Source: an uncultured Bacteroidota bacterium (lineage in GTDB: Bacteria > Bacteroidota > Bacteroidia > Flavobacteriales > Flavobacteriaceae). Taken from it: DNA of 64,000 bases. Both the position numbers and the translations under genes were made by a program. This document shows, in pieces, positions 1 to 64,000 of the stretch. Location: the NCBI GenBank assembly GCA_902597545.1, contig CACJYD010000007.1:1-64000 (forward strand), written 5' to 3'. The stretch's first letter is position 1. Every line of letters starts with the position of its first letter. The notes under the pieces are model-generated. The model did not search any database. It worked only from the letters and a program-made list of their open reading frames with translations, and had not been told where the DNA came from.

Positions 1-87
1 TTTATAAATATTTTCTGATTGTGAATCAATTTTATCTCTATCATAAGTCACGGTAGATGTTGGAGCATTAATTTTTTTAAAATCCAT
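1..87 (-). CDS. rpoZ: RNA polymerase omega subunit, N-terminal part (cut by window edge)
   Basis: The minus strand is open from an ATG at 87 to the window edge, giving 29 residues that begin MDFKKINAPTSTVTYDRDKI. This resembles the N-terminus of the Bacteroidota form of the omega subunit (MDLKKTNAP...TY..), a small protein that helps assemble RNA polymerase. It starts 3 nt after the bamD stop codon, and bamD-rpoZ order is common in Flavobacteriia. The rest of the gene lies outside the window. The call rests on the short N-terminal match and the gene order. Confidence 0.75.
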   Translation of the reverse strand, partial: MDFKKINAPTSTVTYDRDKIDSQSENIYK

Positions 88-90
88 AGT

Positions 91-903
91 TTATGATTTA
101 TCGGCTGCAAATATAGCAATTTCTTTCTCTATATCAGTCATCTTCTTTTTGGATTCATCAAAAAACTTGGTTTCTGGATAATCATTGATTAATTCATCAT
201 AAACTTTGACTGCATTATTAAGTCTTTCCAAACGCTTTGTAGGAATACTATTGATAGCTAACTGATAAGATGAATCGAACAAATAGTAAAGGGCGTCTTC
301 TCTGTATGATGTTCCAGGGTAGTCTGAAATAAAACTATTTAAAACCTTAATTGCAGATGTATAATCTCTAATTGTATTGTATTGTTTAGCGATTTCAAAT
401 GCTTTGTATTCTAATTTAGTATTAAGTTCTTGAATTAAATCATTTGCCTCTGCTAACTTTTCAGAGAATGGATAAAAGTTTATGAAGTTTTGTAATTTTT
501 CGATGGCAGTACGAGTTTCATCTTGGTCTAAACTATGTCTCGGGGATTGCTTGTAATAACAATAGGCACCCAAGAATGCAGCTTCTTCAACTTTTTGACT
601 AATAGGATAAGATTTAACAAAACTTTCAAATTGAAAGGCAGCTAATACATAGTTTTTCCTATTAAGTAAACTGTTTGCATAAAAAAAGGTAATTCTTTCT
701 CCTTGTGGTTTTCCTCTATACTGGGGTTGAATTTGTTCGAATAAAGTACTAGCTCTTCTCCACTCCTCATTTTCATAATACTTTTCAGCCATCTCATATT
801 TGACTTTTATATCTTCATTACGTAATAATTTTTGAAATTCATTACATGAAATAAATAATAGAAAAATTATTGAGTATATTAATTTGTGTATAAAATTTTT
901 CAT
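91..903 (-). CDS. bamD: Outer-membrane assembly lipoprotein BamD
   Basis: 270-residue lipoprotein of the BAM complex, which inserts beta-barrel proteins into the outer membrane. A hydrophobic signal segment (about residues 7-19) ends in a lipobox with Cys20. The rest is helical with tetratricopeptide-type repeats, including the YENEEWRRA and YPGTSYREDA segments typical of the YfiO/BamD family. It directly abuts dapA (no gap) and precedes rpoZ by 3 nt, so it is probably the penultimate gene visible in a long minus-strand operon. Length and repeats fit the family. No defects are seen. Confidence 0.85.
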   Translation of the reverse strand: MKNFIHKLIYSIIFLLFISCNEFQKLLRNEDIKVKYEMAEKYYENEEWRRASTLFEQIQPQYRGKPQGERITFFYANSLLNRKNYVLAAFQFESFVKSYPISQKVEEAAFLGAYCYYKQSPRHSLDQDETRTAIEKLQNFINFYPFSEKLAEANDLIQELNTKLEYKAFEIAKQYNTIRDYTSAIKVLNSFISDYPGTSYREDALYYLFDSSYQLAINSIPTKRLERLNNAVKVYDELINDYPETKFFDESKKKMTDIEKEIAIFAADKS

Positions 904-1875
904 TTAAACTTTTGTTTTTGACATAAAATCAGAAATTTTCAATTTTAAATCATTAGAAATCTCAGTCAAAGGTAGTCTAACTTTATCACTACACAAATTT
1001 AAGCACTTAAGTGCAAATTTTATGCCTGCAGGGTTACCCTCTTCAAATATTAAATTGAAAAAGTCATTTAATATAAAATTAGATTTATCAACTTTGGATA
1101 ATGACTCAATAACATTTGGTTTATTGTTTTCATTTTCCCAAAGTAAACTTAAATAAGTGTCACTCATTATCGATGGAAAAGCATTGGCTGCTACAGAGAT
1201 GATTCCATCAGCACCATTTCTTATAGCATCAATCATAGTAAAGTCATCGCCTGAAATTATAAGAAAATCTCTTTTAATTTTTTCTCTTAATTCTATAACT
1301 CTATTTGGGTCACCAGATGCCTCTTTAATCCCAATTATGCTTTTACTGTATTCACTTAATTTAATAATTGTATTATTAGAAATATCACATGATGTTCTTC
1401 CAGGAACATTATATAAAATTAATGGCAAAGGTGAAAGGTCAGAAATTTTTGAAAAATGCTGAAAAATCCCATCTTGTGATGGTTTGTTGTAATAAGGACA
1501 AACAGACATAATTGCTTCAAAACCACTAAAATCATAGTTTGAAATTAAGTCACATATGTATCTTGTATTGTTCGAACTCATTCCTAAAATCAAAGGAAGG
1601 CGACCCTTGAATGCATCAGTAAATAAAGAATTTACAAGATTTTTTTCTTGATCATTCAAAACAGATGATTCACCTGTTGTTCCTTGTACAACTACGTATG
1701 ATATACCATTGAAAAAAAGATGATCGCTAAGCTTATAAATTGCCTCTTTATCTATTTCATTATTTTCAGTAAAGGGAGTAACAACAGCAACACCAATACC
1801 AGCAAAAATCGACTGATTTTTTTCGTTTATATAGGGATTTACCTTAAATTTTTTAATTATGTTAGAATTACTCAC
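904..1875 (-). CDS. dapA: 4-hydroxy-tetrahydrodipicolinate synthase
   Basis: Class I aldolase that condenses pyruvate with aspartate semialdehyde, the first committed step to diaminopimelate and lysine. The TIM-barrel motifs are clear: GTTGES near residues 65-70, the catalytic Tyr155 in LYNVPGR and the Schiff-base Lys184 in IGIKEASGD. At 323 residues it is longer than the usual ~290 because about 25 extra residues precede the conserved GIGVAVVTPF block. No internal ATG lies before that block, so the long start is kept. Its ATG overlaps the upstream gene's stop by 4 nt, indicating translational coupling in the same operon. Confidence 0.93.
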   Translation of the reverse strand: MSNSNIIKKFKVNPYINEKNQSIFAGIGVAVVTPFTENNEIDKEAIYKLSDHLFFNGISYVVVQGTTGESSVLNDQEKNLVNSLFTDAFKGRLPLILGMSSNNTRYICDLISNYDFSGFEAIMSVCPYYNKPSQDGIFQHFSKISDLSPLPLILYNVPGRTSCDISNNTIIKLSEYSKSIIGIKEASGDPNRVIELREKIKRDFLIISGDDFTMIDAIRNGADGIISVAANAFPSIMSDTYLSLLWENENNKPNVIESLSKVDKSNFILNDFFNLIFEEGNPAGIKFALKCLNLCSDKVRLPLTEISNDLKLKISDFMSKTKV

Positions 1876-2390
1876 TTTAAGAAATTTAAATATTTTAATA
1901 ATTGCTCTCTAAACTTTTTAAAATTATTAAAAATGTCATTAAATATAATATCATTTATGTTTTGATTTGAAGTATCAAAACCAATCCTAATTTTTGCATT
2001 TGTTTTGGATGAAAGCAATGTTAAAATTTTATTATCTCCAAAGTAATTGATTAACATATCATAATTTTGCGATATAAATTCATCTGCATCTGCAGAGATT
2101 ATTTTTCCATAAAAATTTACAGATTTTTCTGATATTCGCATCTCGCAAAAGGGATCATTATAAATACTATTTGAAAAACTAATTATTTTAAAATCTTTCT
2201 CTTTAAGACCAATTTCAAAAGCTAAATCAAGAATATCAGAATAATCTAAATCCAAACTAGTATCAACTATACAACCAATTGTTTTTATGGGTTTTTGAAG
2301 TTTTCTGCTTGATGACTTTAGAGCAAAAATAGATTCCTGAATTTTTTTATCTAGAAATCTTTGTCTGAACTTATTAATAATTTTTTTCAA
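1872..2390 (-). CDS. DUF6913-like conserved protein of unknown function
   Basis: 172-residue soluble protein with no signal peptide or membrane segment. Features seen are a basic N-terminus (about residues 1-35), a segment TIGCIVDTSLDLDY and a glycine/aspartate stretch IGFDTSNQ. I believe it is the short Bacteroidota-specific family (DUF6913) often found between ligA and dapA, but this rests on memory of gene order and of that motif. It overlaps ligA and dapA by 4 nt on each side. The conserved placement with dapA, ligA and bamD suggests a housekeeping role, but no function is assigned. Confidence 0.6.
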   Translation of the reverse strand: MKKIINKFRQRFLDKKIQESIFALKSSSRKLQKPIKTIGCIVDTSLDLDYSDILDLAFEIGLKEKDFKIISFSNSIYNDPFCEMRISEKSVNFYGKIISADADEFISQNYDMLINYFGDNKILTLLSSKTNAKIRIGFDTSNQNINDIIFNDIFNNFKKFREQLLKYLNFLK

Positions 2391-4390
2391 TTTTCAATTT
2401 TAATTTCATATAAATTAACAAACTCTTCAAAAGAAATTGGAGTTAAACCTAAATCCTTTAACCTTAACATCTTGGACGGTCCTGGCTTATTTCCAGCAAT
2501 AACAATAGATTTTGCTGAAATACTGCTTGAAACTTTACCCCCATTTTGTACAATAATTTCTTTTAAATTTGTTCTATCTATTTTTTCAAAAACCCCGGTT
2601 ACAATAAAAGTTTTACCTAATAATTTTTTTCCAACATTTTCTGACTTTTTTTGTAAAAAATTTAGTCCAATATGTTTTAATTCATCCAATAGTTTTAAGT
2701 TGGATTCATCCTGAAAATATTTTTTTAAACTTAATGCAATTTTATCACCAATTTCATCAACATTCAAAATCTCCTCATATGATGCAGATATTAAATTTTC
2801 TAGAGAACCAAAATGATCTGATAATTTTTTTGAAACTGTTTCACCAACATGTCTAATACCAAGACTGAATAAGACTTTATGAAAAGGTTGACTTTTAGAC
2901 TTATATATAGCTGAAACTAAATTTTGCGCTGACTTTTCTGCCATACGTTCTAACTTTACTAATTGTTCAACTTTTAGATTATATATATCACTGAAGTCTT
3001 TAATAATATTTTCTTTTAAAAGCCTCTCAATAGTTTCTGTTCCAAAACCATCAATATTCATTGCTTTTCGAGAAATAAAATGTTTGAATTTTCCAACAAT
3101 TTGTGGAAAACAATTATTTGAATTCATACAATAATGTTGGGCTTCATCATCATTCTTAATTAATAGACTTCCACATGCAGGACAATTCTTTATAAATGCA
3201 ATTTTTTTAGAATTTAATTTTCTTAATCTATAATCCACGGAAACTATTTTAGGAATGATTTCTCCGCCTTTTTCAACTTTAAGTACATCATTTTCATATA
3301 AATCCAATTTTTGAATTTGTTCCTCGTTGTGTAGAGATGCTCTTTTAACTATTGTTCCATTTATGAGAACTGGCTTTAAATTAGCAACGGGTGTAATTGC
3401 ACCAGTCCTGCCAACTTGATAAACTACATTAACTAATTTTGTTGTTGCTTGTTCTGTTTGAAATTTATATGCTATGGCCCATCTAGGAAATTTTGATGTA
3501 TATCCAAGTTGTTTTTGCATACTAAAACTATTTACTTTAATTACTATACCATCTATTTCAAAATTTAGTTTGTCCTTATTCTTATCCCAATAATTTATAA
3601 AATCAAAAACTTCATCTATATTTTTACAATATTTATGCGTATTTGATACATTAAATCCTAATTTTTTTAAGGCATTTAATGATTCAGATTGAGTTTTAAA
3701 TGGATTTGAGTCAGAGATTATTTGAAAAAAATAACATTTTAGTGGTCTTTTTCTTACTTCTTTACTACTTACGAGTTTAATACTTCCTGATGCAGTATTT
3801 CTTGGGTTTTTAAAAGGCTCCTCACCATTTTTAATTTTTTTATCATTTAATTTTATAAAATCATTTTTTTCAATAATAACCTCACCTCTAATCTCAAAAT
3901 CATAATCAACTTTTTGTAGTGTTTCCAAAGGGATAGTATTGATTGTTTTGACATTTTCAGTAACATCATCACCACTATTACCATCACCTCTTGTAAGACC
4001 CTGAGTTAGTTTTCCATTTTTATAAGATAGAGAAATTGATACTCCATCCAATTTGAGTTCACATGAATATGAAATATTTTCTGTATTCAAAACTTTTACT
4101 AAACGCTCTTTCCATTTTATTAACTCGTCACTGGAATATGAGTTTTCCAGAGAGTACATTGGAAATGAGTGAATTATAGAATTAAAGTTATTGTTCAAAG
4201 AGCTCCCCACTCTTTGGGTTGGTGAATTAGAATCATCGAATTCTGGGAATTGCAACTCAAGTTCGTGAAGTTCCTTCAACATTTTATCAAATTCGTGATC
4301 AGATATTTCAGGCTTGTCAAGCATGTAATATAAATAATTATGCTTGTGCAATTCTTTCCTTAATAAAGTTATTTTCTTCTCAGCGCTCAT
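2387..4390 (-). CDS. ligA: NAD-dependent DNA ligase LigA
   Basis: 667-residue ligase that seals nicks in replication and repair using NAD+. In order: an Ia domain (YYMLDKPEISD), the adenylation site KLDG with Lys113 as the nucleophile, an OB fold, a four-cysteine zinc site (CPACG...CMNSNNC), helix-hairpin-helix repeats (around DGFGTETIERL and SLGIRHVGETV), and a C-terminal BRCT domain from about residue 585 (LLGKTFIVTGVFE). Length matches the family. It overlaps prmC and the DUF6913-like gene by 4 nt each. Confidence 0.97.
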   Translation of the reverse strand: MSAEKKITLLRKELHKHNYLYYMLDKPEISDHEFDKMLKELHELELQFPEFDDSNSPTQRVGSSLNNNFNSIIHSFPMYSLENSYSSDELIKWKERLVKVLNTENISYSCELKLDGVSISLSYKNGKLTQGLTRGDGNSGDDVTENVKTINTIPLETLQKVDYDFEIRGEVIIEKNDFIKLNDKKIKNGEEPFKNPRNTASGSIKLVSSKEVRKRPLKCYFFQIISDSNPFKTQSESLNALKKLGFNVSNTHKYCKNIDEVFDFINYWDKNKDKLNFEIDGIVIKVNSFSMQKQLGYTSKFPRWAIAYKFQTEQATTKLVNVVYQVGRTGAITPVANLKPVLINGTIVKRASLHNEEQIQKLDLYENDVLKVEKGGEIIPKIVSVDYRLRKLNSKKIAFIKNCPACGSLLIKNDDEAQHYCMNSNNCFPQIVGKFKHFISRKAMNIDGFGTETIERLLKENIIKDFSDIYNLKVEQLVKLERMAEKSAQNLVSAIYKSKSQPFHKVLFSLGIRHVGETVSKKLSDHFGSLENLISASYEEILNVDEIGDKIALSLKKYFQDESNLKLLDELKHIGLNFLQKKSENVGKKLLGKTFIVTGVFEKIDRTNLKEIIVQNGGKVSSSISAKSIVIAGNKPGPSKMLRLKDLGLTPISFEEFVNLYEIKIEN

Positions 4391-5226
4391 ATACAGGCTT
4401 TAATCATTCTTTTTCGTCCAAAAAGATCTTCTTTGATTTTAATATTTTTAAAGTTATTAATCTTTAATATATTTTTTACAAAATTAATTCTATCTGTATG
4501 ACACTCAAGATACAATGTACCATTACTATTTAAAGCATCTTTTGAATATTGAATAATTTTTTTATAGAAAATTAAATTGTCATTTCCCTCAACAAAAATA
4601 GCAGAATGAGGTTCATTTTTAACTATACTCTCATCTATAAATTGCATCTCGGATTTATCAACATAAGGCGGATTTGAAACTATTAGATCAAATTTATCAT
4701 TGACCTTTACGTTCTTTAGAATATCAACAATTTTAAAATTAATTTCTAAATTATTTTTGAGAGCATTTTCTTTAGCAATTTTTAATATTAAAGGAGATTT
4801 ATCCCAAGCATGAACAATTGAACCAGTAATATATTTTTTTAAAATTAATGCGATTAATCCAGACCCAGTTCCAATATCTAAAATTTTACATTTATTTTTC
4901 TGATTAAAAATTATCCAATCGCAGAGCTCTATTGTTTCAGGTCTTGGAATCAAAACATATTTATTTACTTTAAATTTTATGTTTTTATGTTCTACTTCAC
5001 CTATGATATATTGAATCGGTATTTTTTTTTGAATCATTTTAATTTTTGACTCAATTAATGAAATATTTTTTTTAGAAATAATATATAGTGGATCTTGTAT
5101 ATAATTGATTTTATTTATTCCTAAATAGAATTCAATCAACATGTGAAATAATGTATTAATTTCTTGTTGAGAATAATATTCATCTAAGGAATTTGAAAAT
5201 ATTTTTTTTAATAATTTAAGCGTCAT
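4387..5226 (-). CDS. prmC: Peptide chain release factor N5-glutamine methyltransferase
   Basis: Methylates the GGQ glutamine of release factors RF1/RF2 using S-adenosylmethionine. Motifs present: VLIPRPET (about residues 91-98), the SAM-binding GTGSG (109-113) and the catalytic NPPY (175-178). The longest open frame begins at 5253, but I chose the ATG at 5224-5226. It makes a 4-nt ATGA overlap with the upstream GNAT gene, like the other junctions of this operon, and yields 279 residues, the usual length. The longer version would add nine residues and overlap the upstream gene by 31 nt. Confidence 0.92.
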   Translation of the reverse strand: MTLKLLKKIFSNSLDEYYSQQEINTLFHMLIEFYLGINKINYIQDPLYIISKKNISLIESKIKMIQKKIPIQYIIGEVEHKNIKFKVNKYVLIPRPETIELCDWIIFNQKNKCKILDIGTGSGLIALILKKYITGSIVHAWDKSPLILKIAKENALKNNLEINFKIVDILKNVKVNDKFDLIVSNPPYVDKSEMQFIDESIVKNEPHSAIFVEGNDNLIFYKKIIQYSKDALNSNGTLYLECHTDRINFVKNILKINNFKNIKIKEDLFGRKRMIKACI

Positions 5227-5705
5227 AGTTTTAATTTCATCCAAACAGGACATGAATTATGACCGGTATTTCCCAAAGGGGAATCTAATAGAAAAAAACC
5301 ATTCTTTTTGTACAAATTTTGAGCAGCTATCATGTTATGCATGGTCTCAATATAGCAAAACTGATATCCACTTTTTTTAGCAAAATCCAAACACATTTTA
5401 ATTAATTTAGAACCAATACCTTTTCCTCTAATATCTTCTAGAAAATACATTTTCTGAAGCTCACAAATATTTTCATTAGACCCTTTAAGTTTAGAGATAC
5501 CAGCACCACCTTTAATATCACCGTCTGAAATAACAACATAATATTTTGAGCTATTTAATTGATATGATTCATACATAGAATTTAATTCATCATCTTGCAA
5601 AGCAGTTCCATGGTCTGGTACACCAAATTCCTTCATTACATTAACTAAAACTTCTTTAACTCTATCGTTATCTTTCATCAGAATTTCTCTAATTTCAATT
5701 TTCAT
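5223..5705 (-). CDS. GNAT-family N-acetyltransferase
   Basis: 160-residue single-domain acetyltransferase. The acetyl-CoA pyrophosphate loop is visible as RGKGIGSKLI, followed by the family's IETMHNMIAAQNLYKKNGF region. The protein substrate or small molecule cannot be told from sequence. It is the first gene of the minus-strand operon that continues into prmC, ligA, dapA, bamD and rpoZ, and starts 46 nt from the divergent ribD. Its position beside prmC may be fortuitous. Confidence 0.85.
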   Translation of the reverse strand: MKIEIREILMKDNDRVKEVLVNVMKEFGVPDHGTALQDDELNSMYESYQLNSSKYYVVISDGDIKGGAGISKLKGSNENICELQKMYFLEDIRGKGIGSKLIKMCLDFAKKSGYQFCYIETMHNMIAAQNLYKKNGFFLLDSPLGNTGHNSCPVWMKLKL

Positions 5706-5751
5706 TTTATTAAATTAGAATATATTATAAAGATACTAATAAAAGATAGCG

Positions 5752-6717
5752 ATGAACCATGATTTATTGATGAAAAGGTGTATTGATTTGGGTAAAAAAG
5801 CACTTGGAAAAACATATCCAAATCCCAATGTTGGTGCACTACTTTTTTATGATGGAAAAATAATTTCAGAAGGTTTTACACAAGAGCATGGAAAAAACCA
5901 TGCAGAAATTAATGCAATAAAAAAGGTCAATGATAGAGAAATTCTAAAAAAATCTACTTTATATGTCACACTTGAACCATGTTCGCACTATGGAAAAACT
6001 CCACCTTGTTGTGAAGCGATATACAACAAGCAAATAAGAAAAGTAGTAATTGGTATTAATGACCCAAATAAGTTAGTAAACGGAAGAGGAATTAGTTTTT
6101 TAAGAAATAATAATATTGCTGTAAAAACAAATATTTTAGAGGATGAATGTAAGAAACTACACAAAAGATTTCTCACTTTTCAAAATAAAAAAAGACCTTA
6201 TGTAATTTTGAAATGGGCTGAATCATTTGATGGTTTTATTAGTCCAATTAATAAAAAAAATAAAAGGCCTTTCTGGATATCAAATGAATTTAGCAGACAA
6301 CTTGTGCATAAATGGAGAAGTCAGGAACATGGAATTTTAATTGGTGGTAAAACTTACATCGATGATTCTCCAATTTTAAATTCAAGATTATGGGATAATA
6401 ATAATCCAAAAAAATTTGTATTAACAAATAATACTAATATTAAGGATTCTAAATTTTTAAAAATAAATTATAAAAATAAATTGTCAGCAAAACAAATTTG
6501 TGAAGAACTTTACAAAAGCGATGTACAGTCAGTAATTGTAGAGGGTGGAACAAAAACACTAACTACTTTTATAAATGATGGTATTTGGGATGAAGCTAGA
6601 ATTATTCAAAGTTCTAAAACTATTGTGGAGGGAATAAAATCTCCAAAAATTAAAGGAAAAATCAAGAGAGAGTTAGAACTATCAAATGATCGAATTAAAT
6701 TTATTGTTTCTAATTAA
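5752..6717 (+). CDS. ribD: Bifunctional riboflavin biosynthesis protein RibD
   Basis: 321-residue deaminase/reductase that converts the 2,5-diamino-pyrimidine product of GTP cyclohydrolase II in riboflavin synthesis. The N-terminal deaminase half has the zinc site: His50 and the catalytic Glu52 in HAE, then Cys77 and Cys86 in EPCSHYGKTPPCC. The C-terminal reductase half starts near residue 147 (RPYVILKWAESFDG) and includes GGKTYIDDSPILNSR and VEGG. The 3' end overlaps the convergent thioesterase gene by 8 nt. Confidence 0.95.
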   Translation: MNHDLLMKRCIDLGKKALGKTYPNPNVGALLFYDGKIISEGFTQEHGKNHAEINAIKKVNDREILKKSTLYVTLEPCSHYGKTPPCCEAIYNKQIRKVVIGINDPNKLVNGRGISFLRNNNIAVKTNILEDECKKLHKRFLTFQNKKRPYVILKWAESFDGFISPINKKNKRPFWISNEFSRQLVHKWRSQEHGILIGGKTYIDDSPILNSRLWDNNNPKKFVLTNNTNIKDSKFLKINYKNKLSAKQICEELYKSDVQSVIVEGGTKTLTTFINDGIWDEARIIQSSKTIVEGIKSPKIKGKIKRELELSNDRIKFIVSN

Positions 6718-7117
6718 CAATAGCTTCCAATATTTTTTTTGGACATCTAATTGGCTTTCCTGTTTTTTTATTTAAAAAAACAAGCTTTGTGTATCCTTCA
6801 TTAATTAATTCTTTTTTTCTATAAATATTATATTCAAATTCAATTGAGTATGATGGCTTTTTAATCAAATAAGTTTTAATTAATAATTCATCCTCAAAGA
6901 AAGCTGGTTTTCTAAAAACCATGTTAGTTCTTATAACAGGTAAAATTATATTTTCTTCCTCCATTTTTTTATAAGAAAAACCAACTTCTTTTAACCATCC
7001 CAATCTGCCAATTTCATAATATTTCAAATAATTGCTATGGTGAACATATGACATTGAATCAGTCTCAGAATATCTAGCGACAATGGTTGTTTCATATGAT
7101 TTTTTTGATTGCAGAAT
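6710..7117 (-). CDS. 4HBT (YbgC/FadM-type) acyl-CoA thioesterase with probable non-AUG start
   Basis: Hotdog-fold thioesterase. The first in-frame ATG is at 7052-7054 and would begin MSYVHHSNYLKYYE. However the same frame stays open upstream to a TAG at 7121-7123 and encodes YETTIVARYSETDS, which matches the conserved N-terminus of this family, including the catalytic Asp of the (E/D)TD motif. Starting at the ATG would delete the catalytic residue, so I extend the gene to the ATT/CTG codons at 7115-7117/7112-7114. The exact initiation codon is uncertain, and a sequencing indel in the A-run near 7100-7105 is an alternative. Likely substrate is an acyl-CoA thioester; specificity is unknown. Confidence 0.7.
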   Translation of the reverse strand: MLQSKKSYETTIVARYSETDSMSYVHHSNYLKYYEIGRLGWLKEVGFSYKKMEEENIILPVIRTNMVFRKPAFFEDELLIKTYLIKKPSYSIEFEYNIYRKKELINEGYTKLVFLNKKTGKPIRCPKKILEAIVN

Positions 7118-7285
7118 AAGCTAATTTTAGTGAGTCTATAATATCAAAAAAACTTTTTTAAAATTCAATAGTAAAATCATTTTTTTTTAAAAAAAAAATG
7201 TACATATTTGTTTGACCTATTAACAATTGGATCCTCACTACGGTTCAAATGTTTAATAACAACAATTTTAAAAAGTATTATAAGT

Positions 7286-8707
7286 ATGAGCTTAGAATCT
7301 GTATGGAATAACTGTCTTAACTTTATAAAAGATAACATACAGGATCAAGCATATAAAACTTGGTTCGAACCAATTCAACCAGTCAAACTTGATGATAATG
7401 TTTTAAGTATTCAGGTACCTAGTAAATTTTTTTATGAATGGCTTGAAGAACATTACGTTAAGCTCCTTAAGATTGCTTTAAATAAAGAACTTGGAAAAGA
7501 TGCAAAGCTTGTCTATGTTATTAAAATGGAAAACTCTTTTGGATCAACAAAATCGTTCACCGAAAAGATTCCAAGTGATTATAAACCCAAAGTTGAGTCC
7601 CAAAAAGTAGAGGGTTCTTCGTCTTACTTTAAAACTGAATTAACAAACCCGTTTGTAATTCCTGGTATTAAAAACTTAAAAATTGACTCTCAATTGAATC
7701 CGAATTATAATTTTAATAACTTTTTGGAAGGTGATTCAAACAGACTTGCAAGGTCAGCAGGCTATGCTGTATCAAACAGACCAGGCGGTACATCATTTAA
7801 CCCACTTTTAATTTTTGGAGGTGTTGGTTTAGGAAAAACACATTTGGCTAATGCTATTGGAATAAACATCAAACAAAAGTTTCCTGATAAAACAGTTTTA
7901 TATATATCTGCTGAAAAATTTACCCAACAGTATATTGAGTCAGTGAAAAAAAATAATAGAAATGATTTTATTCATTTTTACCAGCTTATTGATGTTCTAA
8001 TCATTGATGATGTTCAGTTTTTTTCTGGAAAATCAGGAACTCAAGATGTCTTTTTCCATATTTTTAATCATTTACATCAAAATGGAAAACAACTGGTTTT
8101 AACCTCTGATAAAGCTCCTGTTGATATGCAAGAAATTGAACAAAGATTATTATCTAGATTTAAATGGGGGCTTTCCGCTGAATTACAAACACCAGACTAT
8201 GAAACTAGGATTTCAATTGTCAAAAATAAATTGAACAGAGATGGTGTGGAGATGGATGAGGAAATAATTTTTTATGTTGCCAAACATATAAAAACAAACG
8301 TTAGAGAATTAGAAGGAGCTATAATTTCTTTGATGGCTCAATCCTCCTTTAATAGAAAAAATATAACTATCGATTTAGCAAAAGTCATTGTTGAAAAATT
8401 TGTTAAAAACACAAAAAAAGAAATATCTATTGATCATATTCAAAAAGTTGTTTCAGATTATTTTCAAATGGATGTTTCAACGTTACAATCCAAGACCAGA
8501 AAAAGACACATTGTTCAAGCAAGGCAACTTGCAATGTTTTTCTCAAAAAAGTTTACAAAAGCTTCACTTGCTAGTATAGGAACAAAAATTGGTCATCGTG
8601 ATCATGCTACGGTTCTTCATGCATGCAAAACTGTGGATAATTTAGCATTCACTGATAAGCAATTTAGAAAATACGTTGAGGATTTAAATAAAAAATTTTC
8701 AGACTAG
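7286..8707 (+). CDS. dnaA: Chromosomal replication initiator DnaA
   Basis: AAA+ initiator that binds DnaA boxes and melts the origin. I start at the ATG at 7286 (MSLESVWNNCL), the conserved family N-terminus. The open frame extends 26 codons further up, but that stretch resembles no DnaA. The product is 473 residues: domain I (1-80), Walker A GGVGLGKTH (178-186), Walker B LIIDDVQFF, sensor regions, and the C-terminal DNA-binding signature IGHRDHATVLHACKTV. The lytic-type gene converges on its 3' end with one nucleotide between stop codons. No DnaA-box cluster was noticed near it. Confidence 0.97.
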   Translation: MSLESVWNNCLNFIKDNIQDQAYKTWFEPIQPVKLDDNVLSIQVPSKFFYEWLEEHYVKLLKIALNKELGKDAKLVYVIKMENSFGSTKSFTEKIPSDYKPKVESQKVEGSSSYFKTELTNPFVIPGIKNLKIDSQLNPNYNFNNFLEGDSNRLARSAGYAVSNRPGGTSFNPLLIFGGVGLGKTHLANAIGINIKQKFPDKTVLYISAEKFTQQYIESVKKNNRNDFIHFYQLIDVLIIDDVQFFSGKSGTQDVFFHIFNHLHQNGKQLVLTSDKAPVDMQEIEQRLLSRFKWGLSAELQTPDYETRISIVKNKLNRDGVEMDEEIIFYVAKHIKTNVRELEGAIISLMAQSSFNRKNITIDLAKVIVEKFVKNTKKEISIDHIQKVVSDYFQMDVSTLQSKTRKRHIVQARQLAMFFSKKFTKASLASIGTKIGHRDHATVLHACKTVDNLAFTDKQFRKYVEDLNKKFSD

Positions 8708-8708
8708 T

Positions 8709-9326
8709 TTATAGTTTAGGTTTTCTCTCAAAGGGGATATCTTCGATATCGTAATCTTTAAATATTCTCATGTAATCTGAAATTGAAGTTCCATTTGCAT
8801 CCTTCTTATTTAAATTAGCATCACAGTGACTTCTTAAATATTTTTTCACATTTCCTGGTCCTGATAAATGAGCTGCAGCAATTATACCCGACTCACTTAC
8901 ATATACGCCTCCTAAATATCTGTTTGAATACCATGAAATTTCTCTTCTCAATATCCATTTATTCCTCATTACATTCATTAAAAAGATTTTCTCCTGCAAC
9001 TCTGGGTTATTTTTATAATTCACAAGATTAGTAACACCGTACATTTTCAGCGTACCTTTACCAAATTGATATTTTCCTATATAACCAAATCTATTTATTT
9101 TATCATAATCAGAACCTGACTCAAAAAAACCAAGAAAATTCTTAAACCCTACAAAATCTCTCTCAGTATATGGAATTGGTAAATAATTCAAATTAGAATT
9201 ATCTTCTGATTCAACTGAATATTCGAAGTTTAAATTAGAGGTTGGTAGGTCTGTACTGCTAAGAAAAAAAACAGCTAAAAAGTAAATTAAAAAAATTTTA
9301 AAATTAAAATACATTACTGTAAACAA
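8709..9326 (-). CDS. Secreted lysozyme-fold (lytic transglycosylase-like) protein
   Basis: 205-residue protein with an N-terminal hydrophobic signal segment (about residues 7-23). The core FLGFFESGSDYDKINRFGY followed by GKYQFGKGTL has the layout of lysozyme-like muramidases: a probable catalytic Glu in FFESG, then a GxYQF motif. ESGIIAAAHLSGPGNV further on is also typical. Similar proteins in flavobacteria are annotated as peptidoglycan-associated. It lies 69 nt downstream of mltG, which also cleaves peptidoglycan, supporting a cell-wall role. A TATGTTTG -7 element upstream suggests its own promoter. Activity is inferred. Confidence 0.65.
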   Translation of the reverse strand: MFTVMYFNFKIFLIYFLAVFFLSSTDLPTSNLNFEYSVESEDNSNLNYLPIPYTERDFVGFKNFLGFFESGSDYDKINRFGYIGKYQFGKGTLKMYGVTNLVNYKNNPELQEKIFLMNVMRNKWILRREISWYSNRYLGGVYVSESGIIAAAHLSGPGNVKKYLRSHCDANLNKKDANGTSISDYMRIFKDYDIEDIPFERKPKL

Positions 9327-9355
9327 GCAACTAATTTAATTTAGTTTTTCGGCAA

Positions 9356-9363
9356 CAAACATA
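9356..9363 (-). promoter_or_regulatory. Putative Bacteroidota -7 promoter element for the lysozyme-like gene
   Basis: The minus strand reads TATGTTTG, a full match to the Bacteroidota TAnnTTTG -7 consensus, and would start transcription about 26 nt before the ATG. No good -33 TTTG is present at the expected spacing. Confidence 0.35.
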
Positions 9364-9395
9364 ATGATTTTTATAATTATCTGATTTTCAGATTA

Positions 9396-10430
9396 TTATC
9401 TTTTTATGTTTCTTTCTTTTAACCAGCGAGTATATTGTCTTTTCTTTTTATTATGTTCGCTCAAAGTTCTTGAAAAAAGATGATATCCGGGATTAGATAC
9501 ATCTGCAACAAAGAAAATAAAAGGGTTTTTTGAGTAATTAATTACGGCCTCGATTGAAGATATGTCGGGTGTAACAATTGGTGCTGGTGGCAATCCTTTA
9601 ATGTAATATGTATTAAAACTAGATTTTATTCTTAAATCTTTATATAAAACTCTTCTAATTACCTTGTCAAAACCATCTCTCTGCTTAATACTGTATACAA
9701 CAGTTGGATCTGCTTGCAACTTCATGTTTTTTTCTAAACGATTTAAATATACACCAGCAATTGTAGGTCTTTCATCTACTTTTGGAGTTTCTTTTTGAAC
9801 AATAGAGGCCAAAACCATAACCTCTATTGGATTGAGATTGATTTCTTTAATTTTATTAATTCTTGTTTGATTCCAGAAACTATCAAACTCTTTAACTATT
9901 CTTTCTCTAAACTCTGTTGCATTCGTATTCCAAAAAAACTGGTAAGTATTAGGAATGAATAAAGAAAAAACAGATTCATCAGTTAAACTCAATTCATTTA
10001 AAAATTTTTTGTTTGTAAAAGCTTTCATAATACTTATACTATCTGCTTCAATTTTCTTAGATACTTTACCTGCTAATTCACTCAAAGTTTCAATATTATT
10101 GAAAGTAAGATTTAATGGAATATTACTGGACCTTAAGGAATTCACTATATCATTGTTGTTATCACCACTATTAATCAAAAATCTTCCTGCTTTTATATTT
10201 TTCGAATATTTCTTTCTTTCAGCTGCTTTTTCAAATGTTTCAATATTAACTAAATAGTTAGATAATGAGTCTAATATCTGAGAGAAAGAGCTATTGGATG
10301 GAATTTTCAGAAAAATAGATTCACTTTCAAAATTTGTATTTTTTTCAAAAAAAATTGTGTAGAAATTGTAAGTAAAGTACCCCGCAACGCAAATCAGTAT
10401 AAAAATAAAAATTGACTTAATTTTCTTCAT
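9396..10430 (-). CDS. mltG: Endolytic murein transglycosylase MltG
   Basis: 344-residue inner-membrane protein that cleaves nascent glycan strands and terminates peptidoglycan elongation. It has one N-terminal membrane segment (about residues 5-25), a LysM-like region, and the YceG/MltG signature EVMVLASIVQKET, whose Glu is catalytic, followed by AGVYLNRLEKNMKLQADPTV. Length matches the family. It overlaps the upstream dapF by 14 nt; dapF provides meso-diaminopimelate, so both genes serve cell-wall synthesis. Confidence 0.93.
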   Translation of the reverse strand: MKKIKSIFIFILICVAGYFTYNFYTIFFEKNTNFESESIFLKIPSNSSFSQILDSLSNYLVNIETFEKAAERKKYSKNIKAGRFLINSGDNNNDIVNSLRSSNIPLNLTFNNIETLSELAGKVSKKIEADSISIMKAFTNKKFLNELSLTDESVFSLFIPNTYQFFWNTNATEFRERIVKEFDSFWNQTRINKIKEINLNPIEVMVLASIVQKETPKVDERPTIAGVYLNRLEKNMKLQADPTVVYSIKQRDGFDKVIRRVLYKDLRIKSSFNTYYIKGLPPAPIVTPDISSIEAVINYSKNPFIFFVADVSNPGYHLFSRTLSEHNKKKRQYTRWLKERNIKR

Positions 10431-11205
10431 AATTGTATATACCAGAAAAAACTTTTTCTACTTCCCCAGATAAGTAAATATCATAAAAATTATTATTATC
10501 ATGTTTAAAATCTACAATTAAATCCCCGCCCTTTGTTTTAACGATAACTTTCTGACTTTTTGATTTTAAAAAAATAGAAGTTGATAATGCTGCTGCAACC
10601 GCACCTGTCCCACATGAAAGAGTTTCGTTCTCAACACCTCTTTCATATGTTCTTAGATTCACAATATTTTCGTTAATGATCGACAGAAAATTTACATTCA
10701 CACCCTCATTTTTAAATAATTTTGTTTTTTGAATTTCTCTTGATTCAGGTATTATATCAATATCATTCAATTTATTTTTTCTTATAACAATATGAGGAGA
10801 ACCAGTGTCTATAAAAATATTTTCATCAACAACTTTATATTCAGAAACATTATTCATAGATATTTTTACAAAATTGCCGTTTACAACTGAGGAATGAACA
10901 CCATCACACGCAATGAAATCTGAATTCTCTCCTACAATTTTTTGGCTGTAACAATGATGGACAACACATCTTCCCCCATTACCGCACATAGTACTAATAT
11001 TCCCGTCTGAATTATAATAAGTCATTTTAAAAGGATATTCACTAGATTCGTTAACAATAATTAATCCATCAGCACCTATTCCAAATTTTCTATTACAAAG
11101 TTGTTTGATTATGTCTTTGGTGAGATTTGGAAGGGTTTTTGATAAATTATTGATGATGATAAAATCATTTCCACAACCATGATATTTTTCAAAACTTATT
11201 TTCAT
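10417..11205 (-). CDS. dapF: Diaminopimelate epimerase
   Basis: Interconverts LL- and meso-diaminopimelate without a cofactor, using two active-site cysteines. These are visible as Cys74 in MCGNGGR and Cys198 in SCGTGAVAAA. 262 residues is a normal length, and the N-terminal FEKYHGCGNDF block is typical. It is the first gene of a minus-strand unit with mltG and is divergent from the HtrA protease across a 92-nt gap. Together with dapA it covers two steps of the DAP pathway in this window. Confidence 0.95.
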   Translation of the reverse strand: MKISFEKYHGCGNDFIIINNLSKTLPNLTKDIIKQLCNRKFGIGADGLIIVNESSEYPFKMTYYNSDGNISTMCGNGGRCVVHHCYSQKIVGENSDFIACDGVHSSVVNGNFVKISMNNVSEYKVVDENIFIDTGSPHIVIRKNKLNDIDIIPESREIQKTKLFKNEGVNVNFLSIINENIVNLRTYERGVENETLSCGTGAVAAALSTSIFLKSKSQKVIVKTKGGDLIVDFKHDNNNFYDIYLSGEVEKVFSGIYNYEEN

Positions 11206-11297
11206 TTTCCAATATGTAAATATAATCTATCATGTTAAAAAGAAGTTAAATATTAAAAAAGAAAAATTTAAAAAATTAATTTTATAAAAAAAGAATT

Positions 11298-12692
11298 ATG
11301 AGAAAGCTTAGTTTATTAAATAAAATAATTGTTCCCATTTTTTTAATCATTTTAATCCTTGTTATATATGATAAAAATGAAAAGACCAATAATAATGATA
11401 GTACTGTTTTAAATACCATATTAAGCTCTGAAAATATAAATAATCAAATTCAACAAAACAGAAATTTTGTTGTAAGGAATCCTGATTTTACTGTTGCAGC
11501 TGAAAAAACTATCAATACTGTGGTGCATGTTAAAAACACTGCTAAATCTAAAGGTTCTAATAGTCTATGGGATCTTTTTTATGGCAATTCTGATGATCGA
11601 ACAACTGTTGGTACTGGATCTGGTGTAATTGTTTCAAGTGATGGTTATATAATTACAAATAACCATGTCATAGAAAATGCAACTGAAATTGAAATTACAA
11701 CCAATGACAATAAATCCTTTAATGCTGAACTGATAGGAACAGACAAAAACTCTGACATAGCTGTTTTGAAAATTGATGGACCTTCAAAATTTCCTTACAT
11801 ACGATTTGCAGATTCAGATGAAACAAAGATTGGAGAGTGGGTTCTTGCTGTTGGTAATCCTTTTAATTTGACATCCACTGTTACAGCTGGAATCATTAGT
11901 GCAAAATCAAGAGATTTAAATGATTATGATTCAAAGAACCAATCATTTATACAAACTGATGCTGCTGTAAATAGTGGTAACAGTGGTGGAGCATTAGTGA
12001 ATATTAATGGGGACTTAATTGGAATTAATACTGCTATTCAAAGCACTAATGCAGGTTTTATAGGTTACTCATTTGCGGTACCAAGTAACATTGCAAGAAA
12101 AATTTATGAGGATATTTTAGAATTTGGAGATGTTCAAAGAGGTTTATTGGGTGTTACTGGGCAAAGTCTAAACTCACAAAATGCCGGTGAACTAGGCATT
12201 AATCAGACAGAAGGGTTTTATATTAATGATACCGATCCCAATATGGGTGCCCACATTGCCGGAATAAGAAAAGGTGACATTATTCAACAAATTGATAATG
12301 TCAAGATTAATAAATTCTCTGATCTCTCAGGTTATTTAAATTCAAAAAGACCTGGTGATAAATTAAATGTTAGAATTTATAGAAACAACAAATCAATGGA
12401 TGTCGGAGTAAGACTAAAAAGAAGTACATACGTACAATTTTATGGAATGCAACTAAAAGATGCTAGTGAACAAGAGTTAAATGACTTAAATAGTGATAAT
12501 GGTGTCGTAGTTGTAATAAATAGAAACGGAACTCTTTTTAGGATGGGTATTAGATCTGGTTACATCTTAACTGAAATTAATAATGTAAAAATTGAGAATA
12601 CCAAAGACCTCAAAGCATTTGAAAGAGAAGATATATTTCAGTTTACATTCGTTGACTTAAATGGTGAGAAAGAAAAACTTGTTTTTGATTAA
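11298..12692 (+). CDS. Periplasmic Do/HtrA-family serine protease
   Basis: 464-residue trypsin-fold protease for envelope protein quality control. An N-terminal hydrophobic segment (about residues 8-24) acts as signal or anchor. The catalytic triad is visible as His123 (TNNHV), Asp153 (NSDIAV) and Ser229 (GNSGG). Two PDZ regions follow, near residues 275-375 and 385-460. The layout is that of DegP/DegQ. Whether it acts as a free oligomer or membrane-anchored DegS-like protease is not decidable; the two PDZ domains favour the DegP/Q type. It precedes trmD by 3 nt. Confidence 0.92.
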   Translation: MRKLSLLNKIIVPIFLIILILVIYDKNEKTNNNDSTVLNTILSSENINNQIQQNRNFVVRNPDFTVAAEKTINTVVHVKNTAKSKGSNSLWDLFYGNSDDRTTVGTGSGVIVSSDGYIITNNHVIENATEIEITTNDNKSFNAELIGTDKNSDIAVLKIDGPSKFPYIRFADSDETKIGEWVLAVGNPFNLTSTVTAGIISAKSRDLNDYDSKNQSFIQTDAAVNSGNSGGALVNINGDLIGINTAIQSTNAGFIGYSFAVPSNIARKIYEDILEFGDVQRGLLGVTGQSLNSQNAGELGINQTEGFYINDTDPNMGAHIAGIRKGDIIQQIDNVKINKFSDLSGYLNSKRPGDKLNVRIYRNNKSMDVGVRLKRSTYVQFYGMQLKDASEQELNDLNSDNGVVVVINRNGTLFRMGIRSGYILTEINNVKIENTKDLKAFEREDIFQFTFVDLNGEKEKLVFD

Positions 12693-12695
12693 AAA

Positions 12696-13361
12696 ATGAA
12701 AACAATTGACATAATTAGTGCAACTCCAGAGTTATTAATTAGTCCTTTTTCAGGCTCTATTATGAAAAGAGCAATAGAAAAAGAAATTGTACAAGTTAAC
12801 TTTCATGATTTAAAAGATTACTCTAATAAAAAAAGAAAACAAATTGATGACTATCAATATGGTGGAGGGTCTGGAATGGTATTGATGATTGAACCAATTG
12901 ATAATTGTATTAGCCATTTAAAAAAAGATAAAGATTATTCTGAAATAATTTTTATGACACCAGATGCTGAAAAATTAACTCAAAAATTATCAAATAAGCT
13001 ATCAATTGCAGGTAATCTGATTATTTTATGCGGACACTATAAAGGTGTTGATCAAAGAGTTAGAGATAATTTAATAACAATGGAATTATCAATTGGTGAC
13101 TATGTGCTTTCTGGTGGAGAACTACCAGCAGCTGTACTTTGTGATTCAATAATAAGACTAATTCCAGGAGTTTTAAATAACGAAACATCTGCACTCGAAG
13201 ATTCATTTCAGGACAATAGTATTGCTCCACCAGTCTACACAAGACCCGCCTCATATAAAAACATGGATGTTCCTGAGGTTCTTATCTCAGGTGATTCAAA
13301 AAAAATTGATCAATGGAGAGAGGGAAAATCTGATGAAAAAACTAAACTATTAAATAATTAA
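12696..13361 (+). CDS. trmD: tRNA (guanine37-N1)-methyltransferase
   Basis: SPOUT-fold enzyme that methylates G37 of tRNAs to prevent frameshifting. The deep trefoil-knot motifs are clear: GGGSGMV, ILCGHYKGVDQRV and GDYVLSGGELPA. 221 residues fits the family. It follows the htrA-type gene by 3 nt and precedes rplS, the usual trmD-rplS neighbourhood, although rplS here seems to have its own promoter and leader. Confidence 0.96.
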   Translation: MKTIDIISATPELLISPFSGSIMKRAIEKEIVQVNFHDLKDYSNKKRKQIDDYQYGGGSGMVLMIEPIDNCISHLKKDKDYSEIIFMTPDAEKLTQKLSNKLSIAGNLIILCGHYKGVDQRVRDNLITMELSIGDYVLSGGELPAAVLCDSIIRLIPGVLNNETSALEDSFQDNSIAPPVYTRPASYKNMDVPEVLISGDSKKIDQWREGKSDEKTKLLNN

Positions 13362-13399
13362 TTAGACATCAAATAATTTTTTTTTTATCATAAAATATG

Positions 13400-13407
13400 T
13401 AAGTTTG
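13400..13407 (+). promoter_or_regulatory. Putative Bacteroidota -7 promoter element for rplS
   Basis: TAAGTTTG matches TAnnTTTG exactly, with a TTTT 19 nt upstream as a weak -33 element. Transcription would begin at about 13411, just before the hairpin at 13415-13448, so the mRNA would start with that structure. Confidence 0.45.
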
Positions 13408-13414
13408 CCACCTC

Positions 13415-13448
13415 TTGATTAACCTCTGGATACGCGAAAGTTGATCAA
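13415..13448 (+). promoter_or_regulatory. Candidate structured leader of rplS (ribosomal protein L19)
   Basis: TTGATTAAC (13415-13423) and GTTGATCAA (13440-13448) form a continuous 9-bp stem with one G-U pair around a 16-nt loop CTCTGGATACGCGAAA. It lies 16 nt before the rplS ATG and just after the predicted transcription start. There is no U-run, so it is not a terminator. Position and form fit an autoregulatory ribosomal-protein leader; I recall that an L19 leader class has been proposed in Flavobacteria, but membership cannot be checked here. Confidence 0.5.
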
Positions 13449-13464
13449 ATTAAAAATTTTTAAA

Positions 13465-13815
13465 ATGAAGTCTTTACTAAAATACGTTCAAGACGAATTT
13501 ATAACTCAGAAAGAATATCCTGATTTTAAATCAGGTGATACCATAACTGTTTATTACGAAATTAAAGAAGGTGAAAAATCAAGAACACAGTTTTTCAAAG
13601 GAGTTGTAATTCAAATCAAAGGAACAGGAAAAACAAAAACATTTACAATTAGAAAAATGTCTGGAACAGTGGGAATTGAAAGAATATTTCCATTTAACCT
13701 GCCTACAATCAAAAAGATCGAAGTAAATAAAAAAGGTAAAGTAAGAAGATCAAGAATATATTATTTCAAAGAGCTTAGAGGTAAAAAGGCAAGAATCAAA
13801 GAAGTCAAAAAATAG
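13465..13815 (+). CDS. rplS: 50S ribosomal protein L19
   Basis: 116-residue ribosomal protein located at the subunit interface. I start at the ATG at 13465 ([12 protein letters not shown]), which matches the conserved family N-terminus. The frame is open from a TTG at 13441, but those eight codons overlap the leader hairpin and are not conserved. Family motifs are [34 protein letters not shown] and the basic C-terminus [10 protein letters not shown]. It precedes the isocitrate dehydrogenase gene by 5 nt. Confidence 0.96.
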
Positions 13816-13820
13816 TTTTA

Positions 13821-15047
13821 ATGTCAAAAATTAAAGTCAATAATCCTGTAGTTGAGTTAGATGGTGATGAAATGACAAGGATTATTTGGGATTATATTAA
13901 AAAAAAATTAATTCTTCCATACATAGACCTAGATATAAAATATTTTGATCTGGGAATTAAAAACAGAGATTTTACTGACGATCAGGTCACAATTGATGCC
14001 GCTAATGCAATTAAGAAGTATAATGTTGGTATTAAATGTGCTACAATTACACCAGATGAGCAGAGAGTAAAAGAATACACTCTAAAAAAAATGTGGAGAT
14101 CACCTAATGGGACAATTAGAAACATTATTGGTGGTACAGTTTTTCGTGAACCAATCATTATGAAAAATATTCCAAGGTATGTGCAAGGTTGGGTTAAACC
14201 AATTTGTATTGGTAGACATGCTTTTGGTGACCAATATAAGGCAACTGATTTTCTTACCCATGGAAAAGGGAGATTAACCATGACATTTACACCTGAAAAT
14301 GGTGATGAAGAAAAGACATGGGAAATATATAATTTTCAAGAGGATGGTATTGCGATGGGAATGTACAACATAGAATCTTCAATTTATGGTTTTGCAAGAT
14401 CATGTATGAATAGAGCTGTATCAAAAGGATGGCCTCTATATTTATCAACAAAAAATACTATTTTGAAAGCTTACGATGGAAGATTTAAGGACATTTTTCA
14501 TGAGGTTTATGAGAACGAATTCAAAGAAAAGTTTGAAGAAATAGGTATTACATATGAACACAGATTAATTGATGATATGGTTGCAGCTGCGATGAAATGG
14601 GAGGGTGGTTTCGTCTGGGCGTGTAAAAATTATGATGGTGATGTACAATCTGATACTGTTGCTCAAGGATTTGGATCATTGGGATTGATGACTTCAACAT
14701 TACTAACACCAGATGGTAAAACTATGGAAGCTGAAGCTGCTCATGGAACAGTTACAAGACATTATCGATTACATCAAAAAGGAAAAGAAACTTCAACCAA
14801 CCCAATTGCATCAATTTTTGCTTGGACTAGAGGCCTAATACACAGAGCAGAGTTAGATTCTAACAATGAGTTACTAATATTCTGTAATCTTTTAGAAAAA
14901 GTTTGCGTTGAAACCGTTGAATCCGGAAAAATGACAAAAGATCTTGCATTACTAATCCATGGAAGTAATTTAAAAAGACAGCATTACTTAAATACACAAG
15001 AATTTTTAGATACTATAAAAGCAAATCTTGATGCAAAGGTTTCTTAA
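13821..15047 (+). CDS. icd: NADP-dependent isocitrate dehydrogenase, dimeric eukaryotic-type
   Basis: Oxidatively decarboxylates isocitrate to 2-oxoglutarate in the TCA cycle. The 408-residue sequence has the hallmarks of the homodimeric type-II class, close to eukaryotic cytosolic [43 protein letters not shown] and [14 protein letters not shown] (coenzyme site). It is unlike the ~740-residue monomeric enzyme found in many Bacteroidota or the E. coli type. It follows rplS closely and may share its transcript. Confidence 0.93.
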
Positions 15048-15086
15048 ATTCTAAACAATTAAACACAATTTTATTAATTTGTATAT

Positions 15087-17441
15087 GTGAAAAAGATCTT
15101 TCTCTTAGTCATATTCCTTTTTTCGCTAAATATAAATTCACAAAATAACTTTACTTTCAGTGGCTATGTTTTAGATAGTCAAACTAATGAACTAGTTATT
15201 GGAGCTAGTGTTATTATTGATGAATTAAATATTGGTACAATAACAAATAGTTATGGGTTTTTTTCAATTACCGTTAAAGAAGGTGACTACAGTGTAAAAA
15301 CCCAAAACTTAGGCTACAAAGATGATCTTCAAATCATAAGTTTAAATAAAAATATTATTCTTAATATTTATCTCGCTGAAGAAGTTGAATCCCTTGACGA
15401 AGTTATAGTAATGGAAAATACGGAAGATATAGATATTGAACTACCAGTACTAAGTTTAAATATTATCTCTGGAAAAACCATTAAGCAAACGCCAGTCGTT
15501 TTTGGTGAATCTGATATATTGAAAACGATACAACTTTTACCTGGTGTGTCTAGTGCTGGAGAAGGTGCATCGGGTTTTAATGTAAGAGGTGGTGCAGCAG
15601 ATCAAAATCTAATTTTATTTGATGAGGCAATTATTTATAATTCATCGCACCTTTTTGGATTATTTTCTGTTTTTAACTCAGATGCAATTAAAGAAGTAAA
15701 ATTATATAAAGGGGGAATACCCTCGTCCTATGGAGGAAGATTATCATCTGTTCTTGATGTTTACCAAAAAGATGGAAATAATCAAAATTTTTCAATGAAT
15801 GGAGGAATTGGTGCAATTTCTAGTAGACTTTTAGTTGAAGGACCTATTCAAAAAAATCAAAGTTCTTTTTTAGTTGCATCAAGGGGAACATATGCTCATC
15901 TGTTTTTGAAGCTGACAGATATAGAAAACATCGCATATTTTTATGATTTAAATACAAAGTCAAACTTTGTAATTGATAATAAAAATAAAATTTTTCTTTC
16001 AGGATACTTCGGAAGAGATCTTTTTAAACTCGATGGAACTTTTATGAATACGTATGGGAATAGTACATTAAATCTAAGATGGAATCATTTAATAAACGAA
16101 AAAACATTTTCAAACACTTCATTAATTTTTAGTGATTATTATTATGGATTACAATTAGACTTTGTTGGTTTTGATTGGAATTCTGGAATAAAAAACTTGA
16201 ATTTCAAATTTGATTTAAAAAACTATTATTCAAATATTTTTCAATTTAATTATGGTTTAAATGTAATTTATTATGATTTTAACCCTGGTACGATTGGACC
16301 TTTGACGCCTGATTCTGGATTTAACTTTTCTAGATTAAATAAAAAATATGCTTTTGAAAACTCTACCTATTTCGATGTAATTCATAAGATAAATAGTCAA
16401 TTATCCATGAGATATGGAATAAGGTTAAATCAGTTTTTAAGACTTCGACAAAATGGACTTCAGCAATATGCTAATGATGATCCATTATATTATGATAATG
16501 ATCTAAAAATATATGATCCTGCAACCCCAACAGCAGGAAATTTTGATAATAATTCATCAGTTTTTAAAACTTATAATAACATCGAACCTAGAATTAATAT
16601 CTCTTATTCATTTAATAATCAAAGTATAAAAGCTAGTTATAATAGACTGAATCAATATTTACACTTAATTTCAAATACAAGCTCACCTACCCCATTAGAT
16701 ATTTGGGTTCCGAGTGGACCTTACATTAAACCACAAAAACTAGATCAATATGCTTTGGGTTATTATAAAAGAATAAAAAATATAAAAATTGAAACAGAAA
16801 TTTTTTTCAAAAAAATTAAAAATAGACTCGATTATATAGATGGTGCAGATTTAGTAGCGAATGATAATATAGAAACCGTTATTTTACCCGGAAAATCACG
16901 TGCTTATGGGTTTGAAATATTATTGAAAAAATCTGAGGGCAGACATAAATTTATGGTTGCATACACCCTATCAAAATCAGAACAAAAAACACCAGGAAGA
17001 AATTCTCTTGAGGATGGAATTAATTTTTCAAATTGGTATAATACACCTTATGACAAACCACATGATTTTAGTATTAATTCAGAATATATTTTAAGTAAAA
17101 AATTAAAAATCGTTGGTAATTTTATTTATCAAACTGGACAACCTACAAATTACCCTAATTCTCAATATACTTACATGAACTTAAATGTTCCTAATTATGG
17201 TAAGAGAAATTCACAGAGACTTCCAAATTATCATAGAATGGATATAAATCTTACTCTTACTCCTGATAAGAAAAATAAAAAAATTGAAAGTTCATGGGTT
17301 TTCGGAATCTATAATTTGTATGACAGAGATAATGCATCATCAATCATATTTAGAAGAAATAACGAAACACTTAAAAATGAAGCTGTACAAATTTCAATTT
17401 TTGGCATTGTACCATCGGTAACTTATAATTTTAAATTCTAA
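15087..17441 (+). CDS. TonB-dependent receptor with N-terminal carboxypeptidase-regulatory-like domain
   Basis: 784-residue outer-membrane receptor. It starts with GTG (an overlapping ATG runs straight into TGA). A signal peptide (about 1-18) is followed by a carboxypeptidase-D-like domain (FSGYVLDSQTNELVIGASV, ~21-100), a plug domain (GVSSAGEGASGFNVRGG, ~130-240) and a beta-barrel ending in VPSVTYNFKF with terminal Phe, as needed for BAM insertion. It is not a SusC: there is no SusD neighbour, and the partner is the DUF4249 lipoprotein whose ATG overlaps its stop by one base. The transported ligand is unknown. Confidence 0.9.
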   Translation: MKKIFLLVIFLFSLNINSQNNFTFSGYVLDSQTNELVIGASVIIDELNIGTITNSYGFFSITVKEGDYSVKTQNLGYKDDLQIISLNKNIILNIYLAEEVESLDEVIVMENTEDIDIELPVLSLNIISGKTIKQTPVVFGESDILKTIQLLPGVSSAGEGASGFNVRGGAADQNLILFDEAIIYNSSHLFGLFSVFNSDAIKEVKLYKGGIPSSYGGRLSSVLDVYQKDGNNQNFSMNGGIGAISSRLLVEGPIQKNQSSFLVASRGTYAHLFLKLTDIENIAYFYDLNTKSNFVIDNKNKIFLSGYFGRDLFKLDGTFMNTYGNSTLNLRWNHLINEKTFSNTSLIFSDYYYGLQLDFVGFDWNSGIKNLNFKFDLKNYYSNIFQFNYGLNVIYYDFNPGTIGPLTPDSGFNFSRLNKKYAFENSTYFDVIHKINSQLSMRYGIRLNQFLRLRQNGLQQYANDDPLYYDNDLKIYDPATPTAGNFDNNSSVFKTYNNIEPRINISYSFNNQSIKASYNRLNQYLHLISNTSSPTPLDIWVPSGPYIKPQKLDQYALGYYKRIKNIKIETEIFFKKIKNRLDYIDGADLVANDNIETVILPGKSRAYGFEILLKKSEGRHKFMVAYTLSKSEQKTPGRNSLEDGINFSNWYNTPYDKPHDFSINSEYILSKKLKIVGNFIYQTGQPTNYPNSQYTYMNLNVPNYGKRNSQRLPNYHRMDINLTLTPDKKNKKIESSWVFGIYNLYDRDNASSIIFRRNNETLKNEAVQISIFGIVPSVTYNFKF

Positions 17442-18253
17442 TGAAGAAAATATTTAGTCTTTTATTTTTGGTCTTAATTTTTGGATGTGAAAAGGTAATT
17501 AATTTAGATTTAGACTTTTCAAATCAAAACTATGTAATTGATGCAAAAATCAATAAACATGTTAATTCATTATCAGGGTTTTCAGAGGTTAATATTAGTA
17601 AATCCAGAGAATATTTTAGTGATAATATAAATTATATAAATGATGCAGTTGTTAAAATAATTGAAAAAGAGACAAGTAAAGAGTATGTATTAGAATTTGT
17701 TAAAGATGGAAAGTATCAAATCAATATCCCTAACATTTTAGAATCTAGTGAATATGAGTTAATTGTCATTCATGATAATTATCAATTTTCATCGTTAGAA
17801 AAACTAACAAAATCAAGTTTAATAGATAACGTAGTTCAGGGGGATAGAAATTCTCTGAGTGGAGATGAAATAGAAATAATTACAACTTTTACAGATTTAG
17901 ATCAAATGGATAATTATTTTTTATTTGAGTTTGGTGATAAGGGAAATTTGCAACCTGCAAGAGATTTATACATAAATGGGAACAGTTTCTCTTTTTCATA
18001 TTTTATAGAGAAAACTGAAATACCTAATTCAAAAAAATTAAAAGTTAAAATGGAAGGTATTGATTATAATTATTTTAAATATATGATTCAAGTTGTAATA
18101 CAAACAAACACACAAAATGGTCCATTTTCTACCCCACCAGCACCAATAAAAGGAAATATTTTAAATATAAAAGACTCTAATAGTGTGGTGTTCGGTTATT
18201 TTAAAGTTTGTGAGTTTGATGAATTTATACTTGAAGACATCATAATTGATTAA
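17441..18253 (+). CDS. DUF4249-family lipoprotein
   Basis: 270-residue lipoprotein with signal segment and lipobox IFGC (Cys16). The following LDLDFSNQNYVIDAKIN and later beta-rich segments fit the Bacteroidota DUF4249 family, which is usually encoded right after a TonB-dependent receptor, as here (1-nt overlap). It is probably the surface or periplasmic partner of that receptor, but no ligand or activity is known. Confidence 0.8.
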   Translation: MKKIFSLLFLVLIFGCEKVINLDLDFSNQNYVIDAKINKHVNSLSGFSEVNISKSREYFSDNINYINDAVVKIIEKETSKEYVLEFVKDGKYQINIPNILESSEYELIVIHDNYQFSSLEKLTKSSLIDNVVQGDRNSLSGDEIEIITTFTDLDQMDNYFLFEFGDKGNLQPARDLYINGNSFSFSYFIEKTEIPNSKKLKVKMEGIDYNYFKYMIQVVIQTNTQNGPFSTPPAPIKGNILNIKDSNSVVFGYFKVCEFDEFILEDIIID

Positions 18254-18262
18254 TTTTAAATA

Positions 18263-19078
18263 ATGGAATTTAACAAAATAACAGAGTCAGACTCAAACCA
18301 TAATAATCTTGAATTAAAAACAACTAAGGATTTGGTCAATATTATCAATAGTGAGGATATGACTGTTGCTAAATCAGTAAAAAAAATACTTCCGAAATTA
18401 ACAGAATTAATAGATAAAATTTATAACAAAATGTTAAATGGAGGAAGGTTGTTTTACATCGGAGCTGGAACAAGTGGTAGATTGGGAATTCTAGATGCCT
18501 CTGAATGTCCTCCGACTTTTGGAGTTTCTGATAAATTGGTTATTGGATTGATAGCAGGTGGAGATAAAGCAATAAGAAAATCCCAAGAATTTGCAGAGGA
18601 TAATTTAAAACAAGGATGGCTTGATTTGTTAAAACACAAAATAAATAATAATGATTCAGTGATTGGAATTGCAGCTTCAGGAACTACCCCTTACGTCATA
18701 GGTGCTATTAAGACCTGTAGAAAAAAAGGAATATTAACTGGCTGTATAACCTGTAATTTAAATAGTCCATTAGGTTTATCATCAGAATATCCTATTGAGG
18801 TAGTTGTGGGTCCTGAAGTAGTAACTGGCAGTTCAAGAATGAAAGCAGGTACGGCTCAAAAGCTTATTTTAAATACTATTTCAACTACATTAATGATTAA
18901 ACTTGGTAGAGTTAAGGGTAATAAAATGATTGATATGCAATTAGCTAATAATAAATTAATTGATAGAGCCGAAAAAATTTTAATGAAAGAGTTAGAGATT
19001 GATTTAAAAAAAGCACAGAGTTTACTTAGAAAAAATAAAAGCGTTAGAAAATCGTTAGAATCTCAAAATCAAAAATAA
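18263..19078 (+). CDS. murQ: N-acetylmuramic acid 6-phosphate etherase
   Basis: SIS-domain enzyme that splits MurNAc-6-phosphate into GlcNAc-6-phosphate and D-lactate in cell-wall recycling. Motifs are GAGTSGRLGILDASECPPTF, IGIAASGTTPYV and SSRMKAGTAQK. 271 residues is close to the shorter Bacteroidota version; it lacks some of the C-terminal helical extension of the ~298-residue E. coli enzyme. It lies 9 nt after the DUF4249 gene and 1 nt before the SRPBCC gene, so they may be cotranscribed. Confidence 0.92.
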   Translation: MEFNKITESDSNHNNLELKTTKDLVNIINSEDMTVAKSVKKILPKLTELIDKIYNKMLNGGRLFYIGAGTSGRLGILDASECPPTFGVSDKLVIGLIAGGDKAIRKSQEFAEDNLKQGWLDLLKHKINNNDSVIGIAASGTTPYVIGAIKTCRKKGILTGCITCNLNSPLGLSSEYPIEVVVGPEVVTGSSRMKAGTAQKLILNTISTTLMIKLGRVKGNKMIDMQLANNKLIDRAEKILMKELEIDLKKAQSLLRKNKSVRKSLESQNQK

Positions 19079-19079
19079 A

Positions 19080-19589
19080 TTGAATCAGTATAAAAAAACA
19101 TGGCCAATAAGTGTTGAAAAAGAAATAGATGCTAGTACTGAAAAAATTTGGAATATTATTTCTAAAGAAGGCAATTTAAATCTTGTTCATCCTTTTTGTA
19201 AAAATAATTATGCCCTAGCATGGGCATCTGAAAATTCTGTTGATGTTCTTGAATATTTAAATGGATTAACATTTATTCGAGAATTTAAAACATGGAATCC
19301 AGGTGAAGGTTACAGCTTATTGATTGGAACAAAAAAAGGAAAAAAATCATATGTCGAATGGAAGATTACAACTAGAAATAAAAAAAATTATCTTTCAATA
19401 ACAGTTTATACGCATTATATGAAAAATTATCCAAAATTCATTTCCTTCTTCCCATATGAATTTATGATTAAACCTAACCTTAAAAAATATTTACAAAGTG
19501 TTATAGGGGGAATAAATTACCATTTATTAAACGATAAAGTTGTGCCCCGAAATTACTTTGGAGAACATAAATGGTTTTCTAAGAAATAG
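19080..19589 (+). CDS. SRPBCC-family (START/Bet v1-like) protein
   Basis: 169-residue protein that begins with TTG immediately after murQ; no in-frame ATG lies before the conserved region. SVEKEIDASTEKIWNIISKEGNL is the characteristic first strand and helix of SRPBCC ligand-binding folds, with later WNPGEGYSLLIGT and SYVEWKITTR strands. Such proteins bind hydrophobic ligands or act as cyclases. No specific role is deduced. Its 3' end lies 2 nt from the convergent secDF gene. Confidence 0.65.
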   Translation: MNQYKKTWPISVEKEIDASTEKIWNIISKEGNLNLVHPFCKNNYALAWASENSVDVLEYLNGLTFIREFKTWNPGEGYSLLIGTKKGKKSYVEWKITTRNKKNYLSITVYTHYMKNYPKFISFFPYEFMIKPNLKKYLQSVIGGINYHLLNDKVVPRNYFGEHKWFSKK

Positions 19590-19591
19590 AT

Positions 19592-22525
19592 TTATTTCTT
19601 TTTTAGAGTATCGTACATAACAGGTGTTGCAACAAAAACAGAGGAATAAGTTCCAATTAGAACTCCAACAATTAATGCGAACATAAAACCTCTTATTGAT
19701 TCACCTCCGAAAATAAAAATTGATACCAATACAACTAATGTGGTGAATGATGTATTTAACGTTCTGCTTAGAGTACTGTTTAATGCACCATCGACAATTC
19801 TTGGTAATTCCCAGGATGTATTTATATTTCGATATTCTCGAATTCTATCAAAAACAACAACAGTATCATTTAAAGAATAACCAATAACTGTAAGGACAGC
19901 TGCAATAAATGCTTGGTTAATTTCCATATTAAAGGGCATAAATGAGTAAGTCAAAGAGAAAATACCTAATACAACCAGAACATCATGAAAAACTGCAGAG
20001 ACTGCACCAAGTGAAAATTGCCAATTCTTAAAACGCAATAATATATATAGGAAAACTATTATTAATGATCCAAAAACAGCAAAAAATGAATTTTTCTTTA
20101 TATCGTCAGCAATGGTAGGTCCAACTTTGATCGATGACATAATTCCAACTTGCTTATCTTCGTCACCATTTACAAATTCATCAAGAGAAATATTCTCAGG
20201 CATAAATTGAATCAGATCTTGATATAAAATACTGTTTATTTCGTCGTCAATGTCAGATGAATCACTATCAACTTTGTAATTAGTAGTAATTTTTAGTTGA
20301 TTATCTGAGCCAAAAGTTTTCACTTCCGCGTTCCCTAAAACTTGAATTAAATTTGATTGAATTTTTTCCTGCGAAACTGGTTGTTCAAATCTCACTACAT
20401 ATGACCTACCACCAACAAAATCTACACCTTGATTTAGTCCATTTAAAAATAGTGAAGAAAGACCAATTATGATAAATGTTCCTGAGATAACATATGATAC
20501 TCTTCTTTTTATTAAGAATGATACTTTTAAATTACTGAGTAAGTTTTTTGTTAAAGAGGTTGAAAAATCTAATTTCTTAGATTTAGAAATATGATTTTCA
20601 ACAAGCATTCTCGTAATAAAAATAGCCGTAAACAAAGAAGTCATTATACCAATTAAAAGGGTTGTTGCAAATCCTTTAATTGGACCAGTACCAAAAATAA
20701 ATAGTACTAATGCAGTGACACCAGTTGTAATATTTGCATCTAAAATTGATGATAAAGCATTACTAAAACCATCTGAAACAGCCTGCTTAAGACCCTTTTC
20801 ACGTCTTAGCTCCTCTCTAACTCTTTCAAAGATTAGTACATTGGCATCAACAGACATACCTATAGTTAAAACAATACCAGCTATGCCAGGTAAAGTAAGT
20901 ACAGCTCCAAGTCCTGAAAGAAATCCGAAGATTAAAACTATATTTAAAACTAAGGCAACATCAGCAAATAAGCCAGCTCTTCCATAATAAAAGTACATCC
21001 AGATAAGGACTAATAAAAGAGCAATCAAAAATGAATTAATACCCTTCTCTATAGATTCTTTACCTAAAGATGGACCAACAATCTCAGATTGAATAATATC
21101 TGCAGATGCAGGTAATTTTCCAGCTCTAAGCACATTAGCTAAATCTATTGCATCATTTAAAGAAAAATCTCCTGTTATTTCAGATCTCCCACCAGAGATT
21201 GGACCACTTGTAACACCTGGTGCTGAATAAACAGTTTCATCTAATACTATTGCAATGTTGTAAGAATTTTTATACGCATCACCAGTTAAATCCTCCCAAA
21301 TTTTTGCTCCTCTACCATTCATTTGCATATTAACTGCTGGATTACCGACTTGGTCATAGCCTTGTGATGCATCTACAACAACACCACCACCTAAAGGTGG
21401 GATATTGTTTCGATTAGCTTTTATGACATATAAATCAACAATTTTAGTTTCCGGGTCAGGTATTCCCCACAAAAACTTAGTGAATCTTTTACTTGATGGC
21501 AATAATTGACGAACCTTTGGATTGTTTAGATATGAATCAAAAGTTGGTATATCTTTTTCGTAAACTTGAGCTAAAACTGGTCCTCCTTGAAATCCTGTTG
21601 TAATAACGAGATCCAAAAGTGGATTTTTTTCCATACTTAATGAATCTGCTTTAACCTCTACATCAGCAAGAAGATCCTCAATTTCATTTGACTCTTGGTC
21701 TTTAGTCTCTTCAACTGATTGATCTACTATGTCTTTTACCACTTGATTAGCCTGCTGAAGGAAACTAAAAAATTCAACATTCTTTTCAGTTGTCCAAAAC
21801 TCAAGTTGAGCTGTGCTTTGCAATAATTTTTTTACTCTTTCAACATCCTTTGCGCCAGGGAGCTCCACTAAAATTCTACCAGAGTTACCTAATCTCTGAA
21901 TGTTAGGTTGAGTAACTCCAAACTTATCTATTCTTTTTCTTAAAACTTCAAAAGCAGATGTAATAGATTCATCAATTTTGGTTCTTAAAATTGGTTTTAC
22001 CTCGTCATTTGACATTTGGAAATTTATTTCATCACTTAGGGTTCTATTTGCAAATACATCTGGTGATGCAAGGTTTGCATCATCATTTTCCTCAAAAGCA
22101 ATGAAGAAAGACTCTAGGTATGTATCATTTGAGCTTTTTTGAAGTTCATCAGCCTTGTCCAAGGATTGGTTAAAATAAGGATCATTTGTATTCTCAGCCA
22201 AACCCTTAAGGATATCTTTCACAGAAATCTGTAAAATAACATTTATACCACCCTTTAAATCTAAACCTTTATTAAGTTCTTTTTCCTTGGCATCTTTATA
22301 AGATGTTATTCCAAAAACTCTAATATTTGCAACTGAGTCTAAATATGTTCTTTGAACTAGCTCTCTCTTTATTGAAAAATCTTTTTCTTGATCGCTAATT
22401 TGAGTAATAGAGTAGTTAAGGGCATCTTTTTCAATTTTGCTTACAACATATGTATAAGAAATCTGAAGAATACTAATGAACGTAAAAAGAATGGCAGTAA
22501 ACTTAACTAAACTATTTTTATGCAT
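19592..22525 (-). CDS. secDF: Fused protein translocase subunit SecDF
   Basis: 977-residue fusion of SecD and SecF, which uses the proton gradient to complete protein export. The N-terminal membrane segment (about 6-26) is followed by the large P1 periplasmic domain, with DLKGGINVILQ near residue 75 and RIDKFGVTQPNI. The SecD membrane block (GIVLTIGMSVDANVLIFERVREE) comes next, then the SecF half starting near residue 690 (GVDFVGGRSY) and ending with SLNDTVVVFDRIRE. Such fusions are usual in Bacteroidota. A good -33/-7 promoter lies directly upstream. Confidence 0.95.
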   Translation of the reverse strand: MHKNSLVKFTAILFTFISILQISYTYVVSKIEKDALNYSITQISDQEKDFSIKRELVQRTYLDSVANIRVFGITSYKDAKEKELNKGLDLKGGINVILQISVKDILKGLAENTNDPYFNQSLDKADELQKSSNDTYLESFFIAFEENDDANLASPDVFANRTLSDEINFQMSNDEVKPILRTKIDESITSAFEVLRKRIDKFGVTQPNIQRLGNSGRILVELPGAKDVERVKKLLQSTAQLEFWTTEKNVEFFSFLQQANQVVKDIVDQSVEETKDQESNEIEDLLADVEVKADSLSMEKNPLLDLVITTGFQGGPVLAQVYEKDIPTFDSYLNNPKVRQLLPSSKRFTKFLWGIPDPETKIVDLYVIKANRNNIPPLGGGVVVDASQGYDQVGNPAVNMQMNGRGAKIWEDLTGDAYKNSYNIAIVLDETVYSAPGVTSGPISGGRSEITGDFSLNDAIDLANVLRAGKLPASADIIQSEIVGPSLGKESIEKGINSFLIALLLVLIWMYFYYGRAGLFADVALVLNIVLIFGFLSGLGAVLTLPGIAGIVLTIGMSVDANVLIFERVREELRREKGLKQAVSDGFSNALSSILDANITTGVTALVLFIFGTGPIKGFATTLLIGIMTSLFTAIFITRMLVENHISKSKKLDFSTSLTKNLLSNLKVSFLIKRRVSYVISGTFIIIGLSSLFLNGLNQGVDFVGGRSYVVRFEQPVSQEKIQSNLIQVLGNAEVKTFGSDNQLKITTNYKVDSDSSDIDDEINSILYQDLIQFMPENISLDEFVNGDEDKQVGIMSSIKVGPTIADDIKKNSFFAVFGSLIIVFLYILLRFKNWQFSLGAVSAVFHDVLVVLGIFSLTYSFMPFNMEINQAFIAAVLTVIGYSLNDTVVVFDRIREYRNINTSWELPRIVDGALNSTLSRTLNTSFTTLVVLVSIFIFGGESIRGFMFALIVGVLIGTYSSVFVATPVMYDTLKKK

Positions 22526-22545
22526 TTCTTAATTTTTTAGGCAAG

Positions 22546-22577
22546 CAAATATATGATTTAGAACATCACTAAACAAA
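22546..22577 (-). promoter_or_regulatory. Bacteroidota-type promoter for secDF
   Basis: The minus strand has TTTG (22574-22577), a 20-nt spacer and TATATTTG (22546-22553), which match the -33 TTTG and -7 TAnnTTTG consensus elements. Transcription would begin near 22542, leaving a ~17-nt leader. This is the best promoter match in the window. Confidence 0.6.
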
Positions 22578-22597
22578 ATTATGTGATTTATTGTTTT

Positions 22598-23530
22598 CTA
22601 GGTGTGACTAGAGAGTGTTGAATTCATTAACCTCACAGCATCTACTGATTTATTAAACTCTACAAGCTCTGATTCATTTAAATCGAGTTCAATTATTTCA
22701 TCAACACCATTTTTTCCAATTATACAAGGAACACCTATACATATATCACTATGATTGTACTCACCGTCGAGCAAGACAGAACACGGAATTATTTTTTTCT
22801 TATCATTTAGAATTGAATCAACTAAATAAGCTATCGATGACCCTGGAGCATACCAAGCAGATGTACCTAAAAGTTTGGTCAAGGTAGCACCTCCTACCAT
22901 TGTTGATTTAACAACCTCACTAATTTTATCATTGGAAAGTAATTTTGATATTGGCTCATCATTGTATTTTGCAAATCTATGCATTGGTATCATTGTTGTA
23001 TCTCCATGACCTCCAATAACCATAGCATCCAACCCTTTTTGTGGCTTATTTAAAGCCAAAGAAAGGTATGTTTTAAATCTAGAGCTATCTAATGCTCCAC
23101 CCATACCAATGACTTTTTTTGGATTTAGACCAGTAGATTTTAATGAAAGATATGTCATGGTATCCATTGGATTTGAAACCATTACGATGATTGGTTCCTT
23201 ATTATATTTGAGAATACTGGAGGAAACATCTTTAACAATATTTGCATTAATTCCAATTAGTTCTTCTCGAGTCATACCCGGTTTTCGAGGAATTCCTGAT
23301 GTTATCACAACAACATCACTGTCCTTAGTGAGAGAGTAATCACCTGTAGTTCCTGTAATAATGGAGTCAAAACCTTTGGTCGTAGCTGTTTGCATTAAGT
23401 CTAATGCTTTTCCCTCAGCAAAACCATCTTTAATATCTAACAATACAACATGATCTGCAATTCCTTTAGATGCGATAACATCTGCTGCTGTGGCTCCAAC
23501 ATTACCTGCTCCAACTATAGTTACTTTCAT
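22598..23530 (-). CDS. mdh: Malate dehydrogenase
   Basis: 310-residue NAD-dependent TCA-cycle enzyme of the LDH-like bacterial class. The nucleotide-binding loop GAGNVGA is at residues 7-13, the substrate-loop arginine in SGIPRKPGMTREE, and the proton-acceptor His175 in GGHGD. The loop arginines rather than a glutamine argue for malate rather than lactate. It follows gyrB by 9 nt and may be cotranscribed. Confidence 0.95.
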   Translation of the reverse strand: MKVTIVGAGNVGATAADVIASKGIADHVVLLDIKDGFAEGKALDLMQTATTKGFDSIITGTTGDYSLTKDSDVVVITSGIPRKPGMTREELIGINANIVKDVSSSILKYNKEPIIVMVSNPMDTMTYLSLKSTGLNPKKVIGMGGALDSSRFKTYLSLALNKPQKGLDAMVIGGHGDTTMIPMHRFAKYNDEPISKLLSNDKISEVVKSTMVGGATLTKLLGTSAWYAPGSSIAYLVDSILNDKKKIIPCSVLLDGEYNHSDICIGVPCIIGKNGVDEIIELDLNESELVEFNKSVDAVRLMNSTLSSHT

Positions 23531-23539
23531 ATAATAAAA

Positions 23540-25564
<2,025 letters not shown>

Positions 25565-25589
25565 TTATTAACAATTATAGCTTAAAAAG

Positions 25590-27254
25590 TTAATAGGAAT
25601 CGTTGTGTATATTTTGTACTGATCTCCCAGAAGGATCATTGAGATTTTTGAATGATTTATCCCACTCTATAGCTATTGGTGTACTACATGCAACTGATGG
25701 TACTGATGGTACCGTTTCCGCGGCTGTTTTGGAGGGAAAATGTTCTTCAAAAATACATCTGTAATAATACTCCTCTTTATTTTGTGGAGTTTGAAAAGGA
25801 AATCTTGTTGAAGCATCCTTAAATTCTTTATCAGAAACTTCATTATTTACAAGTTCTTTTAAACTGTCAATCCAACTATATCCCACCCCATCACTGAACT
25901 GTTCTTTTTGTCTCCATGCAACCTCGCTAGGTAAGTATGATTCAAAAGCTTTTCTTAAAACCCATTTTTCCATTCTATCACTTTTAATCATTTTATCATC
26001 TGGATTTAGTCTCATTGCAACATCAATAAATTCTTTATCTAAAAAAGGTACTCTACCTTCAATTCCCCAAGCAGCTAGTGATTTGTTTGCCCTCAGACAA
26101 TCGTATTGGTATAACTTATCAATTTTTCTTACAGTTTCCTTATGAAATTCTTCAGAGTTTGGGGCTTTATGAAAATATAAGTAACCTCCAAAAATTTCAT
26201 CAGCACCCTCACCCGAAAGTACCATTTTGATACCCATAGATTTAATAACTCTTGCCATTAAATACATGGGAGTCGATGCTCTAACAGTTGTTACATCATA
26301 AGTTTCTATGTGATATATAACATCCTTAATTGCATCTAAACCTTCTTGAATAGTAAAATTAATTTCATGGTGAATTGAGCCAATTTTATCTGCAACCAAT
26401 TTTGCAGCTTTCAAGTCTGGTGAACCCTCTAAGCCAACAGAGAAAGAATGTAATTGGGGATACCAAGCATCTTCAGTGTTTTTTGTTTCAATTCTCTTTT
26501 TGGAAAATTTTTTAGCTAACGCAGAAGTTATTGATGAATCTAATCCTCCAGACAAAAGAACACCATATGGAACATCACTCATTAATTGCCTGTAAACAGC
26601 ATCCTCAAGGGATTTTTTTAAAGAATCAATACTTGTATTATTATTCTTTACATTTTCATATTTCATCCAATCTCTTTTATACCACTTTTTCAATTTGCAA
26701 TCTTTACTAGACATATAATTACCCGGTGGAAAAATTTCAATTTTCTTACATCTTCCTTCCAAAGCTTTTAGTTCAGATGAAATAAATAATGTCCCTACAT
26801 CATCCCAACCCATATAAAGAGGTATAATTCCAATATGATCTCTAGCAACTAAAAATTCTTTTTTAACCTTATCATATATCACAAATCCAAATATCCCATT
26901 TAATTCATCAATAAATCTTTCTCTTTTCTCATCAAAAAGAGCAATAATAACTTCACAGTCAGATTTAGTTAAAAAATTATATTTTTTTTCTAAATCTTCT
27001 CTTAATTCATTGTGGTTATATATTTCTCCATTAGCAGCAAGGATATATCTTCCATCTTGACTAAAAAGTGGTTGCTTTCCAGATTTTGGATCAACAATTG
27101 CGAGACGTTCATGAGCTAAGATAACATCTTCATCAGAATAGATTCCATTCCAATCTGGTCCACGATGCCTAAGTTTTTTTGACATCTCCAATACATTAGG
27201 TCTAAGCTTTTCAGAATTTTCTTTGATATTTAACGCACAAACAATACCGCACAT
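25590..27254 (-). CDS. asnB: Asparagine synthase B, glutamine-hydrolysing
   Basis: 554-residue enzyme that converts aspartate to asparagine with ATP and glutamine. The catalytic Cys2 follows the initiator Met (MCGIVCAL), with the glutaminase motifs LRHRGPDWNG and LAANGEIYNH. The synthetase half contains the ATP loop LLSGGLDSSI and VLSGEGADEIFGGYLYF. Length and layout match AsnB of Bacteroidota. It stands alone between gyrB and a divergent ABC ATPase gene. Confidence 0.95.
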   Translation of the reverse strand: MCGIVCALNIKENSEKLRPNVLEMSKKLRHRGPDWNGIYSDEDVILAHERLAIVDPKSGKQPLFSQDGRYILAANGEIYNHNELREDLEKKYNFLTKSDCEVIIALFDEKRERFIDELNGIFGFVIYDKVKKEFLVARDHIGIIPLYMGWDDVGTLFISSELKALEGRCKKIEIFPPGNYMSSKDCKLKKWYKRDWMKYENVKNNNTSIDSLKKSLEDAVYRQLMSDVPYGVLLSGGLDSSITSALAKKFSKKRIETKNTEDAWYPQLHSFSVGLEGSPDLKAAKLVADKIGSIHHEINFTIQEGLDAIKDVIYHIETYDVTTVRASTPMYLMARVIKSMGIKMVLSGEGADEIFGGYLYFHKAPNSEEFHKETVRKIDKLYQYDCLRANKSLAAWGIEGRVPFLDKEFIDVAMRLNPDDKMIKSDRMEKWVLRKAFESYLPSEVAWRQKEQFSDGVGYSWIDSLKELVNNEVSDKEFKDASTRFPFQTPQNKEEYYYRCIFEEHFPSKTAAETVPSVPSVACSTPIAIEWDKSFKNLNDPSGRSVQNIHNDSY

Positions 27255-27386
27255 TTTTTTTTTGGCAAATATGGATAATTAATTTGATTTTGACTTACTT
27301 TATTTTTACATATCACATTATTTTCAACAATTGTTAAAAAACTAAAAAAAATTAAAATGAATTAATAACTTTAAAATGATATTGCA

Positions 27387-28067
27387 ATGAATTCTGAAAT
27401 AATTGTTTTTGATAAAGTTTCCTTGAAGATTAGTAAAACTAATATCCTTCATAACTTAAATTTTTCAATTTCACAAGCTGATTTTACATATTTAATTGGG
27501 AAGACTGGCAGTGGAAAAAGCAGTATAATTAGATCTATTTATTGTGACATACCTATAGAGTCAGGGAAATCAATAATTGATGGGAAAGATATTAGTAAAA
27601 TTAAAAAAAATCAAATTCCATTTTTAAGAAGAAAAATAGGTATTATTTTTCAAGATTTTAAACTTCTTTCAGATCGATCAGTTTACAGGAATTTAGAATT
27701 TGTTTTAAAAGCAACTGACTGGAAAGATAAACAAAAAATTAATGAGAGAATTGATGAGGTTTTAAATGAAGTTGGAATGATAAATTTAAAAGACAGAATG
27801 CCATATCAACTTTCGGGTGGTGAACAACAAAGAATATCAATTGCTAGGGCAATACTAAATAAACCAAATTTGATTTTAGCAGATGAGCCAACAGGGAATT
27901 TGGATCCTGGAACTAGTAAAGAAATTATGAATTTACTTATCAAAATAAATAATCAAGGAAGTACAATTTTAATGGCTACTCATGATTACGATATGATTTC
28001 TAATTTCCCAAAAAGAACATTAAGACTTGAAGATGGCAAGTTGTATGAATTAACAAAAAAAACATAA
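27387..28067 (+). CDS. FtsE-like ABC transporter ATP-binding protein
   Basis: 226-residue ATPase with Walker A GKTGSGKSS, signature LSGGEQQR, Walker B LILADEPTGNL and the H-loop ATHDYDM. Sequence style (IDGKDISKIKK..PFLRRKIGIIFQDFKLL) is that of FtsE, which with FtsX controls peptidoglycan hydrolases during division. The ftsX partner is not adjacent here, as is usual in Bacteroidota, so the assignment to FtsE rather than a LolD/MacB-type ATPase is a family-level inference. Confidence 0.8.
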   Translation: MNSEIIVFDKVSLKISKTNILHNLNFSISQADFTYLIGKTGSGKSSIIRSIYCDIPIESGKSIIDGKDISKIKKNQIPFLRRKIGIIFQDFKLLSDRSVYRNLEFVLKATDWKDKQKINERIDEVLNEVGMINLKDRMPYQLSGGEQQRISIARAILNKPNLILADEPTGNLDPGTSKEIMNLLIKINNQGSTILMATHDYDMISNFPKRTLRLEDGKLYELTKKT

Positions 28068-28075
28068 TATTTCTA

Positions 28076-28083
28076 TACATTTG
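28076..28083 (+). promoter_or_regulatory. Putative -7 promoter element for kdsA
   Basis: TACATTTG matches TAnnTTTG and ends 4 nt before the kdsA ATG. If used, the mRNA would begin at or within one or two bases of the start codon (leaderless). No -33 TTTG is found. Confidence 0.3.
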
Positions 28084-28087
28084 CGGC

Positions 28088-28888
28088 ATGATTAAGTTTA
28101 ATCATTTATTTAATAAAAAGAATTCTTTTTTACTGATTGCTGGTCCATGTGCTGTAGAAAGTGAACAGATAGCATTTGAAATTGCTGAGAAAATTCATAA
28201 AGTTTCTAAGAAACTTGATATCAACTTTGTTTTCAAGGGAAGTTTCAAAAAAGCTAACAGGAGTAAAATAGATAGTTTTACTGGTATTGGTGATGAAAAG
28301 GCCTTAGAAATTATTAAAAATATTGGTAACAGTTTTTCAATACCTACAACAACTGATATTCATGAAGTTAAAGATGCTAACCTAGCTGCAAATCATGTAG
28401 ATATTCTTCAAATACCTGCTTTTTTAGCAAGGCAAACAGATTTAATTGTAGCAGCAGCCCAAACATCTAAAATTGTTAATATTAAAAAAGGGCAATTTAT
28501 GAATCCTACATCCATGAAATTTGCAGTTGATAAGGCTAAAGATTCTGGTAACGATAAAGTATTAATTACCGAAAGAGGAAGTATGTTTGGTTACCAAGAT
28601 TTAATTGTTGATTTTAGAGGAATCCCTAAAATGAAACAATTCGCACCTGTCATTTTAGATGTAACTCATTCACTTCAGCAACCAAATCAACCATCAGGGG
28701 TTACTGGCGGTAATCCTGAACTTATAGAAACAATTGCTAAAGCTGGTATAGCATCGGGTGTAGATGGGCTTTTTATTGAAACTCATCCATCTCCAGAAAA
28801 TGCTAAAAGTGATGGAAAAAATATGCTTCCACTTGAAAAATTAGAAAATCTTTTAGTTAAACTACTTAAAATTAAATCTGCTATTTAA
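28088..28888 (+). CDS. kdsA: 3-deoxy-D-manno-octulosonate 8-phosphate synthase
   Basis: 266-residue enzyme that condenses arabinose-5-phosphate with phosphoenolpyruvate to make KDO-8-phosphate for lipopolysaccharide. Motifs are AGPCAVES near the N-terminus, FKGSFKKANRSKI, TDIHE, and DVTHSLQQP. Length matches the family. The gene indicates a Gram-negative envelope with KDO. Confidence 0.95.
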   Translation: MIKFNHLFNKKNSFLLIAGPCAVESEQIAFEIAEKIHKVSKKLDINFVFKGSFKKANRSKIDSFTGIGDEKALEIIKNIGNSFSIPTTTDIHEVKDANLAANHVDILQIPAFLARQTDLIVAAAQTSKIVNIKKGQFMNPTSMKFAVDKAKDSGNDKVLITERGSMFGYQDLIVDFRGIPKMKQFAPVILDVTHSLQQPNQPSGVTGGNPELIETIAKAGIASGVDGLFIETHPSPENAKSDGKNMLPLEKLENLLVKLLKIKSAI

Positions 28889-28898
28889 TAGTATTTAT

Positions 28899-28906
28899 TA
28901 TTTTTG
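28899..28906 (+). promoter_or_regulatory. Putative -7 promoter element for ssrA
   Basis: TATTTTTG matches TAnnTTTG and would start transcription near 28910, giving a ~22-nt 5' extension to be removed by RNase P before the mature tmRNA end at 28932. Confidence 0.35.
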
Positions 28907-28931
28907 CTTTCCATTTGTTCATTGAAATTTT

Positions 28932-29324
28932 GGGGTCGACTGGATTTGACAGCGATTTAGTAGTATTGGTAAGCAAATCGAGCGATTAGTTATAGCTCGT
29001 TAATATCAACTAAAAACTTTAAATGGCGAAAATAAATACGCTCTTGCTGCATAAGACTGAATTACAGTAGGTTTTAGCCACGTCCTACCAGGTAGGAAAG
29101 CGAGATGTCTCAAAGTTATTTTTGTTGACAATGACTTTATATGAGACACCATAATGTTAACATAGAATAACTAATGCTTCGATAGTTATTTGAAATTTTG
29201 AAGCTAAGTAGTGTTTGTGTAGTTTTCAGCTAGAACATTATCGAAAACTAAGTGAAAACTAAATTTGTAGAAAGCTAATGTTTCAGTCGTTTGGACGAGG
29301 GTTCGAATCCCTCCGACTCCACCA
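28932..29324 (+). ncRNA. ssrA: tmRNA (transfer-messenger RNA)
   Basis: Rescues stalled ribosomes by acting first as tRNA-Ala and then as mRNA. The 5' end GGGGTCGACTGGATTTGACA and the 3' end GACTCCACCA pair as the acceptor stem (GGGGTCG with CGACTCC, one G-U). GGTTCGAATCC forms the T-arm. The tag reading frame at 29025-29054 runs GGC GAA AAT AAA TAC GCT CTT GCT GCA TAA, encoding GENKYALAA, close to the GEN-YALAA tags known in Flavobacteria. Length is 393 nt, with several pseudoknot-like stems in between. An intact CCA is encoded. Confidence 0.97.
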
Positions 29325-29327
29325 ATC

Positions 29328-29356
29328 AAAACCTCACCTGTTAAGTGGGGTTTTTT
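29328..29356 (+). terminator. Rho-independent terminator of ssrA
   Basis: Starting 4 nt after the CCA end, AAACCTCAC (29329-29337) pairs with GTGGGGTTT (from 29345) around a 7-nt loop and runs into six T residues. A textbook intrinsic terminator. Confidence 0.85.
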
Positions 29357-29432
29357 ATTTTAAAAGAAATTGTCATTGAAGAATAAGCCGCTTTACCTTT
29401 ATTTATTGATTTTACACATTTTTGGTAACAGT

Positions 29433-30257
29433 TTATTTTTTATAAACTCCACTTTTTAGTTCTAATTCACCACTTTTCAGGTGTCCAAGAACATTGACAA
29501 GTTTTTGCTTAGTAGTTTCACCCATAAGAGCATTTAACCCTATTTTCGGAGGTCCAAATTCTTTCAATTTTACAAAGAGTGCATCTAAAAAATCAATACC
29601 ATATATGGTCTGATCATTAGATTGCTCTTTTGTCAAACCAAATTTCGTTAAAAAATTATCCATTTCTGCTTCTTTAAAAAGGAAACTTATTTCAGATGTA
29701 CTCGCCCATGGCATAGGGTAATTAACTTCTCCATCTCCTTTCTTTAATATTTCATAATAAAGAAAATGTCCTCCAGATTTAAGAACTCGACTTATTTCGG
29801 AATAGAACTTTTCCTTATTTGGAATATTCATTTGAACATGCTGAGTCCAGATTACATCAAACGTATTATCCTCAAATGGAAGGCTTGTAGCATCTCCTTT
29901 TATAAATGATGTCTTACTATCTAACTTTACAAGTTTAGAAAGTTCCTTAGCTGTCCTTATGTATTCTTTACTAAGGTCTAGACCTGTAACTTGACAATTA
30001 TACTCATCAGCAAGCATTCGACATGGGCCTCCAAGACCACATCCAACATCCAAAACTGTTGCTCCATCTAGGTTTAAACTATCAGCAAGTTCTTTTGATA
30101 CGGCCGCTCCTCTTACATGAAACTCATCAACACCTGCAATGTCAGATCTTTTTACCTCATTAAGATCAATACCTTGTTCTTTGAGACGATTAAGAATATC
30201 TTCATAAAGTTCTTCCTTGAGATAGTGATTTTCTATATTTTGATTTAAGTTTTCCAC
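29433..30257 (-). CDS. Class I SAM-dependent methyltransferase, sarcosine/dimethylglycine methyltransferase-like
   Basis: 274-residue soluble methyltransferase. Motif I is VLDVGCGLGGPCRML (about residues 89-103), followed by VTGLDLS, GDATSLPF and the post-motif WTQHVQMNIPNK. The last, together with YYEILKKGDG and the PMPWA segment, resembles glycine-betaine-forming sarcosine/dimethylglycine methyltransferases, but the substrate is not proven. It lies 11 nt downstream of the GH10 lipoprotein gene in the same orientation, so both may be on one transcript. Alternatives are other small-molecule methyltransferases of the UbiE/COQ5 type. Confidence 0.7.
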   Translation of the reverse strand: MENLNQNIENHYLKEELYEDILNRLKEQGIDLNEVKRSDIAGVDEFHVRGAAVSKELADSLNLDGATVLDVGCGLGGPCRMLADEYNCQVTGLDLSKEYIRTAKELSKLVKLDSKTSFIKGDATSLPFEDNTFDVIWTQHVQMNIPNKEKFYSEISRVLKSGGHFLYYEILKKGDGEVNYPMPWASTSEISFLFKEAEMDNFLTKFGLTKEQSNDQTIYGIDFLDALFVKLKEFGPPKIGLNALMGETTKQKLVNVLGHLKSGELELKSGVYKK

Positions 30258-30268
30258 CTTGTGGTTTT

Positions 30269-31417
30269 TTAATCCAAATAATTTAAAGATGTGCTTTTAT
30301 TTTTTAGGGCTTTCTTAAGCTCATCAACGGCCTTTTTTGGGTTTAAATTAGAGTCATAAATATATTTAAATTCATGGTCTGAGATTTCATTTTTATCATA
30401 AACTCCCCACGTATTAAAAGTTACAACTCCATTATTTCTTTTTGAAATCAATGTTTTTACAATATTAGCATAACCATGAGCTTGTCTGTTTAATTGATTA
30501 CTCGTTGGTGATGTACCTACTAATCTATAATCAATTTCGGTCACATGAAAATCTAAATCATTTTGATGGGCCCAATCAATCAATGATGACAAGTAATTTA
30601 ATTTTTCCTGATTCAAAGCTAAAACAACATTATCTCTTAAGTGACCTTGCCATCCAAGACCATCTATCCTAAGACCTTTATTTTTAAGGTATAAAATTGT
30701 TTCTTTTACTTTATCCCACATTTCAGGCTGCATTCCAGCATGTTGATTGAAAATAAGGCTGATATTAGGTGCATATTCATTTGCAATCTCAAATGCTTTA
30801 ATTATATAAAGAGGTATTCCATCGCTATTTGATCCAATTTGAGTCCAGGGATTTTCCCACTTATTAGTACCTTCTTTTTTATCTGTCCATTCTCCACTGG
30901 ATGCAATAGTTTCATTAACTACATCCATCCACTTAACTTTACTTTCACCATTGATTTTTTTACAAAGCTCAATTAAAAACTCCTCATATAGCTGACTTAA
31001 CTCTTCAGGTGTTCTATTATCTTCTTTTGCCCATGTGGATGATTGAGGACCAATAGGTCCATGTACTCTAATTTCAATATTTTTTGAGTTAGCAAAATCT
31101 AGAAAGGCTTCAACTCTTGTCCAATTCCAAACACCTGGTTCTGGATGAACAATTGTCTGTTTAAAAGAATTCTCAGGTGTCGTATAATTGAATTCTTTTA
31201 GAAACAGTTCCTCAACATTTGAGTTTAGCTGAAAATAATTCAGAGTAGCACCAAACTTAAAATCTGAATTATAATTATCAGAAACTATTTTTTTAAAACT
31301 TTCTTCAGTTTGGTCAGGATCTGGATCTGGATCTGGATCATTAATGATAATTTCAGCATCTGAACTGTCAGATGAACATGAAATAATAATGAATAATAGA
31401 ATAAAAAACTTTTTCAT
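30269..31417 (-). CDS. GH10 endo-1,4-beta-xylanase-type lipoprotein
   Basis: 382-residue secreted glycoside hydrolase of family 10. The signal peptide ends in a lipobox (IISC, Cys14), and an Asp-Pro repeat linker (about residues 27-35) separates the anchor from the (beta/alpha)8 catalytic domain. The acid/base Glu169 lies in DVVNET and the nucleophile Glu294 in HVTEID, both conserved in GH10. The lipid anchor and linker suggest display on the cell surface, where it would cut long xylan-like chains. Together with the second GH10 in the window it points to a xylose-containing backbone. Confidence 0.9.
   Translation of the reverse strand: MKKFFILLFIIISCSSDSSDAEIIINDPDPDPDPDQTEESFKKIVSDNYNSDFKFGATLNYFQLNSNVEELFLKEFNYTTPENSFKQTIVHPEPGVWNWTRVEAFLDFANSKNIEIRVHGPIGPQSSTWAKEDNRTPEELSQLYEEFLIELCKKINGESKVKWMDVVNETIASSGEWTDKKEGTNKWENPWTQIGSNSDGIPLYIIKAFEIANEYAPNISLIFNQHAGMQPEMWDKVKETILYLKNKGLRIDGLGWQGHLRDNVVLALNQEKLNYLSSLIDWAHQNDLDFHVTEIDYRLVGTSPTSNQLNRQAHGYANIVKTLISKRNNGVVTFNTWGVYDKNEISDHEFKYIYDSNLNPKKAVDELKKALKNKSTSLNYLD
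31314..31341 (-). repeat. Hexanucleotide tandem repeat encoding an Asp-Pro linker
   Basis: On the plus strand the hexamer GGATCT is repeated about four times. Read on the minus strand it encodes alternating Asp and Pro in the linker just after the lipidated N-terminus of the GH10 enzyme. Its unit is a multiple of three, so changes in copy number would alter linker length without a frameshift. Confidence 0.7.
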
Positions 31418-31473
31418 TTTAATTATAATGTTTTAGATTTTTTTGTTTAATTCAAATTACATAAAATTGTAAC

Positions 31474-32313
31474 ATGAAACAAAAGGCCTTACGTTTAATC
31501 TTCTCCATTGCTTGTTTAAGTTTTTCATACTTTTTGGCAACTCTTACAGGATTAGAGCTAGTACAAAATGCGGTATTGCTTGCCTTTTTAATTCATTGGT
31601 TACTTTTTATACCTGCCTATCTTCTTAAAACAGAGAAGTTTTTTGATCTCTCAGGTAGCTTTACTTATGTATCAATTGTAAGCTACGTTCTTTTTTTTAA
31701 TAATAATTCTGAAAATATTATTGGAAACTTAATCCTTGCTTCATTTATAATTATTTGGGCTGTAAGGCTAGGAAGTTTTTTATTTTTTAGAATTAAAAAA
31801 GCTGGTGAGGATAAAAGATTCAGGGAGCTTAAAATATCTTTTACAAGATTCTTTTTAGTATGGAATATATCTGCTATGTGGGTTTCTTTTTGTTCTATGT
31901 GTGCGATCACAGCAATATCTAGTGGTAGTGGGGTTCAATTAAACCCACTATTTTATATTGGTGCTGTAACTTTTTTAGTTGGTTTTGTTCTTGAAATAGT
32001 TGCTGACCATCAAAAAACAGCTTTTAGAAAAGACCCAAAAAATAAAGATAAGTTTATTAACACAGGTCTTTGGGCTCGGTCTCAGCATCCAAACTACGTT
32101 GGAGAAATTACACTTTGGGCAGGAATTGCATTAATTTCATATTCATCTCTCGAGGGCTGGGAATATATTAGTTTAATCTCACCAATTTTTACCTACTGGT
32201 TATTAGTCTTTGTCAGCGGCATACCACAGCTAGAGGAAAGTGGAGAAAAAAAATGGGGTCATTTAAAAGCTTATCAAGATTATACTAAAAATACTCCGAA
32301 ACTAATATTTTAA
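31474..32313 (+). CDS. DUF1295 integral membrane protein (steroid 5-alpha-reductase-like fold)
   Basis: 279-residue polytopic membrane protein with about seven hydrophobic segments. The C-terminal block (DHQKTAFRKDPKNKDKFINT, then GLWARSQHPNYVGE) is the signature of DUF1295, related to steroid 5-alpha reductases and isoprenylcysteine methyltransferases. Substrate is unknown. Its stop overlaps the ATG of the following small gene (TAATG), implying translational coupling. It interrupts the two GH10 genes and has no evident role in polysaccharide use. Confidence 0.8.
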   Translation: MKQKALRLIFSIACLSFSYFLATLTGLELVQNAVLLAFLIHWLLFIPAYLLKTEKFFDLSGSFTYVSIVSYVLFFNNNSENIIGNLILASFIIIWAVRLGSFLFFRIKKAGEDKRFRELKISFTRFFLVWNISAMWVSFCSMCAITAISSGSGVQLNPLFYIGAVTFLVGFVLEIVADHQKTAFRKDPKNKDKFINTGLWARSQHPNYVGEITLWAGIALISYSSLEGWEYISLISPIFTYWLLVFVSGIPQLEESGEKKWGHLKAYQDYTKNTPKLIF

Positions 32314-32567
32314 TGAAGACTATCCTTTTTATAATTTTAATTATATGGGGAATTCCCAGTACATTCCTCAGAAGTAAATTTCGAAAAATTGTATATCAAA
32401 CAAATGATTGGAAAATAAATATTAAACCTCTTTTTAAGAAGGAGATTGTAGGTCTTTTATTCAATCTATATCCAGAAAATAAAGAATATATTAAAACAAG
32501 AAATAATTACCGACTATACCTTTTTGTTTATTTAATTATTTTTTTAGTTTACTATTTCTACAAATAG
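32313..32567 (+). CDS. Small membrane-associated conserved protein, partner of the DUF1295 gene
   Basis: 84-residue protein with a hydrophobic N-terminus (about residues 3-14) and a hydrophobic C-terminal segment (about 68-83). A basic central part contains SKFRKIVYQTNDWKINIKP. It begins on the stop codon of the DUF1295 gene, and its last 10 nt overlap the convergent GH10 gene. I think similar small proteins accompany DUF1295 genes in other bacteria, but cannot verify it. Coupled start, clean composition and membrane segments support a real gene. Confidence 0.6.
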   Translation: MKTILFIILIIWGIPSTFLRSKFRKIVYQTNDWKINIKPLFKKEIVGLLFNLYPENKEYIKTRNNYRLYLFVYLIIFLVYYFYK

Positions 32568-33913
32568 ATTTTAATTGGACCATTTGAGTTTTTTGAATGA
32601 TAAAACTCAAAACTATACCTTTTATTATTTATAGTTATTGAACCCTGATATTTGCCATAGAATCCATTAAAGTTAAATTCATTTGATTTAATTGTACTGT
32701 TGATCTTAGTATCCCACTTTTCCTTAATCAAATATTTCAATGTATTGAAAGCTTTTTTAGGTTTTAAATCTTTAAATAGTAGTCCTCCAGCATGTCCTCT
32801 CCAAGCATTTTTATCTGTCATATTCCAAAAAGTAATTGATGTAACACTTGGATGACTGAACGCTAGAGTATAGAAATCTCTCAAATAATTTGCTTGGTAT
32901 TCTTCATATTCAGGTTTACTCTCTAAATTTAATTCCCCACCGTTGGCAATTGCTTCATCTCTCTTTGCGAGAAAAACTTGGTGGTCCTTCCAATTATTAA
33001 ATCTCTCTGAGCTTGTTACGGTAATCTCAGTAAACTGAATATTTTTACCTAGAATTGCATAATCCTCTATCTGATTCCACAATTGCTCTTCAGACATTAC
33101 ATTATCATTTGATTGCATATGAGCTTGCATTCCGATGGAGCTGTAATTCAAGTTTTTTTCAATAAAAAATTCATTTATTTTGAAAAACTCTGGATCTTTT
33201 GCATGATAATGATTATTTGAATAATTTTTATTGGGGTCAACACTATCAACAAACTCATATATATCAACCATAGCAGGATATATTCCACCTTTATAATTAA
33301 TCCACTCAGTAATTGAACTTGGTGGGATATGAGGTTTAAATGGTCCAATAGGTTCATTATAAACATCCCAGTCATTAATTTGAGGATATGAAAGAATTAA
33401 ACGTTTTATGTGTTCTTTAATGATTCCATCTAGTTCCTTAATATTTTTAAAATTTCTAACCCAATTAGGCATTGCCTCATGCCACATAAGTGGATGACCT
33501 TTTAATCTGATATCGTTCTTTTCACTCCAATCTAATATTCCCTTGTAATAATTATCCATAAACTTTGAATTACTCCTTTCATCAGTCAATTGCCAATACA
33601 TTCCTATTGTTGCATAATTAAAAACCTCTTTAAATCTTTTTAAATATAAATCGCCATATTCTTGACCCCAAAATCTTCGCAACTGAGTAAAAGAAACTCC
33701 AAACTTGAAATCGTGATTAACTAGCTTTAGGTTGATTGATGAATTTGAATTTTCATCAATTTTCAAATCTGTGATGAATTTAAGATTTAAATCGCCTTTT
33801 CTAATTTCGCTAATCCTTTGATCAGCTCCCTCCAATTTCCATTGTTTATGGTCACTATGATTTTGTGAAAAAACAAATAGCGACATAACTAAAAAAAGTA
33901 ATTTAATTTTCAT
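32558..33913 (-). CDS. GH10 endo-xylanase-type enzyme, secreted (periplasmic)
   Basis: 451-residue GH10 enzyme with a plain signal peptide (about 1-16) and no lipobox. An N-terminal beta-rich stretch (about 25-75) precedes the catalytic barrel. The acid/base Glu177 is in VYNEPIG and the nucleophile Glu286 in QFTEIT. A short beta-rich C-terminal tail (about 405-451) after the barrel is unusual and could bind carbohydrate. It lies 6 nt downstream of a sulfatase gene, so both are probably coexpressed. Complements the surface GH10 by acting on imported oligosaccharides. Confidence 0.9.
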   Translation of the reverse strand: MKIKLLFLVMSLFVFSQNHSDHKQWKLEGADQRISEIRKGDLNLKFITDLKIDENSNSSINLKLVNHDFKFGVSFTQLRRFWGQEYGDLYLKRFKEVFNYATIGMYWQLTDERSNSKFMDNYYKGILDWSEKNDIRLKGHPLMWHEAMPNWVRNFKNIKELDGIIKEHIKRLILSYPQINDWDVYNEPIGPFKPHIPPSSITEWINYKGGIYPAMVDIYEFVDSVDPNKNYSNNHYHAKDPEFFKINEFFIEKNLNYSSIGMQAHMQSNDNVMSEEQLWNQIEDYAILGKNIQFTEITVTSSERFNNWKDHQVFLAKRDEAIANGGELNLESKPEYEEYQANYLRDFYTLAFSHPSVTSITFWNMTDKNAWRGHAGGLLFKDLKPKKAFNTLKYLIKEKWDTKINSTIKSNEFNFNGFYGKYQGSITINNKRYSFEFYHSKNSNGPIKIYL

Positions 33914-33919
33914 TATAGT

Positions 33920-35311
33920 TTAATAATGTGTATCCATGTAATCTTTCTGAGATAACTTGCCAATAAAATCATTATCAACAATCTTCCAATCAGAATTTTG
34001 ATCTAAAGCATATTTATTGTGTGTTGGTTTTAATAAAGGCATTTTTCCAATTTTTATAAAGTCTTTTTGATCAATCATCCAATTATCAAGTTCCTTGGAT
34101 AGTATATTTTTTATATCATTATATTTTTTATTTCTAGCTAAATTATTCTTTTCGTACGGATCTAACTGTAAATCAAATAATTCTTCATATGGAATATTGG
34201 AAAATTTTTTAGCACCGATTTCAATAAAGTGATTAATATTTTCATTTTCAGTCAAATTTTTATCATACACTTCAATTGAATTGTAATTCCTGATTAATTT
34301 AAATTTTCCGTCACTCACCATTCTTGAGGGAAAAACAAAAGTAGATTGTATATTTTGCCTGGTGGCAACCCCATATATATATTTATTAACCTCATCTTCA
34401 ACATTCTCAATGATCGGAAGAAAACTTTTTCCATCAAAATTATTATAATCACCACCAGCAATATCTAAAATTGTTGGAAGAACATCTACCATAGTCAACA
34501 AAGAATTGTTTTTTGAACCTGCATCTATTTTATTTGGCCACCTCATTATAAAAGGAACTTTAATCCCTTTTTGATACAAAGTAAACTTACCACTGTAGCC
34601 ATGATCAGCCATGTATATAAAAACAGAGTTTTTAGCTAATTTACTATCATCAATAATTTTTAAAATTGATTTTAATTGAATATCATCATTTTTAATAAAC
34701 TCATAGTAACCTGTTTTTTTTGGATTAACTCTGAAATCATAAGGATGTTTGATAATGTCAGACACTTTATAAGAGGAGATTGATGGATGGGGACCATGCG
34801 GGTAGTCGGATGCTAATATTAAACAAAAAGGATTATCAATATTTTTTAAATATTTTTTAATCCTAACAAGATCTAAATTTTTGTTTTCAATTTTTTTGAT
34901 ATGGAAATCAAAGTTAAATGTTTGCATTGGGCCTACATGGTCTTTGCCAGCAAGTCCTACTTCATAGCCGATTTTTTTTAAATGTTGTACAATTGTGAGT
35001 GTATTTGACTTAACATTAGTATGGTTAGCATAACTTCCATTTTTTAGTGGATACAAGCCAGTATATAATTGTGATCTACTTGGCGCACATATAGCTTGTC
35101 CAGTATGAAAGTTTGTAAAAACTAATCCTTCTCTTGCTAATCTATTAACACCATCAGATTGTACATTTTGATTTCCATAAATATTATAATCTAAAAAGTC
35201 TTGATCATCTGACAAGTAAATTATGAAATTAGGCTTTTCAATATTAAAATTATTTTTCGATGAAATTGAAAAAGCAAGTAAAACAAATATTATTTTAAAG
35301 AAATGATGCAT
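33920..35311 (-). CDS. S1-family sulfatase (CAPSR active site), cotranscribed with GH10
   Basis: 463-residue formylglycine sulfatase with an N-terminal signal (about 1-18). Metal ligands Asp35-Asp36 (LSDDQD), the formylglycine site Cys75 in CAPSR, the LAGKDH lysine/histidine motif and MADHGYSG follow the S1 layout. It is not a lipoprotein, so periplasmic action is likely. It immediately precedes the second GH10 gene (6 nt), which suggests that removal of sulfate groups and backbone cleavage are coupled. Its exact sulfate position specificity cannot be read from sequence. Confidence 0.88.
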   Translation of the reverse strand: MHHFFKIIFVLLAFSISSKNNFNIEKPNFIIYLSDDQDFLDYNIYGNQNVQSDGVNRLAREGLVFTNFHTGQAICAPSRSQLYTGLYPLKNGSYANHTNVKSNTLTIVQHLKKIGYEVGLAGKDHVGPMQTFNFDFHIKKIENKNLDLVRIKKYLKNIDNPFCLILASDYPHGPHPSISSYKVSDIIKHPYDFRVNPKKTGYYEFIKNDDIQLKSILKIIDDSKLAKNSVFIYMADHGYSGKFTLYQKGIKVPFIMRWPNKIDAGSKNNSLLTMVDVLPTILDIAGGDYNNFDGKSFLPIIENVEDEVNKYIYGVATRQNIQSTFVFPSRMVSDGKFKLIRNYNSIEVYDKNLTENENINHFIEIGAKKFSNIPYEELFDLQLDPYEKNNLARNKKYNDIKNILSKELDNWMIDQKDFIKIGKMPLLKPTHNKYALDQNSDWKIVDNDFIGKLSQKDYMDTHY

Positions 35312-35375
35312 TTTGTTTGAATCACAAATCTAAAAAAAGTCTAAACATTAATTTAGTTTTAAAGAGATTAATAAT

Positions 35376-35383
35376 TAATTTTG
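35376..35383 (+). promoter_or_regulatory. Putative -7 promoter element for the M48 peptidase gene
   Basis: TAATTTTG matches TAnnTTTG, with a near-match TTTA 20 nt upstream. It ends 4 nt before the ATG, so the transcript would be leaderless. Confidence 0.35.
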
Positions 35384-35387
35384 TTTA

Positions 35388-36620
35388 ATGATTTCATCTG
35401 AGTTTTGGTTATATATTTTTATTGGTTTAATTCTTTTAAATTTTATTTTTTCAAGTGTTCTTGAGTATATTAATGATAAAAACTGGAACGATGAAATACC
35501 TGATTCACTCAAAGATTACTATGATAGAAAAAAATATTCTACAGCAAAAGAATACAAAAAAGCTCGTGGGAGAGTTTCACTAATATCTTCATCATTAAGT
35601 ATTACCATTACATTAATCATTTTAATTACTGGTTTCTACGGATATGTAAGTGATTACATTTATACTACATTTAGTTCACCCTTCTTACACTCAGCTATAT
35701 TTTTCTTGTTTTTCTATTTCTTAAACATGCTTGTTAGTATACCTATTAACTATTATTCAACATTCATAATTGAGGAAAAATTTGGTTTTAATAAAACGAC
35801 TAAAAAAACATTCTTAGCTGATATTTTAAAAGGTACTTTGATGTCAATTTTAATTGGAGGATTATTGTTAGCTGTAGCTATTTTAATTCTTAATTACTTC
35901 AGTGAAGGTTTTTGGTTTTGGCTATGGTTAAGTTTATCAATATTCACTGTATTCATTAGTATGTTTTACACAAGCTTAATTGTACCAATATTTAATAAAT
36001 TAAGTCCACTGGAAGATGGATCACTCAAAACAAAAATTCAGCAATATTCAGATAAAATTGGGTATTCATTAAAAAATATTTTTGTAATTGATGGATCTAA
36101 GAGATCCTCGAAAGCTAATGCATATTTTTCAGGATTTGGACCAAAAAAAACTATAGCCCTGTTCGACACCTTAATTGAAAAACATACAGAGGAAGAGCTT
36201 GTGGCTGTACTTGCACATGAAGTTGGTCATTACAAAAAAAATCACATAAAACAAGGAATGATTTTATCAATTATTCAAATAGCTGTAATGTGTTTTTTAT
36301 TTGAATTATGTTTACAACTTCCTGAAATATCAGCTGCACTTGGAGCTGAAATAAATGCTTTCCATTTAGGCCTCATTGGATTTAGTTTTATTTTTAGTCC
36401 AATTGGATTAATAACAGGTATTTTTATGAATATTTTAAGTAGAAAAAATGAATTTGAAGCTGATGAATATGCTAAAAAAACATACGATGGTGAAAGTTTA
36501 TCATTGGCTCTCAAAAAACTTTCAGTTGATAGCCTTACAAACTTACATCCACATCCATTTTATGTTTTTATTCATTACTCCCATCCACCATTGCTAGAAA
36601 GATTAAAAGCTCTTAGCTAA
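35388..36620 (+). CDS. M48-family membrane metallopeptidase (Ste24/CAAX-protease type)
   Basis: 410-residue polytopic zinc protease. The catalytic motif HEVGH has His277, Glu278 and His281, with the third ligand in NEFEADEYA. Several membrane segments precede it, and the conserved FEYINDKNWNDEIP-like N-terminus (here LEYINDKNW) is typical of Ste24 homologues in Bacteroidota. It probably degrades damaged membrane proteins rather than processing prenylated substrates. The 3' end overlaps the convergent oxidoreductase gene by 8 nt. No connection to the sugar cluster is evident. Confidence 0.92.
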   Translation: MISSEFWLYIFIGLILLNFIFSSVLEYINDKNWNDEIPDSLKDYYDRKKYSTAKEYKKARGRVSLISSSLSITITLIILITGFYGYVSDYIYTTFSSPFLHSAIFFLFFYFLNMLVSIPINYYSTFIIEEKFGFNKTTKKTFLADILKGTLMSILIGGLLLAVAILILNYFSEGFWFWLWLSLSIFTVFISMFYTSLIVPIFNKLSPLEDGSLKTKIQQYSDKIGYSLKNIFVIDGSKRSSKANAYFSGFGPKKTIALFDTLIEKHTEEELVAVLAHEVGHYKKNHIKQGMILSIIQIAVMCFLFELCLQLPEISAALGAEINAFHLGLIGFSFIFSPIGLITGIFMNILSRKNEFEADEYAKKTYDGESLSLALKKLSVDSLTNLHPHPFYVFIHYSHPPLLERLKALS

Positions 36621-37953
36621 TTTTTTTTATATCCCATCCTTTTTCATAATCCCTTGACCAAAATTTCATTGCTTTTTTACTTTTAACTCGAGTAGAAATG
36701 TCGTCAATTATTAGTGATTGATTAGCTCTGTATGAAATATTTGCGTAGTGAACCAAACTTTGACTAATAACAGCATCATTAATTGGAGATCTCAAACTTT
36801 CTCCAGTTTTTATAGAATCAAAAAAGTTTTTCATGTGACGTTCTGTCATATTACCTTGATTTCCCCCTGATGAATATCTGTTAATATTTTGATTTGATAG
36901 GCTGTCAAAAATAAGTTCATCTTTCAAGTTGTAAATTTGATAACCTGATCTGTTAACAAATGCTGAACCTTTTGACCCCCATATTTTTGTTCCTCTTCCA
37001 CCCTCTTTAGACTTTTCAAAAGAATTTCTGCTTTGTCCATCCCATGTGATCATTTTTCCATTACTAAATTTAAACTTTGCTTCCATTGTATCATACATAG
37101 TCCATCCATCATCTAAATAGTGATATTTTCCTGCATATACATCAACTTTATTAGGATAATTTACGCCCAAAGCCCATCTAGCAATATCCAACTCGTGAGT
37201 AGCATTATTACCAGCCTCGCCAGTACCATAATCCCAATCGTACCATCTCCAGTTATAATCCCAAGTATTATAAGTATATTCTCTTCTGACGGCTGGTCCT
37301 TGAAAAAGATTCCAATTTAGACCTTGTGGAACCGAAGCTATCACCTGATTTGGTACCCTAGGTCTGTTGCTGTGATAAAATGCAGTTGCTTTATATGTTT
37401 TACCAATTTCACCATCTTTAATTTTTTGCATTAGCTCAATAGTGTGCGGTGACGACCTTTGCTGATTACCCATTTGAACAACCTTTTTAAAATATTTCTG
37501 ATAATCAACCAATAAATCACTTTCATTCATATTATGACTACAAGGTTTTTCCAAATACACATGCTTTCCGCTTTCCATTGCTTTACAAGCACCATATGCA
37601 TGCCAATGATCAGGGGTTGCCATGATGATTGCATCAACATCTTTATCTTCAAAAATTCTATGGATGTTCTTCTCAGATTTAGTGGTTTTTCCAGTTAAAT
37701 TAAAATATCTTTCGGAGGCTTTTTTAATTTGATTATCCATTACATCACACAAATAACTAACCTCAATATTTTTGTATGCTAATGCACCACTCATTAAACC
37801 TGGTATTCTTCTACCTAGCCCCTGAAAAGCAATATTAATTCTTTCGTTTGATCCAATAATTTTTCTATATGATTTTGCAGAAATTGAATTTAGAAAAGTT
37901 ATACCTGCGAGAGATAATGTAGATTTTTTTATGAAGCTTCTTCTATTTTTCAT
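36613..37953 (-). CDS. Exported Gfo/Idh/MocA-family oxidoreductase (Tat signal)
   Basis: 446-residue NAD(P)-dependent sugar oxidoreductase. The N-terminus NRRSFIKKSTLSLAG is a twin-arginine signal, so the folded, cofactor-loaded protein goes to the periplasm. The nucleotide-binding part has FQGLGRR and the family motif EKPCSH (Glu135-Lys136-Pro137); the substrate domain has GNNATHELD. It overlaps the tandem DUF1080 gene by 11 nt. Members of this family paired with DUF1080 proteins are reported to oxidise glycosides to 3-keto forms that are then cleaved; that role is inferred here. Confidence 0.88.
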   Translation of the reverse strand: MKNRRSFIKKSTLSLAGITFLNSISAKSYRKIIGSNERINIAFQGLGRRIPGLMSGALAYKNIEVSYLCDVMDNQIKKASERYFNLTGKTTKSEKNIHRIFEDKDVDAIIMATPDHWHAYGACKAMESGKHVYLEKPCSHNMNESDLLVDYQKYFKKVVQMGNQQRSSPHTIELMQKIKDGEIGKTYKATAFYHSNRPRVPNQVIASVPQGLNWNLFQGPAVRREYTYNTWDYNWRWYDWDYGTGEAGNNATHELDIARWALGVNYPNKVDVYAGKYHYLDDGWTMYDTMEAKFKFSNGKMITWDGQSRNSFEKSKEGGRGTKIWGSKGSAFVNRSGYQIYNLKDELIFDSLSNQNINRYSSGGNQGNMTERHMKNFFDSIKTGESLRSPINDAVISQSLVHYANISYRANQSLIIDDISTRVKSKKAMKFWSRDYEKGWDIKKIS

Positions 37954-39367
37954 TTTCTAAATCTTTGATTTTGATGTTTTTGAAAGATACCTCATCACCA
38001 TGGTCTTGCAGTAGGATATGTCCAGATTCTATTTGTCCAAAATTATCCCAAACTGAATATTTACTGTACTCAACCAATGCCTTAAATACCTGAGAGAATC
38101 TGTTATACTCTAAAACTTTTTCATTATCAAGCCAATGTTCTACATGTCCATTATTTGAGACGATTTTTGCTCGATGCCATTCATCAGCAGCTACATCTTT
38201 CCAATTATACTTTTCTGCTTCAATTAAATCATATAAACTAGCAACTCCTCTATTTTTTTTCATAGATTCTTTCTTTATAACCCAGTCACCATCACTCATT
38301 TCAAGAATTCTATATTTTTGAGATCCATCTTTATGAAATTTATTGTCTAAAATTTGATATTCTAATCCAATTGCTGAGCCTTTACTTTTGTTAAGTTCAA
38401 GATCAACAAAGTATTTAATTCCACTATTAGCTCCTTTTGTAATCTTAAAATCAAGTTCCAATTCAAAATTTTTATATTTTTCTTTAGTTATTAGATCTCC
38501 TCCATTTGCAGATTCTTGACCATCTGCTGATAGTACAGTTAAAACTCCATTATTTATTTTCCACCCCTTCTTGGGAAACTCATCAGAATTAGCACCAATC
38601 CATCCATTTGATGATACACCATCAAAAATAAATTTCCAACCTTCCTCAATTTGCTTGTCGGTTAGATAATTATCAATATTGTTTATTTCAGGTGCATAAT
38701 CTTCAACAGGATATCTATTTTGATTTAAATTTTTTGTCAGTATTCGAATATTTTTCCATTTAACTTTTTTACCCTGTAAAGATTCTTTACCTATGCTGTG
38801 AATCTGAAGAGCAATGAAGCCATTTTTAGAAGTATCATCAATTAGATTCGAGCATTGAATTCCATTTACCCAAGTTCTCACAGAGTTTCCAATTGCCTCT
38901 AGTCTAATAAAATTCCATTCATCAACTTTAAAAGCTGACCTAGCTATGGGATTGACTGACAAAGGATATAAAAAAATACTACGTCTAGATTGATCGTATA
39001 TTCCTCCTGTCCACATTCTATTTCTTTCAGGATTGTTAGCCTCTAACTCTATCTGATACCCGTAGACAGATTTTTTTTGATCTGGATAATTTAAAGATCT
39101 GAATTGAACTCCGGAATTTAGCCCTGCTTCTACAAAAACTTCAAACTCTAAAATAAAATCAGAATAAAACTCTTTAGTCCCAAGATAAGTACTTGGAGAC
39201 TTAAGTAAAGATGTACCCGTTATTACTCCATCCTTAATTTCAAATTCAGCTGTTCCTTGCTTTATTTCCCAATTACTTAAATCATCTCCAATTAAGTTTG
39301 TCCAATTTTCCTGAGAAATTATTAGAAAAGAATTTAATAAAATAAGTATTGACGTCAAAAATTTCAT
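37943..39367 (-). CDS. Secreted tandem DUF1080 (3-keto-glycoside-cleaving type) protein
   Basis: 474-residue exported protein with a signal peptide (about 1-18) and two DUF1080 lectin-like beta-sandwich domains. The first spans about 20-210 (LEFEVFVEAGLNSGVQFRS), the second about 240-470 (LELDFKITKGANSGIKYF). The shared NSG motif in both marks the family. DUF1080 proteins have been linked to hydrolysis or elimination of 3-keto-glucosides. It overlaps the oxidoreductase by 11 nt and follows the NTF2-like gene by 3 nt, so the three form a unit. Which of the two domains is active is unknown. Confidence 0.85.
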   Translation of the reverse strand: MKFLTSILILLNSFLIISQENWTNLIGDDLSNWEIKQGTAEFEIKDGVITGTSLLKSPSTYLGTKEFYSDFILEFEVFVEAGLNSGVQFRSLNYPDQKKSVYGYQIELEANNPERNRMWTGGIYDQSRRSIFLYPLSVNPIARSAFKVDEWNFIRLEAIGNSVRTWVNGIQCSNLIDDTSKNGFIALQIHSIGKESLQGKKVKWKNIRILTKNLNQNRYPVEDYAPEINNIDNYLTDKQIEEGWKFIFDGVSSNGWIGANSDEFPKKGWKINNGVLTVLSADGQESANGGDLITKEKYKNFELELDFKITKGANSGIKYFVDLELNKSKGSAIGLEYQILDNKFHKDGSQKYRILEMSDGDWVIKKESMKKNRGVASLYDLIEAEKYNWKDVAADEWHRAKIVSNNGHVEHWLDNEKVLEYNRFSQVFKALVEYSKYSVWDNFGQIESGHILLQDHGDEVSFKNIKIKDLENEK

Positions 39368-39370
39368 AGT

Positions 39371-39811
39371 CTAAGATGTATGATCGCTAACTATATACCA
39401 ATTTCCATTAATTTTTTTAAAAATTAAAGTAAAATAACCGGATAATTTTTCATTCTTTCTTTGAAGATTAAATTTACCTAGAAGTATTGCCACTTTTCTT
39501 GAAAGTGAGAATAGATTATTAATTTCAAAACTTAAATCACCCATTAATTCTTTTGTTGAATATGTTTTAAGGTATCTATCTTTTACAAAATTCCAACCAA
39601 ATACAGGACCATTAGATCCAGAAAAAACTAACTTGTCAGATTTAAGGTAGCCCTTCATAAACTCGTTAATATTGTTATCATTCCATGCAATTCGTTGCTG
39701 CTCCAATACATTTAGAATCTTTAACGAGTCTTTCTCTTTTAAGGTCTGTGAATAAGAATTAGCTGATGTAATAATTAAAAAAACAACACTGATTGAGAAT
39801 GTTTTTAACAT
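39371..39811 (-). CDS. Secreted NTF2-like (DUF4440/SnoaL-type) protein
   Basis: 146-residue protein with a signal peptide (about 1-21) and a single cone-shaped NTF2-like fold. Evidence is the N-terminal helix LNVLEQQRIAWNDNNINEFMKGY, then FSGSNGPVFGWNFVKDRYL and the final strands FTLIFKKINGNWYIVSDHTS. Such domains serve as small enzymes (isomerases, dehydratases) or binding proteins. It is the first gene of the unit with the tandem DUF1080 and Gfo/Idh/MocA genes, and is divergent from the AraC-family gene. An enzymatic step on oxidised sugars is possible but speculative. Confidence 0.75.
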   Translation of the reverse strand: MLKTFSISVVFLIITSANSYSQTLKEKDSLKILNVLEQQRIAWNDNNINEFMKGYLKSDKLVFSGSNGPVFGWNFVKDRYLKTYSTKELMGDLSFEINNLFSLSRKVAILLGKFNLQRKNEKLSGYFTLIFKKINGNWYIVSDHTS

Positions 39812-39828
39812 ACTTCAATATAAAAAAA

Positions 39829-39838
39829 ATAACGTTAT
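39829..39838. promoter_or_regulatory. Perfect palindrome ATAACGTTAT in the divergent araC-type/NTF2 region
   Basis: Ten-base perfect palindrome about 18 nt upstream of the NTF2-like start. Located between a regulator gene and the operon it may control, it is a candidate operator; AT-rich sequence makes chance occurrence possible. Confidence 0.25.
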
Positions 39839-39863
39839 AAGTTCAATTATTAATCAATTATGT

Positions 39864-39876
39864 TATTTTTGCAAAA
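39864..39876 (+). promoter_or_regulatory. Putative -7 element with overlapping palindrome upstream of the AraC-type gene
   Basis: TATTTTTG (39864-39871) matches TAnnTTTG, and the perfect palindrome TTTTGCAAAA (39867-39876) overlaps it and the expected start site near 39875. A regulator bound there would block the promoter, so autoregulation is plausible. The leader would be ~82 nt. Confidence 0.35.
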
Positions 39877-39956
39877 CGAAAATGAGAATAATAATTATAT
39901 GAGTAAAATATATAATTATTTAAATTAAAGATATAATAATTTACTTTCAGTAATTC

Positions 39957-40829
39957 ATGAAAAATATCAATTTAAGTACCAACAAAACAAAAATTGATAA
40001 CGATATCATTTACTATGACTATAAAAATTTAGAGTCAAAAAAAGTATATATGAATTATGAAACAGAAAAGAGCTTCATTCAGTTTCATTTTTGTTTAAAA
40101 GGTGATATTAGTTTTGAATATAATAATGGTGCATATGCATTCCCTCTTCAACAAGGCAATCTCATTCTTTTATACAACCCAATTATGAATCTTCCAGTTA
40201 ATGCTTTACTTAATCATAACACAAAACTTGTATCTCTATTGATTAGGATTGAAAAATTTCATAGTTTGTTCTCAGAAACTGCTGAATCTATCCCTTTTTT
40301 AAGTGATGAAAATATCAATAAAAAATTCTACAAAGAATACAAGCTGACACCCATAATGACAACTATTTTAGTTCAAATGATGAATCAAAATATTAGTGAT
40401 AATGTCAAAAAATTATATTTTAAAGGGAAAGTTTTTGAACTTTTAAGCTTACTATTCAATGTAGGTAAAGAAATGAATATTGAGCAATGTCCATTTCTTG
40501 CTGATGATAAGAATGTCAAAAAAATAAAAAAAGCCAAAGAAATTATAATTAGTAGGATGTCAGAGCCACCTAGTTTAAAAGAATTAGCTGATCAAGTTGA
40601 AATTTCGCTTAAAAACCTTAAGGAGGGTTTTAAACAAGTTTATGGAAATACTGTTTTTGGATTTTTATATGATTATAAAATGAATGTTGCTAGTAACATG
40701 TTATCTTCAAAAAATTACAATGTAAATGAAGTAGCTTTGCACTTAGGCTACAGCACTTCTAGTCATTTCATAAATGCTTTTAAAAACAAGTTTGGAACAA
40801 CTCCTAAGAAATATTTAAATTCTAATTAA
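39957..40829 (+). CDS. AraC-family transcriptional regulator
   Basis: 290-residue regulator. The C-terminal ~100 residues hold two helix-turn-helix motifs (SLKELADQVEISLKNLKEGFK and VALHLGYSTSSHFINAFKNKFG, then the typical TPKKYL). The N-terminal ~170 residues are a likely ligand-binding domain with FCLKGDISFEYNNG. It is divergent from the NTF2/DUF1080/oxidoreductase unit with 145 nt between, so it probably controls that unit. No HTCS, SusR or anti-sigma gene is in the window, making this the only visible regulator of the carbohydrate cluster. Confidence 0.9.
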   Translation: MKNINLSTNKTKIDNDIIYYDYKNLESKKVYMNYETEKSFIQFHFCLKGDISFEYNNGAYAFPLQQGNLILLYNPIMNLPVNALLNHNTKLVSLLIRIEKFHSLFSETAESIPFLSDENINKKFYKEYKLTPIMTTILVQMMNQNISDNVKKLYFKGKVFELLSLLFNVGKEMNIEQCPFLADDKNVKKIKKAKEIIISRMSEPPSLKELADQVEISLKNLKEGFKQVYGNTVFGFLYDYKMNVASNMLSSKNYNVNEVALHLGYSTSSHFINAFKNKFGTTPKKYLNSN

Positions 40830-40839
40830 TTTAATTGAT

Positions 40840-41676
40840 TTGAAAAATAAAATATTCTCTATTTTACAAATAGTTATTACTGTTTTTTTTGTTTACTTCA
40901 CATTATCAAATCTTGATTTATCCAAGCTATTTGAAGTACTAAATAATATTAATATTTTATACTTGATAATAGCTGCATCTATTTATTTTTCATCTCAAAT
41001 TATAAGCTCTGAAAGACTTAGATATATTTTAAATGATAATAAATTTATTATTTCATTTAAACAAAATTTTACACTCTATCTAATAGGTTTATTTTATAAT
41101 TTTTTTATTCCTGGCGGAATTGGTGGCGATGCATATAAAAGCTATCTAATGAACAAAAAGTTTAATTGGAAATTATCTAAAGTTGTAAAATTATTACTCT
41201 TAGATAGATTAATTGGTTTAGGTGTGCTTTGTTGTATTTTAATTGGGTTATATGAAATTATTTTCTTAAACTTTAATTTCATCTATTTAATATTAACATT
41301 ATGTTTCTTATCAATAATTGGATATTACATGGTTAAATTGATTTTTAAAAATCAAAATATTTTTTGGAAATCATTTTTGTACTCACTAGCAAGCCATACA
41401 ATACAATTTATTTCACTGTTTATAATTTTATATTCACTAGGAATAAAAGATAGTTATTTTGAGATAATAATAGTTTTTATTCTTTCATCAATTTTTTCTG
41501 TTTTTTCTTTTGGAGGTATTGGTATTAGAGAATATATATTTTTATCGTCTGCTTCTATTTTAAACTTTAGTCCTGAACTTTCTGCAAGTATTGGACTTCT
41601 TTTCACTATTTCTGCAGCAATATCATCATTACCTGGATTAAAGTTTATAATTTCAAAACCAGACTACTTAAAATAA
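40840..41676 (+). CDS. LPG-synthase-TM (UPF0104) family membrane protein
   Basis: 278-residue polytopic protein starting with TTG 11 nt after the AraC-type gene. About seven membrane segments are visible, and the motifs LFYNFFIPGGIGGDAYKSYL and FSFGGIGIREYIFL are those of the flippase-like domain found in lysylphosphatidylglycerol synthases and related glycan/lipid transporters. No aminoacyl-transferase domain is present. Function is unknown; export of a lipid or glycolipid is possible. Confidence 0.8.
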   Translation: MKNKIFSILQIVITVFFVYFTLSNLDLSKLFEVLNNINILYLIIAASIYFSSQIISSERLRYILNDNKFIISFKQNFTLYLIGLFYNFFIPGGIGGDAYKSYLMNKKFNWKLSKVVKLLLLDRLIGLGVLCCILIGLYEIIFLNFNFIYLILTLCFLSIIGYYMVKLIFKNQNIFWKSFLYSLASHTIQFISLFIILYSLGIKDSYFEIIIVFILSSIFSVFSFGGIGIREYIFLSSASILNFSPELSASIGLLFTISAAISSLPGLKFIISKPDYLK

Positions 41677-41704
41677 AAAAACCCAAGAAAAGTCCTGGGT
41701 TTTT
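41677..41704. terminator. Bidirectional terminator between convergent genes
   Basis: AAAAACCCA (left arm) and TGGGTTTTT (right arm) form a stem with an A-run on one side and a T-run on the other, so it can terminate transcription from both directions. It sits between the UPF0104-type gene and the convergent TPR/NTF2-like gene. Confidence 0.65.
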
Positions 41705-41726
41705 GATTAGCATAATTTTTTAATTT

Positions 41727-42878
41727 CTAAATTTTTGGGATACCAGATCCTCCACCATAAGGTGCCCAATTTGTATGAACTGTTTTCCATCCACTATCAG
41801 TCGCGATCCAAACAGAAGATGCTCTGGTACTATATTCAATCATATTTTCAGAATCTCCATTAGTGTATGAACCCTCAGCATAAAAAGTTAAAATAGCCAT
41901 TGACATATCAGGTGAAAAATTAACATCAATATCTCTTAAATTAAAACTCTCCCAACTAACAGATGAATTTCTTGAAAAACTTTCCTCACTAAACTCATAA
42001 AAATCTTGAAGGTTTGAGTCTCCAGAAATCAATTTCATATCTTCAGAAACATATTTCTGAAATTCATCATAGTTTCTATCCATTATTGCTTTTTGAACAT
42101 TTCTTTGAGCCTCTTTTAAATTATCAGCTAAATCACCCTCATTAGCTGATCTCCAATAAGTAACCAATTTTGTTTGGTAAGGAGATGCAAAAAAAGCATA
42201 ATCAACAGCTTTTAATTGATTTGTAAAAGCTTTTTGATAGTCACCTTCCATTGCAGCAATTTCAGATTTAGAGTCTAAGGCATTAGGTCCACCATGAAGT
42301 GCAATTGATTTATCAATTGCTTCATATGCCGCCTCATAATCAGGTTCTTCACCATATTCACCATAAGCGTAACCATATGCAATCATATTGTAGGCAGAAG
42401 ATGAGTTTTCAGGAAACTTTTTAGAAAAAGCCATATAGCCATCCCAATTAAATCCTCTAATTCCAACCCAATTTATTAATGGACTTTCAGAAAATTTTTC
42501 GATTTTTTCTGAATAAACGTCATCCCATGAGTTTTCCTCTCCTTTAGTGGTTTCAACCAATAAATCATACCAAGCTTTCTCTTCAGAGCTTAGTAATTGA
42601 GTATTAATTTCCGCGAGTTTTTCTTTTCTTGATCCCCAATTTGCATTTCCACTAGCTGCTGCAGCAATAACAAGATTAGCGCATTCACAACCTGAATCAC
42701 TCATTTTAGCAGCTTTTGCCATACCAACAGCTGTTAATTGTTCAATATTTGCTAAATGAGTTATGGCTTCATTTAAAATTTCATATGATTGAGCATCACA
42801 ATTTGAATCATTGATCCATTTTTGTGAAGACATATTAAATGAAGTAATAATTAATAAAATTGTAATTAAATTTTTCAT
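41727..42878 (-). CDS. Secreted protein with helical repeats and a C-terminal NTF2-like domain
   Basis: 383-residue exported protein with a signal peptide (about 1-18). Residues ~25-260 are alpha-helical with tetratricopeptide-like segments (YEAAYEAIDKSIALHGG, YQKAFTNQLKAVDYA). The last ~120 residues form a second domain (NYDEFQKYVSEDMKLISGDS..., MAILTFYAEGSYTNG, WKTVHTNWAPYGGG) like SnoaL/DUF4440 NTF2-type folds. A specific role is not recognised. It stands alone and is the second NTF2-like protein within 3 kb. Confidence 0.6.
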   Translation of the reverse strand: MKNLITILLIITSFNMSSQKWINDSNCDAQSYEILNEAITHLANIEQLTAVGMAKAAKMSDSGCECANLVIAAAASGNANWGSRKEKLAEINTQLLSSEEKAWYDLLVETTKGEENSWDDVYSEKIEKFSESPLINWVGIRGFNWDGYMAFSKKFPENSSSAYNMIAYGYAYGEYGEEPDYEAAYEAIDKSIALHGGPNALDSKSEIAAMEGDYQKAFTNQLKAVDYAFFASPYQTKLVTYWRSANEGDLADNLKEAQRNVQKAIMDRNYDEFQKYVSEDMKLISGDSNLQDFYEFSEESFSRNSSVSWESFNLRDIDVNFSPDMSMAILTFYAEGSYTNGDSENMIEYSTRASSVWIATDSGWKTVHTNWAPYGGGSGIPKI

Positions 42879-42974
42879 AATATTTTTTATTATAAGATAG
42901 AAATAAATGGAAATTAAAAATAACTGCTAAAGATTAATTTATATCTATTTGTGAAAAAAATAAAATTTTATAAT

Positions 42975-44378
42975 TTATTTTGATAATTCTTCAATATAAA
43001 AGGATGTGGCTGGTAAACCCTCAATGTTAAAGAGACTAGCTTCAAAATAATTTTTCCAACCATAACGGACTTTTCTTGGACTTGAAACATTTGGTGATTC
43101 AACAATAATTGACTCCCCATAAATTTTTGCTTTAGCCTTATAAAATATTTCATCCTCTCCAGCAATTTCAAAATCTTTTAATGGCCCGTTGAAATTATAA
43201 ATTCCATTATCTGCATAATCAAAGCTAATAATTACCTTAGATTCTTGCACTTTTGCTGAGTTAGGAATTGGTCCTGAGGGTGTTAATGATTTATACCCAT
43301 AAGTTTGATTAAGTGCCCAATACGCAAGTCTATTACCAACTTTAATCTTCTCCGGCGGATGTATTGAATTTAAATCTCCAATATCAGCAGTTGATACCAT
43401 GCCAGAATTTTTTATATTTTTCATTGCATCAAGCTGTGCATCTCTAAGTTCTGCTGAACTACTCTCATTTGGGTCACTATAACTAAATGGAGCAATTTGA
43501 ACAAAATAGAATGGGAAATCACCTAACCCCCACCTATCTCTCCAGCTAGCAACCATGACTTGCATTAGTTTTGAGTAATGTTTTGCTCTTTCTCTGTTAT
43601 TTTCACCCTGATACCAAATTCCTCCTCTAAGGGTAAAAGGAATTAAAGGATTCAGCATAGCGTTGAATAAATAACCAGGATTGTATTCTTCAAATTTTTC
43701 TTCAGAATTATTAATGATTATCCCAGGCTCAAATTCATCATCTAAAAAACTTTTCTCAGCCCAAGCTTCTGCAGGTGTTCCACCCCAAGCACTTGAAATT
43801 ATACCAACAGGAACTTCCAAAGACTCATGAATATACTTTGCAAATGAATATGCAACAGCACTAAAATATCTTGAGCTTTCGGGATTAGACTCTTCCCATT
43901 TACCGTCAAAGTTAAGTAAAGGAGTTGAACTGTAATTTCGTTCAACAGTTATAAGTCTAATTTGAGGATTAATTGATTTTCCAATAATATCTTGTGCTCC
44001 AAAAACAGGCTCACCAAAAAAACCATCTAAAGGCATTTCCATATTTGATTGTCCAGATGCAAACCAAACTTCACCAAATAAAATATTTTTTATGATTTTA
44101 GTATCATCACTCGTTGATATAGACAATTCATAAGGACCAACACTACTGTCTGTTTGTATTTTTAATATCCAATCACCATTGCTGTTTGATTTAGTCTTTT
44201 CAGATTTATTATTCCAACTTGAATATACAGTCACGATCTGATTTGGATTTGATTTTCCCCAAATGTTAACTTTTGAATTCCTCTGCAACATCATATTATC
44301 TGAGAATAAATTATTCATTTTTATTTGAGAGAATATAGAAATTGAAAAAAGTAAAAAGACTAAATAAAAAAATCTCAT
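42975..44378 (-). CDS. SGNH-type O-acetylesterase (sialate O-acetylesterase/DUF303 family), copy 2
   Basis: 467-residue secreted esterase with a signal peptide (about 1-17). The catalytic serine is Ser111 in FASGQSNME, and a DIGDLNSIHPPEK segment supplies the acidic residue and histidine. Family members remove O-acetyl groups from sugars, including xylan; those in polysaccharide loci are often acetylxylan esterases. It is the last gene of the SusC/SusD/sulfatase transcription unit and lies 9 nt after its paralogue. Specificity is unproven. Confidence 0.87.
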   Translation of the reverse strand: MRFFYLVFLLFSISIFSQIKMNNLFSDNMMLQRNSKVNIWGKSNPNQIVTVYSSWNNKSEKTKSNSNGDWILKIQTDSSVGPYELSISTSDDTKIIKNILFGEVWFASGQSNMEMPLDGFFGEPVFGAQDIIGKSINPQIRLITVERNYSSTPLLNFDGKWEESNPESSRYFSAVAYSFAKYIHESLEVPVGIISSAWGGTPAEAWAEKSFLDDEFEPGIIINNSEEKFEEYNPGYLFNAMLNPLIPFTLRGGIWYQGENNRERAKHYSKLMQVMVASWRDRWGLGDFPFYFVQIAPFSYSDPNESSSAELRDAQLDAMKNIKNSGMVSTADIGDLNSIHPPEKIKVGNRLAYWALNQTYGYKSLTPSGPIPNSAKVQESKVIISFDYADNGIYNFNGPLKDFEIAGEDEIFYKAKAKIYGESIIVESPNVSSPRKVRYGWKNYFEASLFNIEGLPATSFYIEELSK

Positions 44379-44387
44379 TTAATTTAA

Positions 44388-45812
44388 TTAATCAAAATTA
44401 TAAGATCTAAATGATGATGCAGGTAGTCCCTCAACATTATAAAGTGTACCTTCAATATAATTTTTCCATCCATATCTGATATATAGTGGATTCGGAACAT
44501 GTTTACTGCTTAGAATCAGAATACTTCTATTTTCCCATCCTGCAGACCAGTGTGGATCTATCAAAGCATCTGCTTTATAAAATTTTTTATCCTTACCCGC
44601 AACCTCAAAACCATTTAATGGCTTACCATAACTTGTTACACCACTTTGAGCATATTTAAAATTAACGTATACCTTATTGTTTTTTACTTTCATAGACTCA
44701 TACACCGGTCCTGAGTAGGGTAAAGTATTAAAACCATAATTTTTGGCTAATGCCCAATATGCAAGTCTTTTTCCAATTAAAAGTTTTTCTGGTGGATGAT
44801 TTGTTATTGTACTTCCAATATCTAAAGTTACTGCCATCCCTGTATTTTTTACTGAAAGCATAGTTTTTAATTGAGCCTCTCTCAAAAATGCTTGTGATGT
44901 ACCATTGCCTTGTCCCAATGATCCATTAGGAGCAAGCTGAACAAAATAAAAAGGAAAATCACCTAATCCCCATTCATCTCTCCAATTTTTTATTAATCCA
45001 TTCATTAATTTAGTATAGTTTTGATAACGTCCTGCGTTTCCCTCACCTTGATACCAAATAACACCTTTGATTGTAAAAGGAATTATTGCGTTAATCATAC
45101 CATTGAAAAGGACAGATGGATTATTGTGAGGCTGTTTTGCATAATAACTAAGCTCTTTGTCACTAGCTATTTTTTTTAATACATCTGAACTTATCCATGC
45201 TTCAGCAACAGAACCATCTTTTGGTGAATTAATTATCCCAAAAGGAATATCTAAAACTTGATTTAGATATTTTGCAAATGAATATGCAACAGCACTGAAA
45301 CTTGGAGTATTTTTAAAATTGGCTTCTACCCATTTACCCTCAATCTTATCAACTCGTTCTTTACTGACTCTCGTCTTTACGTTAAAAAATCGAATTTTGG
45401 AATTACTGGAATTAGCAATCGCATCCAATGAACCAATAACCGGCTCACGATTGTTTCCAGATAAAGTCATTTCCATATTAGATTGTCCGCTTGAAAGCCA
45501 AACCTCACCAATTAAAACGTTATTAATTGTTTTAGTTTCACTATTACATGTAATTTGAATATTAAAAGGACCTCCGGCAGATGGAGTTTTGATTTTTATT
45601 TTCCAATTACCATCATTATTGACAGAAGTTTTATGAATCTTCCCCGACCAAGAAGTATAAATTAGCAGTTCTTGATTTTTTTGAGCTTTACCCCAGAAAT
45701 TAACATTAGATTCTTGTTGGAGAATCATGTTATCTGAGAATAAATTACTTAATTCAATCTGACTATTTAAATTAATGGAAGAAAAAAAAATAAATAGTAG
45801 TATAAACCTCAT
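44388..45812 (-). CDS. SGNH-type O-acetylesterase (sialate O-acetylesterase/DUF303 family), copy 1
   Basis: 474-residue paralogue of the downstream esterase, sharing start (MRF..), length, LFSDNM segment and catalytic block LSSGQSNMEMTL with Ser111. The His motif is TLDIGSTITNHPPEK. The two proteins diverge clearly elsewhere, so the duplication is old and they may act on different acetyl positions. Its start directly abuts the upstream sulfatase stop, placing it in the same operon. A signal peptide (about 1-17) indicates export. Confidence 0.87.
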   Translation of the reverse strand: MRFILLFIFFSSINLNSQIELSNLFSDNMILQQESNVNFWGKAQKNQELLIYTSWSGKIHKTSVNNDGNWKIKIKTPSAGGPFNIQITCNSETKTINNVLIGEVWLSSGQSNMEMTLSGNNREPVIGSLDAIANSSNSKIRFFNVKTRVSKERVDKIEGKWVEANFKNTPSFSAVAYSFAKYLNQVLDIPFGIINSPKDGSVAEAWISSDVLKKIASDKELSYYAKQPHNNPSVLFNGMINAIIPFTIKGVIWYQGEGNAGRYQNYTKLMNGLIKNWRDEWGLGDFPFYFVQLAPNGSLGQGNGTSQAFLREAQLKTMLSVKNTGMAVTLDIGSTITNHPPEKLLIGKRLAYWALAKNYGFNTLPYSGPVYESMKVKNNKVYVNFKYAQSGVTSYGKPLNGFEVAGKDKKFYKADALIDPHWSAGWENRSILILSSKHVPNPLYIRYGWKNYIEGTLYNVEGLPASSFRSYNFD

Positions 45813-47414
45813 TTAGTATAAAAACTTCTTGTCTAATTCCTCAGAGTCTTTATACTTCACTCTTAGATTAGCTAATTTTACTTTGAGTTCTTCAACTATA
45901 TCAGCATATTCTGGATCATTATACACATTATTCATTTCATTGGGATCTTTATATCTATCATATAACTCCCATTCATCAACATCATAATAGAATCTTGCAA
46001 GCTTAAATTCTTTAGTAACAATCCCATAATGTCTTTTAGCCATGTGAACTGATGGATACTCATAATAATGATAATAAACTTCCTCTCTTGTCCATTTATC
46101 ATTTTCTCCCAAAAGTAAAGGCATCAAGCTCTCTCCTTGCATATCATCCGGAACATCAATCATTGCAGCCTCTAAAAATGTTTGTGCAAAATCAAGGTTT
46201 TGAACCATTTCATCATTTGTTATTCCAGGTTTTATTTTATTTGGCCATTTTATCATTAATGGTGTTTTAAAGGATTCATCATAAATAAATCTTTTATCAA
46301 ACCAACCATGTTCTCCTAAATAAAAACCTTGGTCTGATGTGTATATAACAATAGTATTTTCATCAAGTCCCGTTTCTTCCAGGTAATTAAGAACTCTCCC
46401 TACGTTATCATCTACTGAGGAGATAGTAGCAAGATAATCTTGCATGTACCTTTGAAACTTCCATTTCATCTTCTGCTCATCATTCATTTTTGGCCAATTT
46501 TCTTTAAAATCAGCACTAATTTTGTCTAAGGTGACGTCATATTTCTTTTTTTGTTCTTCATTAGCTCTACCAAATGGTCTATTAAATCCTGAAGCATTAG
46601 GACGCATTAAAGTACCATCTCCTCTGACATAAACAATTTCTGGCTCAACTTTACCCATTTCTTCCATAACTGAAGGTCTCACTTTACTATCATGCATGTA
46701 TTGCATATGAGTAAGTAGGTTCATTTCTGCAGTTTTTGCAGCAGTTCCTCTGTTAGAGTAGTCATCAAAAAGCGTTTCTGGTTCAGGAAATTTCTTTTCA
46801 TAAAACTCAGCAAACTTCTCAGGACTTGGCCACCACGCTCGGTGAGGTGCTTTATGCAGGTACATCATCATAAAAGGCTTGTTTTTGTCTCTTTTAGTTT
46901 TGAACCAGTTTAATGTTAGATCAGTTATAACATCTGTGACATAACCAGTGATGGTGGTATCTTTCTTTTGACCTAAAAACTTGGGATTAATGTAATCTCC
47001 TTGTCCAGGAAGAATCCAAAAATCATCTACCCCTTTTGGATTATTTCCAAAATGTAATTTTCCATACATGGCAGTTTGATAACCAGCTTTTTGAAACAGT
47101 TGAGGAAATGTGACCTGCGTGGTATCAAATTTAGCATGGTTATCTATTTTTCCATTTAAATGGCTGTGCTTTCCAGTGAGAATAACAGCTCTGGATGGAG
47201 CGCAAATTGAATTTGTTACACAAGCATTTGTAAATAAAATTCCTTCATCGGCAATCCTATCTATATTTGGGGTTTGGATGAGTTTATCACTATATGCGCT
47301 TATTGCTTGATAAGCATGATCATCTGACATGATAAATAGTATATTAGGTCTTTCATCTTTATCGGCACATCCAGCGACGAACATTAAGATTATTAATAGG
47401 TAAATATTTCTCAT
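45813..47414 (-). CDS. S1-family sulfatase lipoprotein (CAPSR), 533 residues
   Basis: Sulfatase lipoprotein with lipobox VAGC (Cys16). Asp31-Asp32 (SDDHAY) bind calcium; the formylglycine site is Cys71 in CAPSR; TSDQGFYLGEHGW carries the metal-binding Asp and Gln. It is longer than the others because of a ~100-residue insertion between about 220 and 330. SDDHAYQAISAY is typical of glycan-active sulfatases of Bacteroidota and Planctomycetes. It overlaps the upstream sulfatase by 4 nt, so translation is coupled. Confidence 0.9.
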   Translation of the reverse strand: MRNIYLLIILMFVAGCADKDERPNILFIMSDDHAYQAISAYSDKLIQTPNIDRIADEGILFTNACVTNSICAPSRAVILTGKHSHLNGKIDNHAKFDTTQVTFPQLFQKAGYQTAMYGKLHFGNNPKGVDDFWILPGQGDYINPKFLGQKKDTTITGYVTDVITDLTLNWFKTKRDKNKPFMMMYLHKAPHRAWWPSPEKFAEFYEKKFPEPETLFDDYSNRGTAAKTAEMNLLTHMQYMHDSKVRPSVMEEMGKVEPEIVYVRGDGTLMRPNASGFNRPFGRANEEQKKKYDVTLDKISADFKENWPKMNDEQKMKWKFQRYMQDYLATISSVDDNVGRVLNYLEETGLDENTIVIYTSDQGFYLGEHGWFDKRFIYDESFKTPLMIKWPNKIKPGITNDEMVQNLDFAQTFLEAAMIDVPDDMQGESLMPLLLGENDKWTREEVYYHYYEYPSVHMAKRHYGIVTKEFKLARFYYDVDEWELYDRYKDPNEMNNVYNDPEYADIVEELKVKLANLRVKYKDSEELDKKFLY

Positions 47415-48835
47415 TTTTTATAATTCTGGTTTATTGTTGTTTTGTTTGCATTTAAATCAAGTTTAATCTCATCCATTTTTTTAGATAAATTATCTACAAT
47501 TTCAGGATAAGTATCCGCTAAATTGTTTGACTCACTAAAATCATCATATAAGTTATATAATTCTTTAGTATTTTCCTCATAAAATTGAACTAGTTTCCAC
47601 TCTTTATTTCTAATCGCTGAACCTGGTTTCCAGAGACTACCGTGATAATGAGGAAAATGCCAAAAAATGTATTCTCTATCAAACTCTTTTTTAAAAAATA
47701 AATTATTTAGGTCTTTTCCGTCAATATTTTTGATATTGTATTTTGCACCAAGTGCGTTCAATATGGTTGGAAATAAATCATAAGAAACAACAGGCTCGTA
47801 TATTATTTCTCTGTATGCTTGCATTGGAAGTTTCATAAGCTGAGGAATTTTAATTCCTCCCTCATACAGCCATCCTTTTCCAGCCCTAAGCGGATATACT
47901 GAAGTTGGCGCTTCTCCTCTTACAGTAGATAGTCCACCATTGTCTGAGGTAAAAACAATTAATGTATTATCGAATAGTTCATTTTTCTTCAAATAGTTAA
48001 TGATTCTACCGACATTATTATCAGTAGCATGAACCATGGATGCGTACTTCGGATTTCTTTGGTTAAGAACTGTTTTTGCATCACCTTCTTTTTTGGTTAT
48101 TATTTCTTTATCCTCAAAACCATTTAGTTTTTCTAGGTAATAGTCATAAAACTCTTTATTTTCTTGAATTGGAGTATGTACATTATAAAAAGATAAAAAA
48201 GCAGCAAAAGGTTTCGATTTATCTCTGGATTCTATAAAATCAATTGTCTCATTAGTAAGTCTATCAGTTAAGTATTCACCCTCTGGTCCATCAGTCAACT
48301 TTGGGTTTTTATATGGAGAGTAATATCCTCCCATTGGACTACCCTTTTCAAAGCCTCCAACATTAATATCAAATCCCTGATCTTCAGGGTAATATCCTTC
48401 ACTTCCTAGATGCCATTTTCCTGAGTAAAAAGTCTTGTAGCCATTCATTTTTAAAACCTCAGCAATGGTGATTTCATCTAAAGGAAGTTCATCCCTATCC
48501 TTAGGCCCAACCAATAGGTTTTTGGAAGTATTATAATTGTTTTGTTCCTCTAAACCTGGTATCCAATCAGTTATATTAACTCGAGCAGGATGCTTACCGG
48601 TCATTATTGAAGCTCTGGTAGGAGAACATACTGAACTTGCAGCATAAGCGTTAAAAAATAGCATACTTGTTAAACTTAATCGATCAATATTATATGTTTC
48701 ATAAAAGTCTGAACCATTATATGAAACATCAGTCCATCCAAGATCATCTACAAGAATAAAAAGAAGATTAGGTTTATCGTTTGGCTTTGAGCATGATAAA
48801 ATTATGAGAGCAATAAGTAGGCAAAACTTTTTCAT
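47411..48835 (-). CDS. S1-family sulfatase lipoprotein (CSPTR), 474 residues
   Basis: Lipoprotein with lipobox IILSC (Cys15). Asp30-Asp31 (VDDLGW), formylglycine site Cys70 in CSPTR, GKWHLG and TSDNGG motifs follow the canonical S1 layout, close to arylsulfatase A/GalNAc-6-sulfatase style enzymes. It lies 11 nt after the stand-alone plug gene and overlaps the next sulfatase by 4 nt. Probably anchored in the outer membrane or periplasm. Substrate position cannot be inferred. Confidence 0.9.
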   Translation of the reverse strand: MKKFCLLIALIILSCSKPNDKPNLLFILVDDLGWTDVSYNGSDFYETYNIDRLSLTSMLFFNAYAASSVCSPTRASIMTGKHPARVNITDWIPGLEEQNNYNTSKNLLVGPKDRDELPLDEITIAEVLKMNGYKTFYSGKWHLGSEGYYPEDQGFDINVGGFEKGSPMGGYYSPYKNPKLTDGPEGEYLTDRLTNETIDFIESRDKSKPFAAFLSFYNVHTPIQENKEFYDYYLEKLNGFEDKEIITKKEGDAKTVLNQRNPKYASMVHATDNNVGRIINYLKKNELFDNTLIVFTSDNGGLSTVRGEAPTSVYPLRAGKGWLYEGGIKIPQLMKLPMQAYREIIYEPVVSYDLFPTILNALGAKYNIKNIDGKDLNNLFFKKEFDREYIFWHFPHYHGSLWKPGSAIRNKEWKLVQFYEENTKELYNLYDDFSESNNLADTYPEIVDNLSKKMDEIKLDLNANKTTINQNYKK

Positions 48836-48846
48836 TCTAAATAGGA

Positions 48847-49287
48847 TTACTTACCTCTCTTGGTTTTGACAACAACAACGCCATTTCCAGCTCTAGAACC
48901 ATATACAGCAGCTGCAGCATCTTTCAATATGGAAATTGATTCGATATCATTGGGATCCACTTCTTCGATTGTTGCCTCAATACCATCTACAATTATTAAG
49001 GGAGGCTGAGAAAAGTTTCTTATGACAAAAGTTGAGAAATCATCAGGCATTCCAGTGTTTGATCTTCTAACAATTAAACCAGATGCTTGTCCTCTAAGTG
49101 CATCGTTTACATTTGAAGTTGATCCGAGATTAATTTTGTCACCATCAATACTTTGAACTGATGTTGTAGATGAACTTTTTAGTTGTTCTCCATAACCCGT
49201 TTCATAGGATTGGTTTGCATTATTTTCTCCTCCAATCTTGATGGAAGAACATGAGAAAACTAAAAAGATTATTACTAAAAATCTCAC
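48847..49287 (-). CDS. Stand-alone TonB-receptor plug-domain lipoprotein
   Basis: 146-residue lipoprotein that begins with GTG. Lipobox FSC (Cys13). Residues ~35-146 are a complete SusC-type plug: it shares GQA-GL-VR, DF-T--IRNF, PLIIVDGI-AT, VDPNDIE-ISILKDAAA and RAGNGV with the plug of the SusC encoded 2 kb away. There is no beta-barrel and no carboxypeptidase-like domain. The intact lipobox, frame and coding composition argue against a decaying pseudogene. It sits between susD and two sulfatases. A possible role is a decoy, gate or adaptor for SusC; unknown. Confidence 0.7.
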   Translation of the reverse strand: MRFLVIIFLVFSCSSIKIGGENNANQSYETGYGEQLKSSSTTSVQSIDGDKINLGSTSNVNDALRGQASGLIVRRSNTGMPDDFSTFVIRNFSQPPLIIVDGIEATIEEVDPNDIESISILKDAAAAVYGSRAGNGVVVVKTKRGK

Positions 49288-49300
49288 ATCTAAATATAAA

Positions 49301-49331
49301 AAAAAGGATTCAATTTCTTGAATCCTTTTTT
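49301..49331 (-). terminator. Stem-loop between susD and the plug gene (terminator or attenuator)
   Basis: AAAAAGGATTCAA (49301-49313) and TTGAATCCTTTTT (49318-49330) form a perfect ~13-bp stem with a 4-nt loop; on the minus strand it is followed by a U-run. It lies 14 nt before the GTG of the plug gene. It could end most susCD transcripts, lowering expression of the genes downstream. Confidence 0.75.
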
Positions 49332-49353
49332 ATTATGAATAAATATTTTAGGA

Positions 49354-51120
49354 TTAATATCCAGGGTTTTCAACCAAACTTGGATTATCCGCAAGCTTTG
49401 CTGTTCCAATTGGCAACCAGTACATTTTTGGAAGAAAAGCTGTGTTCTGAGAGAAATTCCATCTCCATCTTCTTGCTTTGTACATTCCATCAGATCCTCT
49501 CCTAAACCATTTTACACCCCATTTAGGTTTCATGTGGATAGCAGCTTCTGCATCTCTCCATGTTTTTAAGTCCCAAATGTGGTGATTTTCTCCAAATAGC
49601 TCACAAAATCTTTCGTTTTTAATGTTAGCTAATGTTGCAACTTGTTTTGGAGGCATGCCAACTCTGTTTCTAACAGCATTAAGCATTTGTTTCGCTCTAA
49701 CAGGCTTGCCGATTTCAAATGCAGCCTCAGCAGCATTTAAATACATTTCACCAGTTCTAAACACTACATAGTCTGAATCATCATTATTGTAAGGTATAAA
49801 TTCATAACTACCATCTAATGGTATTCTATGCTGTGCAAGTCTACCACCTCTGTTTCTGTTTCTTGTTGGAGCTCTTCTTGGAGCAACATCTCCTCCTCTA
49901 CCTTTCACATTATTATTTGAGGCTCCAATAGTGTTATCATGGAACCAAACACTTCTTCCTGCATAAACTTCTTCTGGTGTCCATGCCTTAGCTAAATATC
50001 TTGGATCCTTCTTGTAAACAACTTCCTCAATATCGAAGAATGTCTTATTATTAAACAGTTTTCTGTTTTTGTTACCAGGGGTACCATCTTTATACTCGAA
50101 TCTTTCAACTGAAGCCTCATAGATATGAGTATTTGATCCCCATCCAGATTTAAACCCGTCAGGCATGTTAAAATAACCATGCATGTGAGTTTTACCAAGA
50201 CCAAGATCGTATTCAGTTACAAATATCATCTCAGAATTGCCTTTTTTTGTAAGTACTTCAGAGTATGTTTTTTGATAAGTTCCACCACCAGTATGTAGAG
50301 GATGTTTTCCACTATCAATAATTGCACTAGCTGAAGCGTGGGACATTGTGTAATATCCAGCAGCTAAACTTGCAGGGATTGATGTCAATCCATCAGCAGA
50401 CTGTGGATGATATTTTGCGATTCTTGCAGCATAGAGAGAAGCTCTACTCTTCAGAGCATGAGCAGCCCACTTTGTAGCTTTACCACTCATTGCTGTACCT
50501 GGAAGATCTGCAATTGCAGCATCACAATCAGCAATAACTTGATCGTAAGTCTCTTGCAGAGTAGATCTAGGAGTCATCAGCTCTTCATAGGTAGCATCAA
50601 GTTGTTTAGGAACCAATTCAATTGGAACTCCACCATATCTTTTAGCCATTTCAAAATACATAAATGCTCTCAAAAATTTAGCCTCTGCAGTTTGAACCTT
50701 AACAACTTCAGGATCAAATGTTGCTTCAGCAAGTATTTCTATGATTTCGTTGGCAGATCTGATGTTTCCATATGCCCAATAATTAAGGGAGGTACGAGCT
50801 CCAGAAGCAGTTGGAATATCAGTTGATGCTTTAATTGATTCTTGCCATGGTGCCATTGCAGTACCTTCACCACCAGTTATGAAATCAACGAATCTCCAGT
50901 GTTTCCAGTTAGTTTTACCACCGTCTCTTTGACCTACATGGTCATTAGGTTCCCACCTTGTGTTGTGGTAAATTTTAGTTAAAAATGCCTCAACTAATTT
51001 TGGATCATTTTTAACTGCATCTTCTCCAATCATGTTTGTAGGCTGCAAATCTAAATCCGCACAACCAACAAGTATCATCATCGGGAGAAAAAAGTAAAGA
51101 AATTTATTTATTTTATTCAT
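49354..51120 (-). CDS. SusD/RagB-family outer-membrane glycan-binding lipoprotein
   Basis: 588-residue surface lipoprotein with lipobox LVGC (Cys20). The tetratricopeptide-like helical core (ANEIIEILAEATF, AEAKFLRAFMYFEMAKRYGGVPI) and the C-terminal segment FCELFGENHHIWDLKTW plus final YWLPIGTAKLADNPSLVENPGY-like tail (here ending NPGY) are characteristic of SusD. It forms a lid over the SusC channel and binds the target oligosaccharide. It lies 32 nt downstream of susC and shares its operon. Confidence 0.94.
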   Translation of the reverse strand: MNKINKFLYFFLPMMILVGCADLDLQPTNMIGEDAVKNDPKLVEAFLTKIYHNTRWEPNDHVGQRDGGKTNWKHWRFVDFITGGEGTAMAPWQESIKASTDIPTASGARTSLNYWAYGNIRSANEIIEILAEATFDPEVVKVQTAEAKFLRAFMYFEMAKRYGGVPIELVPKQLDATYEELMTPRSTLQETYDQVIADCDAAIADLPGTAMSGKATKWAAHALKSRASLYAARIAKYHPQSADGLTSIPASLAAGYYTMSHASASAIIDSGKHPLHTGGGTYQKTYSEVLTKKGNSEMIFVTEYDLGLGKTHMHGYFNMPDGFKSGWGSNTHIYEASVERFEYKDGTPGNKNRKLFNNKTFFDIEEVVYKKDPRYLAKAWTPEEVYAGRSVWFHDNTIGASNNNVKGRGGDVAPRRAPTRNRNRGGRLAQHRIPLDGSYEFIPYNNDDSDYVVFRTGEMYLNAAEAAFEIGKPVRAKQMLNAVRNRVGMPPKQVATLANIKNERFCELFGENHHIWDLKTWRDAEAAIHMKPKWGVKWFRRGSDGMYKARRWRWNFSQNTAFLPKMYWLPIGTAKLADNPSLVENPGY

Positions 51121-51152
51121 AATTAATCAAATTTAAATATTTTATTTTTTTT

Positions 51153-54100
51153 TTAAAAATTAATTTTAAGTCCAGTAGTCCAAGACTTAGTCGTTGGATA
51201 AGAACCTTGTTGATTACCAGTCACTTCAGGATCATAAAGTCCTGACCATATCTCTAAGTTGTCTATAGTGAATACATTGTTTCCAGCAAGGTAAAGTTGA
51301 ATAGCATCCAATCCTAACTTATCAGTTACATTTTTTGGTATGTTATATGCAACATTCAATGTTTTTAGTCTTAAGTACCATGCATCAATTTTTGTAAAAT
51401 CACTCGCTCGTGCACTTATTGATGGTACACCACCTGTGTTGTTAGCTGGTGGAAACCTCCTTAGTATTTCAACATCACCATTAGCTCCTTTAACAGACCT
51501 ATTGTCATAAGCAACCTGAGTTGGTATTGATTGGTGACTATTTAATCCTTGCCAACTTGCTGTTCCTCCAAATGTAACAGTGTATCCAGTAGCACCTTGC
51601 CATAATGCCTGTACACTCCAATTACCCCATCTTGCATTAGTCCACGTACTATAATTCCATTTTGGCATTCCACCTTTTCCGATAATGACTTGATCTTTCC
51701 AATCTAGTAAGCCATCACCATTTTGATCTACAAATATTAGGTCACCGACAATAACAGTTTGATTACCCGCATTATCAGCATCAATTGGGTGGTTGTCTAT
51801 CTGGCTTTGGGAAGTAAAGAATCCATTTGCGTTAAAGCCCCACTGAACATCATCCCATTGGCCAGTTCTAGCATATCTTGCATTATATAGAGCATTTGCA
51901 GCAGCAGTTGCAGCATCAACTCCTTCAGTTGGAAGAATATTTTCATCCCATGAAACATATTTTCCTCTAGCCCATGAAATCATAGGGTTGATTTCATAAC
52001 TAACAGCTCCTACTTTTCCTTGGTGCTTCAACATCAAATCAAATCCTCTGTTGTCTCTTGTATTTAAGTTTGTTCTAGGTAAGCTAGCTCCAAAGTTAAA
52101 AGGTACACCCTCAGTTGGAATAGCCAAAATATCTTCTCTAAGTCTGTAGAAGACATCAAACTCAAATCCTAAACCACCATCCCAAAGTGTTCCTTCGATA
52201 CCAAGGTTGGCAATTTTCATTGTTTCCCATGTAACAAGAGCATTTGCCAAACCTGCGGAGGAAATAATTGGATATGGATCTCCGTTAAATAAGTAGAATC
52301 CATTTGCAATATTATAACCAGTTAAAAAGTCAAAGTTTGATACTGCATCATTACCCATGATTCCATAAGAAGCTCTGAATTTTAAATTATTCCATGCAGA
52401 ATTATCTTTCATAAAATCTTCTTCAGATATTCTCCATCCAAAACTAAGGCTTGGAAAATATCCCCATCTACCTTCAATTGAATATCTAGCAGTTGCATCC
52501 GCTCTCATTGTAGCAGAGAATAAATATTTGTCCTTATGGCTGTAATTTACCCTACCTACAAAACTTTTTCTAGCGCTTTCTGAGAAAATCTCAGCATTAT
52601 CCAATTCAGCTCTTGATGAATAATTCAAATATGGAGCTTCGAAAGATAATGGGTCAGTTCTAGATCCCATTAAATAATCTCTTTTGAATGATGTTGACTC
52701 AGCCACAAATAATGCATTAAGTACATTATCACCCCACTCAGTATCATATTGCACAGTTAATTTAGGTAGTAACTCCATATCTCTATCAGAATTAACATTA
52801 ATAGCATCTCTCATAAATAAACCATACAATGTATAAACATCAGATGATGTTGAGAGTGATGGATCATATGTATACATTGGAAACTGTGACTGTATACTTT
52901 TATTCCACTCAGTTTGAGTTTCCATATTTAAACTACCTGTAATTTTCATTCCAGAAATAAAAGGAACATCATACGTAAGACTTATTGCTCCTCTTAAGTT
53001 GTTGTCCCTTTGAACAATATTTCCTGAGTAATCTTTTCTGATTTGATACATTGGAGAATATGGTGAAGCAGCACCAGTATGTGATGCGTAGGACTCATCA
53101 GGAAATTCAGCTAAATATGTTGGTTTACCTGAATTTAACCTTGTGTAAAAATTTTGAGTATCAAAATGTGCCTTGTCCAGAGTTGTTTGAAAATAAGACA
53201 TATCAACTTGAGCAGTCAAATTATCATTAAACTTCATATCCAAGTTTGTTCTAATATTATAACGCTGGTGCGTGTAATCAGCTTTTCTTAACTGACTTTC
53301 TGTATCAGTAAAACCAACAGAAATAAAATATCCAATATCCTCACTTCTTCCGCGGGCACTTAGGTTATGTTGTGTTTGCAATTGCCAGTCCTCATAAACA
53401 ATATCTCTCCAGTCGTTTCCAGCAAAGTCTAAGCCAGTTGTTGTATCAAATACTTGCTTTCTTTCATCATCCCAACCAAGGTATGGAGGCATTAAGTCAC
53501 TAAGTGGTTGTCCTTGCTCATTATAACCTAGATCAACATAGTCATTTGTTCCAATCGTTCTTGGCTCATATGTTAAAGCCGACATTGATAATGTACCGTT
53601 ATAAGTAAATTTAGCACCCTGACCTCTGTCAGTTCCTCTTTTTGTAGTTATTAAAATTACACCATTACCAGCTCTTGCTCCGTATATCGAAGCTGCGGCA
53701 TCCTTCAGAATAGATATATTTTCAATATCATTTGGATCAACTTGTCCGAATGTTGCAACGATTCCGTCTACAATTATAAGCGGTGCTTCGAAATTTCTGA
53801 TCCTCAATGTAGCAAAATCAGAACCAGGAAGTCCTGAGCCTGATCTTACAGAAAGACCAGCAGCTTGCCCCATTAATAATTGACTTGTGTTAGGAGCAGG
53901 TCGTAAGTTAATTTCTTCCCCAGAAATTGATGCAACAGAACCAGTTAAGGTTTTTTTCTGCTGTGTTCCATAACCTACTACCACCACTTCCTCTAATTTA
54001 GATACATCCTCAGCCATAACAACATTCATTGTAGCAGAGGCTCCAACTTCCTGAGTAACATAACCGATGTATGAAAAAACGATTGTAGCAGCATCTCCAA

Positions 54101-54299
54101 CATTTAGCTGGAAATTACCATCAAAGTCTGATACTGTTCCATTACTAGTTCCCTTTTCAACTATACTAACTCCAGGAAGTGCATTACCCTCCTCATCAGC
54201 AACAGTACCACTGATTATATTTTGAGAAAAAATTAAGTTAGTTGATAGTAAAAAAGCGAACAATAAGAACAGATTTCTATAAATATTCTGTGTATTCAT
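51153..54299 (-). CDS. SusC/RagA-family TonB-dependent oligosaccharide importer
   Basis: 1048-residue outer-membrane transporter. I start at the ATG at 54297-54299 (MNTQNIYRNLFLL), directly before the signal peptide (about 1-26); the frame is open 24 codons further up, but those do not look like a signal. It has a carboxypeptidase-D-like domain (28-97, ISGTVADEEGNALPGVS), a TonB-box-like VVVVGYGTQ (104-112), plug (about 115-225, IIVDGIVATFG) and barrel ending in TTGLKINF. With the SusD partner it imports glycan fragments into the periplasm. A 183-nt region separates it from the GH2 gene. Confidence 0.95.
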   Translation of the reverse strand: MNTQNIYRNLFLLFAFLLSTNLIFSQNIISGTVADEEGNALPGVSIVEKGTSNGTVSDFDGNFQLNVGDAATIVFSYIGYVTQEVGASATMNVVMAEDVSKLEEVVVVGYGTQQKKTLTGSVASISGEEINLRPAPNTSQLLMGQAAGLSVRSGSGLPGSDFATLRIRNFEAPLIIVDGIVATFGQVDPNDIENISILKDAAASIYGARAGNGVILITTKRGTDRGQGAKFTYNGTLSMSALTYEPRTIGTNDYVDLGYNEQGQPLSDLMPPYLGWDDERKQVFDTTTGLDFAGNDWRDIVYEDWQLQTQHNLSARGRSEDIGYFISVGFTDTESQLRKADYTHQRYNIRTNLDMKFNDNLTAQVDMSYFQTTLDKAHFDTQNFYTRLNSGKPTYLAEFPDESYASHTGAASPYSPMYQIRKDYSGNIVQRDNNLRGAISLTYDVPFISGMKITGSLNMETQTEWNKSIQSQFPMYTYDPSLSTSSDVYTLYGLFMRDAINVNSDRDMELLPKLTVQYDTEWGDNVLNALFVAESTSFKRDYLMGSRTDPLSFEAPYLNYSSRAELDNAEIFSESARKSFVGRVNYSHKDKYLFSATMRADATARYSIEGRWGYFPSLSFGWRISEEDFMKDNSAWNNLKFRASYGIMGNDAVSNFDFLTGYNIANGFYLFNGDPYPIISSAGLANALVTWETMKIANLGIEGTLWDGGLGFEFDVFYRLREDILAIPTEGVPFNFGASLPRTNLNTRDNRGFDLMLKHQGKVGAVSYEINPMISWARGKYVSWDENILPTEGVDAATAAANALYNARYARTGQWDDVQWGFNANGFFTSQSQIDNHPIDADNAGNQTVIVGDLIFVDQNGDGLLDWKDQVIIGKGGMPKWNYSTWTNARWGNWSVQALWQGATGYTVTFGGTASWQGLNSHQSIPTQVAYDNRSVKGANGDVEILRRFPPANNTGGVPSISARASDFTKIDAWYLRLKTLNVAYNIPKNVTDKLGLDAIQLYLAGNNVFTIDNLEIWSGLYDPEVTGNQQGSYPTTKSWTTGLKINF

Positions 54300-54444
54300 A
54301 ATAACTATTTTTATTGTATTAGTTTTTTTGTTGTTTTGTAGTTGGTGAAGATAAATAAAAAAAATCTTCATTCCAACAATATCTCAATAAAACATACTTC
54401 AAATTTTTAAAAATTCAATAGAGAAGGTATTTTTTTGAGATATT

Positions 54445-54467
54445 AACAAAAACCTATGATTTTTGTT
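54445..54467 (-). terminator. Inverted repeat downstream of the GH2 gene, possible terminator
   Basis: AACAAAAA (54445-54452) and TTTTTGTT (54460-54467) form an 8-bp stem with a 7-nt loop just after the GH2 stop codon and before the susC leader. It could terminate GH2 transcripts, or be an operator for susC. AT-only pairing makes it weak. Confidence 0.35.
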
Positions 54468-54482
54468 GATAGTGGATTTTTA

Positions 54483-57659
<3,177 letters not shown>

Positions 57660-57664
57660 TTAAT

Positions 57665-59524
57665 ATGAGAGTCTTTATTACATTAGTATTATCACTAATT
57701 TTTTGGTCATGTGAAAATGATAATTTAAAACCAAATATTTTATGGATTGTAACTGAAGACAATTCAATTCATTACATGAATCTTTATACAGATGGAGGAG
57801 CTGAAATGTCTCAAATTAATTCATTAGCTGATCAAGGTGTTGTCTTTGACAATGCGTTTTCAAATTCACCAGTCTGTTCAGTTGCTAGAAGCACTCTTAT
57901 CACAGGTGTTTACGCACCCAGAGTTGGAACACAATACCATCGAAGAATGAATAGGGTTAAACTACCTGATGATGTAAAACCTCTTCCAGTGTATTTAAAA
58001 GAGGCAGGTTATTACACTACAAATAATGCAAAAGAGGATTATAATTTTATAAAGGATGGTGAAATTTGGAACGAATCCTCAGGAAAAGCTACATATAAAA
58101 ATCGAAAAAAAAATCAACCATTCTTCCATGTTCAGAATTTTCACAACACACACGAGGGTCAATTACATTTTAATAAACAACATCTTGAAGAAGCTCTAAA
58201 AAATAATAATTTAGACAGTATAACTCCTTTTCCATATCATCCTGATACACCAACTTTCAGATATACTCAATCATTACTTCACAATCACCATAAGGATGTT
58301 GATAAAGAAATAGAAAAATTTATAAATGATTTTGAAAATGAAGGATTATTGGATGATACAATTATTTTTTACTACGGAGACCATGGAGGTGTATTGCCAC
58401 GAAGTAAAGGCTACATATATGAAAGTGGATTAAATGTTCCTTTGGTTATTAGAATTCCTGAAAAATTTAAAAAACTTTCCCCATTTAAAGCAGGTACAAG
58501 AACGTCTACATTTGTTGAATTTGTTGACTTAGTACCAACAGTTCTTACATTGGCTGGAATTGATATTCCGAAATCAATAGATGGAAAACCATTTTTAGGT
58601 AAAAAACTAAAGAAATCTGAACTTGAAAAACGTAACTCAGCATTTGGTTATGCAGATAGATTTGATGAAAAATATGATCTAGTTAGATCAATACGAAAGG
58701 GTAAATATAAATACATGAGAAACTACCAGCCCTTTAATGTAGATGGTTTGTATAACTTTTACAGATATAAAATGTTGGCATATAAAGAATGGTATACCCT
58801 TTTTCAAGATGGAAAATTAAATGATATCCAAAGTCAATTTTTTAAACCTAAATCACCTGAGTCTTTGTATAACATTGAAGAGGATCCTCACGAAACAAAA
58901 AACTTGGCAAATGATATTGCTTACAATGATGTACTCATAGCTATGAGAGAAGATTTAAATAATCATTTGATGTCAATCAATGATTTAAGTTTTCTTCCCG
59001 AGCCATATTTTTTAAAAAATGGAATTGATGATGTTGTAGAATATTCAGCTCAAAATAAAACATTAATAAAAAAACTTATTGAAACATCAAACCTTCAACT
59101 TAAAGACTATGATGTAGTTTCATCTCAAATTAAAAAAGCATTAGATCATGATAATCCATGGGTCAGATATTGGGGATTGATTGTATGTTCAAGCTTCGGG
59201 AGTAAAGCAATGGAAAACAAGGATGAAATAAATACGATTTTTGAGAATGACTCTGAGAATTTAGTTAGAATGAGGGCAGCAGAATTTATGCTTTTAAATG
59301 ATATTGAGTTGAGTGATTCAAAAATAAATTCTCTTTTAAAAAAATCAAATTTTGAAGCTGAAGCTAATCTTATGTTAAATACACTAGCTAACATCAAAAC
59401 CATTAATCCAAAGTACAAGCTGAATCTTAATAAGAATGTTTTTCCAGAAAATTGGATACCACCAATGAGAGAGGAAAACGCCTTAGTTAATAGAAGAATG
59501 AATTATTTAACAGAGAATGAATAA
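57665..59524 (+). CDS. S1-family sulfatase lipoprotein with variant CSVAR motif and helical C-terminal extension
   Basis: 619-residue sulfatase lipoprotein (lipobox FWSC, Cys16). The formylglycine site is Cys71 in CSVAR instead of C-x-P-x-R, and the first metal pair is Glu31-Asp32 instead of Asp-Asp. GDHGG carries the second Asp-His. Residues ~450-610 form extra helices (NLQLKDYDVVSSQIKKALDHDNP..., VRMRAAEFML) that look HEAT-like. The variant motif may be lineage-specific; whether it is converted to formylglycine is unknown. The 3' end overlaps the next sulfatase by 8 nt. Confidence 0.88.
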   Translation: MRVFITLVLSLIFWSCENDNLKPNILWIVTEDNSIHYMNLYTDGGAEMSQINSLADQGVVFDNAFSNSPVCSVARSTLITGVYAPRVGTQYHRRMNRVKLPDDVKPLPVYLKEAGYYTTNNAKEDYNFIKDGEIWNESSGKATYKNRKKNQPFFHVQNFHNTHEGQLHFNKQHLEEALKNNNLDSITPFPYHPDTPTFRYTQSLLHNHHKDVDKEIEKFINDFENEGLLDDTIIFYYGDHGGVLPRSKGYIYESGLNVPLVIRIPEKFKKLSPFKAGTRTSTFVEFVDLVPTVLTLAGIDIPKSIDGKPFLGKKLKKSELEKRNSAFGYADRFDEKYDLVRSIRKGKYKYMRNYQPFNVDGLYNFYRYKMLAYKEWYTLFQDGKLNDIQSQFFKPKSPESLYNIEEDPHETKNLANDIAYNDVLIAMREDLNNHLMSINDLSFLPEPYFLKNGIDDVVEYSAQNKTLIKKLIETSNLQLKDYDVVSSQIKKALDHDNPWVRYWGLIVCSSFGSKAMENKDEINTIFENDSENLVRMRAAEFMLLNDIELSDSKINSLLKKSNFEAEANLMLNTLANIKTINPKYKLNLNKNVFPENWIPPMREENALVNRRMNYLTENE

Positions 59525-60983
59525 AACACTATTAATAAAATTTAGTTTTTTTTTACTAATCACTGTTTCTTGTAGTAAAGAAACAATTGAAAAACCTAAC
59601 ATTGTTTTAATAGTTGCAGATGACTTGGGTTGGTCGGATCTATCTTACATGGGTTCAACCTACTATGAAACTCCTAACATTGATAAACTTTCTAAATCAG
59701 GGATGACATTTTACAATGGCTACGCCTCCGCTGCTAATTGCGCACCAAGCAGAGCAACAATGTTCTCTGGTAAATATCATACAGAACATGGTATTTATAC
59801 TGTAAAAAATTCAGATAGGGGAAAAAGAAAAACAAGAAAAATAATTCCAATTGTTACAAAAAGTAATCTTGATTTGGATTTTTTTGTTATTCCGGAAATG
59901 CTTAAAGATTTGGGATATGTTAATGGACACTTTGGCAAATGGCATTTGGGGGATATCGGTTTTCATCCAGAAAATAGCGGATTTGATGTTAATATTGGAG
60001 GCAATAAGCATGGAGGACCTGGCGGATATTTTTCACCATACAAGTATACCAACATGGATGATGGTCCAAAAGGAGAATATTTAACTGATCGAATTGGAGA
60101 TGAAGTTGTCAATTTTATTGAAAACAACACAGAAAATAATTTTTTCGCATATGTTCCTTTTTTCTCTGTTCACACACCAATACAATCCAAACCTGATTAT
60201 CAAAAAAAATACAGAAATAAAAATTCCAATGAATATCACAACCGTGCAGATTATGCTGGAATGATTCAATCATTAGATGAAAATGTTGGAAAAATAATAG
60301 ATAAAATTGATGAATTGAACTTGTCTGAAAATACACTAATTATATTCACTTCCGATAATGGGGGAATTAGAGCAATTTCCAACCAATATCCACTTAGAGC
60401 CGGAAAAGGGTCGTATTATGAGGGAGGAATTAAAGTGCCATTGATTTTTAGTTGGAAAGGAAAAATTGATGCTGAATCTAAATCTTATGAAAGAGTTTCA
60501 AACCTAGACTTTTACCCTACTATAAAAAAATTGGTTGGGTACAACAAACAAATCGATTTAGATGGAGAGGATATTTCACCAATTTTGAATGGTAAAAAAT
60601 TTAGCGAGAGAGAACTTTACTTCCATTTCCCTGTTTATTTAGAAGCATATAATGTTCATAAAGATAATGGTACGGATCCTCTGTTTAGAACAAGGCCCGG
60701 CACAGTTGTAATTAAAGATAATTGGAAATTACATCATTATTATGAAGACAATAAATTTGAGTTATACAATCTTGAAAAAGATATTTCAGAATCTACAAAC
60801 CTTGCTGATATTAATGTTGAAAAAAAGGATGAGCTTTTATCTAAATTAAATGATTGGAGAAAAACTAGAAATGCTCCAATCCCTAGCAAATTAAACGCTT
60901 ACTATGATCAAAAATATGTTGATAGTTTAATGTTCTTAATCAATAAAAATTACATATCGGGTAAGGTGAATAATAATGAGTAG
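59517..60983 (+). CDS. S1-family sulfatase lipoprotein (CAPSR), 488 residues
   Basis: Lipoprotein with lipobox TVSC (Cys19). Asp35-Asp36 (ADDLGW), formylglycine site Cys75 in CAPSR, FGKWHLGD, and TSDNGG motifs are canonical. LDFYPTIKKLVGY near residue 335 and the C-terminal YNLEKDISESTNLAD are standard for glycan sulfatases. Translationally coupled to the CSVAR sulfatase by an 8-nt overlap, so the pair is probably coexpressed. It converges with another sulfatase 21 nt downstream. Confidence 0.9.
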   Translation: MNKTLLIKFSFFLLITVSCSKETIEKPNIVLIVADDLGWSDLSYMGSTYYETPNIDKLSKSGMTFYNGYASAANCAPSRATMFSGKYHTEHGIYTVKNSDRGKRKTRKIIPIVTKSNLDLDFFVIPEMLKDLGYVNGHFGKWHLGDIGFHPENSGFDVNIGGNKHGGPGGYFSPYKYTNMDDGPKGEYLTDRIGDEVVNFIENNTENNFFAYVPFFSVHTPIQSKPDYQKKYRNKNSNEYHNRADYAGMIQSLDENVGKIIDKIDELNLSENTLIIFTSDNGGIRAISNQYPLRAGKGSYYEGGIKVPLIFSWKGKIDAESKSYERVSNLDFYPTIKKLVGYNKQIDLDGEDISPILNGKKFSERELYFHFPVYLEAYNVHKDNGTDPLFRTRPGTVVIKDNWKLHHYYEDNKFELYNLEKDISESTNLADINVEKKDELLSKLNDWRKTRNAPIPSKLNAYYDQKYVDSLMFLINKNYISGKVNNNE

Positions 60984-61004
60984 GTTAGTGATTTGAACAC
61001 ATGT

Positions 61005-62441
61005 TTAATATTTGAATCTATCAGGATTTAGTTTATTGTAGAGTTCATTATTTGAGAGTCCAAGAAATATTGGATTAATTGTCTTTTCATTCCATTCCTT
61101 TATTTTTGATCTCAAATCATTTGTAATCTCTGGGAAATCCAAAGCAATATTATTTTGCTCTGAAATATCTTTTTCAAGGTCATACAAATAGTTATTACCA
61201 TCCTCATCAATAATCATCTTATAATTTTTAGACCTTACAGCAAATCTATCATTTCCCCTAATGGTATCATTATTTACAATTTTAAAATCGCCATTTATTT
61301 TCCAGAACAGACTTTCATGTGGAGTTCCAGATTTTTCACCTAGTACATAAGGTAAAATATTTTTCCCATGAATTTTATTGGGAAGTTCTAAGTCAGGATT
61401 AATTAATGACTTCATTGTTGCAAAAATGTCAAATGAGCTCACTGGATTATCATATGTGGTTTTGGGCTTTATTTTTTTAGGCCATTGCATAAAAAATGGT
61501 GTTCTTACACCACCCTCACCCAAATCACTTCCCTTGTAGCCACTGAAAGGCGAGTTTGCCCCATCTTTGTCTGTCCATCTTTTTTTAGGGGCTCCATTAT
61601 CAGAAAGAAAGAAAACAATAGTATTATCATAAATTTTTTCTTCTTTAAGTTTTGTAAGAATTTTACCAATTCCATCATCCATGGAACTTATCATTCCAGC
61701 ATATATTTTTCTTAGTGGATTCTCTATATCGGGGAATCTATTGACGTATTTTTCCGGTGCTTGTATTGGGCCATGTGGAGCATTGTACGGTAAAAAAAGA
61801 AAGAAAGGTTTCTTTGAATTATTTTCAATAAATTTCACAGCCTCGTCACTAAATTCATCAGTTAAATAATCATCTATCTCAACTCTGTTAGTGTTCCTTA
61901 AAATTTTTGTTCGATAGGCTTGATTGTGAGCCTTAACTTCTGTTTCATCTTTTAGAGTCAACTCTTCTGGCAGATATCTATGTCCGCCTGTAAGATGCCC
62001 AAAAAACTCATCAAATCCCCTATTGTTAGGTCTCAATGATTCATGTGCTCCTAAATGCCATTTTCCAATTATTCCTGTTACATAGTTTTTAGTCTTAAAT
62101 AAATCTGCCATTGTAAATTCATTGAGGGGTAAACCCATATTTGGATCTTTTGGGGCAAATAATATATTTCTCCCATATCCAAAAAAGTCTGGATAACGTC
62201 CAGTCAATATGCCAGCTCTACTTGGTGAACAAAAAGGTGTTGTTAAGTAACCACTTGTAAAAAATACACCATTATTACCTATATCATCAATATTAGGTGT
62301 TGATATATCACTAGTACCATGAAAACTAATATCATTATAGCCTAAGTCATCAGCAAAAATGATGATTACATTGGGTAAAGTATTTTCTTGAGAATTACAA
62401 GAAAAAATAAATAAGCATGTAAGAAAAATTATATTTTTCAT
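61005..62441 (-). CDS. S1-family sulfatase lipoprotein (CSPSR), 478 residues
   Basis: Lipoprotein with lipobox FSC (Cys15). Asp31-Asp32 (ADDLGY), formylglycine site Cys71 in CSPSR, IGKWHLG and LSDNGAPK follow the S1 layout of arylsulfatase-A/iduronate-type enzymes. YLYDLEKDISEQNNIA is the usual sulfatase C-terminal block. It is divergent from the last sulfatase in the window with a 40-nt gap. Specificity is not deducible. Confidence 0.9.
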   Translation of the reverse strand: MKNIIFLTCLFIFSCNSQENTLPNVIIIFADDLGYNDISFHGTSDISTPNIDDIGNNGVFFTSGYLTTPFCSPSRAGILTGRYPDFFGYGRNILFAPKDPNMGLPLNEFTMADLFKTKNYVTGIIGKWHLGAHESLRPNNRGFDEFFGHLTGGHRYLPEELTLKDETEVKAHNQAYRTKILRNTNRVEIDDYLTDEFSDEAVKFIENNSKKPFFLFLPYNAPHGPIQAPEKYVNRFPDIENPLRKIYAGMISSMDDGIGKILTKLKEEKIYDNTIVFFLSDNGAPKKRWTDKDGANSPFSGYKGSDLGEGGVRTPFFMQWPKKIKPKTTYDNPVSSFDIFATMKSLINPDLELPNKIHGKNILPYVLGEKSGTPHESLFWKINGDFKIVNNDTIRGNDRFAVRSKNYKMIIDEDGNNYLYDLEKDISEQNNIALDFPEITNDLRSKIKEWNEKTINPIFLGLSNNELYNKLNPDRFKY

Positions 62442-62481
62442 AAGTTAGTATTACTAAACTTCAACTAATTTAAAAATTATT

Positions 62482-64000
62482 ATGAAAGCAAAATTCCTTC
62501 TTCTACTTTTTACTTTTTTACTCTCGTGTAATTCAGAAAAAAATATTCAACCAAACGTAGTTCTAATTTATTTAGATGATTTAGGATATGGTGATGTAAG
62601 TTCTTATGAATTAGGAACTTTAGAGACCCCAAACATGGACAAAATTGCAAATGGGGGTATAAGGTTTACAAATGGATATGCAAGCTCTGCTACTTGTAGT
62701 CCAAGCAGATACGCCCTGATGACAGGAACATATCCTTGGAGAAATAAGAAAGCTAAGATCATTACTGGTGGAAATTTGATTATTGATGAAAATGAGATGA
62801 CATTGCCAAAGATGTTTAAATCAATGGGTTATGAGACTGGAGTTGTTGGAAAATGGCATTTAGGTCTTGGGAAAGATGGTCCAGTTAATTATAACAGCTT
62901 AATTAGTCCAGGACCAAATGAGGTTGGGTTTGATCACTCATATATTATGGCCGATACTCAAGACAGAGTTCCTACTGTTTACATTGAAAATGGTAATGTT
63001 GTAAATCTTGATCAGAATGATCCCATTGAGATTAATTTTGGCAATGATGATTATGGATTACCGAGTGGTACAAAAAATCCAGAGCTACTAACGATGAAAT
63101 GGCATCATGGTCACAACAAAGCTATTGTAAATGGTGTCCCACGAATTGGATATATGAAAGGTGGTGAAAAAGCAAAATGGAGCGATATTGATATGGCAGA
63201 TGAGTTTATAAATAAAGCAAAAGAATATTTAGATACTGTCAAGGATAAACCATTTTTTTTATTTTACTCGCTTCAGCAACCACATGTTCCAAGAACGCCT
63301 CACCCGAGATTTGTTGGAACTTCAGGAATGGGACCTAGAGGTGATGTTATTAAAGAGGCTGATTGGTGTATTGGAGAAATGTATAATTACCTTGAAGAAA
63401 ATGGTATATTAGAAAATACCATAATTATTATTTCAAGTGATAATGGGCCTGTTTTAAATGATGGGTACTATGATGATGCGGTTGAAAAATTGGGAGATCA
63501 TACTCCAGCTGGAAATTTAAGAGGTGGTAAATACAGTTTGTATGAAGCAGGGACAAGAGTCCCTTTTATCACATACTGGAAAGGTAAAATTAAACCTCAA
63601 GTATCTGATGAAGTTGTTACTCAAATTGATTTCTTAAATTCATTTTCATCACTATTGGGATCTAATATCAAATCTAATGATGGTGTCGATTTATCAAGTG
63701 TATTTTTTGAAAATACAGGTAAAGGAAGGGATGAGCTAGTAATCGAAGCAACTTCTAGGACAGCTTTTAGACAAAATAATTGGGTGATGATTCCACCATA
63801 TAACCTCCCAGCTTTAAATCCACGTGTTAATATTGAATTAGGTAACTCAAAAGATTATTTATTATTCAATTTGGATAATGATATTTCTCAACAAAATGAT
63901 TTGTCAAAAACCAATCCTGATAAACTAAATGATATGATTATTAGGTATGAGGAAATCCTGGGCAAAGACAAAAAAGAAGCTGAAAAACTTGAACTTGAAT
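62482..64000 (+). CDS. S1-family sulfatase lipoprotein (CSPSR), 3' end cut by window edge
   Basis: Open from an ATG at 62482 to the window end (506 residues seen). A signal segment ends in LLSC (Cys16). Asp32-Asp33 (LDDLGYGD), formylglycine site Cys72 in CSPSR, VGKWHLG and SSDNGPVL are canonical. The ~100-residue insertion with NEVGFDHSYIMADTQDRVPTV and the RGGKYSLYEAGTRVPF block resemble arylsulfatase A-type enzymes. The stop codon lies beyond the window. Probably the seventh sulfatase of this locus. Confidence 0.88.
   Translation, partial: MKAKFLLLLFTFLLSCNSEKNIQPNVVLIYLDDLGYGDVSSYELGTLETPNMDKIANGGIRFTNGYASSATCSPSRYALMTGTYPWRNKKAKIITGGNLIIDENEMTLPKMFKSMGYETGVVGKWHLGLGKDGPVNYNSLISPGPNEVGFDHSYIMADTQDRVPTVYIENGNVVNLDQNDPIEINFGNDDYGLPSGTKNPELLTMKWHHGHNKAIVNGVPRIGYMKGGEKAKWSDIDMADEFINKAKEYLDTVKDKPFFLFYSLQQPHVPRTPHPRFVGTSGMGPRGDVIKEADWCIGEMYNYLEENGILENTIIIISSDNGPVLNDGYYDDAVEKLGDHTPAGNLRGGKYSLYEAGTRVPFITYWKGKIKPQVSDEVVTQIDFLNSFSSLLGSNIKSNDGVDLSSVFFENTGKGRDELVIEATSRTAFRQNNWVMIPPYNLPALNPRVNIELGNSKDYLLFNLDNDISQQNDLSKTNPDKLNDMIIRYEEILGKDKKEAEKLELE

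Follow-up and report, generated by a model that had tools for sequence, protein, structure and literature searches.

The 64,000-nucleotide stretch of DNA analysed here (the window) carries on its minus strand a PUL whose elements run in the order GH2 enzyme, susC, susD, hairpin, plug-only gene, two sulfatases and two SASA esterases. The features of interest are:

54483–57626, minus strand: GH2 beta-galactosidase-type enzyme, upstream of susC
51153–54371, minus strand: susC, 1072 aa, with N-terminal extension, TonB box, plug and barrel
53976–53993, minus strand: TonB box of the window SusC, EEVVVV preceding GYG (definition from the available part of PMC7782687)
53634–53975, minus strand: plug domain of the window SusC, 61% identical to the plug-only protein
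49354–51120, minus strand: susD, a SusD/RagB lipoprotein with acidic residues at +3 and +5
49300–49331, minus strand: terminator-like hairpin between susD and the plug gene, a likely attenuator, with a 14-bp stem and then T's
48847–49287, minus strand: plug-only lipoprotein CDS, 146 aa, GTG start and clean stop, with same-length orthologs in related genomes
49249–49287, minus strand: lipoprotein signal, residues 1–12 plus Cys13 (VFS, then C), with no acidic residues at +2 to +6
49198–49248, minus strand: flexible tether, residues 14–30, with low pLDDT, at the site of the SusC TonB box, which is missing here
48850–49197, minus strand: SusC-type plug domain, residues 31–146 (GYG to TKRGK), by Pfam, plug alignment, AlphaFold and Foldseek
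47411–48835, minus strand: sulfatase lipoprotein directly 3′ of the plug gene, after an 11-bp gap (a 4-bp overlap in two orthologs)
45813–47414, minus strand: second sulfatase, with a surface-export-like CADKDE N terminus

The original prediction described the product of the gene at 48847–49287 as a 146-residue lipoprotein consisting of a lipobox and a SusC-type plug without a barrel. The ORF is exactly as described: the Pfam Plug model PF07715 matches residues 38–137 (2.9e-18; profile positions 3–107 of 107), and the Pfam search gave no barrel-model match. The stop falls one residue past TKRG, in an open frame of 160 aa that holds no barrel. The SusC/RagA signature TIGR04057 matches the protein as well (58.2 bits, cut-off 46.2), and the full-length model TIGR04056 reaches 136.6 bits, below its cut-off of 368.25. 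The close match, also predicted, to the plug of the SusC whose gene lies two upstream amounts to 71 identical residues of 116. The plug is complete, as had been proposed, when judged by Pfam, but it comes without the N-terminal extension (CarboxypepD_reg-like, PF13715) present in SusC and without the TonB box. At the N terminus, Ser12 and Cys13 are invariant among 11 proteins compared, and by inspection a hydrophobic stretch followed by S-C is found in all 12 plug-only proteins identified. An AlphaFold model built on a 33-row alignment has a mean pLDDT of 67.7, with a disordered N terminus (pLDDT below 50 at residues 1–23 and 25–28) and a better core (block means of 79–85 over residues 91–140); Foldseek searches with this model place SusC/RagA chains at the top, including the BT1763 chain 6z9a_B at 2.2 Å over 107 columns.

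Across 45 genomes of two genera, 11 carry the gene and together encode 12 plug-only proteins, all of them intact. In the window's genus the gene is present in 6 of 23 genomes, always between susD and the sulfatase, and the second genus contributes six proteins from 5 of 22 genomes. One second-genus genome, G026, has the gene in the same place of the PUL (locus L067), whereas in the other four the plug-only gene and susCD lie on different contigs; linkage of the plug and SusC genes holds for 7 of the 11 carriers. The unlinked genes adjoin a MORN/aspartyl-protease gene in three genomes and lie near apparent tuf/rpl genes in one, with DoxX and DinB genes also beside the plug in two of the three MORN/aspartyl-protease loci (neighbour families were checked for L161 and L164 only). 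Two nearly identical copies stand in tandem in G431 (L161:7800–8767; dN 0.003) on a contig other than that of susCD. Named genomes with the family are AG-447-L22, FRAM18_bin219 (BACL29) and UWMA-0351; a scan of named genomes found, among the best 80 of 552 matches, four short ORFs of the family at three loci, in genomes already counted. A fifth short match in that scan (L108, 247 aa) appears to be a fragment of a broken susC.

A cognate-type SusC (plug match with E of 1e-30 or better) occurs in all 11 plug-carrying genomes, and none of the 22 genomes without such a SusC has the plug-only gene (Fisher P = 2e-4 for the 45 genomes of two genera); the unlinked genes of the second genus, taken alone, co-occur with a cognate-type SusC in 4 of 4 genomes (P = 0.017), and both P values are only a guide because the genomes are related and incomplete. 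The gene was undetected in 12 of the 23 genomes that have a cognate-type SusC, three of which have a contig ending in or near susCD. In G014, G012, G003 and G010 the sulfatase comes immediately after susD, with no plug gene between. Draws of 397 (E 1e-36), 395 (1e-42) and 395 (1e-44) genomes yielded no plug-only member of the family outside the two genera, with only 9–10 candidates scored per genome where many were found, and given these strict cut-offs and few scored candidates, diverged relatives could be missed.

We then placed 74 of 118 extracted plug rows (12 plug-only proteins, 23 cognate SusCs and 39 others) in a tree. Over only 117 columns, and with a bootstrap that had not fully settled (0.986), the 12 plug-only proteins form one clade (100/99) on a long stem, with the 23 cognate SusC plugs outside it. 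The nearest relatives of the window protein are thus plug-only too, not barrel-bearing receptors. The AU test does not reject an origin within the clade of in-operon SusCs (P = 0.343), with no firm place for G026; a recent copy of the neighbouring susC is unsupported, as the best tree puts the plug-only proteins outside the clade of cognate SusCs. As a separate observation, the SusC of G026 (L067:11052–14228), from the second genus, groups with the in-operon-plug SusCs of the window's genus (99/97), and this grouping across genera suggests transfer of the PUL between them.

Nei–Gojobori dN/dS is 0.11–0.45 in all 65 pairs listed (out of 66 plug-only pairs), well below one, with dS above 1 in most. 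Values for individual pairs are 0.175 for G013–G020 (dS 0.37), 0.413 for G026–G421 (dS 0.69), 0.139 for G431b–G421 (dS 0.78), 0.287 for G013–G022 (dS 0.79), 0.139 for G431a–G421 (dS 0.81) and 0.173 for the window–G018 pair (dS 1.03). The C-terminal half is the constrained part, with a dN of 0.026 for G013–G020, 0.038 for G431a–G421 and 0.044 for window–G018, and the N-terminal half moves faster. In 9 of the 10 genome pairs compared it is the SusC plug that evolves more slowly than its plug-only counterpart, the exception being G431–G421 (0.188 versus 0.112). Three residues, K51, P95 and S131, are fixed in all 12 plug-only proteins and rare or absent in the 23 SusCs. The argument that an intact lipobox, start and stop speak against decay is supported, and intact orthologs, a single clade and low dN/dS lead us to reject a decaying susC remnant. 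Taken together, these data demonstrate that the window ORF encodes a genuine, intact, stand-alone plug lipoprotein.

The hairpin between susD and the plug gene has a comparable stem in all seven in-operon plug loci, and where a plug gene is absent from that place in a PUL of this type, a stem still follows susD in 7 of 8 loci examined (the exception is G429). Stem sequences differ among loci, and the element at 49300–49331 resembles a conserved attenuator set between susCD and the enzyme genes. Because it lies between susD and the plug gene, the latter heads the downstream enzyme segment; the predicted position inside a PUL operon holds as far as the PUL is concerned, but the terminator-like hairpin parts the gene from susD. 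Judging from the position of the hairpin, the plug-only protein is probably made in smaller amounts than SusCD. Between the plug gene and the start of the sulfatase the spacing ranges from −4 to 14 bp across all seven in-operon loci. In G431, a PhoD-like phosphatase gene (L165:9716–11356) sits between susD and the sulfatases, and a similar-looking gene is found there in L167 and L168.

On which side of the outer membrane the protein resides can be predicted from its N terminus. According to the available part of PMC5080379, surface export needs acidic residues after the Cys, with SDDFE as the Flavobacterium johnsoniae consensus. Applied by eye to positions +2 to +6, this rule (from the same part of PMC5080379) gives no acidic residue in 11 of the 12 plug-only proteins and one in G419, compared with two in SusDs (7 of 7 examined), one to three in the second sulfatases (7) and none or one in the first sulfatases (7 examined). 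The surface-export signal is thus missing in all 12, and the plug-only protein is predicted to be an outer-membrane lipoprotein facing the periplasm.

We next compared functional sites between the 12 plug-only proteins and the 23 cognate SusCs, a comparison that gives the best evidence on mechanism. The TonB box is present in 23 of 23 SusCs and in none of the plug-only proteins, so that contact with TonB, one of the roles originally suggested, is unsupported and contact through this box is rejected; among the 12, the protein of G026 retains the largest part of the box (EEVVDTGYG), and since the tether varies freely, the loss may reflect neglect. The apex dipeptide is GQ in 23 of 23 SusCs and in 0 of 12 plug-only proteins, of which ten are acidic at one or both positions and the remaining two read KY and NQ. 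This dipeptide corresponds to BT1763 H169/E170 by ungapped register back from NDI, a register set by hand because HMMER puts a gap there when SusC itself is aligned. The BT1763 residues are described as touching substrate in the part of PMC7782687 available.

Residues expected at the barrel interface behave differently from the apex and the TonB box. R90 and K122, aligned with FhuA R93 and R133, are kept in all 12 plug-only proteins; FhuA R133 also takes part in the salt bridge between R93 and the barrel. That bridge, from R93 to barrel residues E522/E571, is needed for all FhuA activities (PMC11658791, in the part available). Likewise, Y32 and Y129 are kept in 12 of 12 and align with Y89 and Y191, the plug-side aromatic lock of BT1763 (available sections of PMC7618045). 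The barrel partner of this lock is given as F558 in the text of PMC7618045 and as F588 in its legend, in the portions available; if it is F558, it aligns with Val605 of the window SusC. All four residues, R90, K122, Y32 and Y129, belong to motifs common in SusC plugs, and folding alone may account for their retention. With the TonB box and the GQ apex gone and the barrel-seating residues kept, the opening signals are lost and the seating features remain, a pattern that fits the original idea that the protein competes with or regulates the native plug.

Known systems offer partial parallels. The plug of SusC/RagA transporters (PF07715; BT1763, RagA) has the same fold, with 31–38% identity among the matches listed, and shares its barrel-contact positions with the plug-only protein; the transporters, however, have a barrel, an N-terminal extension and a TonB box, where the plug-only protein has a lipid anchor instead. 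The cork and barrel of FhuA have reportedly been synthesised separately in E. coli, and the free cork is said to have kept its TonB box. Such a cork made apart from its barrel and studied in E. coli (Braun 2003, as cited in the available part of PMC2615193) is a free cork beside a barrel, as the plug-only protein would be, but it is an artificial laboratory construct. In type 9 secretion, a Plug protein distinct from SprA (PMC7463736, part of the text) closes this outer-membrane pore from the periplasm and would resemble the plug-only protein if the latter is indeed a stopper; the SprA pore differs from SusC, however, and the SprA Plug is not among the best 50 of 184 Foldseek matches of the plug-only model.

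We tentatively favour, at somewhat less than even probability, the reading that the protein is a stopper on a tether, unresponsive to TonB and to substrate, which would fill SusC barrels left without a plug of their own. We infer the periplasmic location, the docking into SusC and the stopper role. Anchored by its lipid and a tether some 17 residues long, the plug would stay at the inner surface of the outer membrane. When a cognate SusC barrel loses its plug, through displacement in transport, proteolysis or mis-assembly, the tethered plug would enter the plugless barrel from below and seal it. Lacking a TonB box, it could not be pulled out by TonB, we propose, and with its altered apex it would not sense substrate; it would serve as a safety stopper or, at higher dose, as an inhibitor. 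SusC barrels with the whole plug expelled or proteolysed have been seen in vitro, and BT1763 TonB-box mutants grow as badly as those that have lost SusD (both from the available part of PMC7782687). In the levan utilisome every SusC barrel is plugged, unlike in the LDAO-solubilised complex (PMC7618045, available part), so empty barrels may be rare in cells. Also against a stopper, a native plug, being covalently joined to its barrel, would outcompete it in cis, and dN/dS is not uniformly low (0.41 for G026–G421 and 0.29 for G013–G022, both with dS below 0.8). In isolation, the plug of FepA has the behaviour of an unfolded protein (Usher 2001, as described in the available part of PMC11658791).

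Other roles can be weighed against the same evidence. The abutting or overlapping sulfatase start (−4 to 14 bp in all seven in-operon loci) would suit a periplasmic glycan receptor that captures sulfated oligosaccharide as it arrives and hands it on to the neighbouring sulfatase in the periplasm, both proteins looking periplasmic by their N termini (none or one acidic residue at +2 to +6 in the first sulfatase), and the isolated FepA plug does bind ligand weakly (5 μM; PMC11658791, available part). Nevertheless, the replacement of the GQ apex of 23 of 23 SusCs in all 12 proteins, by acidic residues unfavourable for sulfated glycans in ten, together with four genomes that by reading of ORFs have no sulfatase beside the plug gene, makes a receptor unlikely. 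The close spacing or overlap within the operon, along with the retained contact positions, could also point to an address tag, a plug whose docking to SusC serves solely to place a partner, for example the coupled sulfatase, near the channel exit; the unlinked genes of four genomes and the lack of any extra domain besides the tether leave this role quite improbable. The protein could instead be an assembly factor or decoy that sets how much SusC is assembled by binding to SusC barrels as they form, to BAM or to chaperones of the periplasm. It has the fold and contact positions of the native plug, and its gene follows a likely attenuator, so that its amount is probably lower than that of SusCD. 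Yet 12 of the 23 genomes with a cognate-type SusC show no plug gene and no sequence feature points to BAM, and we regard such a factor as improbable.

Two further explanations are very improbable. The protein clearly descends from a SusC-type plug and mostly outpaces it in rate (9 of 10 genome pairs), as might a non-functional remnant of a duplicated susC, but 12 intact proteins in one clade at dN/dS 0.11–0.45, the gain of a lipoprotein signal, the tandem copy in G431 and the private fixation of K51, P95 and S131 weigh heavily against it. A lid or decoy on the cell surface, as the original prediction allowed, would have a model in its neighbour SusD, a lipoprotein lid; the surface-export signal as defined in the available part of PMC5080379 is missing in all 12, and a position on the periplasmic side is predicted instead.

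What is new here is a SusC plug domain used without the transporter, with a stopper as its tentative function. Among the titles and abstract beginnings found in the open-licence PMC literature, none describes a plug-only lipoprotein, and PMC3621798, in the part available, merely names the Pfam model. If the protein is a natural trans plug without a TonB box, it would be a ready tool for testing whole-plug exit in cells. Not every short PF07715 protein of Bacteroidota should be dismissed as a truncated receptor.

The window's own genome has 21 plug matches, one more of them in a short frame (156 aa at G000:C13). This copy belongs to family C (L176:1486–1932, G000:C13; 148 aa), one of two further barrel-less plug families of the genus, and lies outside the window beside an M1 peptidase gene; members are 137–151 aa long in the loci read, and short-frame copies occur in 11 of the genus's 23 genomes. 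Family B is a 139-aa lipoprotein found in 2 of the 23 (L042:7304–7723 and L043:7048–7467). Both are short secreted plug proteins like that of the window, family C with what by eye is an ordinary signal peptide, and a TonB box is missing from all six proteins of families B and C that were checked. It is possible, if rather doubtful, that barrel-less plugs are recurring outer-membrane regulators in marine flavobacteria, with at least three families in one genus, each nearest to a different SusC, acting as TonB-box-free periplasmic stoppers that gate or repair SusC in trans. Families C and B each have a different nearest SusC in their own genomes (58% and 48%), which suggests separate origins.
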